The notes under the pieces are model-generated. The model was not told where the DNA came from. It did no database searches and saw only the letters and a program-made list of their open reading frames with translations. Made by a program: the position numbers and the translations under genes. Below are positions 1 through 34,849 of a stretch of 34,849 nt of DNA, one piece after another. The stretch lies in NCBI GenBank assembly GCA_030679145.1, contig JAUXTU010000024.1, positions 1 through 34,849 on the forward strand. Reading direction: 5' to 3'. How positions within the stretch are numbered: the first letter of the stretch is position 1; each line of letters begins with the position of its first letter. The DNA is from Bacteroidota bacterium. Its GTDB lineage: Bacteria > Bacteroidota > Ignavibacteria > UBA10030 > UBA8401.

Positions 1-406
1 CCAAAGCTAAAAGGATTGCAGGAAAAGCGAAGAAAACATCGCTAACGCGAGTTACAAGCTGATCAAACCATCTTCCAATGTAACCAGCAAGAATCCCAAA
101 GCAAACTCCCAGGGTTGCAGCAAGAGAGACCGCGGTTATCGAAACAGTTAAGGATCTGCGCATACCTTCCAATGTCCGTGAGAAAACATCCCGACCGAAC
201 TCATCTGTCCCAAACCAGAAATGTGACGATGGTCCTTGCAGAATATTTTCAATGTGCTGCTCTACCGGATCATAAGGAGTTATTCCAAAGAGCGAGCAGA
301 TTGCAACGATGGTCATAAACAGAACCAAGATTGCGCCAACAACTCCACTTGTGCTTTGCAAGTAGTAGTGAAATGCACCCTTGTTGCGTACTTCTCTATT
401 TTTCAT
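1..406 (-). CDS. Peptide/oligopeptide ABC transporter permease, DppC/OppC type (3' end outside window)
   Basis: Inner-membrane permease subunit of a family-5 (Dpp/Opp) ABC importer. I translated it by hand from the ATG at 404-406; 135 codons are visible before the window edge. It opens with a short cytoplasmic stretch and one membrane helix (VVGAILVLFMTIVAICSLFG). The hallmark periplasmic motif FGTDEFGRDVFSR follows, then the start of the core permease domain (LAATLGVCFGILAGYIGRWFD). This order is diagnostic of the DppC/OppC side rather than DppB. The start codon overlaps the stop of the upstream permease (ATGA), so the two are translationally coupled. The EAA loop that contacts the ATPase would lie beyond base 1. 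Substrate is not readable from the permease; the murQ context suggests muropeptides or amino sugars. Confidence 0.9.
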   Translation of the reverse strand, partial: MKNREVRNKGAFHYYLQSTSGVVGAILVLFMTIVAICSLFGITPYDPVEQHIENILQGPSSHFWFGTDEFGRDVFSRTLEGMRRSLTVSITAVSLAATLGVCFGILAGYIGRWFDQLVTRVSDVFFAFPAILLAL

Positions 407-1374
407 TTTTTAATCCGGGGATCAATTTTGCGATAAATGACATCGGTTGCCACATTGATGAGAACAAACATAATGGCAAAGACCATAACGCTACTTTGGA
501 CAGTTGCATATTCGCGCTTCATAATTGCATCTAAAATCTGACGGCCCATACCAGGTAAGGCAAATATCTTCTCGACAATAACTGCGCCACCCAAAAGATA
601 TCCAAATTGAATTCCAGTCATGGTTACAATTGGTATTAGTGAATTTCTCAAGATATGGCGGAATTGAACCTTGTTGTTAGGAACGCCCTTTCCATAAGCC
701 GTGCGCACAAAGTCTTTATCGACAGTTTCAAGTAAAGCTGAGCGTGTCGTGCGCATAACGGGCGCAGCTACTGCAATTCCAAGGACCAATCCTGGAAACA
801 TCATTTGCTGAAAGTTCATCCATGGGTTCTCCCAGGGAGTCATATATTCGTATCCATTTGGAAAGTAATGAAACTTATTGGCCATGATTGTGACAATTGC
901 AGTGCTCAAAACAAAGCCTGGAATTGCAAGAGCTAAAAGGCCAAAGAGTTGACCTGCAAAATCGCGGGTGCTTCCGGGTTTCTTAGCACTAAACATTCCA
1001 ATTGCTATTCCAAGAATCACACCGAAAATTGTTCCGATTATCGCAAGTTCTATTGTTACGGGAAGTGCGGATTTAGTAAGCGTGGCCACGGAAACACCAG
1101 TTGAGTATGCAAACCCAAACTTGCCAGATAAGAAACTCTGCATCCATGAGAAGTACTGCACCACAAGAGGCTGATCAATCCCATAGTAGACGCGAAGTTC
1201 GGCAATCTGCTGTGGAGTCAATGCCCCAGTTTCAATACCAAACGCTCCGGTGATCGAATCACCAGGAATAACACGTAAAACTAAGAAAACAAAAATTGAA
1301 ATGCCAAAGAGTGTGGTGAGGACACTGAGGGTTCGTGAGATTCCCGGAATATCCATTAACTTCCTAAGATTCAC
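403..1374 (-). CDS. Peptide/oligopeptide ABC transporter permease, DppB/OppB type
   Basis: First permease of the Dpp/Opp-type importer, 323 residues, the normal family length. An N-terminal helix (LTTLFGISIFVFLVLRVIPGD) is followed by the long periplasmic loop typical of DppB (LTPQQIAELRVYYGIDQPL), then five more hydrophobic segments. The cytoplasmic EAA loop that docks the ATPase is seen as VRTAYGKGVPNNKVQFRHIL, and the C-terminal part has the usual EKIFALPGMGRQILDAI motif. The chosen start is GTG with GGAAGGA about 14 bases upstream; an in-frame ATG six codons later (1356) with AGGAAG close by is an alternative. It lies downstream of the binding-protein gene and of a strong stem-loop, and overlaps the next permease by four bases. 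Confidence 0.93.
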   Translation of the reverse strand: MNLRKLMDIPGISRTLSVLTTLFGISIFVFLVLRVIPGDSITGAFGIETGALTPQQIAELRVYYGIDQPLVVQYFSWMQSFLSGKFGFAYSTGVSVATLTKSALPVTIELAIIGTIFGVILGIAIGMFSAKKPGSTRDFAGQLFGLLALAIPGFVLSTAIVTIMANKFHYFPNGYEYMTPWENPWMNFQQMMFPGLVLGIAVAAPVMRTTRSALLETVDKDFVRTAYGKGVPNNKVQFRHILRNSLIPIVTMTGIQFGYLLGGAVIVEKIFALPGMGRQILDAIMKREYATVQSSVMVFAIMFVLINVATDVIYRKIDPRIKK

Positions 1375-1421
1375 TGCACATCACCATCCTTCCCAAGCTT
1401 AGTTTCCAATGGCCAAGAAAA

Positions 1422-1459
1422 GAGGCGGTGTATGGGCATTTACAGCCATACACCGCCTC
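1422..1459 (-). terminator. Intrinsic terminator/attenuator between binding protein and permeases
   Basis: A perfect 14-base-pair stem (1422-1435 with 1446-1459; GAGGCGGTGTATGG on the plus strand) closes a 10-base loop. On the minus strand it is followed at once by TTTTCTT, the form of a Rho-independent terminator. It sits just after the solute-binding-protein stop codon and before the permease genes of the same operon. Partial read-through here would give more binding protein than membrane subunits, a known pattern in ABC importer operons. Confidence 0.82.
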
Positions 1460-1466
1460 CTCTTAC

Positions 1467-2993
1467 TTACTTAAGATCTGCCTTGCGAAGTTCAAGTATT
1501 GAACCTGTAGCAAGCGGAATGAATCCGGTGAGGTTCTTACTAGCCACTCGGTATTCATATGGCGAGAAGAGCCAGATCCATACAGCGTTATCTTCTAACT
1601 CTCTAGAGATTGCTACATAGGCAGCTTTGCGATCTGAAACTCGTCCCGAGGACTTACCTTTTGCGAAATTCGCATCAAGTGTTGCAGATGAATAACCAGC
1701 AACCTTATTGAGGTTACCGGTGGATGTGAAGTAACGGGTGTACATGGTGTCAGGATCGATTCGTCCACCATTATTTGCTACCGCAGAACCGAAGTTGGCA
1801 CCTAACCAACGAGAAATGAAGGTTGAATCATCAACGGCAGCGATTTCTAGCGTGATTCCAGCCTTAGCCAACTGGGCCTTTAAGGACTGTGCAGTACCTG
1901 AAGCAGTTGCAAACTGAGTGGGCGCAACCATTGTCTTAATGGTTAATCCATTTGGATAGCCCGCTTCAGCCAAATACTTCTTAGCCTGTACAAGGTCAAC
2001 CTTTGGGCATGGGCGAGCATTTGGATTTGAGGCATATGCGGGGCTTGTAATCGGTCCGATTACTGCACCTTCACCCGATGAAGCTGTACGTACAACCTCA
2101 GAACGGTCGATTGCACATTGAATTGCAAGGCGAACACCGGGTTTGTCGAACGGTGCAACCTTTGCATTGAGCTGAAGCGCAACGTATGCCAAACCAGGAG
2201 TCCTATAGACCTTTAGGTTTGAACCTGCCTGCTTAGCAACTAGTGGACTTGTGATTACAGAGAACTGAATCGATCCTGCATTGAGTGCGGAAAGGATTGA
2301 TGCCTCCGTTGGAATGATACGGAATGTAACAGTATCTAGCTTTGGCTTTGCGCCCCAGTATGTTTCATTTCTGGCAAGCTTTACGCTCTGGCCTGGCTCC
2401 CAAGAAACATATTTGAAAGGTCCGGTGCCATTTACAGTCTTGCCGATTGTTCCAGCCTTGATGTCATTACTTGAAAGCATTGACATGTTGACACCATCTA
2501 GCGCAGCTAAAATCGCTACGTTAGGAGTTGTTAGATTCAGAACTACTTTAAGGCCTGAAGCTTCAATTGACTTGATACCAAGAATATTGGAGCGCGCCGC
2601 TGCCTTGTTAGCTGGATCAAGAATTCGCTCAAGCGATGCCTTTACATCTTCTGCATCGAATGTCGAACCATCTTGGAACTTAACGCCTTTGCGAAGGTGC
2701 AAACGAAGTTGCGTTCCTTCAGCATTGAATCCCCAATATCGCGCTAGGCCACTACGAATATCTAACTTGGGGCCTACTTCTACAAGAGATCCGTAAACAA
2801 GTCCTAGAGCGCGAACTGTCGCGAAACTAGTGGCTCCCTGTGGATCCAACTTATCGATATCTAATGTGAGACCAATAGTTAAATCCTTGCTTGCTGCTTG
2901 TGCTGGTGCGGATGCGATCAGAGAGCTAGAAATTACTGCTACTGACGCAACAATCGCCACCAAACCGCGGATGCGGCGTTGTGAGATCTTCAC
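1467..2993 (-). CDS. ABC transporter substrate-binding protein, family 5 (DppA/OppA/NikA-like)
   Basis: Extracytoplasmic solute receptor of 508 residues, normal for SBP_bac_5. Residues 1-34 form a Sec signal peptide (basic start, hydrophobic core, AQA-A cleavage site). The mature protein begins with LTIGLTLDIDKLDPQ, carries the family signature LRKGVKFQDGSTFDAEDVKASLERI near residue 100, and keeps FRIIPTEAS and the two-lobe layout. Unusually for a Gram-positive binding protein there is no lipobox cysteine. The start is GTG (2991-2993) with AGGAGG eight bases upstream, and it overlaps the RpiR gene's stop by four bases. Family members bind peptides, nickel, or murein peptides. With murQ and an RpiR regulator upstream, a muropeptide or amino-sugar ligand is a reasonable inference but unproven. 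Confidence 0.92.
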   Translation of the reverse strand: MKISQRRIRGLVAIVASVAVISSSLIASAPAQAASKDLTIGLTLDIDKLDPQGATSFATVRALGLVYGSLVEVGPKLDIRSGLARYWGFNAEGTQLRLHLRKGVKFQDGSTFDAEDVKASLERILDPANKAAARSNILGIKSIEASGLKVVLNLTTPNVAILAALDGVNMSMLSSNDIKAGTIGKTVNGTGPFKYVSWEPGQSVKLARNETYWGAKPKLDTVTFRIIPTEASILSALNAGSIQFSVITSPLVAKQAGSNLKVYRTPGLAYVALQLNAKVAPFDKPGVRLAIQCAIDRSEVVRTASSGEGAVIGPITSPAYASNPNARPCPKVDLVQAKKYLAEAGYPNGLTIKTMVAPTQFATASGTAQSLKAQLAKAGITLEIAAVDDSTFISRWLGANFGSAVANNGGRIDPDTMYTRYFTSTGNLNKVAGYSSATLDANFAKGKSSGRVSDRKAAYVAISRELEDNAVWIWLFSPYEYRVASKNLTGFIPLATGSILELRKADLK

Positions 2994-3967
2994 TTATTTC
3001 CTCCTCGTGTGCGGGTTGATGGTTGTGCGCGCATACCCTCGTGTGCGCTCACTTTTGCTCCGGATCGGCTACCCACAGCCGCCCTGGATTCCTCAAGAGC
3101 TGACTTGGTGCCGCTCCAGTTTCTCTGTGCCAATGCGACACAGAGACAATCGACCACTGTTAATTGAGCAATTCTGCTCGAGGTTGCTCCGCTGCGGAAA
3201 GTGGTTTCCCGAGCGGATGTATGAAGAACAATGTCTGCTAGAGCTGTTGCTGGCGCTCGTAATGCATTAGTAATCAATATAATTTTTACTCCGCGTTTCT
3301 TAAACTCTTGCATAACTTCTACGACATCAAGTGTTGTACCACTGTGGCTAATCGCAACCAATGAATCTCCAGTTTTGAGCATCGATATCGATGTCAAAGC
3401 TGTATGTGCATCACGCCATGCAACAGCACTCTTACCCTGTCGATTCAATTTAAGTTGTAGATCCATTGCAACATGCCCACTAGATGCTAAACCAAAGATT
3501 CCAATTATTGGTGACTTATCCCAAACATCAACAACCTTTTTAAAACTTGAAACGTCTAAACGTTCAGCGGTTGTTTGAATAGCTTGTGAATCTGCAAGCG
3601 CAATCTTTCTAATGATCTCTTCAATTGAATCTTCAATGGTTATTCCACTGTCGAGTTCTGAAATCTTTGTATTTCTAAATCCAATACGACTAACTTCGCT
3701 TACTAATGCCATGCGGAACTCTGGATAACCCTTATATCCAATTGCTTTACTAAAACGAACAACGGATGCAACAGATGTCTTGCTATAATCGGCCAACTGC
3801 GAAATATTCATTTGTGCGGCAGCATATGGATTGCTAATTATGCAGTTTGCAATTGCTGCTTCACTGGCGTGAAAAGATTTAAATGAACTTTTTATCTCAC
3901 CTAAGAGATCACTGTAGGAGGCAGCCACAAGGACTAGCGATTGTCGCACCAATGCTCCACCCTTCAT
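2990..3967 (-). CDS. RpiR/MurR-family transcriptional regulator (HTH + SIS domain)
   Basis: Sugar-phosphate-responsive DNA-binding regulator, 325 residues from the preferred start. The N-terminal RpiR helix-turn-helix covers about residues 20-95 (ISQLADYSKTSVASVVRFSK, then GYKGYPEFRMAL). The SIS sugar-phosphate-binding domain follows from about 130 (IGIFGLASSGHVAMDL, DSLVAISHSGTTLDVVEVM). I chose the ATG at 3967, which has AAGGA nine bases upstream, over an in-frame TTG five codons earlier. The last 30 residues are basic and low-complexity and look unstructured. E. coli MurR is the same family and represses murQP in response to MurNAc-6-phosphate. The murQ gene directly upstream makes the same effector the best guess here. 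Confidence 0.92.
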   Translation of the reverse strand: MKGGALVRQSLVLVAASYSDLLGEIKSSFKSFHASEAAIANCIISNPYAAAQMNISQLADYSKTSVASVVRFSKAIGYKGYPEFRMALVSEVSRIGFRNTKISELDSGITIEDSIEEIIRKIALADSQAIQTTAERLDVSSFKKVVDVWDKSPIIGIFGLASSGHVAMDLQLKLNRQGKSAVAWRDAHTALTSISMLKTGDSLVAISHSGTTLDVVEVMQEFKKRGVKIILITNALRAPATALADIVLHTSARETTFRSGATSSRIAQLTVVDCLCVALAQRNWSGTKSALEESRAAVGSRSGAKVSAHEGMRAQPSTRTRGGNK

Positions 3968-4058
3968 GAAAATATCCTTCAAGGAAAGTTCCTAGTGGTG
4001 AAAATTATCGCCAAAATGACGACGGGTCAAGCCAAAATTGGTAACGAAACTGCGTTAT

Positions 4059-4970
4059 CTAGCGCTCTGTCAGCGCTTCCCTAATTCGATTCGATGAGGC
4101 ATGCAGACGTCCACGGGCAGTGGTTGGGTCGATATTGAGCAGAAGCATCAAAATTGCGACCTTAACTTCGTGTCCAGATGCCAGCAACGCCTCGCTGGCT
4201 TCGGCTTTCGTTGAACCCGTGGCCTTTTCGATAATTCGGACGGCTCGATCTGCCAATTTTTCATTGTTAATCTGCAAATCAACCATGAGATTGCCAAAGG
4301 TTTTACCGAGTCTAACCATAGAGATTGTTGAGATCATATTGAGCACTAATTTTTGAGCTGTCCCGGATTTTAACCGCGTTGACCCTGCAAGAAGTTCAGG
4401 ACCTGAATCAATATCTAAAGCGTGATCACTATGTTTACCAATCTGTGAATCTGGGTTGCACGTTAAGGCAATAGTTAATGCTCCGACGCTCCTTGCATAA
4501 TCAATAGCACCCATAACATAAGGTGTGCGACCGCTTGCGGCAATTCCAACAACACAGTCGAGTTGGTTCACATTTGCAGATTTCAAATCCGCTGCCCCAA
4601 GTTCGGGTTTATCCTCTGCGCCTTCAACAGCGTTCTTAATCGCATTATCACCGCCTGCAATAAATGCCAAGACTTGATCCGTTGAGACAGAAAAAGTGGG
4701 ACCACACTCAGCTGCATCTAATATACCAAGTCGGCCAGAGGTTCCCGCCCCAATATAAATTAAACGTCCACCGTGAAGCATGCGATCTATAATCGCGTCT
4801 ATTGCTTTCCCAATCTTCGGTAAAATTAAGTTGATGGCCTTTGGTACCTCAGCATCGCTCTCGTTCATGGCCTGCAGTAACTCAGATACCGTCATTACAT
4901 CGAGCATCTGAAACTTCGAGTCAATTTGCTCAGTTCTAAGCAAACCTAGCTCTGTTTTCTTGTCGGGCAT
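4059..4970 (-). CDS. murQ: N-acetylmuramic acid 6-phosphate etherase
   Basis: Cytoplasmic etherase that removes the lactyl ether of MurNAc-6-phosphate, giving GlcNAc-6-phosphate and D-lactate, a step of peptidoglycan recycling. The 303 residues match the family (about 300). The SIS fold shows IYIGAGTSGRLGILDAAECG around residues 71-90, with the conserved glutamate at 88. Further family blocks are GIAASGRTPYV and DSGPELLAGSTRLKSGTAQK; the C-terminus has the usual small helical domain (STKAEASEALLASGHEVK). The start at 4970 has GGAAGAGGTG at the right distance; a longer frame to 5012 is unsupported. It heads the operon with the RpiR regulator and peptide-type importer. No MurNAc kinase or PTS transporter is in view, so the phosphorylation step must be encoded elsewhere. 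Confidence 0.95.
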   Translation of the reverse strand: MPDKKTELGLLRTEQIDSKFQMLDVMTVSELLQAMNESDAEVPKAINLILPKIGKAIDAIIDRMLHGGRLIYIGAGTSGRLGILDAAECGPTFSVSTDQVLAFIAGGDNAIKNAVEGAEDKPELGAADLKSANVNQLDCVVGIAASGRTPYVMGAIDYARSVGALTIALTCNPDSQIGKHSDHALDIDSGPELLAGSTRLKSGTAQKLVLNMISTISMVRLGKTFGNLMVDLQINNEKLADRAVRIIEKATGSTKAEASEALLASGHEVKVAILMLLLNIDPTTARGRLHASSNRIREALTER

Positions 4971-5032
4971 TTTCACCTCTTCCAATTCTCGAACAATAGG
5001 ACAGAAATTCAAAACTATCTAGCACCAACAAA

Positions 5033-5061
5033 TTGCCTTGAGTATTCGCAATCAATATAGA
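5033..5061 (+). promoter_or_regulatory. Sigma-70-like promoter for the GNAT gene, probably leaderless
   Basis: TTGCCT (5033-5038) and TATAGA (5056-5061) are separated by 17 bases. The expected start of transcription, seven to nine bases after the -10 box, falls on or next to the ATG at 5070. No ribosome-binding sequence precedes that ATG. A leaderless transcript fits, as is common in actinobacteria. Confidence 0.4.
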
Positions 5062-5069
5062 CTTCCTGA

Positions 5070-5549
5070 ATGATTACACCTGGGATCCGCTACGCCAATA
5101 GGGCGGATATTCCGCAAATCCTGCAACTAATCAAGGATTTAGCTGAATATGAAAGAGCTCCGCACGAAGCCGTTGCAACTACCGAAGCGATTGAAAAATC
5201 GCTATTTTCGCCTATTCCAGCGGCTTTTTGTCACGTAGCAGAAGTCGATGGCCGTGTTATTGGAATATCAATCTGGTTTCTTAACTACTCAACCTGGCTT
5301 GGTAAGCCAGGCATTTATTTAGAGGATTTATACGTTGATCCGGCATACCGAAGTAAAGGTTTTGGTCTAGCGTTCTTAAAAGAACTCGCAAAAATTTGTC
5401 TTGAGCGCGATTATGAGCGATTGCAATGGTGGGTCCTGGATTGGAACCAACCATCCATCGAGTTCTACAAATCCCTGGGCGCAGAACCTATGGATGAATG
5501 GACTGTGTACCGCATGAGCGGAGATGCGCTAAAGAAGTTAGGTTCGTAA
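5070..5549 (+). CDS. GNAT acetyltransferase, diamine (spermidine/spermine, thialysine) N-acetyltransferase-like
   Basis: Acetyl-CoA-dependent N-acetyltransferase of 159 residues, a single GNAT domain. The SSAT-like subgroup is suggested by ISIWFLNYSTWLGKPGIYLE and DLYVDPAYRSKGFGLAFLKEL (the acetyl-CoA loop is R-S-K-G-F-G), then WWVLDWNQPSIEFYKSLGAE near the C-terminus. These are hallmarks of eukaryotic-type diamine acetyltransferases and their bacterial relatives. It is transcribed away from murQ across about 100 bases and ends one base from the clpC stop codon on the other strand. The polyamine or lysine-analogue substrate is an inference from family resemblance. Confidence 0.88.
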   Translation: MITPGIRYANRADIPQILQLIKDLAEYERAPHEAVATTEAIEKSLFSPIPAAFCHVAEVDGRVIGISIWFLNYSTWLGKPGIYLEDLYVDPAYRSKGFGLAFLKELAKICLERDYERLQWWVLDWNQPSIEFYKSLGAEPMDEWTVYRMSGDALKKLGS

Positions 5550-5550
5550 C

Positions 5551-8055
5551 TTAAACCGTTGGAGCTTCCTGCGCTAAATCCTCCGGAGTATCAGGGGTTT
5601 CAACCTTAGGTGCACCCTTGAAAGTAAAGATTGCATCCGTGCCTTCGCCAATTGTATCGACGACGACGATTTCGCCGGCTTTGATTTCACCGAACAAAAT
5701 GCGTTCAGATAATGCATCTTCAATCTCACGTTGAATAGTACGCCTCAATGGACGTGCGCCAAGGAGTGGGTCGTAACCGCGTTGGGCTAGAAGCCCCTTA
5801 GCCGCAGGAGTTAATTCGATTCCCATCTCCTTTGCTTGCAAACGATCATCTAGGTTCTTAATCATTAAATCAACGATCAGAACAATTTGATCCTTGGTCA
5901 ACTGATGGAAGACGATTACGTCATCGATGCGGTTGAGGAACTCAGGACGGAAGTGAGTCTTAAGTTCGTCATTGACCTTGCCCTTCATGCGCTCGTAATT
6001 AGTTTGGTCATCATCGCTATTAGCAAAACCAAGGCCAAGGCTCTTTGAGATATCGCGAGTACCGAGGTTGGTGGTCATAATGATGACGGTGTTTTTAAAA
6101 TCAACGGTGCGACCTTGCGCATCCGTCAGGTGACCATCTTCTAGAACTTGAAGGAGTGAGTTAAAGATATCTGGGTGTGCCTTTTCGATCTCATCAAAGA
6201 GAACAACTGAGAATGGACGGCGGCGAACTTTTTCAGTTAACTGCCCACCTTCGTCGTAACCGACATAGCCTGGAGGTGCACCAAACAAACGAGATGCAGT
6301 GTGACGCTCTGAATATTCAGACATATCAAGTTGAATTAATGCATCTTGATCACCGAATAAGAATGAAGCAAGCGTGCGTGAGAGCTCGGTCTTACCAACA
6401 CCAGATGGACCGGCGAAAATAAATGACCCGCCAGGACGGCGTGGATCTTTAAGGCCTGCGCGAGTACGACGGATCGCTTGTGACAACGCCTTAATTGCCT
6501 GATCCTGTCCAATAACACGGTTGTGTAATTCATCTTCCATGTGAAGAAGTCGTGCGGTCTCCTCTTCCGTTAACTTAAAGACTGGGATACCAGTTGAGAT
6601 AGAGAGAACTTGCGCGATGAGTTCTTCATCAACTTCAGTAACTTTATCTAAATCAGTTGCCTTCCAATTCTTTTCAGCCTCATGCTTTTCGGCGATTAAG
6701 CCTTTTTCTTTATCGCGAAGAGAGGCCGCCTTTTCAAAGTCCTGACCATCAATTGCAGATTCTTTCTCTTTGCGGGCATTAGCAATCTTGTCATCAAATG
6801 CACGGAGCTCTGCTGGTGCGGTCATACGCTTAATGCGAAGACGTGATCCGGCCTCATCGATTAAATCGATCGCCTTATCTGGCAAGAAACGATCAGACAC
6901 ATAACGATCGGCAAGATTTGCTGCCGCTGCTAGCGCACCATCGGTGATAGATACGCGGTGGTGAGTTTCGTAGCGATCACGTAAACCCTTCAAAATCTCA
7001 ATGGTTTGCGCAACTGATGGCTCTTTAACTTGAATTGGTTGGAAGCGGCGCTCAAGAGCTGCATCCTTTTCAACATGCTTACGGTACTCGTCAAGAGTTG
7101 TTGCACCGATTGTCTGTAGTTCGCCACGGGCCAGCATTGGCTTGAGGATGCTGGCGGCATCAATTGCGCCTTCTGCAGCGCCTGCACCAACGAGAGTGTG
7201 AATCTCATCGATAAAGAGGATGATATCGCCACGAGTTTTAATCTCTTTCAAAACTTTCTTTAAACGCTCTTCGAAATCTCCACGGTACCGGCTACCTGCA
7301 ACGAGCGCGCCTAAATCAAGTGAGTACAGCTGCTTATCCTTTAAAGTTTCTGGGACATCGTTCTTGTAAATTGCTTGTGCAAGACCTTCAACGACCGCGG
7401 TCTTACCGACGCCTGGTTCGCCGATCAAAACTGGATTATTCTTAGTACGGCGTGAAAGAACCTGCATCACGCGCTCAATCTCATTTTCGCGACCGATTAC
7501 TGGATCTAACTTTCCTTCACGGGCAGCTTGAGTAAGGTTTCGCCCAAATTGATCAAGGATTAATGATGTTGACGGTGTGCCCTCAGCTGGTCCGCCTGTT
7601 GTGACCGCTTCTTTCCCTTGGTAGCCAGAGAGTAGTTGAATAACCTGTTGGCGAACGCGATTTAGATCTGCGCCGAGTTTTACGAGAACTTGTGCAGCAA
7701 CGCCTTCACCTTCGCGGATAAGACCAAGCAAAATATGTTCGGTGCCAATGTAGTTATGGCCGAGTTGCAATGCTTCTCGCAATGAAAGTTCTAGAACTTT
7801 TTTGGCCCGCGGAGTAAACGGAATATGGCCACTTGGTGCTTGCTGGCCCTGTCCGATGATCTCCTCAACTTGCGCACGCACGCCCTCAAGGGAGATACCA
7901 AGGGATTCAAGAGCCTTTGCAGCTACGCCTTCGCCTTCGTGAATGAGCCCAAGCAAAATATGCTCAGTACCAATGTAGTTGTGATTAAGCATGCGAGCCT
8001 CTTCTTGGGCCAGCACGACAACTCGGCGGGCTCGGTCTGTAAAGCGCTCAAACAT
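5551..8055 (-). CDS. clpC: ATP-dependent Clp protease ATP-binding subunit ClpC
   Basis: Hexameric AAA+ unfoldase that feeds substrates to ClpP in the cytoplasm; 834 residues, normal for ClpC. Two Clp-N repeats lie at about 1-70 and 80-145 (each with [14 protein letters not shown]). AAA-1 carries GEPGVGKT at 212-219 and LFIDEIH near 281. A UVR-type coiled middle domain at about 420-460 distinguishes ClpC from ClpA and ClpB. AAA-2 has GPSGVGKT at 549-556, and the ClpP-docking and D2-small regions follow. The start at 8055 ([11 protein letters not shown]) has GGGAG upstream; ten upstream codons in frame are not part of the family. In actinobacteria clpC is essential and usually lies after lysS, as here. 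A dyad 65-85 bases upstream may be its operator. Confidence 0.97.
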
Positions 8056-8119
8056 TGACTCACTCCCTCTACTTCGATTCAACAAGCCTAATACCTACAA
8101 GGTCGGGCCCGCGTAGGCG

Positions 8120-8139
8120 TATAACTTTCGCCAGTTATA
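8120..8139 (-). promoter_or_regulatory. Inverted repeat upstream of clpC (possible operator)
   Basis: TATAACT and AGTTATA form a perfect seven-base dyad around the spacer TTCGCC, 65-85 bases before the clpC start. Actinobacterial clp genes are commonly controlled by ClgR or HspR, but this dyad does not clearly match the consensus of either that I recall. The regulator is therefore unassigned. Confidence 0.35.
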
Positions 8140-8149
8140 ACCCAAGAAG

Positions 8150-8168
8150 TAGGGCATTTATGCCCCTA
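8150..8168 (-). terminator. Weak stem-loop after the argA-like gene
   Basis: GGGCAT/ATGCCC arms (8152-8157 and 8160-8165) form a short GC-rich hairpin 13 bases beyond the stop codon of the upstream acetyltransferase. It lacks a clean U-tract (CTACTTCTTGG follows on the minus strand). At best it is a weak terminator between the lysS operon and clpC. Confidence 0.3.
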
Positions 8169-8180
8169 ATGACCCTACAT

Positions 8181-8675
8181 CTAGTCCAGCATCTTCAACA
8201 TTCTCGTGTTACCTAGGGTATTTGGCTTGGCAGATTCCAAATCTAAGAACTCAGCAACGCCAGCATCATAGGAACGCAAGAGTTCATTATACACCGCTGG
8301 TTCGACTGGAGTGCCCTCAATAACCTCAAAACCATGACGACCAAAAAACTCAGTTTCAAAGGTCAGGCAAAAGATTCGCTTAATGCCTAACGCCATAGCC
8401 CGTTGGATAATTGCATTCAAAATCTGGTGGCCTATGCCTTCGCCGCGAAGTTTTTCGCTAACTGCAACGGTTCGGACTTCGGCCAAATCCTCCCATAGCA
8501 CGTGCAAAGCACCACAGCCTACGACGTTGGTGCCCTCGACTGCAACGATGAACTCTTGCACGCTTTCGTACAGCGTGACAGTCTCTTTTGTTAACAAGCG
8601 ACCTTCTGGTGCATATGCATCAATTAGCGCACGAATGTCTTTAATGTCGCTCGTACGAGCAGTGCGAATCTCCAT
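8181..8675 (-). CDS. argA: Amino-acid N-acetyltransferase, short N-acetylglutamate-synthase type
   Basis: Single-domain GNAT of 164 residues resembling the short actinobacterial N-acetylglutamate synthase (M. tuberculosis Rv2747 type), which acetylates glutamate or glutamine at the entry of arginine synthesis. Visible family blocks are VVGCGALHVLWEDLAEVRTVAV, the acetyl-CoA loop EKLRGEGIGHQIL, and the diagnostic RIFCLTFETEFFGRHGFEVI. There is no amino-acid-kinase domain, unlike the long E. coli ArgA. It starts two bases after the lysS stop codon, so it is very likely cotranscribed with lysS. The substrate assignment rests on the LTFETEFF...HGF signature. Confidence 0.85.
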   Translation of the reverse strand: MEIRTARTSDIKDIRALIDAYAPEGRLLTKETVTLYESVQEFIVAVEGTNVVGCGALHVLWEDLAEVRTVAVSEKLRGEGIGHQILNAIIQRAMALGIKRIFCLTFETEFFGRHGFEVIEGTPVEPAVYNELLRSYDAGVAEFLDLESAKPNTLGNTRMLKMLD

Positions 8676-8677
8676 TT

Positions 8678-10183
8678 TTAATCGATATCAGGTTTTACTA
8701 AAGGGAACAAAATAGTTTCTCTAATGCCTAATCCAGTTAGCGCCATGAGCAAACGATCAACACCCATTCCCATTCCACCAGTTGGCGGCATCGCAAACTC
8801 CATTGCACGCAAGAAATCCTCATCAACCTGCATTGCTTCAAAATCACCCTCATCGCCAAGTGTTGATTGCTCAACTAAGCGTTCACGTTGAATGACAGGG
8901 TCGATCAATTCAGAGTAACCGGTTGCTAATTCAAAACCATCAACATACAGATCCCATTTTTCGACAACACCAGGTATTTCACGGTGCTCACGAACAAGGG
9001 GGGAAGTATCGACTGGGAAACCCATAACAAAGGTTGGCGCAATCAATTGATCTTTTGCAATGTGCTCAAAGATCTCTTCTGCTAATTTGCCAGTAATCCA
9101 CTTAGGATCAATTTTTATTCCAAGTTTTGTTGCAATAACTTTTAAATCTGCAATTGATGTAAGCGCGGTGACACTTTGGCCAACCCCCTCTGAGATAGCG
9201 TTATATAGCGAGATTTCACGCCAATTACCACCCAGATCTGCTTGACGACCATCATGGTGTGTAACGACGTGCGACCCTGAAACTGCCATCGCAGCATTTT
9301 GAACGAGCGTGCGGGTTAAATCTGCAATTGATTTCCAATCACCATATGCCTGATAGCTCTCGATCATTGCGAACTCGGGTGAGTGCGATGAATCGGCACC
9401 TTCATTGCGAAAGTTACGGTTTATTTCAAAGACGCGCTCCATTCCACCAACAACACAACGCTTTAAAAAAAGTTCAGGTGCGATTCGAAGATAGAGATCC
9501 ATGTCGTAAGCATTTGAGAAAGATTTAAATGGACGAGCCGTTGCGCCACCATGCATCACCTGAAGCATCGGCGTCTCTACCTCTATGAAATCGGCCTTTG
9601 CAAAAGTGTCACGCAGTGAATTCATGACGGCTGGACGGAGCCGTGCATTGGCTCGGGCTTCCGGGCGAACGATTAGATCTACATAACGCATACGGACACG
9701 CGTTTCTTCAGACATCGGCTTGTAATCATTTGGCAAGGGACGCAGTGACTTTGAGGCAAGCTTCCATGTTGCTGCAAGAATAGAAAGTTCGCCGCGCTTC
9801 GATGTAATTATTTCACCAGTTACCGAAACAATGTCACCCAAATCTATATCGGATTTCCATGAATCTATCGACTCCTGACCGACCTTATCAAGTGAAAACA
9901 TTGCTTGAAGTTCGGTGCCATCACCCTCACGCAAAGTTGCAAAACATAATTTTCCAGTGTCGCGTTTAAAAATAATGCGTCCAGTTAGACTTTCTGTAAC
10001 TCCCGTTGCAACATCGATTTCGAGTCCGAGATACTGCTGACGGACCTCTTTAAGGGATTTAGTGCGCGGAACCGAAACTGGGTATGGCTCGATGCCGCTT
10101 TCGATCAGGGCTGCCCGTTTTTCTCGGCGAATCCGTAGCTGCTCAGGCAGGTCTTCCTCAATTGGTGTGTTCTTTGTGCTCAT
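8678..10183 (-). CDS. lysS: Lysyl-tRNA synthetase, class II
   Basis: Charges tRNA-Lys in the cytoplasm; 501 residues, normal for bacterial class II LysRS. The N-terminal OB-fold anticodon-binding domain (about 55-160) includes GRIIFKRDTGKLCFATLREGDG. The catalytic core shows class II motif 1 (near FIEVETPMLQ), the GGATARPF loop, motif 2 (FEINRNFRNEGADSSHSPEF) and motif 3 (GGMGMGVDRLLMALTG), and ends in the usual RETILFPLVKP. It sits between coaX (21-base gap) and the argA-like GNAT (2-base gap) in a dense same-strand cluster. No obvious ribosome-binding site precedes the ATG. Confidence 0.97.
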   Translation of the reverse strand: MSTKNTPIEEDLPEQLRIRREKRAALIESGIEPYPVSVPRTKSLKEVRQQYLGLEIDVATGVTESLTGRIIFKRDTGKLCFATLREGDGTELQAMFSLDKVGQESIDSWKSDIDLGDIVSVTGEIITSKRGELSILAATWKLASKSLRPLPNDYKPMSEETRVRMRYVDLIVRPEARANARLRPAVMNSLRDTFAKADFIEVETPMLQVMHGGATARPFKSFSNAYDMDLYLRIAPELFLKRCVVGGMERVFEINRNFRNEGADSSHSPEFAMIESYQAYGDWKSIADLTRTLVQNAAMAVSGSHVVTHHDGRQADLGGNWREISLYNAISEGVGQSVTALTSIADLKVIATKLGIKIDPKWITGKLAEEIFEHIAKDQLIAPTFVMGFPVDTSPLVREHREIPGVVEKWDLYVDGFELATGYSELIDPVIQRERLVEQSTLGDEGDFEAMQVDEDFLRAMEFAMPPTGGMGMGVDRLLMALTGLGIRETILFPLVKPDID

Positions 10184-10204
10184 AATGGAATGGAGTCTAG
10201 CGAC

Positions 10205-10969
10205 TCATGCATTTCGTTCGTGAATTAAGCGAAGGCCAATGAGCGTTAAATCTGGTTCATGTTCGGAAATAGTTTCAGAGACGCCAATAATCAATGGTGC
10301 TAATCCACCAGTGGCAATTACCGTTGGTCGCCCTGAATACGATTCGGCAAGTTCGGCAATAATGCGCTCGACCAAGCCATCGACTTGGCCAGCGAATCCA
10401 TAAATGGTCCCCGACTGAAGTGCTTCAACAGTATTTTTTCCAATTACACTTTTTGGCCTAACTAATTCGACTTTACGTAATTGAGCAGCACGGGCAGCTA
10501 AGGCATCGACGGAGATTTCAATTCCCGGGGCAAGCGCGCCACCTAAGAATTCACCCTTGGGAGATACAACATCAAAATTTGTAGAAGTTCCAAAATCGAC
10601 AACGATTGCGGGTCCACCAAAGAGTGTATGTGCAGCTAATGTGTTAACAATTCGATCTGCGCCTATTTCTTTTGGATTATCAACAAGTAAAGGAACGCCT
10701 GTTTTAATTCCGGGTTCAACGATTGTGACCCGGACATCAGCAAAATAATCACTAATCATGCTACGCAATTCGCGCAGAATTGCGGGTACTGTTGAGCAGA
10801 TCGACAGACCTGTAACAGTGTAATTTTCAACTAAAGAACGGTACTGCAGCCATAACTCATCGGCGGTACTTCGTGGATCAGTCTTTACTCGCCATGAACG
10901 GATTAAATCATCGCCATCAAAGATTCCTAAAACAGTGTTTGTATTACCTACATCGATTGTTAGCAGCAT
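10205..10969 (-). CDS. coaX: Type III pantothenate kinase
   Basis: Phosphorylates pantothenate, the first step from vitamin B5 to CoA; 254 residues, normal for CoaX. The ASKHA fold shows the phosphate-1 loop LTIDVGNTNTVLGIFD at the N-terminus, the family block NPKEIGADRIVNTLAA, the second catalytic loop IVVDFGTSTNFDVV, and GGALAPGIEISVDALAARAA. The adenosine motif near the C-terminus is VIATGGLAPLI. Its ATG shares one base with the panC stop (TAATG), so panC, which makes the substrate pantothenate, and coaX are translationally coupled. Confidence 0.96.
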   Translation of the reverse strand: MLLTIDVGNTNTVLGIFDGDDLIRSWRVKTDPRSTADELWLQYRSLVENYTVTGLSICSTVPAILRELRSMISDYFADVRVTIVEPGIKTGVPLLVDNPKEIGADRIVNTLAAHTLFGGPAIVVDFGTSTNFDVVSPKGEFLGGALAPGIEISVDALAARAAQLRKVELVRPKSVIGKNTVEALQSGTIYGFAGQVDGLVERIIAELAESYSGRPTVIATGGLAPLIIGVSETISEHEPDLTLIGLRLIHERNA

Positions 10970-11718
10970 TAGGCACCCATTCGCATGTTATCTATCAGAC
11001 GAACTCCATCAATCCAACCAGCAATAATCGCACGTTTATGCTTTGTTACATCGATTGCCAGTGAAAAATCACCTTCATCGATAATTACCGCATAGTCGCA
11101 CTTAAAGCCGGCATCGGTTGAAATTGTTGTATCGATAATTTTTTGCGCAATTGCGACAGTCGGCGCAAGTCGTGCCGCAGCCATGGCACGGTAAATTACG
11201 TTTGCACTCGCCCTGCCTTTATCGCTCAACTGAACATTGCGTGAGGATATTGCTAATCCATCATATTCCCGTACCGTGGGTACACCCACTATCTCGACCG
11301 AACTTTCCATTGCACGAATAATCTGTAACTGTTGAAAATCTTTCTCTCCAAATACTGCAGCCTCAGGTTTAACGATCTCAAATAATCGATTGACGACAGT
11401 AACCACGCCATCGAAATGCCCTGGCCGTGATGCACCTTCATAGAGATCACCGATCGAGGATGCGCGAATCTTTGTAATCTCTCCTGGGTAGATCTCTTCA
11501 TAGTCTGGCATCCAAATCTCGGTTGCTCCTGCCAGCGTCGCTAATTGGATATCGCGTTCAGGACTACGTGGATATTTCTCTATATCTTCTGCGTTCTCAA
11601 ACTGTAGGGGATTAATAAAGATGCTCACAACAACTTCTCTACTCATACTGCGCGCGCGTTTAATCAGAGCTTGGTGACCTTTATGCAAGGCGCCCATTGT
11701 TGGTACTAAAATACTCAT
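10969..11718 (-). CDS. panC: Pantothenate synthetase
   Basis: Joins pantoate and beta-alanine with ATP to make pantothenate. The HIGH-like nucleotide motif PTMGALHKGHQALI comes at residues 6-19, then FINPLQF, the family block GHFDGVVTVVNRLFEIVKPE, the GEKDFQQLQII loop and the KMSKS-like region SSRNVQLS. At 249 residues it is about 30 shorter than E. coli PanC, because it starts almost at the catalytic motif and has a compact C-terminal domain. No usable start lies upstream before an in-frame stop, and GGAG precedes the ATG. Many actinobacteria have panD next to panC; none is present between panC and coaX here. Confidence 0.94.
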   Translation of the reverse strand: MSILVPTMGALHKGHQALIKRARSMSREVVVSIFINPLQFENAEDIEKYPRSPERDIQLATLAGATEIWMPDYEEIYPGEITKIRASSIGDLYEGASRPGHFDGVVTVVNRLFEIVKPEAAVFGEKDFQQLQIIRAMESSVEIVGVPTVREYDGLAISSRNVQLSDKGRASANVIYRAMAAARLAPTVAIAQKIIDTTISTDAGFKCDYAVIIDEGDFSLAIDVTKHKRAIIAGWIDGVRLIDNMRMGA

Positions 11719-11766
11719 ATTGAGTAGCTCCAGTCCTTTCAGGTACCGGGCAAGATATAGATGAGT

Positions 11767-12222
11767 TTAAGGCCTAATGGGCAATTGCTCCAAAAGCTCA
11801 CTAACCCGGCCATGTGTAAGAAGTATTGCATCGGCATCTATTTCACACCATGGCTCTAAAACAAATCTCCGCTCATGGGCACGTGGATGCGGAAGCTCTA
11901 AGTCAGTACTTTGGCTCAGCAATGAGCCGTATTGAATGAGATCTAGATCAATACTGCGCGGACCCCAGCGTTCAATACGTTCACGGCCCAAGCTCTTTTC
12001 GATACCCTGCAAAAGTGAGAGCAAATCCATTGCAGGCAAATCGCTTTCAATAATGCAAACAGCATTTATAAAATCAGGTTGCTGTGGCCCTCCAACTGGC
12101 GCAGTTACATAATATGAAGAAACAGCAATAACATCTGTTGCTTCGCGTAATAGCGCAATAGCAAGATCTATATTCTCTTGTGGATTATCGATATTGGCAC
12201 CAAGTGCAATAACCGCCTTCAT
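11767..12222 (-). CDS. folK: 2-amino-4-hydroxy-6-hydroxymethyldihydropteridine pyrophosphokinase (HPPK)
   Basis: Transfers pyrophosphate from ATP to 6-hydroxymethyl-dihydropterin in folate synthesis; 151 residues, normal length. The start is IALGANIDNPQENIDLAI, followed by the active-site strands SSYYVTAPVGGPQQPDFINA, and the family signature RWGPRSIDLDLIQYG with its two metal-binding aspartates. LPHPRAHERRFVLEPW then closes the substrate pocket. The ATG overlaps the folB stop by four bases. Confidence 0.96.
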   Translation of the reverse strand: MKAVIALGANIDNPQENIDLAIALLREATDVIAVSSYYVTAPVGGPQQPDFINAVCIIESDLPAMDLLSLLQGIEKSLGRERIERWGPRSIDLDLIQYGSLLSQSTDLELPHPRAHERRFVLEPWCEIDADAILLTHGRVSELLEQLPIRP

Positions 12223-12581
12223 CGCGTGCGAGTAATCTGCACTGCAATATCTTTCAATGATACTGCAACTGGTGCCTGCGGTTTATGAATAGTCACGGTT
12301 ACTGTATTAACTTTCACATATGTATTTAGAATTCGCTCTGCGATTCGGCCTGCTAATTTTTCGATCAGCGAAACAGGGTCAGCTGTAATCTCCGTAACAA
12401 CTAAATCTGTAATGTCGGCATAGTTAACGGTATCTTCGATCGCATCACTCTTTGATGCAGTACTCAAATCAATGTTCAACTCTAAGTCAACGAAGAAATC
12501 CTGACCATTGGTGCGTTCATGTTCAAAGAGACCGTGATAACCAAAGCCGTGGATTCCGGTAAGGCGAATCAGATCGCTCAT
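12219..12581 (-). CDS. folB: Dihydroneopterin aldolase
   Basis: Converts dihydroneopterin to 6-hydroxymethyl-dihydropterin and glycolaldehyde; 120 residues, the usual length for this small octameric enzyme. Recognisable features are GFHG-like GIHGFGYHGLFEHER with the catalytic-region glutamate, DFFVDLELNID, the NYADI block (DTVNYADITDLV), and VSLIEKLAGRIAERIL with its catalytic lysine. It ends with KPQAPV. It overlaps both folP and folK by four bases, so the three are almost certainly translated from one message. Confidence 0.96.
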   Translation of the reverse strand: MSDLIRLTGIHGFGYHGLFEHERTNGQDFFVDLELNIDLSTASKSDAIEDTVNYADITDLVVTEITADPVSLIEKLAGRIAERILNTYVKVNTVTVTIHKPQAPVAVSLKDIAVQITRTR

Positions 12582-13333
12582 GCCGATAACACATCTTTAT
12601 GGGGTTTCACAGAGTGAACTCTAACTCCCCAAATACCCGTTGTGGAGAGCGTCTTTGTGAGTGCAATTGACGCAGTCTCACGCTCACCGGGTGTACCACC
12701 ACCAAGAAAACGCTTTCGTGATGCGCCAATTAATACAGGATAACCAAGAGAAACAAACTTATCGATGTTGTCAATAATCTTCCAGTTGTGGTCGGTATTT
12801 TTAGCAAATCCAATACCTGGATCGATTATTAAATTATCCCTAATGATTCCGGCATCCAGCGCTGCGATGATACGTTCTTGTAGTTCAGAAATAACATCAT
12901 GCACGACGTCGTTATAAACGGCCATTGAGTTCATATCTTTAGATTGTCCGCGCCAATGCATTGCGATGTATGGCACCTTGAGTTCGGCAGCGGTCATGAG
13001 CATCGCAGAATCGGCTAATCCTCCACTAACATCATTAATAATTTGGGCGCCTGCTTTTATTGCCGCCCTCGCTGTGCTCGCTCGCATCGTGTCGATACTC
13101 ATTCGTGCGCCATCTTTGGCGAGCTCGACAATCACTGGAATCACGCGTGCGAGCTCTTCATCCTCACTTACACGATTAGCACCAGGCCTTGTTGACTCGC
13201 CACCAATATCCACAATGTCTGCACCTTCGGCAATCATCTCCCGGCCGCGCTTAACGGCGGCATCAAATGAATTGTGTAGCCCGCCGTCGGCAAATGAATC
13301 TGGTGTGATGTTGAGAATACCCATGATTAACAT
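12578..13333 (-). CDS. folP: Dihydropteroate synthase
   Basis: Condenses hydroxymethyl-dihydropterin pyrophosphate with p-aminobenzoate; this is the sulfonamide target. The 251 residues form one TIM barrel. The two classical signatures are present: GILNITPDSFADGG at residues 5-18 and IVDIGGESTRPGA at about 40-52. INDVSGG, DPGIGFAKN and LIGASRKRFLG follow, and the C-terminus VRVHSVKPHKDVL is canonical. It starts five bases after the folE stop and overlaps folB by four bases. Confidence 0.97.
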   Translation of the reverse strand: MLIMGILNITPDSFADGGLHNSFDAAVKRGREMIAEGADIVDIGGESTRPGANRVSEDEELARVIPVIVELAKDGARMSIDTMRASTARAAIKAGAQIINDVSGGLADSAMLMTAAELKVPYIAMHWRGQSKDMNSMAVYNDVVHDVISELQERIIAALDAGIIRDNLIIDPGIGFAKNTDHNWKIIDNIDKFVSLGYPVLIGASRKRFLGGGTPGERETASIALTKTLSTTGIWGVRVHSVKPHKDVLSA

Positions 13334-13338
13334 GGTGC

Positions 13339-13941
13339 TTACCGATGTGTAATAAGACTGATTGCTTCAGCGCGAGTTGCGGCATTTTGCAGTACCCCGC
13401 GAACGACGCTGGTGGTTGTCCGCGCCTGCGATTTTTTAACACCACGCATTGACATACATAAGTGCTCGCAATCAATAATCACAATAACACCGAGTGGATC
13501 AAGGATTTCAACTAGGGCATCAGCAATCTGAGTTGTTAAACGCTCTTGAACTTGTGGGCGCTTAGCATATACATCAACTAATCGCGCCAACTTTGAAAGG
13601 CCGGTGATTTTTCCCTGTGGGATGTAGCCAATATGTGCAACCCCATGAAATGGCGTTAAGTGGTGCTCGCAATGTGAAAACACTTCAATATCTCGAACAA
13701 TCACGAGCTCTTCGTGACCGATATCAAATGTAGTTGTTAATACATCTTCGGGCGCCTGCCAAAGGCCACCAAAGTTTTCCTTCATTGCGCGCGCGACGCG
13801 CTCAGGAGTCTCCTTAAGGCCATCGCGATCTGGATCTTCACCAAGTGCCAATAAGAGTTCACGCACAGCACGTTCGGCGCGCGCTTGATCATATGGACCA
13901 GTTGCCCGGCCGTCGGTGACTGAAACTTTATTGATTGTCAC
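13339..13941 (-). CDS. folE: GTP cyclohydrolase I
   Basis: First enzyme of folate synthesis, GTP to dihydroneopterin triphosphate; 200 residues, normal size. The zinc site is intact ([13 protein letters not shown] and [13 protein letters not shown] supply Cys, His and Cys). Other family blocks are [38 protein letters not shown] and the C-terminal [12 protein letters not shown]. The first 18 residues are variable. Its start lies inside the last 14 bases of ftsH, so it is probably coupled to it. With folP, folB and folK downstream it completes a contiguous folate set. Confidence 0.97.
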
Positions 13942-16036
13942 TTGGGGCCTTCTTGCGGCGCACTGGCTTCTTTACTTCAACGACAGCAACTCGCTCTGGA
14001 ACTTCAACTGGTGGTTGCTCAGATGGAATACGAGTAACTGATCCAGTCCAAGCTGGACGCGAAGTAACGGCCTTTACTTTCTTAAAGATCTTTGCGATTT
14101 CATCCTTATTGAGCGTCTCTTTATCGAGGAGCTCTAAAACCCTTTCATCTAAAATCTTACGGTTTGCTACCAAGATATCAAAGGCCTCTTGGTGGGCGTT
14201 TTCAATAAGTTTGCGGATTTCACGATCGACAACGCCTGCGATGCTTTCTGAATAATCACGTTGGTGACCAAAGTCGCGCCCCATAAATGGAGCATCGCTA
14301 CTAGCACCTAATTTAATGGCACCGATTGCTTCCGTCATTCCATACTGTGTAACCATTGCGCGGGCGAGTCCTGTTGCCTTTTCAATGTCATTTGATGCAC
14401 CTGTTGATGGATCGTGGAAAATTAACTCTTCTGCAGCGCGTCCACCAAGTGAGTACGCCAACTGATCAAGTAGTTGATTGCGCGTCGTTGAGTAACGATC
14501 TTCATCAGGAAGAATCATTGTGTACCCAAGAGCGCGACCACGCGGCATGATTGTAATCTTGTGAACTGGATCGGTATGCGGAAGTGCGTGTGCGACAAGT
14601 GCGTGACCGGCTTCGTGATAAGCCGTTACACGGCGCTCATCATCGCTCATAATCCGTGATTTTCGTTGTGGGCCGGCCATAACGCGATCAATGGCTTCGT
14701 CTAGTTCAGAATTTGAAATTACTTTCTTCCTTTCGCGCGCAGTTAAAAGTGCGGCCTCATTAAGAACATTGGCAAGATCAGCACCTGTAAAACCTGGAGT
14801 GCGGCGTGCATAGTCAATAAGTTTTACATCATCCCCAAGTGGTTTGTTCTTGGCATGTACTGCCAAGATTGCTTCGCGTCCCTTTAGATCAGGGCGGTCA
14901 ACTGCAATCTGTCGATCAAAACGTCCTGGGCGCAACAATGCCGGATCTAAAATATCGGGACGGTTAGTCGCAGCGATAAGAATTACCTTTGTGTTTTCCT
15001 CAAAGCCATCCATCTCAACTAATAACTGATTGAGTGTTTGTTCGCGCTCATCATGACCGCCACCCATTCCTGTACCACGTTGGCGACCGACGGCATCAAT
15101 CTCATCTACGAAAACAATTGCTGGGGCATTCTCTTTAGCTTGACTAAATAAATCGCGCACACGCGCTGCACCGACACCGACAAACATTTCAACAAAGTCC
15201 GCACCGCTGATAGAGAAGAAAGGAACAGCCGCTTCTCCCGCAACTGCGCGTGCAAGCAATGTTTTACCTGTACCCGGAGGACCAAGCAGCAAGACACCGC
15301 GAGGAATTTTTCCACCGAGCTTTTGGAACTTTGCCGGATCTCTCAAGAACTCAATTACTTCCTGCAACTCAACTTTTGCTTCGTCTGCACCGGCAACATC
15401 TGCAAAGGTGATTCGGATTTGTCCTTCAGTCAACATTTTTGCACGGCTCTTCCCAAAAGAGAAAATTCCTTTTGTGCCGCCTCCGCCCCCCTGCATTCTG
15501 CGGAAAATAAATATCCAGATGGCGAGGATAATGAGCCACGGCAATGCACTGATAAGCATATTCGTCCAAAGACCGTCATCTTTAGAAATGTTGAATGCAA
15601 CATTGTGTTCGGTCCATTGTGAGATGACTGCATCATTGATTTCGGTATAGGGAAGTGTGAGCGTGAATTTTTCTACTCGAACTCGTTTTCCGCCGGGTGT
15701 TGTAATTTCCTGCGCTTCGCGCATGATGCCGTGAAAATCGAAATCATTGAGGTTCGATTTTTTGATCGTTGCTTTTGCGATCTGATTATTTTTGAGGAAT
15801 TCCTGATACTGTGTAAATGAAACATCATATTCAGTCGCTTCAGCACTTTTGAAGATGGTCATTATAAGGAATACTGCCATAATAATTGCAGACCAGCTGA
15901 GTACAACACGGAAAACTTTCCCCCAATTGAACTCATCGTCATTCCGATTCGGCAGTTTTGTTTTTTTCATCTTCGGCAAGAACGGACGTTTTTCATTTTT
16001 TTTGCTGTTCTGCTCGTTTTTATTTTCTTCTGACAT
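13928..16036 (-). CDS. ftsH: ATP-dependent zinc metalloprotease FtsH (hybrid of two lineages)
   Basis: Membrane-anchored AAA+ protease, 702 residues from the chosen ATG (GGAGAGAAG upstream). A charged N-terminal tail of about 40 residues, rich in Lys, Asn and Glu, precedes TM1 at 43-62. The periplasmic domain spans 63-157 and TM2 160-178, with the GGGG linker at 183-187. Walker A GPPGTGKT is at 252-259, Walker B VFVDEID near 308-314 and the zinc motif HEAGH at 474-478. The N-terminal tail, the [20 protein letters not shown] linker and [19 protein letters not shown] look like Bacteroidota/Chlorobi FtsH. From about residue 298 on ([36 protein letters not shown] near the end) it looks actinobacterial. 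The frame is unbroken across the change. The gene may not exist as such in any cell. Confidence 0.93.
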
Positions 16037-16080
16037 ACTTCTTCTCTCCAAACTAATTATTTGAAACATTGTTGTCTCTC

Positions 16081-16213
16081 GTCATTCTGATCCCGATTTA
16101 TTGGGAGAAGAATCTTGTTCTTTCTTGAGTCAAAAAACGAGATTCTTCGTCGCTATGCCTGCCTTCGCCGAAACGAAGCATCAGCTTCGTGCAGGCAGGC
16201 TCCTCAGAATGAC
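16081..16213. repeat. Palindromic interspersed repeat between ftsH and hpt
   Basis: Ten-base terminal inverted repeats GTCATTCTGA (16081-16090) and TCAGAATGAC (16204-16213) bound a 133-base element. Inside are AAGAATCT/AGATTCTT arms and a GCCTGCC...GGCAGGC hairpin. There is no coding capacity, so it looks like a non-autonomous, MITE-like or REP-like unit. It occupies most of the gap upstream of ftsH. Confidence 0.7.
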
Positions 16214-16258
16214 ATCGAGGTTAGATTTTATGATGTTTCCATTTCTTAAAACGTATTT

Positions 16259-16810
16259 TTATTTTTTCTCTACGATCTTATAAATTGCAGGGATATTTCT
16301 ACCTTTTTGAGCGTAATCCAATCCATATCCAACCACAAAATCATTTGGTATCTTAAAACCGATATATTTTACAGGAAAGTTGATCTTCACTGCTTTTGTT
16401 TTATACAATAATGAAACAACAGAAAACGATTTTGGGTTCTGTGCTAAGAGCAACCGTTTGATAAAATCGATCGATAATCCGGAATCGATGATATCTTCAA
16501 CAATAATAATGTCGCGACCCATCACCTGACAATTCAAATCTTTTAACATGTGAACATTACCTGACGATACCTTCGCATCACCGTAACTGGAAAGTTTTAG
16601 AAAATCCACTTCACAATCGATACTTATTTGACGTATCAGGTCGGAAAAAAAGACGAACGAACCATTCAGCACTCCGATAAAGATTGGCGTACGCCCTTTA
16701 AAATCCTTGCTTAATTTCTTTCCAAGTGCTTTAATTCGCTGTTGGATCTTTTTCTCATCAATGTATGGTGCAAATTCTTCGTTGTTAACGGTTATCGTTT
16801 TTTTTGCCAT
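16259..16810 (-). CDS. hpt: Hypoxanthine phosphoribosyltransferase
   Basis: Purine salvage enzyme that makes IMP or GMP from hypoxanthine or guanine and PRPP in the cytoplasm; 183 residues, normal. The type I PRTase PRPP-binding loop is seen as DIIIVEDIIDSGLSI. FIGVLNGSFVFFSDLIRQI gives the early substrate loop, FLKLSSYGDAKVSSG the flexible catalytic loop, and DFVVGYGLDYAQKGRNIPAIY the conserved C-terminal block. Its start lies within the last 26 bases of tilS. The tilS-hpt-ftsH order is conserved in many phyla. Confidence 0.96.
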   Translation of the reverse strand: MAKKTITVNNEEFAPYIDEKKIQQRIKALGKKLSKDFKGRTPIFIGVLNGSFVFFSDLIRQISIDCEVDFLKLSSYGDAKVSSGNVHMLKDLNCQVMGRDIIIVEDIIDSGLSIDFIKRLLLAQNPKSFSVVSLLYKTKAVKINFPVKYIGFKIPNDFVVGYGLDYAQKGRNIPAIYKIVEKK

Positions 16811-18203
16811 TGTACTGCTCGGTTTGTCTGGTTTGTCTGGTTTGTATGGATAATTGATAAACAGTTTTAGTAGTCTCGGTCAATTTACTGCGCTCATCCA
16901 ATCGTTTTCCTGCAACCCACACTATTGTTCCGTTGCTTTCAATGATAGGAATTGAATTTTTCTCTTCTGTTGCTAATTTTTGTTCTCCAAAAAAATCACT
17001 CAGTTTTTTCTTTCCCTTCATTCCTAACGGAATAAACACATCTCCCGGTTTCCACGAACGGACAATCAACGGAAACTTGACCTTTGCCGCATCAACATAT
17101 TCAATAGACGCATCACGATGCCGTTTATTGTCAGGGGGTTCGGACTTTTTTACAGTGATGGTAAAATTTTCAGTCGTCAGTTTTCCTTCCTTCTCTATAC
17201 TAAAGAGAAATCCTCCTTGCTCTTTTTTTTCTCTCAATTTGATTTTTTCGGCGATACGCTCTGCTATCCATTGTTTATTGATCTCAACAATGGTTCCTTT
17301 TTGTCGGGTTGCAAGTTCAACAATAGAATTGATGGAAGTAAATCCCGGTTCAATATCAAGTTCTTTCAATAAGCGATGAATAATCGATTGTTGAAGGAAC
17401 AGATCGTTCTTTATAAACCGTTGAACATCTACTGTTGAAGCCGAGACACAATCGGCGAACGCCGTATCGGTTGTTCTTCCTGTAAAATTTGCTGCGGCTC
17501 GGAAAACCTCAGCCTCATTCAGCAAAGTTTCGTTGAGCGAAGGATTGATTCGTTGTTCCAGCTGAGGAATGATGACATTTCTCAAAAAATTTCGTGTGTA
17601 ATCATCCTTTGCATTAGAAGAATCGTTTCGGAATTTCACTTTCTGCGTTTTAGCATACTGCTCAATCTCTTTCCGTGTTATCGAAAGAAGCGGACGAACA
17701 ATATCATTGCGCCGAGGTGGAATTCCTGCCAATCCGTCAAGTCCGCTGCCGCGCAGAAGATTGATAAGCATTGTTTCTGCATTATCGTTTGCATTGTGCG
17801 CGGTTGCAATCGTGTCCGCCTGCAGTGATTTTTTTAGAGTGTCAAAGAACGAATACCGAATATCCCTTGCTGCTTCCTGAACGGAACGTTTTTGTTTTTT
17901 TGCGATCAACTTCGCATTGGTTTGTTCCGAATAGAATGGAAGACCAAACTCTTTCGCCATTTTCTTAACCAATTGCTCGTCACCATCTGACTCTTTTCCC
18001 CGCAATTGAAAATTGACGTGGGCGACAACGATCTCAAGTTTCCACAATTGCTGTAACTGAACTAATAGATTCAGCATCACCATGGAATCAATTCCACCGC
18101 TGACCGCAACGATGATCTTTTGACCCGGCTGAAGCAATCCTTTTTGCTTAATGAATTGCTGAACTTTACCGGTTAACTGGTGCTGTTGTTTCATTCCCTT
18201 CAT
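16785..18203 (-). CDS. tilS: tRNA(Ile)-lysidine synthase
   Basis: Modifies the wobble cytidine of tRNA-Ile(CAU) to lysidine so that it reads AUA; 472 residues, within family range. The N-type ATP pyrophosphatase P-loop VAVSGGIDSM is at about 32-41, followed by VVAHVNFQLRG, TIATAHNANDNAETMLINLLRGSGLDGLAGI and NDSSNAKDDYTRNFLRN. The substrate-binding linker and the C-terminal TilS domain (VRSWKPGDVFIPLGMKGKKKLSDFF, then IVWVAGKRLDER) are complete. The C-terminal tail contains a QTR-QTR-QTE repeat encoded by a nine-base tandem repeat, and it overlaps hpt. The first ATG is used; one three codons later is equally possible. Confidence 0.96.
   Translation of the reverse strand: MKGMKQQHQLTGKVQQFIKQKGLLQPGQKIIVAVSGGIDSMVMLNLLVQLQQLWKLEIVVAHVNFQLRGKESDGDEQLVKKMAKEFGLPFYSEQTNAKLIAKKQKRSVQEAARDIRYSFFDTLKKSLQADTIATAHNANDNAETMLINLLRGSGLDGLAGIPPRRNDIVRPLLSITRKEIEQYAKTQKVKFRNDSSNAKDDYTRNFLRNVIIPQLEQRINPSLNETLLNEAEVFRAAANFTGRTTDTAFADCVSASTVDVQRFIKNDLFLQQSIIHRLLKELDIEPGFTSINSIVELATRQKGTIVEINKQWIAERIAEKIKLREKKEQGGFLFSIEKEGKLTTENFTITVKKSEPPDNKRHRDASIEYVDAAKVKFPLIVRSWKPGDVFIPLGMKGKKKLSDFFGEQKLATEEKNSIPIIESNGTIVWVAGKRLDERSKLTETTKTVYQLSIQTRQTRQTEQYNGKKNDNR
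16821..16846. repeat. Nine-base tandem repeat in the tilS 3' end
   Basis: The unit GGTTTGTCT occurs at 16821-16829 and 16830-16838, with a partial third copy (GGTTTGTA) at 16839-16846. It encodes the repeated Gln-Thr-Arg triplet near the C-terminus of TilS. Because the unit is nine bases, changes in copy number would keep the frame. Confidence 0.8.
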
Positions 18204-18351
18204 ATACGGTCATTTTAAACAGAATGCACAATACATAATTTACAAAAAAACCGTTCGTTCTACAAGGAAACAAATGAGAGGGTAAAATTAGGAAATGATG
18301 ATGATCTATTGGCTCAAAGACTTACTATAGCAGGGTATTTACCTCATTCAC

Positions 18352-18374
18352 TACTCCCATCAAAAGGGAGTAGG
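18352..18374. repeat. Hairpin between FKBP gene and tilS
   Basis: CTACTCCC (18352-18359) and GGGAGTAG (18367-18374) form a perfect eight-base stem around ATCAAAA, with partly paired ATTC/GAAT flanks. It lies in the 223-base gap between the FKBP stop and tilS start. No U-tract follows on either strand, so I read it as a palindromic repeat or a weak transcription pause rather than a good terminator. The rest of the gap shows nothing I can name. Confidence 0.45.
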
Positions 18375-18426
18375 AATAGGGTGAAAGCAGAGTGATTCGG
18401 CTTTGTGCTTCTGGATAAAACAAAAT

Positions 18427-19110
18427 TTATTTTACGATAGCAATTAGCTCAACATCGAAGATCAATGTTGACCCGGGAGGAATTGGTCCCGATTGACTAT
18501 TTCCGTATCCAAGTTGTGCCGGAATGCACAATTGCCATTTTGAACCGACCGGCATCAATTGTAAAGCTTCCGTCCAACCGGGAATAACACCGCCGACGGG
18601 AAGGGTTATTGGTTCACCTCGTTTGTATGAGTTATCAAATTCAGTTCCGTTGATCAACGTTCCTTTGTAATGAACTTTCACTTCATTGGACGCATTCGGT
18701 TTTTTCCCTTTGCCCTCTTTAATGACTTTATATTGCAATCCGCTTGCGGTGGTAACAACGCCCGGTTTAGTTTTGTTCTCAGCGAGGAATTGTTCCCCTT
18801 CAATTTTTGCCGGACCTGATTGTTGCATCATTTTTTCCTGGGCTTTCGCCATCATCTTTTGTTGATATGCGATCATCGTTGCCCTCACTTGTTCTTCAGT
18901 CATCAATCGTTTAGCAGATGTATCGCTAACATCTTTGAATCCTTGTAAGAATGCTTCCGGAGTTACTTCAATTCCTTGTCGTTGAAATGTCATTCCAACA
19001 TCCATTCCGATGCTGTAGCTAACACTATCTTTATCTGTTTTGATTTCTGTTTTTTTGTCGCCGCAAGACATGAGAAACAGACACGTCATTGCGAAAAGAA
19101 GTTGTTTCAT
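18427..19110 (-). CDS. FKBP-type peptidyl-prolyl cis-trans isomerase, lipoprotein (FkpA/Mip-like)
   Basis: Periplasmic folding helper of 227 residues. The N-terminus is a lipoprotein signal peptide (MKQLLFAMTCLFLMSCGDKK) with the likely acylated Cys at 16. Residues 25-105 match the helical FKBP_N dimerisation domain (SVSYSIGMDVGMTFQRQGIE, AFLQGFKDV). From about 120 comes the catalytic FKBP domain, beginning TASGLQYKVIKEGKG, with VHYKGTLINGTEFDNSYKRGEPITLPV, VIPGWTEALQLMPVGSKWQL, IPAQLGYG and the final STLIFDVELI. Its binding-pocket residues are all of the usual type. The gene stands alone, 95 bases downstream of a tRNA with its own terminator, and probably has its own promoter. Confidence 0.95.
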   Translation of the reverse strand: MKQLLFAMTCLFLMSCGDKKTEIKTDKDSVSYSIGMDVGMTFQRQGIEVTPEAFLQGFKDVSDTSAKRLMTEEQVRATMIAYQQKMMAKAQEKMMQQSGPAKIEGEQFLAENKTKPGVVTTASGLQYKVIKEGKGKKPNASNEVKVHYKGTLINGTEFDNSYKRGEPITLPVGGVIPGWTEALQLMPVGSKWQLCIPAQLGYGNSQSGPIPPGSTLIFDVELIAIVK

Positions 19111-19163
19111 GGTGATTGTTCTTTCGTTAAGTGATTAAGTAATGTGAATGTTGAAAATTATAT

Positions 19164-19200
19164 AAAACAACTGCCTCCGGAAAAACGGAGGCAGTTGTTT
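19164..19200 (-). terminator. Rho-independent terminator after tRNA-Val
   Basis: A perfect 15-base-pair stem (19165-19179 with 19186-19200; arm CGGAGGCAGTTGTTT) has a six-base loop. On the minus strand it ends in TTTTATATAATTTT. It begins six bases beyond the tRNA 3' end and separates the tRNA from the FKBP gene. Confidence 0.88.
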
Positions 19201-19205
19201 CTTTG

Positions 19206-19280
19206 TGGGCATTGTAGGACTTGAACCTACGACCTTTCGCGTGTGAGGCGAACGCTCTGAACCAACTGAGCTAAACGCCC
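19206..19280 (-). tRNA. tRNA-Val (anticodon CAC)
   Basis: The minus strand folds as a complete cloverleaf. The acceptor stem is GGGCGTT/AATGCCC (one G-U pair) with discriminator A. The D arm is GCTC...GAGC with AGTTGG in the loop. The anticodon stem is TTCGC/GCGAA around the loop CTCACAC, giving anticodon CAC for the GUG codon. The T arm is GTAGG-TTCAAGT-CCTAC. The 3' CCA is not encoded, so it must be added by the nucleotidyltransferase. Confidence 0.93.
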
Positions 19281-19295
19281 AAAATAAATTTTGAG

Positions 19296-19343
19296 GCAGG
19301 CGGGTGTGAGGCGAACGTCTCGATATGTCGGGACTAAACGTCC
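19296..19343 (-). pseudogene. Truncated, diverged copy of the tRNA-Val 5' half
   Basis: Offset by exactly 63 bases from the intact tRNA, this stretch repeats GTGTGAGGCGAACG (19304-19317 against 19241-19254) and CTAAACG (19334-19340 against 19271-19277) at the same 30-base spacing. It covers the 5' acceptor strand, D arm and anticodon loop. The 3' half (anticodon stem 3' strand, T arm, acceptor 3' strand) is missing. The D arm has diverged but still pairs GTC/GAC. It is not an intact tRNA. Confidence 0.65.
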
Positions 19344-19528
19344 TTTGTGTTATTTAAAAATGCGATTTTTTTGCAACAGGAACAAGCAGAGATTTTGTAA
19401 ATATATTGGCAAGTCATCAATACAACTGTGAAATGGATATTGATTTTACCAACTGTTTGCTCTACATTGGCGCATCACCTGTGCTACATATTCAATGTAT
19501 AATTTTATCGATTGGAAGGAGAAATACT

Positions 19529-19861
19529 TTGGATTGGCTAAAAGAAATTACAGCGGCAGTTACGGTGTGCGATAATCAAGGAATAATTGTCTATATGAAT
19601 GAAAAATCCGAACAGGTCTTTGAAAATGATGGAGGGAAAGATTTGATTGGGAGAAGTTTATTTGACTGCCATCCCGAACCGGCGGCATTAAAGGTAAAAG
19701 AACTGTTATCCAACGGCAGTACGAATGTTTATACAATTGAAAAGAACGGAAAGAAGAAAATTATTTATCAATCACCCTGGCGTAACGAAAAGATTATTGG
19801 CGGAATGATCGAAATTTCGATCGAACTTCCAAATGAAATGAATCATTTTATTAGAGGCTGA
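19529..19861 (+). CDS. Stand-alone PAS-domain protein
   Basis: A 110-residue protein that is essentially one PAS fold: LKEITAAVTVCDNQGIIVYMNEKSEQVF, then KDLIGRSLFDCHPEPA, and a closing strand EKIIGGMIEISIELPNEM. I place the start at TTG 19529, because GGAAGGAG stands eight bases upstream and the PAS domain begins immediately. The frame is open back to an ATG at 19406, but those 41 residues are not PAS-like and that ATG has no ribosome-binding site. There is no output domain, so it probably acts by binding a ligand or cofactor and a partner protein. The same-type short PAS proteins occur in Bacteroidota and Firmicutes. Ligand and partner are unknown. Confidence 0.8.
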   Translation: MDWLKEITAAVTVCDNQGIIVYMNEKSEQVFENDGGKDLIGRSLFDCHPEPAALKVKELLSNGSTNVYTIEKNGKKKIIYQSPWRNEKIIGGMIEISIELPNEMNHFIRG

Positions 19862-19876
19862 TGAAGGCTAATGTGT

Positions 19877-20506
19877 TTATCCTATTCCCCAAAGAATGTC
19901 GGAAAATGTCTCGCTATCTTGCTCAAAATTGAACCTCTCCAGCCGTTCTGAATCGAATGATGAAAGATACTGTTTTATAACTCTTTGCAACAATCCAATC
20001 TCCGCTTTTAACTGCCAATGATTTCCATCGGATTTATGAAGCACAATGAACAATCGATTCTTGAAATGAAGCCGCTGTTGTTGTGATTGATTATTATAGA
20101 GCCATTGAATCAACTCTCTTTTATGGGATGTTGCATATCCAAACGGTTTTCCAAATCCTCTAGGAAAGACGGATGTTTTGTGATCGAATGTGATTCCGTT
20201 GATTGAAAAATCTTTAGTTTTGTCTTTAGCAGCATTTGGAATCACGTTGTTATGCGAGCAAAAAATATGTTCTACCGCTTGTGCTGACCAGAAATTATAC
20301 CAGCGGTTCAATGCGTAATCAAAATATTCTTGATGGTTAGATTTGGAAGAGAAGTCGGCTTGTACTCGTTCGATGATTATTGACAATTCTTGAATATGAT
20401 AGATGAAATTCGTTTGGCGATCCATTTCATTATTTTGTTTCTGTCCCCAGTGATACGGGAATTGAAAACGTTTCTTTAATTCATGTTCAATTGTGACAAG
20501 ATCCAT
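19877..20506 (-). CDS. Putative PD-(D/E)XK nuclease, likely restriction partner of the adjacent methylase
   Basis: I do not recognise the family, but the 209-residue sequence carries a plausible PD-(D/E)XK core. Glu79 lies in a helix (SAQAVEHIF). Asp99 is in KDFSINGITF, and the D-x-K motif FDHKTS follows with Asp108 and Lys110. A later hydrophobic strand FKNRLFIVLHK is next, then a Gln/Lys-containing segment. The spacing Asp99 to Asp108-x-Lys110 is typical of type II restriction enzymes. Its ATG shares one base with the stop of the adenine methyltransferase (TAATG), so it is translated after, and coupled to, the methylase. That arrangement fits a restriction-modification pair. The nuclease role is inference from motif and context. 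Confidence 0.6.
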   Translation of the reverse strand: MDLVTIEHELKKRFQFPYHWGQKQNNEMDRQTNFIYHIQELSIIIERVQADFSSKSNHQEYFDYALNRWYNFWSAQAVEHIFCSHNNVIPNAAKDKTKDFSINGITFDHKTSVFPRGFGKPFGYATSHKRELIQWLYNNQSQQQRLHFKNRLFIVLHKSDGNHWQLKAEIGLLQRVIKQYLSSFDSERLERFNFEQDSETFSDILWGIG

Positions 20507-21504
20507 TATTTGTCTTTAATAAGGATATGAAGGAATTCGAATGTAGATGTTGCTGTGTGATTTCGTTTTTCAGTCTTATCCGCTTTGAATCGTTGATATT
20601 TTTTCTTCCGCAAAGAGTACGATCCGTATTTGCTCATGATCTTTTGGATTGTTTTTTCACTTAATAATCCTTCGTTATTGTAACTCAAAAAAATATATTT
20701 AAACTTTGCATTTTGGATAAGATCTTCGAATACGCCTGCAACTTTAGCTCTTTGACAGTACGGCGAGCGGTAATATGTCCGCAATCCTGTCTTTCCATTT
20801 GGCGTGAATGAGTCGTAGAGTGCTATTGTATTCAGTAAATGATAATTGGATCCGTACTGTCGTTCGTTATACGGCGGATCGAGATAAAGGATGTCACCCG
20901 ATATTTTTTTGATCAACTCATTTGCATCTTCATGGTGAACGATCGTTTTGGCTGTTGATTCAGAAAAGACTGCCGGATGCAGTTTCATCTCTTTTTGAGC
21001 GGATGCTTTGAGTGTCTTTAAAAATGCGCCGTACACCGAAGCAGTGTTAGCAACTTTGTCTGCACTCTCTAATAATGAAGCGAGTAGAAAATAATATTGA
21101 TCCTGTGTAATACGTTTCGATGAATTCCACTGCTCTATCGTACGTCGAATCGCGTCGATCTTCTTTCCATTCTGGTCAGAAAAATATTGACGTTGTGATT
21201 TTCCTCCCATACAATAGTGCTGATAGATAAATCCTTTTTCACCTGCAAGAAGATTCAACTCATCGATCAAATGTGAATAATCAAATAGTTTTGTATTACC
21301 GATATAGTTTCTCATCAGCACATAACTGTACGGCTCCACATCATTCATTATTATTTTTTTTACTTCCTGCTTAAATTGTCTGCCGATGATACCGGTTCCG
21401 CCGAATAGTTCTGCAAAAACTTTGTTGTCGGTTTTTCCAACAGTCTCTTCGATTGTTGATTTGATGAAGTGTGATAACTTAGACTTTGAACCGATATAAT
21501 TCAT
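20506..21504 (-). CDS. Type II DNA adenine-N6 methyltransferase, D12 class
   Basis: Transfers a methyl group from AdoMet to adenine in a short DNA site; 332 residues. The order of motifs is that of the alpha/D12 (Dam-like) class. MNYIGSKSKL at the start is the motif X region. Motif I FAELFGGTGIIG (30-41) binds AdoMet. A target-recognition region occupies about 80-190, and motif IV is LDPPYNERQYGSNYH (208-222). The ERQYGSNYHLLNTIALYD extension is typical of D12 enzymes belonging to restriction-modification systems. The C-terminus TATSTFEFLHIL also fits. The recognition site cannot be read from sequence. It is coupled to the following nuclease-like gene. Alternative: an orphan epigenetic methylase. 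Confidence 0.92.
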   Translation of the reverse strand: MNYIGSKSKLSHFIKSTIEETVGKTDNKVFAELFGGTGIIGRQFKQEVKKIIMNDVEPYSYVLMRNYIGNTKLFDYSHLIDELNLLAGEKGFIYQHYCMGGKSQRQYFSDQNGKKIDAIRRTIEQWNSSKRITQDQYYFLLASLLESADKVANTASVYGAFLKTLKASAQKEMKLHPAVFSESTAKTIVHHEDANELIKKISGDILYLDPPYNERQYGSNYHLLNTIALYDSFTPNGKTGLRTYYRSPYCQRAKVAGVFEDLIQNAKFKYIFLSYNNEGLLSEKTIQKIMSKYGSYSLRKKKYQRFKADKTEKRNHTATSTFEFLHILIKDK

Positions 21505-21726
21505 TGGAATTGTTCAATCGAGATTTTTGTTATTCTATATATAAAGATTGTTGGTATTTCTTATCTAAGATACTGTTTTTATAATAGAATCTGAATGATT
21601 TGCTTATCTACAAATTGCAATAAGAAATGGGATGGGGTTCTCGTTTTGTTGTATTTTCAATAAATCCACTGGCATAGATTTTGTTCGATATATAAGTAGA
21701 TTAATAACACAACAAGAGGAGGAGTT

Positions 21727-21867
21727 ATGGGTTTATTTATAGGAGTTATAGTATATGTAATTGTCCTTGCAGGGTTTGTATCATTCGGAAGATTTTTGAA
21801 GGATTGTGATGATTCATTATTTGAACAACTAAAGGCGGCTCCGTTTAACGGAAAGCACGCCAATTAG
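21727..21867 (+). CDS. Small single-pass membrane protein (46 residues), unknown function
   Basis: A short frame with an unusually strong ribosome-binding site (AGAGGAGGAG, 21714-21723) directly upstream of the ATG. It encodes a hydrophobic segment at the N-terminus (LFIGVIVYVIVLAGFVSFG) and a hydrophilic tail rich in Lys and Asp ending in KHAN. Topology is probably N-out/C-in, with the charged tail inside. It is divergent from the methyltransferase gene and converges on the YeeE-rhodanese gene 28 bases away. I do not recognise it. Small membrane peptides of this type often regulate or stabilise a larger membrane complex, but nothing in the sequence identifies a partner. Confidence 0.65.
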   Translation: MGLFIGVIVYVIVLAGFVSFGRFLKDCDDSLFEQLKAAPFNGKHAN

Positions 21868-21895
21868 TTATCCAAATTCAACCACATGATTGTTG

Positions 21896-23143
21896 TTAGC
21901 AACCCCCCGCAACCTTCTTCACTAATTTCGTTGGTTTTGCCATCGAATTTTTAGCCACTTTTATCATCGCTGCAAGAGTAATACTTGCTTTAGTTCGAAA
22001 CCGCTCTGTATCAATCGCTTGTTGTGCATCCACATTGATTATATGTTGTTGAAGATTTTCTGATGAAATATTTGCGAATGAACATTGGTTTGTTACGGGT
22101 TGCAAACGAATGATTGCGCTCATAAATGAGGGGAGGCCGTTGCATAAAACATGAATATTCTCATATCCTAATTCCCGAGCTATCAATGCTGCAATTCGTT
22201 CTTCATTCTCGTTGTTTCCAACAAAAACTTTTTTCTTGTGCCGCTGTCCAAGAACTTCACTGAATTCTTTTTGGAAGATCTGTTTCTGTTCAATGTTGAT
22301 TGAGCCGGGAAGTGCCATTGCAGCAAATTCATTCTGCGAACGGACATCAATGATTGTCAATTTGGGATCCTTATCAATGATTCGAAATGCGAGTTCATCC
22401 GTAGTCATTTCTTTTACGGAGTGCGCTCGAAGGAATTCTTCATTCGATATTTTGTTAAACAATCGTTCCTTATAATCTGGTAAAAAGAGCAGTGCTATTC
22501 CGACAAGCAGAATACCGACTCCTGCAAGGCGATGATGTGTTGTATTGAAAGATTTTGCAGGTCCTTCGGGGTTGACTTTCTTTTCGATCATCGTTGTCAT
22601 CATAAATGCACCGACTGCAACAGCGATGAGTATCAATGCAAACAATCCTTGTGAAATTCCGATTGAATTAAAGATGCGAATATTTCCAAGCGCGCTTGCA
22701 TTTGTAATCCCTTCAAACCACGGATACATTTCAGCATATGCAAACACGCCGATCAATCCTCCGCCGACAAAAAACATTGCATCAATTTTACCAATTGCCA
22801 TTCCTGTAATGCTTGTTCCGGGACAATATCCGCCTATGATGAATCCGAATCCCATGATAACACCGCCAAGGATTGCCGCCTGAAGAAATGTTGGATTGAT
22901 ATAAACAAAATCAATATCAAGCCAGCCAAGATAACCAAGAATGATAACCCCGCTCATTGCGGTTACACCCGCAGTAAAGAACACGCGAAGTACTGTAAAA
23001 TCATAACCGTAAAAAACACCGGCAAGTTTTTTTGAAGAAGAAAATCCTGCCTGTTCAAGAATGAATCCGAACGCAATACCGATGACCAATGCTACGATCA
23101 GATTCAATTCATCGCTGATAAGATTTGGAACTAATGGAAACAT
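21896..23143 (-). CDS. YeeE/YedE-family transporter fused to a rhodanese-like domain
   Basis: Membrane protein of 415 residues. Residues 1-222 hold several hydrophobic segments with the YeeE/YedE signature GFGFIIGGYCPGTSITG; Cys107 lies in the conserved pore motif of this family, which includes the thiosulfate importer TsuA. A rhodanese-like domain occupies about 242-348 (KLTIIDVRSQNEFAAMALPGSINI). The loop that should hold the catalytic cysteine reads FVGNNENEER, so the domain is probably inactive as a sulfurtransferase and may bind sulfur species or partners. The last 65 residues end in Gly-Gly-Cys. I start at ATG 23143 (AGAGG upstream), because the 40 codons upstream simply read through a palindromic repeat. 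It is the last gene of the octaheme cytochrome operon. Confidence 0.9.
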   Translation of the reverse strand: MFPLVPNLISDELNLIVALVIGIAFGFILEQAGFSSSKKLAGVFYGYDFTVLRVFFTAGVTAMSGVIILGYLGWLDIDFVYINPTFLQAAILGGVIMGFGFIIGGYCPGTSITGMAIGKIDAMFFVGGGLIGVFAYAEMYPWFEGITNASALGNIRIFNSIGISQGLFALILIAVAVGAFMMTTMIEKKVNPEGPAKSFNTTHHRLAGVGILLVGIALLFLPDYKERLFNKISNEEFLRAHSVKEMTTDELAFRIIDKDPKLTIIDVRSQNEFAAMALPGSINIEQKQIFQKEFSEVLGQRHKKKVFVGNNENEERIAALIARELGYENIHVLCNGLPSFMSAIIRLQPVTNQCSFANISSENLQQHIINVDAQQAIDTERFRTKASITLAAMIKVAKNSMAKPTKLVKKVAGGC

Positions 23144-23175
23144 AAAAGCCTCTTTTAAATAATTATATTTTTTTT

Positions 23176-23254
23176 GACCCCCTCTTAATCTCCCCCTAAA
23201 AGGGGGAGAAAGAATTTTCCCTCCCCTTATAGGGGAGGGATTAAGGGAGGGGTC
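23176..23254. repeat. GC-rich palindromic element, copy 1
   Basis: GACCCC...GGGGTC ends enclose two C-rich/G-rich hairpins: CTCCCCCT with AGGGGGAG, and CCTCCCC with GGGGAGG. It fills the gap between the two YeeE genes and ends exactly on the stop codon of the first. It shares its core with the copy at 24480-24541 (CTCCCCC, then AGGGGGAGAAA, then CCCTCCCC). Confidence 0.75.
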
Positions 23255-23766
23255 TATATCCAAAGTTTTCTAACAAAGTATGCAACGGCATATCCGGTTC
23301 CGAAAATTGCCATCATTGTTATAATGCCTCCGGTGGAAAGGACTGCCATTCCGCTTAATGCAGCACCGCTTGTGCATCCTCGCGCGAATTGTGCACCCAT
23401 CCCAAAGAGCAGTCCGCCGATCAATGCAAAACCGAGCCTCATTGAATTGGTGATACGAGGACCCCGCTCAGTGACAAAATTCAATCGATCAGACACAACG
23501 CCGGAAAGAAATCCGCCGATGATCACGCCAAGCACTTCAAACACAAGCCATGCTTTCAATGGATTGTCGTGAAGTGATTTGAGATTTTCAGAATAGAATG
23601 TTGATTCGTGTGCATGAGTCGGCGCAATGGTGCTCACCGTTGCTACAACAGCACTCTTAATTGCACCGCTTGCACCAAGTCCGCGACCGGTAATAACAAT
23701 TGTTGCTAACAATGTTAAACCGAGCAAAAACCCTGCAAGATAAGGATTCATATACGTTGTTTTCAT
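23254..23766 (-). CDS. YeeE/YedE-family membrane protein (sulfur-compound transporter half)
   Basis: A 170-residue membrane protein with about four hydrophobic segments and the family signature FGMGAQFARGCTSGAALSG, where Cys131 is the conserved pore cysteine. Short YeeE/YedE proteins usually occur in pairs, each contributing one half of a transporter resembling TsuA. Here the second half is the next gene, which carries the GGYCPGT version of the motif. The ATG overlaps the stop of the cytochrome b gene by four bases. A periplasmic-type loop (residues 48-70) contains a His-rich THAHES stretch. Sulfur-compound transport is known for the family; thiosulfate specifically is inferred from the reductase upstream. 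Confidence 0.9.
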   Translation of the reverse strand: MKTTYMNPYLAGFLLGLTLLATIVITGRGLGASGAIKSAVVATVSTIAPTHAHESTFYSENLKSLHDNPLKAWLVFEVLGVIIGGFLSGVVSDRLNFVTERGPRITNSMRLGFALIGGLLFGMGAQFARGCTSGAALSGMAVLSTGGIITMMAIFGTGYAVAYFVRKLWI

Positions 23767-24434
23767 TTTGTTGCCTCTATTACATTCTCCGAAATTACTT
23801 TTTGTTCGGAATGGTGAATGATTGTTGTTTCATGTTCCAACACTTCGTATCCGGTGATCATTGCTTTCAAATTGGATGTGAGTGTACGCCCAGTGGTTAT
23901 CAAATACACATGCGTGATAATAAACGATATAAGAATGAACGCCCCGGCAGTATGCAGAAATGCAATTGTCCCTAAATTCTCGATGTTTAGACTTTGAATT
24001 CCGCTTGATTGTGGATACCGATAGAACATATACAGCAATCCGGAAAAGACCATGATCGGAATGACAAGGATCTTTAATGCAAGGTAGACCAATCGCTGCA
24101 AAGGATTTAATTTTGTTAATGCTGTTTTTTTTGTGGGGTGCGGTGTGTTGCGAAAAATTCCCGTAATATAATATTCAACTTGTGCACGCAAATGCTTACG
24201 TGTGGGAAGATACTGTCTCCATTCTCCGGTAGTGAAGTGCCAAAAGATTGCTAGACCGATCAAAATTAGAAACATGATTGCTGCGGTATTGTGAAAAGTT
24301 ACGGCTTGTTCAAAACCGAAAAAGTTCAGTGAGCCATGGATCTCAAACCCGGTTAACGCAAGAAAAAAGATCAGCATTGATTGCATCCAATGCCAGAAAC
24401 GGTTAAAACGGCTATAGACTAATATCTTTTTCAT
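23763..24434 (-). CDS. Membrane cytochrome b, b561/thiosulfate-reductase subunit type
   Basis: A 223-residue diheme-type cytochrome b with four membrane helices, likely to oxidise quinol and pass electrons across to a periplasmic cytochrome c. Candidate heme-ligand histidines are in the expected helices: RFWHWMQ (helix 1), TFHNTAA and FWHFTTG (helix 2), and FLHTAGAF with ITHVYL (helix 4). The opening YSRFNRFWHW is typical of b-type subunits of thiosulfate reductase, formate dehydrogenase and hydrogenase. It lies between the octaheme cytochrome gene and the YeeE genes and overlaps the first YeeE gene by four bases. This makes it the probable electron donor to the octaheme protein. Confidence 0.9.
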   Translation of the reverse strand: MKKILVYSRFNRFWHWMQSMLIFFLALTGFEIHGSLNFFGFEQAVTFHNTAAIMFLILIGLAIFWHFTTGEWRQYLPTRKHLRAQVEYYITGIFRNTPHPTKKTALTKLNPLQRLVYLALKILVIPIMVFSGLLYMFYRYPQSSGIQSLNIENLGTIAFLHTAGAFILISFIITHVYLITTGRTLTSNLKAMITGYEVLEHETTIIHHSEQKVISENVIEATK

Positions 24435-24479
24435 AATTATTTCCTTGATGCTTGGGATCTCGTTTTTTTAATTTTAATA

Positions 24480-24541
24480 ACCCCCTCTTTGGTTCTCCCC
24501 CTTTCAGGGGGAGAAAATTCCCTCCCCCAAAGGGTGGGGTC
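24480..24541. repeat. GC-rich palindromic element, copy 2
   Basis: This 62-base element between the octaheme cytochrome and cytochrome b genes has CTCCCCCT paired with AGGGGGAG and a CCCTCCCC/GGGTGGGG second hairpin, and ends in GGGGTC. It is a shorter relative of the element at 23176-23254. Both lie at gene borders within the same operon. Confidence 0.7.
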
Positions 24542-24545
24542 GATT

Positions 24546-26099
24546 TTAATTTTTCTTTTTTGAAATAATTCTAACAACTGCGTGTATAGTTACACCAAAT
24601 AGCGAAAGCATGATCGTGCCGAAACCAAACATTTCTATTGCAGCATTCTGATCTCTCCCGGGGATATAGAAATCTTTCAAGTTGGCAATGCGGCTGTTTG
24701 TTTGCGTATGGCATTCATTGCACTGAACGGTCTTTGCTTTTGGAGAAACCATGTGATTGATCGGCCAGTACATTTCAGTCTTTGCAAATGCATATTTCCC
24801 GCTGTATGGGAGTCCGACATAATCCATTCCATGTTGTATGGATGAATTCCAGTCAAAATCTTTCCAGAACCCTCCTTCACCTACTTTATTTGCATATGTT
24901 TTTGGCTGCACGACAAATTTATTGATGGGGTCATACGGCTGAATGGCGCGATGAACTTTTACAGGAATGATCTTTGCGTCCGGATCATCATAACTGCCAT
25001 GAAGTGTATTCATTTGGATCGGAGAGTCTGCGCTGACCGAGTCACCGGTAAGATAATGCGATGCTGTTCCGTTGAACCAAATATATTCCGGCTGCACATT
25101 TCGTCCCCAGGTAAATGTTCCTTTAATGGAGGCATACGTAATATTGCCGAGTGAATCAAAAGTTTCAAACGGCTCACCGTTCTTCAATTTTCCTGCGGTG
25201 GACCAGTCCCATGCAAGTTTCGTTGAATTCACTTTTGCGTACTCCGGAATGTGGCACGTCTGACAAGCAACTTTCACGGTGTGTTCGTTGATAACACTGT
25301 TGGTGTGCGGCGTTTCAGTATGGCATTGTTCGCATGTTGAACGATTGCGGTTCATTGATGAAAGGGAATATACCTTCCCAAGCATCTGATGTTTTTCTGT
25401 TTTATGACAATCCACGCAATCAAGATTTCCGCCATCGGTTCCCATATGAACATCAACGTCGCGATGAGTGTCGAACAATGCTTTCTCAAGATCACCATGC
25501 TTCACATTGTTTCCGCCGCCGCCGAAGAAATGACATGTTCCGCAATTTGATTTTGTCGGTCTGCCGACGCGTTGAGCAACGAACGCAAGATCGACGGAAA
25601 GATCCGGCATTCCTGCACCGGAGGATTTTTTCACGTACGTATCGCTGTTATCGTGGCACGCAAGACAGTCAACATTGTTGGCATTGGTAAAGTCAAAATC
25701 CTTATCACCCCAGCCGTAACCAATATGGCATTTGTTGCAGCTTTGTTCGTTGGTGTTAATGCCGATACAAAAATTATTAAGGATATTTTTTTTGCCGACA
25801 TAACGAATACCGCGACCTTCAATATATTCTTCACGCTCCCAATTCCAGTGTGAAGATTTCATCACTTCCGTATGACGTTCATTATGGCAGTCAATACAAG
25901 CGGCGGTAACATCCTGCGGTTTAACAAATTTTTTCCTCAATTGCGAGAATTTAGAATGATCGACAGAAGGTTTTTCTTTTTTGAATTGTGTCTTCAGTTC
26001 AGCAAGAGGAGTTGGTTCAACTTCTTTTTTAGTGATGGTTGCTATAAAGAAAAGTGCAATGATTGCCATTGCGAGCAAAGGAATAATAAATCGTTTCAT
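24546..26099 (-). CDS. Octaheme c-type cytochrome, tetrathionate reductase family
   Basis: Periplasm-facing multiheme reductase of 517 residues. Eight CxxCH heme sites start at residues 68, 121, 145, 186, 228, 256, 279 and 460, the count and uneven spacing of the octaheme tetrathionate reductase (OTR) family. Shewanella OTR reduces tetrathionate, nitrite and hydroxylamine and uses a lysine-ligated active-site heme. Here all eight motifs end in His. A free cysteine at 111 just before the second site (NNFCIGINTNEQSCNKCH) and lysines 157-158 are candidates for its active-site Cys and Lys ligand. Unusually, it has a membrane segment at each end (5-20 and about 488-510). It follows the MerR gene by 38 bases and precedes the cytochrome b gene. 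Substrate could be tetrathionate, another sulfur oxyanion or nitrite. Confidence 0.92.
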   Translation of the reverse strand: MKRFIIPLLAMAIIALFFIATITKKEVEPTPLAELKTQFKKEKPSVDHSKFSQLRKKFVKPQDVTAACIDCHNERHTEVMKSSHWNWEREEYIEGRGIRYVGKKNILNNFCIGINTNEQSCNKCHIGYGWGDKDFDFTNANNVDCLACHDNSDTYVKKSSGAGMPDLSVDLAFVAQRVGRPTKSNCGTCHFFGGGGNNVKHGDLEKALFDTHRDVDVHMGTDGGNLDCVDCHKTEKHQMLGKVYSLSSMNRNRSTCEQCHTETPHTNSVINEHTVKVACQTCHIPEYAKVNSTKLAWDWSTAGKLKNGEPFETFDSLGNITYASIKGTFTWGRNVQPEYIWFNGTASHYLTGDSVSADSPIQMNTLHGSYDDPDAKIIPVKVHRAIQPYDPINKFVVQPKTYANKVGEGGFWKDFDWNSSIQHGMDYVGLPYSGKYAFAKTEMYWPINHMVSPKAKTVQCNECHTQTNSRIANLKDFYIPGRDQNAAIEMFGFGTIMLSLFGVTIHAVVRIISKKKN

Positions 26100-26137
26100 A
26101 GTATATGTTTTGGTAAACCTTCATAGAAATTTATTTT

Positions 26138-26641
26138 TCACAAAACAACTCCCACAGTATCTTGATTATTCACCAGTGGTTGTTTCAAGAGTTGTTCGTG
26201 TTGAACAAGCGTAATATTTTTAATTTGTTCTTTTATGTATCCACAATCGCTGGAACGTTGATAGACTTCGCATAATCTGCAATCACGTTTGGAACAAGCA
26301 GAATGTTCATGTGCATACGTCCAACATCCGCCAATATGATTGCTGAATGCGGGACATACACTGCGTTCTTCAGAAGAACATTTAATTATATCCCAACATG
26401 GAATCATCCCGTGAAGTTGCTTCATTCCGCCAATGCTGATTTTGTCTTCATTGATTGCTTTTCGAATGCAGCGAAGCCTTTCAATATCGGATTCCGAATA
26501 GATTCTCTGATTTCCATCGGACTTCGTCGTTATTATCAACCCCTCGCTTTCATAAAGTCGAAGTGTTTGCACAGAAACGCCGAGTATTCGTGCTGCGGTT
26601 CCGATTGAATAAACTGGTATATCTTGATTTTTCGTTGTCAT
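26138..26641 (-). CDS. MerR-family regulator with C-terminal cysteine-rich two-CW domain
   Basis: A 167-residue DNA-binding regulator. Residues 10-75 form the MerR winged helix (VYSIGTAARILGVSVQTLRLYESEGLI, then QRIYSESDIERLRCI). The dimerisation helix that normally follows is replaced by a cysteine-rich segment at 82-133 with Cys at 82, 88, 96, 106, 116, 121, 124 and 133. Two are in the pairs Cys-Trp (82-83 and 106-107), matching a two-CW domain. Such an arrangement could bind an iron-sulfur cluster or zinc, or react with sulfur species, making it a candidate redox or sulfur sensor. I chose the ATG at 26641; a frame 11 codons longer exists. It heads the operon with the octaheme cytochrome and YeeE genes, and probably controls it and itself. 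Confidence 0.88.
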   Translation of the reverse strand: MTTKNQDIPVYSIGTAARILGVSVQTLRLYESEGLIITTKSDGNQRIYSESDIERLRCIRKAINEDKISIGGMKQLHGMIPCWDIIKCSSEERSVCPAFSNHIGGCWTYAHEHSACSKRDCRLCEVYQRSSDCGYIKEQIKNITLVQHEQLLKQPLVNNQDTVGVVL

Positions 26642-26720
26642 AGTTACATTTATAATTAGCAAGTTATATGCCATTAAAAAATATAATCAATTTAGGATAT
26701 TAGGAAGGAATCTTCCCCCT

Positions 26721-26754
26721 TTTGACAAAATTCAATTTTTGATTCTTATCTTTG
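26721..26754 (+). promoter_or_regulatory. Possible Bacteroidota-type promoter for ppdK
   Basis: TTTG (26721-26724) and TATCTTTG (26747-26754) match the -33 (TTTG) and -7 (TAnnTTTG) elements of the Bacteroidota promoter consensus, although the 22-base spacer is at the long end. They lie in the 240-base divergent gap between merR and ppdK. A short GGAAG/CTTCC dyad just upstream (26703-26716) might be an operator. The rest of the gap is AT-rich with nothing I can name. Confidence 0.35.
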
Positions 26755-26881
26755 AAAACAAAACAAATTTATTTCTCAAAAATTATGGTATTTTTCGCTA
26801 TTTTGTATCCGCACAGTGGCACTTAAATTGTAGTTAAACTATTCAAATTTTCAATTCACTTCAAATAAGAAAGGTAATGCA

Positions 26882-29605
26882 ATGCCCAAATATGTTTATA
26901 GCTTTGGAGGCGGTCGAGCTGAAGGAAAAGCTGAAATGAAAAATCTTCTCGGTGGAAAAGGTGCAAACCTTGCCGAAATGGTCAAAATCGGACTTCCGGT
27001 TCCCGCAGGATTTACTATCACTACAGAAGTTTGTACGTATTATTACGACCACAAAAAAACACTTCCAAAATCGTTGGACAAAGAAGTTCGTGCCGCATTG
27101 AAAAAAGTTGAAAAAGCAATGGGCGCAAAATTCGGCGATGTAAAAAATCCGTTGTTAATGTCTGTTCGTTCTGGTGCGCGTGCTTCTATGCCGGGAATGA
27201 TGGATACGATTTTGAATCTTGGAATTAACGATGCTGTTGCCGAAGGTCTTGTAAAGAAAACCGGCAATCCGCGTTTTGTTTATGATTCATATCGCCGTTT
27301 CGTTCAAATGTACGGTGATGTTGTTCTTGGATTGAAACCGGTTCACAAAGATGAGATCGATCCGTTTGAAGTGATCATTGAAGAGAAGAAAAAAGAGAAA
27401 GGTGTTCATCTTGATACCGATCTTACCGCAGATGACATGAAAGATTTAATTGTGAAGTTCAAAAAAGCAGTGAAAGAAAAAACCGGACATGATTTTCCGC
27501 AAGACCCGATGAAACAATTATGGGGTGCAGCAGGCGCAGTGTTCAATTCATGGAACAACGACCGTGCAATTGCATACAGAAAAATGTACGACATACCGGT
27601 AGCGTGGGGAACCGCAATAAACATTCAATCCATGGTCTTTGGAAATATGGGTGAAGATTCCGGAACAGGTGTTGCATTTACACGCGATGCTGCAACGGGT
27701 GAGAATGTGTTCTACGGTGAATATTTAATGAATGCACAAGGTGAAGATGTTGTTGCCGGAACACGCACACCGCTTCCGATTGCAGATCTCGCAAAACAAA
27801 ATCCGAAAATTTATAAAGAGCTCGATAAGATTCGTTTGAAACTTGAAAAACATTATCGAGATATGAACGATATTGAGTTCACCATTCAACAGGGCAAATT
27901 GTACATGCTGCAATGCCGCACTGGAAAACGTACCGCATTCGCAGCGATCAAAATTGCAGTTGATATGGTTACAGAAAAATTGATCACCGACAAAGAAGCA
28001 CTCGAAAGAATTGAACCCGACCAACTGAACCAATTGCTCCGTCCGATTTTCGATCTGAAGGAAAAAGATGTTGCCGTGAAAAACGGGCGACTGCTTGCAA
28101 AAGGATTGAATGCTGGTCCAGGTGCGGCTACTGGTCGTGTCGTGTTCAATGCACCGGACGCAGAAGAGTGGAAGAATCGCGGCGAAAAAATTATTCTTGT
28201 TCGTATTGAAACTTCACCGGAAGATATTAAAGGTATGGATGCTTCCGAAGGTATTCTTACGGCACGCGGCGGCATGACATCACATGCGGCACTTGTTGCA
28301 CGCCAAATGGGAAAAGTGTGTGTTGCAGGTTGTTCGGAATTGAACATTGATTATAATTCGCACACAATGGTTGTAAAAGGAAAGACCATTAAAGAGGGCG
28401 ATTGGATTTCTTTGGATGGAACAACCGGTGAAGTGCTTGAAGGAAAAATTCCAACAAAACCTTCTGAAGTTCTTCAGGTTCTTGTTGATAAAACTCTTGA
28501 TCCGAAAAAAGCTCCTATTTATCAAACCTATGCAAAAGTAATGGTGTGGGCTGATAAATACCGCAAACTGAACATTCGTACCAATGCCGATCAGCCGGAC
28601 CAGGCAATCAATGCAGTTGCGTTTGGTGCTGAAGGAATTGGTCTATGCCGCACAGAGCATATGTTCTTTGGTGAAGGAAAAATTGGACCAATGCGCGAAA
28701 TGATTCTGGCAGAGAATGTTGAAGATCGCAAGAAAGCATTGGCAAAATTATTGCCGTTGCAGCGCGAAGACTTTGCAGGAATTTTTGAAGCAATGAACGG
28801 TCGTCCGGTAACAATTCGTACGATTGATCCTCCGCTTCATGAATTCGTTCCGCACGAAGAAAAGGAACAACGCGAACTAGCACAAGCAATGGGTGTAAGT
28901 TTTGAAAAAGTAAAACGCCGTGTTGCCAGTCTTCATGAATTCAATCCGATGTTAGGTTTTCGCGGATGCCGTTTGGGAATCATCTATCCTGAAATTACCG
29001 AAATGCAATCGCGCGCAATTTTTGAAGCAGCGGCACAAACTCAATTAAAAGGGATCAAAGTTCTTCCTGAAGTGATGATTCCGCTTGTTGGAAATGTGAA
29101 AGAATTAGCTGATCAAGAGAAAATTGTTCGACGCGTTGCCGCAGAAGTAATGGCGGAAAAGAAAGTAAAATTCAGCTATCTGGTTGGAACAATGATCGAA
29201 GTTCCCCGCGGTGCTGTTACTGCTGACGAAATTGCAAAAGTTGCGGAGTTCTTCTCATTTGGAACGAACGACTTAACGCAAACCACAATGGGTATGAGCC
29301 GCGACGATTCAGCCAGCTTCTTGGTTCCTTACGTTGCACGCGAAATCTATGGAAAAGATCCGTTCGAAGTTCTTGACCGTGATGGTGTTGGTGCTCTGAT
29401 GCAAATTGCGATTGAAAAAGGGCGCAAGACACGACCAACATTAAAAGTTGGAATTTGCGGTGAACATGGCGGAGATCCTTCATCGGTTGAATTCTGCCAT
29501 CAGATTGGAAACAACTATGTCAGTTGTTCACCGTTCCGAGTTCCGATTGCAAAGCTTGCAGCGGCACGTGCAGCGTTGAAAGATTTGAAAAAAGGTAAGA
29601 AATAA
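26882..29605 (+). CDS. ppdK: Pyruvate, phosphate dikinase
   Basis: Interconverts pyruvate, ATP and phosphate with PEP, AMP and pyrophosphate in the cytoplasm; 907 residues, in the normal range. The N-terminal ATP-grasp nucleotide domain opens with [22 protein letters not shown] and includes [21 protein letters not shown]. The swivelling phosphohistidine domain has [16 protein letters not shown] with catalytic His468. The C-terminal PEP/pyruvate barrel shows [36 protein letters not shown] and [10 protein letters not shown] with catalytic Cys859. AAAGG precedes the ATG. It is monocistronic, with a strong terminator after it. Use in gluconeogenesis or pyrophosphate-linked glycolysis is typical in this group. 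Confidence 0.97.
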
Positions 29606-29629
29606 GATGTACAGGTAAGTATTAAATAT

Positions 29630-29672
29630 CGTGTTCTCATCAATATAATCTGGTGGGAACACGATTTTTTTT
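29630..29672 (+). terminator. Rho-independent terminator of ppdK
   Basis: CGTGTTCTCATCA (29630-29642) pairs with TGGTGGGAACACG (29651-29663) through 13 base pairs including two G-U pairs, with an eight-base loop. It is followed by A and eight T residues. The downstream gene's ribosome-binding site begins right after the T-tract. Confidence 0.9.
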
Positions 29673-29683
29673 AGGAGAACACC

Positions 29684-29947
29684 ATGAATTCAAAAGAACG
29701 AATGTTCCATTCCATCGAACACACAATTAACGATATTGCAGTAATGCAGGATATTGTTATTAAACTGACTCGAGAAATCCACGAGCTTCATGTGGCAAAA
29801 GAACACGAAACGAAGATTGCTACTATGAAAGAACAGGTCGGCGTTCTTTCTTCCAAACTTCAGACGATGCAGGATTTTCTCTATTCGTGCGAACACCCAA
29901 CACAGCATCAAGAGCATCGATTGACAGAAGTTGATGTAGCTTCATAA
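29684..29947 (+). CDS. Small coiled-coil protein, unknown function
   Basis: An 87-residue cytoplasmic protein without signal peptide or membrane segment. AGGAG (29673-29677) lies seven bases before the ATG. Residues 12-68 look like two helices with a heptad-like hydrophobic pattern (IEHTINDIAVMQDIVIKLTREIHELH, shown in part; then MKEQVGVLSSKLQTMQDFLYS), rich in His, Glu and Lys. The C-terminal 20 residues are polar with several His. It has its own terminator downstream. I do not recognise a family. It follows ppdK but is separated from it by a strong terminator, so a functional link is not supported. Confidence 0.7.
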   Translation: MNSKERMFHSIEHTINDIAVMQDIVIKLTREIHELHVAKEHETKIATMKEQVGVLSSKLQTMQDFLYSCEHPTQHQEHRLTEVDVAS

Positions 29948-29980
29948 TAAATTGCAATACAAAAAAACAGAGATGAATTT

Positions 29981-30007
29981 GGGGCGTTCGAAAGTTCGCC
30001 CCTTTTT
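29981..30007 (+). terminator. Rho-independent terminator after the coiled-coil gene
   Basis: GGGGCG (29981-29986) pairs with CGCCCC (29997-30002) around a ten-base loop and is followed by TTTTT. It lies 34 bases past the stop codon of the 87-residue protein. Confidence 0.82.
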
Positions 30008-30041
30008 ATTCTCTAATGGGTTTAGGACACAAATAATTACA

Positions 30042-30103
30042 TTGTCATTCCCGCGAAAGCGGAAATCCAGAAGAATGGATGCCAGCGTACGCTGGCATGA
30101 CAA
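30042..30103. repeat. REP-like palindromic repeat
   Basis: TTGTCAT (30042-30048) and ATGACAA (30097-30103) are inverted termini of a 62-base unit. It contains a CCCGCGAAAGCGG hairpin and a perfect 16-base palindrome GCCAGCGTACGCTGGC (30081-30096). It resembles widespread GTCATTCCCGCGAAAGCGG-type interspersed repeats of many bacteria. It lies in the gap before the first secreted-protein gene. Confidence 0.7.
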
Positions 30104-30159
30104 ATACTCTTCAGTTTATTGTGGAGATATTTATTCCATAGAATCAAAAGGAGTTAGTA

Positions 30160-33006
30160 ATGAAATCGCGTTTACTATTTTTTTCATTGCTGTTAGTTTC
30201 ATTTGCACTTGCGCAAGTTCCGGAAAATATTCAGCGTTATAGAAATGACGCAAAAGGAAATATCCAAAATCGGAAAAAAGGATTGTTAGATGGAAATAGA
30301 GTAAGGACTATTTTCCATAATGATGGTCAAGTCTCTGATTGGTTTGATGGAGCTGTTGGTGCGCCGCATTTAGAATGGCCAAAAGGAACAGGACACCGGC
30401 ATTTAGATGGATATACTTTTATGGTTGGCGCAAAGATAAAAACATTAAGCGGCACGATTATTACTCCTATAGAAACTTCGTATCGTGAAGAAATGGATAA
30501 AAACCCGATAACGGGTGAAATATGGGGATTTGAACCGGTTGCGGGTTACACCGATTCACTAGGTACAACAGTGTCAATAAGTAATAATAAAAATAGTTGG
30601 CCCCAAGTATGGCCATCTGCTCTTGGGTTAAGTGCGGATTGGAATGGCGAGTGGAATGGATATTTTGGCAAAGGAGCGAAAGATGGTGTTGTGGAAACAT
30701 TTTATGTCATGGATGATTCACGTGATAAAGAATTTACATATTCACCGAATAATTTTTTTCCTGTTGCTTCAGATTCAGATAGAGGGGGATTAGGATTACG
30801 AGTTGAAGTGCGGGGCATGCAATTTCAACATCAAATTCTTCAAGATATTATCTTTTGGAATTATGAAGTAACAAATATTTCTGATAATGATTATGACACA
30901 ACAGCGTTTGGAATGTTCATTGATCCTTCGGTTGGGAGTGTTAACAATGATGGTGCGGTGAATCCTGCTTTGAATATGGTATATGCATGGGCACCAACGG
31001 GGATGGGCTTGCCTGATAATTATAAAACGGGATATGTTGGTATCAGTGTGTTGTATAGTCCAAACGGAATAAACAATAAAAATATCTCCTCAATATATTT
31101 TGGAATGTTGGCTGATAAAGGACCGACCGGCGTTTGGCCAAAAAATGACAATGTTATGTGGAGTAAAATGACCGGAGGATTTGTTGATACGGCAATCACG
31201 AATTCGAATATTTCCATTGTTATAGCAGGCAATGTGTTCAATTTTCCAAGATGGACATCCGAAAGATTTGATGTTGGAATGATCTTAGGAAATGATCTAT
31301 CTGAAATTATTTTTAAAAAATATATTGCACAAAGTATTCATAAAAATAACTTTGTTGTACCGGACAGTATTTCACAACTTGGAAATCTTCAACTTACAGT
31401 ACAATCACCAACAGTACATAGCACTCTGTCTGGGAATATATCTATAGTTTGGAATGTGGGAGGATCAGTGGGGCAAGCGATATCGTATGTTTATATCTCT
31501 TCAAACGGAGGAAATGATTGGAGTTTGTTAGGGGAAGATAACAACAATGCAAAATCATTGTTATGGAATACTTCTCTATTTCCAGATGGGATATTGTACA
31601 AGATCGGAATAATGACCATTGCCGGTACCGGAATTGGATATATCGAGACTGATAATTTCATAACTGTTAACAATTCCGGCAATGCAAAACCTGAGATACT
31701 GATCTACAATCCTAAACCACAAATCATTCTTGCTGGAAATTATAATATTATTTGGCATGGAGGAGATGCTGATGGAGATTCAAGTGTTGTTAATTTATTC
31801 TATAGATTAAAAACGGAATCGATGTGGACAAATATTGTTTCTAGTATTAGTTCATCGGTTGGAAGTTATCAATGGAATACGAAAAATATTCCCAATTCGA
31901 GTGCGAATGATTATGAATTGAAAGTAGAAATTATTTCAAACACTGATACTTCCAGTGTTATTACAAGCGGATTTTCAATCACCAACACATTTATTTCTAA
32001 ACCGGGTGAACCATTCATTCTTTCAAAAAAAGCAATGGGTACGGGGACAATTAATTTTAATATTATCAATCCTTTATCAATCACAGGTCATTCATATTTG
32101 ATCACATTTTTCCAAAAAGTTGATCTTACAGTTGCAGGTACTATAACCGATGTAAATTCAGGTGAGCAAAAATTAACCGGTATAGAACCGCTTGATAATA
32201 ATCATGAAACAAAAACGTTCGATGGAATCCGTATGAGTATTGCAAATGATAAACTTGAACCGGATTTCGCACATATTGGATGGGTAAGCGGTACATCAAC
32301 ATTTCCAATTTCAGCAAATTTCGATTATTTATTCCCAACCATAAGTAAACGCTTACCTTATGATTATCAGATTACATTCTCCAATGCGATTGTAGATACT
32401 GCGCTGTTAGAGGATATTCCAGTATTCATCAAACTACCTGTTCGGTTTTCAATAAAAAATCTTTCAACTAATAAGAAAGCTTATTTTCTTGTGCAAGATG
32501 TGGATTTGAGTAATTCCTTAACCAAGGGTGATACAATTAGAATTATCGATGATTATATTGATATGGGTAATTTCCATTTAGTATGGAGTTTGGGATATGG
32601 GTCAACACAATCAAATATTCCCGAACCAACGCTCGGTGATGTGTACCTTATCAAAACTAAAAAACCATTTGCGGTTGGCGACTCAATTATATTTACAACG
32701 CAAGGATTGGTGAGTGTTAAAAAGATCAACAATATAATTCCATTAGATTTTTCTCTTTCTCAAAATTATCCTAATCCGTTCAATCCTGTTACGACAATTC
32801 AATTTTCAATTCCTGTTGAGAACAATGTTGAATTAAGAGTGTATGATATTCTTGGAAAAGAAATCGTAACGCTTGTCCAGGAACGATTACGTGCGGGAGA
32901 ATATTCCGTAAAGTTTGACGGTTCTAAATATTCTTCTGGAACGTATTTTATGCGGCTGCAAAGCGGTGATAACGTGGGGATGAAGAAGTTGATGCTTGTA
33001 AAATAG
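30160..33006 (+). CDS. Large secreted protein with C-terminal type IX-style sorting domain
   Basis: A 948-residue exported protein. The first 19 residues are a Sec signal peptide (MKSRLLFFSLLLVSFALA), and AAAGGAG lies nine bases before the ATG. The N-terminal half has many Trp, Gly and Asp residues and no family I can name. At about 405-510 and 525-610 are two beta-sandwich repeats (LTVQSPTVHSTLSGNISIVWNV and the similar ILIYNPKPQIILAGNYNIIW), like Ig or fibronectin-III modules. The C-terminal 85 residues form a type-A sorting domain starting QNYPNPFNPVTTIQFSIP (868 on) and ending FMRLQSGDNVGMKKLMLVK. Such domains direct export and surface attachment by type IX secretion in the Bacteroidota-Ignavibacteria group. 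Function otherwise unknown. Confidence 0.9.
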   Translation: MKSRLLFFSLLLVSFALAQVPENIQRYRNDAKGNIQNRKKGLLDGNRVRTIFHNDGQVSDWFDGAVGAPHLEWPKGTGHRHLDGYTFMVGAKIKTLSGTIITPIETSYREEMDKNPITGEIWGFEPVAGYTDSLGTTVSISNNKNSWPQVWPSALGLSADWNGEWNGYFGKGAKDGVVETFYVMDDSRDKEFTYSPNNFFPVASDSDRGGLGLRVEVRGMQFQHQILQDIIFWNYEVTNISDNDYDTTAFGMFIDPSVGSVNNDGAVNPALNMVYAWAPTGMGLPDNYKTGYVGISVLYSPNGINNKNISSIYFGMLADKGPTGVWPKNDNVMWSKMTGGFVDTAITNSNISIVIAGNVFNFPRWTSERFDVGMILGNDLSEIIFKKYIAQSIHKNNFVVPDSISQLGNLQLTVQSPTVHSTLSGNISIVWNVGGSVGQAISYVYISSNGGNDWSLLGEDNNNAKSLLWNTSLFPDGILYKIGIMTIAGTGIGYIETDNFITVNNSGNAKPEILIYNPKPQIILAGNYNIIWHGGDADGDSSVVNLFYRLKTESMWTNIVSSISSSVGSYQWNTKNIPNSSANDYELKVEIISNTDTSSVITSGFSITNTFISKPGEPFILSKKAMGTGTINFNIINPLSITGHSYLITFFQKVDLTVAGTITDVNSGEQKLTGIEPLDNNHETKTFDGIRMSIANDKLEPDFAHIGWVSGTSTFPISANFDYLFPTISKRLPYDYQITFSNAIVDTALLEDIPVFIKLPVRFSIKNLSTNKKAYFLVQDVDLSNSLTKGDTIRIIDDYIDMGNFHLVWSLGYGSTQSNIPEPTLGDVYLIKTKKPFAVGDSIIFTTQGLVSVKKINNIIPLDFSLSQNYPNPFNPVTTIQFSIPVENNVELRVYDILGKEIVTLVQERLRAGEYSVKFDGSKYSSGTYFMRLQSGDNVGMKKLMLVK

Positions 33007-33089
33007 TAATTAGAAAAACAAAACGGTGATTCTAATATTAAGGTTCTGCCATTTTTATTATATTCCATTTTCCATTTTCTATTTTCAAT

Positions 33090-34849
33090 ATGAAAAATAT
33101 TATTATTACAATAGTTCTTGCATTATTGTTTTCAGACCTGATGAATGCTCAGGTTTTTTTTGAAAGACAGACTTTGAAAAGAGGAAAACTGTGGGCCACT
33201 GTTTGGAATACACTCCAATACGGAGAACCGACCGATTTAGAAAACAGATTCCACACGCTCGATTACCCGGGCTATTCGAAATCAACCAATGTCAACGATC
33301 CACTGAACTATGCGGAAGCAGTTGGTTATGCAATCTATGGTGTGCGTCAAAATATTGCTTCATCATACACGATCAATTCACGATTTTTACCGTCACATGT
33401 GGATATTTCTCCCATCGAAGAAACGGTATTGACCAAGAATTATAATCTTGCCAACATCGGAATTGCCGGAGAAGAGATCGTTACGGGTGCTCATCATGTG
33501 AATAACTTGAATGTTGATATTGCGCGGCGGAGTATGGTATGGAGTTATCCGGGATTAAGTGATTTCAGTATCCACGAAGTGACAATCACTAATAACGAAT
33601 TGACCTCGGTTGATTCCCTGTTTTTTGGAATGCGCTACGGACTCCGTATGACACAGCGTTCCGGCAGCAAAGGGGATGAAAAATACGGTTGGGACCCAAC
33701 GGAGAAACTATTTTATTTCTACGATCATCAAAGATTCAATATCCAAACTGAAGTGCCAATTGTATACAATTTTGGTGTCGGCCCACTGCGTGGTGATATC
33801 GGTGATGCTCGCGACATCTATCAAGAAGGAGTTCAAGAGCATGAGCTTGATGCACCGGGATATTTTACCGTTATCGTTCTTGATTCCGCAGGAGCAAATA
33901 TTTTCCAAAATATTCTTGAATATACGGGACAAGGTGTAACAGAAGGGGCGAATATAGTCGACCAAATGTTTATTCAAGGTGTATCCTCTCATTCACGCGT
34001 GAAAGAAGTGATGACACACCAACAACCGCGTATGTCGTGGGATTCGGCTCGTGCGTTGGGTGGCGAAGGAGGAAACAAATATGAACGGTGTCCTGAGTAT
34101 TTAGTGAGTGTCGGACCATTATCACTTACACCATTTACATCTGTCAAGATCGTTTATGCTGAAGTAATGGGTGAGATGGATCGTGCAAAAATTGTCGACG
34201 GAGGAATTGCCAATATCGACCTGATGGAAACAGCATCGCGGGACTCTATGCTTTCACATGTTCGCGGTGCACGTAAATTATATGCGAACAATTATCTTCC
34301 TACTGTTCATCCGCCGCCAACACCGACAAATGGCGAGAACAGTCTTACGATAATACCCGAATTAGAACAGATTATAATTGATTGGCCGCCGATCCCTTCC
34401 ACATATAAAGATGCGATAATTGGAATAAATGATGTTGCAGGATACAGAGTGTATCGCTCTACCTACTTTACAATTGGTCCGTGGTTACTTGCAGCAGATA
34501 TTAAAAAGGATTCCATTGTTCTTGTGAACGGAAACATTCGGTACGTAGATAAAAATCTATCCTCTAGTGTCGGTAATTATTATTGCGTAACTAGTTATGA
34601 TCTGAATGGGAATGAAAGCGGCAAAGTAAATAATACGCGGTTACCAGTCTATTCATTGGCTGTAACGAATTTGCAGTCTCCAAATAATGCGTACGTTTTA
34701 CCGAATACATTCGGTATACAACAAAATTATCCTAATCCGTTTAATCCTGTTACCACAATTCAATTTTCTATTCCTGTTGAAAACACTGTTGAATTAAAGG
34801 CCTATGATATTCTTGGAAAAGAAATCGTAACGCTTGTCCAGGAACGATT
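33090..34849 (+). CDS. Second large secreted protein with sorting domain (3' end outside window)
   Basis: I translated this frame by hand; it is open from the ATG at 33090 to the window end (586 codons). The N-terminus is a signal peptide (MKNIIITIVLALLFSDLMNA-Q). The first 350 residues resemble the N-terminal half of the preceding protein in style (many Trp, Tyr, Gly; FGMRYGLRMTQRSG) but match no family I know. A fibronectin-III-like module follows at about 425-520 (IIIDWPPIPS, DVAGYRVYRSTYF, YYCVTSYDLNGNES). The sorting domain then begins QQNYPNPFNPVTTIQFSIP and is cut by the window edge. No ribosome-binding site is evident; it starts 84 bases after the previous gene, so cotranscription is likely. 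Confidence 0.88.
   Translation, partial: MKNIIITIVLALLFSDLMNAQVFFERQTLKRGKLWATVWNTLQYGEPTDLENRFHTLDYPGYSKSTNVNDPLNYAEAVGYAIYGVRQNIASSYTINSRFLPSHVDISPIEETVLTKNYNLANIGIAGEEIVTGAHHVNNLNVDIARRSMVWSYPGLSDFSIHEVTITNNELTSVDSLFFGMRYGLRMTQRSGSKGDEKYGWDPTEKLFYFYDHQRFNIQTEVPIVYNFGVGPLRGDIGDARDIYQEGVQEHELDAPGYFTVIVLDSAGANIFQNILEYTGQGVTEGANIVDQMFIQGVSSHSRVKEVMTHQQPRMSWDSARALGGEGGNKYERCPEYLVSVGPLSLTPFTSVKIVYAEVMGEMDRAKIVDGGIANIDLMETASRDSMLSHVRGARKLYANNYLPTVHPPPTPTNGENSLTIIPELEQIIIDWPPIPSTYKDAIIGINDVAGYRVYRSTYFTIGPWLLAADIKKDSIVLVNGNIRYVDKNLSSSVGNYYCVTSYDLNGNESGKVNNTRLPVYSLAVTNLQSPNNAYVLPNTFGIQQNYPNPFNPVTTIQFSIPVENTVELKAYDILGKEIVTLVQER
34722..34849 (+). repeat. Repeated sorting-domain DNA (second copy; first at 32761-32888)
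   Basis: These 128 bases match 32761-32888 at 119 positions (nine mismatches by my count). The last 47 bases, up to the window end, are identical. The repeat encodes the QNYPNPFNP...LVQER part of the sorting domain in two adjacent genes. Confidence 0.9.

What the first reader, a model, noticed from the sequence alone, without database searches (positions are those of the whole stretch)
21896..26641. Candidate sulfur-oxyanion respiration and uptake operon
Five same-strand genes, with gaps of 38 to 111 bases or four-base overlaps, combine a MerR regulator with a cysteine-rich tail, an octaheme OTR-family cytochrome, a cytochrome b quinol dehydrogenase candidate, and two YeeE/YedE transporter halves, one fused to rhodanese. 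Each family is known. The set suggests quinol to cytochrome b to octaheme reductase, with the reduced product (for example thiosulfate) carried in by the YeeE pair. Coupling extracellular tetrathionate reduction to product import under a thiol or Fe-S sensor is, to my knowledge, not a described system.
Basis: partly seen in the sequence, partly recalled or inferred. Interest (0 to 1): 0.8.

Follow-up and report, generated by a model that had tools for sequence, protein, structure and literature searches.

The report
Sulfur-reductase operon with GGC swinging arm
These genes form a conserved sulfur-respiration module whose overlooked key part is probably a membrane protein with a flexible tail ending in one cysteine, which may carry sulfur to or from a multi-heme enzyme, a layout found in many uncultured bacteria and not described in the literature searched.

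Summary
Five minus-strand genes (21896-26674) encode MerR, an octaheme OTR-family cytochrome, cytochrome b and a split YeeE pair. OTR-cytb-YeeE1-YeeE2 is conserved across Ignavibacteria, Bacteroidales, Acidobacteria, Planctomycetales and other groups.

The rhodanese domain fused to YeeE2 has lost its catalytic Cys in all homologues, yet 53 of 55 full-length proteins end in GGC(x0-2) on a flexible tail, predicted periplasmic. Bacteroidales operons carry separate rhodaneses, many with a lipobox, that also end in GGC. GGC tails are 26-fold enriched (odds ratio) near OTR. In genomes without OTR the same YeeE/GGC module (sometimes with the same Cys-rich MerR) follows a PhsA/PsrA-type Mo enzyme operon. 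The shared module supports sulfur respiration and argues against a purely nitrogen role.

Best reading: quinol, cytochrome b and membrane-anchored OTR reduce sulfur bound to, or delivered by, a SoxY-like GGC arm, and YeeE handles the product. "Extracellular" is wrong (inner-membrane anchored). TsuA-style thiosulfate import is doubtful because this genome has no TusA/YeeD. Substrate and direction remain untested. OTR plus cytochrome b was already described. The GGC carrier and the module swap were not found in the literature searched.

The parts
26138..26674 (-). MerR-family regulator with a Cys-rich tail (ATG at 26641 preferred); 8 tail Cys invariant
   Evidence: PF13411 59.6 bits; A4 alignment, C82 C88 C96 C106 C116 C121 C124 C133 invariant in 11 sequences including three from Phs/Psr operons; AF2 pLDDT 85
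24546..26099 (-). Membrane-anchored octaheme OTR-family cytochrome, 517 aa, eight CxxCH, C-terminal TM helix
   Evidence: TIGR04315 587 bits; 1SP3 E=7e-132; C111, K200, N108 (1SP3 Cys64, Lys153, Asn61 by alignment) invariant; TM tail in all cytb-linked OTRs
23763..24434 (-). Cytochrome b (b561/hydrogenase type), probable quinol dehydrogenase for OTR
   Evidence: PF01292 89 bits, thiosulfate reductase cytochrome B model 95 bits (below cut-off); His15, 48, 99, 161, 175 invariant in 94/94
23254..23766 (-). YeeE1, PmpA-like C-terminal half of a YeeE/YedE transporter, conserved Cys131
   Evidence: PF04143 profile 175-308; TsuA structure 8k1r E=1e-7, aligned over the region around TsuA Cys293; C131 63/63
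21896..23143 (-). YeeE2-pseudorhodanese-GGC: PmpB-like N-terminal half, periplasmic pseudo-rhodanese, flexible tail
   Evidence: PF04143 profile 9-182 and PF00581; positive-inside pattern; AF2 model
22109..22420 (-). Pseudo-rhodanese domain lacking the catalytic Cys (KVFVGNNENEER)
   Evidence: Cys absent in 55/55 full-length homologues; AF2 pLDDT mostly above 90 and Foldseek rhodanese hits
21899..21907 (-). C-terminal Gly-Gly-Cys, proposed sulfur-carrying swinging arm
   Evidence: 53/55 end in GGC(x0-2); invariant in A2; residues 407-417 of the AF2 model pLDDT below 50

Best explanation
The operon encodes an inner-membrane sulfur-respiration module. Quinol is oxidised by the cytochrome b, electrons pass to a periplasmic octaheme reductase held to the membrane by its C-terminal helix, and the reductase acts on a sulfur compound (tetrathionate or another S-S oxyanion) that is bound to, or delivered by, a single cysteine at the end of a flexible GGC tail. 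That tail is on a pseudo-rhodanese domain fused to one half of a split YeeE channel, so sulfur left on the arm could be passed to the YeeE pair and across the membrane. The Cys-rich MerR probably controls expression. Shown here: gene content, conservation, loss of the rhodanese Cys, invariance of GGC, swap of the module between OTR and PhsA/PsrA-type operons. Inferred: carrier role, substrate, electron direction, transport, regulator signal.
For: GGC tail in 53/55 YeeE2R across several phyla while the rhodanese Cys is lost. Separate GGC-tailed rhodaneses, many with a lipobox, in Bacteroidales OTR operons, including several with no YeeE2 in the locus. GGC-tailed ORFs 104/705 near OTR versus 4/613 elsewhere (Fisher p=8e-25). 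Same YeeE/GGC module downstream of PhsA/PsrA-type Mo enzyme plus 4Fe-4S plus NrfD where OTR is not next to it. Both enzymes and GGC rhodaneses in one cluster in L124. OTR site residues conserved. Membrane-anchored OTR with invariant cytb His. GGC contexts concentrate in one part of the cytb-linked OTR clade. Precedents: the SoxY arm carries Sox intermediates (PMC5336275); soxY/soxZ next to otr in lucinid symbionts (PMC11237559); periplasmic rhodaneses supply sulfur to Psr (PMC5437934).
Against: No biochemistry. S. oneidensis OTR acts on free tetrathionate, nitrite and hydroxylamine in vitro without any carrier (cited in PMC4484225). Some cytb-linked OTR operons (Chlorobium, Paracoccus, Photobacterium, some Bacteroidales) have no GGC protein within reach, so the arm is not required by all OTRs. 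The window genome lacks PhsA/PsrA above cut-off and TusA, so the fate of the product is unclear. YeeE2R's A2 model was built from OTR neighbours, which inflates the co-occurrence somewhat.
Confidence: 0.6

Rival explanations
1. One reading: OTR reduces free tetrathionate, and the YeeE pair imports the free thiosulfate product for assimilation; the rhodanese and its tail are only an accessory sulfurtransferase.
For: OTR family and conserved site; split YeeE pair of PmpAB type with conserved Cys; sulfur context.
Against: Rhodanese Cys absent in all 55 full-length homologues while GGC is kept. No TusA/YeeD in the genome, although E. coli YeeE needs it in vivo (PMC11073785). OTR is membrane anchored, not extracellular. 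Several Bacteroidales operons keep the GGC rhodanese without YeeE2 in the locus.
Confidence: 0.2
2. Nitrogen role: the octaheme enzyme is a nitrite/hydroxylamine reductase (or detoxifier) and its YeeE neighbours are incidental.
For: S. oneidensis OTR reduces nitrite and hydroxylamine (cited in PMC4484225). Paracoccus OTR-cytb on pFER4 lies near a nitrate reductase alpha gene.
Against: The YeeE/GGC module is tied to OTR in 33/36 genomes and is otherwise found with PhsA/PsrA-type operons. GGC-tailed rhodaneses are a sulfur signature. The Paracoccus and Photobacterium operons lack YeeE and GGC and branch separately.
Confidence: 0.12
3. Reverse direction: the module oxidises reduced sulfur on the GGC arm (Sox-like) and feeds electrons into the quinone pool.
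For: The GGC arm resembles SoxY, which serves oxidation (PMC5336275); soxY/soxZ lie next to otr in sulfur-oxidising symbionts (PMC11237559).
Against: The alternative partner of the same module is a PhsA/PsrA-type enzyme with NrfD, a reductase family. The GGC-tailed proteins recognised are rhodaneses, not SoxY. The genomes are largely of anaerobic-type lineages (inference).
Confidence: 0.12
4. The GGC Cys is structural: it forms a disulfide with OTR, YeeE or a partner, or is an assembly/anchoring signal.
For: Only conservation and position are shown; no chemistry is demonstrated.
Against: Tail is flexible (pLDDT below 50) after a variable linker, as in a mobile arm. It is found on several rhodanese architectures, a sulfur-transfer fold, and many of these already have a lipobox anchor at the other end.
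Confidence: 0.15

Closest known systems
Octaheme tetrathionate reductase OTR of Shewanella oneidensis (PDB 1SP3)
   Same: Eight CxxCH, TIGR04315 family, conserved positions of 1SP3 Cys64, Lys153 and Asn61
   Different: Here anchored by a C-terminal TM helix and paired with cytochrome b and GGC proteins; Asp150 position is Asn; different clade from soluble OTRs
OTR plus cytochrome b561 clusters (Thermosulfurimonas dismutans, PMC4911364; Ignavibacteriae Ch128a, PMC7509429)
   Same: Same two-gene core and the same predicted quinol link
   Different: The retrieved passages of those papers do not mention YeeE, a pseudo-rhodanese, a GGC tail or MerR beside OTR
SoxYZ sulfur carrier
   Same: Cys on a swinging arm (PMC5336275), proposed to carry sulfur in the periplasm
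   Different: Rhodanese fold and membrane-fused, no SoxY domain found; predicted reductive use
Periplasmic rhodaneses feeding polysulfide reductase (Wolinella Sud, 1qxn; PMC5437934)
   Same: Periplasmic rhodanese next to a sulfur reductase; 1qxn is among the PDB hits of the YeeE2R profile
   Different: Window domain has no catalytic Cys; sulfur site is proposed at a GGC tail; enzyme partner is octaheme OTR
YeeE/TsuA, SoxT and PmpAB transporters (PMC11582611, PMC11073785)
   Same: Split halves match PmpB (N half) and PmpA (C half) with the conserved Cys
   Different: Fused to periplasmic pseudo-rhodanese with GGC; no TusA/YeeD in the genome

Membership tests
OTR family (TIGR04315) | Model score above cut-off and eight heme motifs | tested here: met
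   587 bits against 375; 8 CxxCH
OTR family (TIGR04315) | Catalytic-site Cys64, Lys153, Asn61 of 1SP3 | tested here: met
   C111, K200, N108 aligned and invariant; roles of these residues from own knowledge
OTR family (TIGR04315) | Reduces tetrathionate | not testable with these tools
   needs purified enzyme
Soluble Shewanella-type OTR | No membrane anchor | tested here: not met
   C-terminal TM helix, separate clade
YeeE/YedE (PF04143), PmpAB split type | Two halves matching N and C halves, one conserved Cys each | tested here: met
   C109 55/55, C131 63/63
TsuA/TsuB thiosulfate uptake system | TusA-like TsuB/YeeD partner | tested here: not met
   no PF01206 in own genome; 27 of 36 module genomes have none over cut-off
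Active rhodanese | Rhodanese fold | tested here: met
   PF00581 and Foldseek
Active rhodanese | Catalytic Cys in active-site loop | tested here: not met
   absent in 55/55
SoxY | C-terminal Cys arm of GGC type | tested here: met
   GGC(x0-2) in 53/55
SoxY | SoxY domain | tested here: not met
   only PF04143 and PF00581 above cut-off
SoxY | SoxZ partner | not tested
   no SoxZ-specific search was run
Sud-type periplasmic sulfurtransferase | Sulfur held on rhodanese active-site Cys | tested here: not met
   Cys missing in window protein

The most novel reading that the evidence does not exclude
A widespread form of sulfur respiration in which the substrate is covalently bound to a protein: octaheme OTR and PhsA/PsrA-type Mo reductases share interchangeable periplasmic carriers, (pseudo-)rhodaneses ending in a GGC swinging arm, which can be fused to a YeeE channel so that reduction and sulfur translocation are coupled on one protein.
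Probability: 0.4. Interest if true: 0.85.

Novelty: new variant of a known kind. Interest (0 to 1): 0.72.

Why it matters
The true substrate of OTR-family enzymes has been open since nitrite, hydroxylamine and tetrathionate all work in vitro. A conserved single-Cys arm encoded beside the enzyme makes a specific, testable proposal: the physiological substrate is carrier-bound sulfur. It also gives a marker (GGC-tailed rhodanese plus OTR or PhsA/PsrA) for a sulfur metabolism in many uncultured Ignavibacteria and Bacteroidota whose OTR genes are now annotated only as 'tetrathionate reductase'. The YeeE fusion would link a respiratory reductase directly to sulfur transport.

Tried and rejected
Reading the rhodanese as an active sulfurtransferase: rejected, because the catalytic Cys is absent in all full-length homologues. 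Cytoplasmic TusA hand-over as in TsuA/TsuB: disfavoured, no TusA in the genome. Thiosulfate as the end of a Phs pathway in this genome: no PhsA/PsrA above cut-off. Foldseek of the YeeE2R model listed only rhodaneses in the top rows, with no TsuA, probably because only half the channel was modelled. Three literature searches for rhodanese/YeeE/octaheme clusters and one for a GGC motif found no description of this arrangement; the library lacks most subscription papers and all preprints.
Full report
Observation. Family scans name them MerR, TIGR04315 octaheme cytochrome, PF01292 cytochrome b, and two PF04143 halves, the second with PF00581. OTR aligns to the solved Shewanella enzyme 1SP3 at E=7e-132. 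C111, K200 and N108 fall at 1SP3 Cys64, Lys153 and Asn61 and are invariant in 14 diverse OTRs; the Asp150 position is Asn here. That these are active-site residues rests on my own knowledge of the OTR papers.

Conservation. A scan with an OTR alignment alone gave 80 named loci; the order OTR, cytochrome b, YeeE1, YeeE2 recurs in Ignavibacteria, Bacteroidales, Acidobacteria, LCP-89, Chthonomonadia, Planctomycetales and Kapabacteria MAGs. In 395 Bacteroidota genomes, 55 have OTR over cut-off and 36 have full-length YeeE2R; 33 have both, 1.3-1.7 kb apart. MerR is upstream in many but not all Ignavibacteria-like loci.

The overlooked part. The rhodanese loop in YeeE2R has no Cys in any of 55 full-length homologues, but 53 end in GGC(x0-2); the aligned G-G-C columns are 54/54. 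In alignment A2 the tail before GGC is a variable linker. The AlphaFold model (numbered from two residues before the ATG-encoded Met) has a confident rhodanese fold at 244-347, a helix at 375-402, and a disordered end; Foldseek confirms the rhodanese fold. Loop charges alternate (0, 1.96, 0.05, 1.0, 1.02, 1.87 K/R), which places the rhodanese and tail in the periplasm. This is a prediction; loop 4 is ambiguous. In the split versions the rhodanese has an N-terminal membrane anchor or lipobox, which agrees.

Other architectures. In Bacteroidales operons, rhodaneses that follow cytochrome b also end in GGC. Single-domain ones keep an active-type CKKGxR Cys and most have a lipobox; others are tandem or pseudo-rhodaneses, up to three GGC proteins per locus. 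Of 60 GGC/EGC-tailed ORFs not strongly scored as YeeE2R, 57 match a GGC rhodanese query. GGC tails occur on 104 of 705 ORFs within the OTR neighbourhood and 4 of 613 outside (p=8e-25); ORFs are related by descent, so the p-value overstates independence. In some Bacteroidales the cytochrome b carries one to three PAS-like repeats at its C-terminus (by eye).

Module swap. Where the YeeE/GGC module is not next to OTR, it follows a roughly 750-aa Mo enzyme whose best NCBIfam model is thiosulfate reductase PhsA (450-536 bits, below the 694 cut-off), a 4Fe-4S subunit and NrfD. Three of these operons have the same MerR family with the same tail cysteines. In L124 both enzymes and GGC rhodaneses are in one cluster. 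So the YeeE/GGC module looks like an accessory for sulfur reductases, not specific to one enzyme.

OTR anatomy and tree. Every cytb-linked OTR has a C-terminal TM helix, and short OTRs without one have no cytochrome b found beside them. A tree of 106 OTRs separates Shewanella-like soluble OTRs from the anchored ones; within the anchored ones, Proteobacteria, Chlorobium and Planctomycete forms lacking GGC partners branch off first, on a midpoint-rooted quick tree. Cytochrome b keeps five invariant His in 94/94.

Mechanism. Shown: gene set, conservation, loss of rhodanese Cys, GGC invariance, module swap; membrane anchoring is predicted from sequence. Inferred: quinol to cytochrome b to OTR; the GGC Cys takes sulfur from tetrathionate or a related compound as a thiosulfonate or persulfide; OTR reduces it or the free substrate; the YeeE Cys pair (C109 of YeeE2R, C131 of YeeE1) may receive the remaining sulfur. 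Against simple import: no TusA/YeeD in this complete genome, and none over cut-off in 27 of 36 module genomes, while E. coli YeeE requires YeeD in vivo (PMC11073785).

Known and new. OTR plus cytochrome b was described in T. dismutans (PMC4911364) and an Ignavibacteriae MAG (PMC7509429). SoxY swinging arms (PMC5336275), soxYZ beside otr in symbionts (PMC11237559), and periplasmic rhodaneses with Psr (PMC5437934) are known. No paper found describes GGC-tailed rhodaneses or the YeeE fusion with OTR, within the limits of an open-licence library. I file it as a new variant of a known kind.

Assembly. The window is chimeric: own-genome contig C123 begins at ftsH aa 307 with 54% identity to the window's ftsH, and the genome holds two further Clp ATPases at 48-52%. 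The join is near 15.15 kb, 6.7 kb from the operon. The operon's own neighbourhood is confirmed by the congener G093, which has ppdK divergent from MerR-OTR-cytb-YeeE1-YeeE2R as here.

Noticed in passing
window 1 to about 15150; join inside ftsH 13928-16069: Contig chimera: actinobacterial-looking genes at 43-50% GC joined within ftsH to Ignavibacterial sequence at 35-44% GC; own contig C123 starts at ftsH aa 307.
   Followed up: partly
window 23144-23253 and 24435-24545: The two intergenic gaps hold GC-rich palindromic elements; the YeeE1-YeeE2 one has similar copies at several other places in the genome, REP-like.
   Followed up: partly
G000 C36:81714-82630 (L054 18029-19158): A second, short YeeE-like pair in the same genome, without rhodanese or GGC tail.
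   Followed up: no
L081, L110, L117 and others: Bacteroidales cytochrome b next to OTR carries one to three PAS-like repeats at the C-terminus, a possible redox or ligand sensor on the quinol dehydrogenase (by eye).
   Followed up: no
L078 5185-6453: Alginate-export type outer-membrane porin gene (PF13372) between cytochrome b and the GGC rhodaneses, perhaps for substrate entry.
   Followed up: no
L138 6919-8373, L139 7393-8055, L142 8116-8799: In some Phs/Psr-linked loci the tail is Lys-rich and ends in EGC rather than GGC.
   Followed up: no
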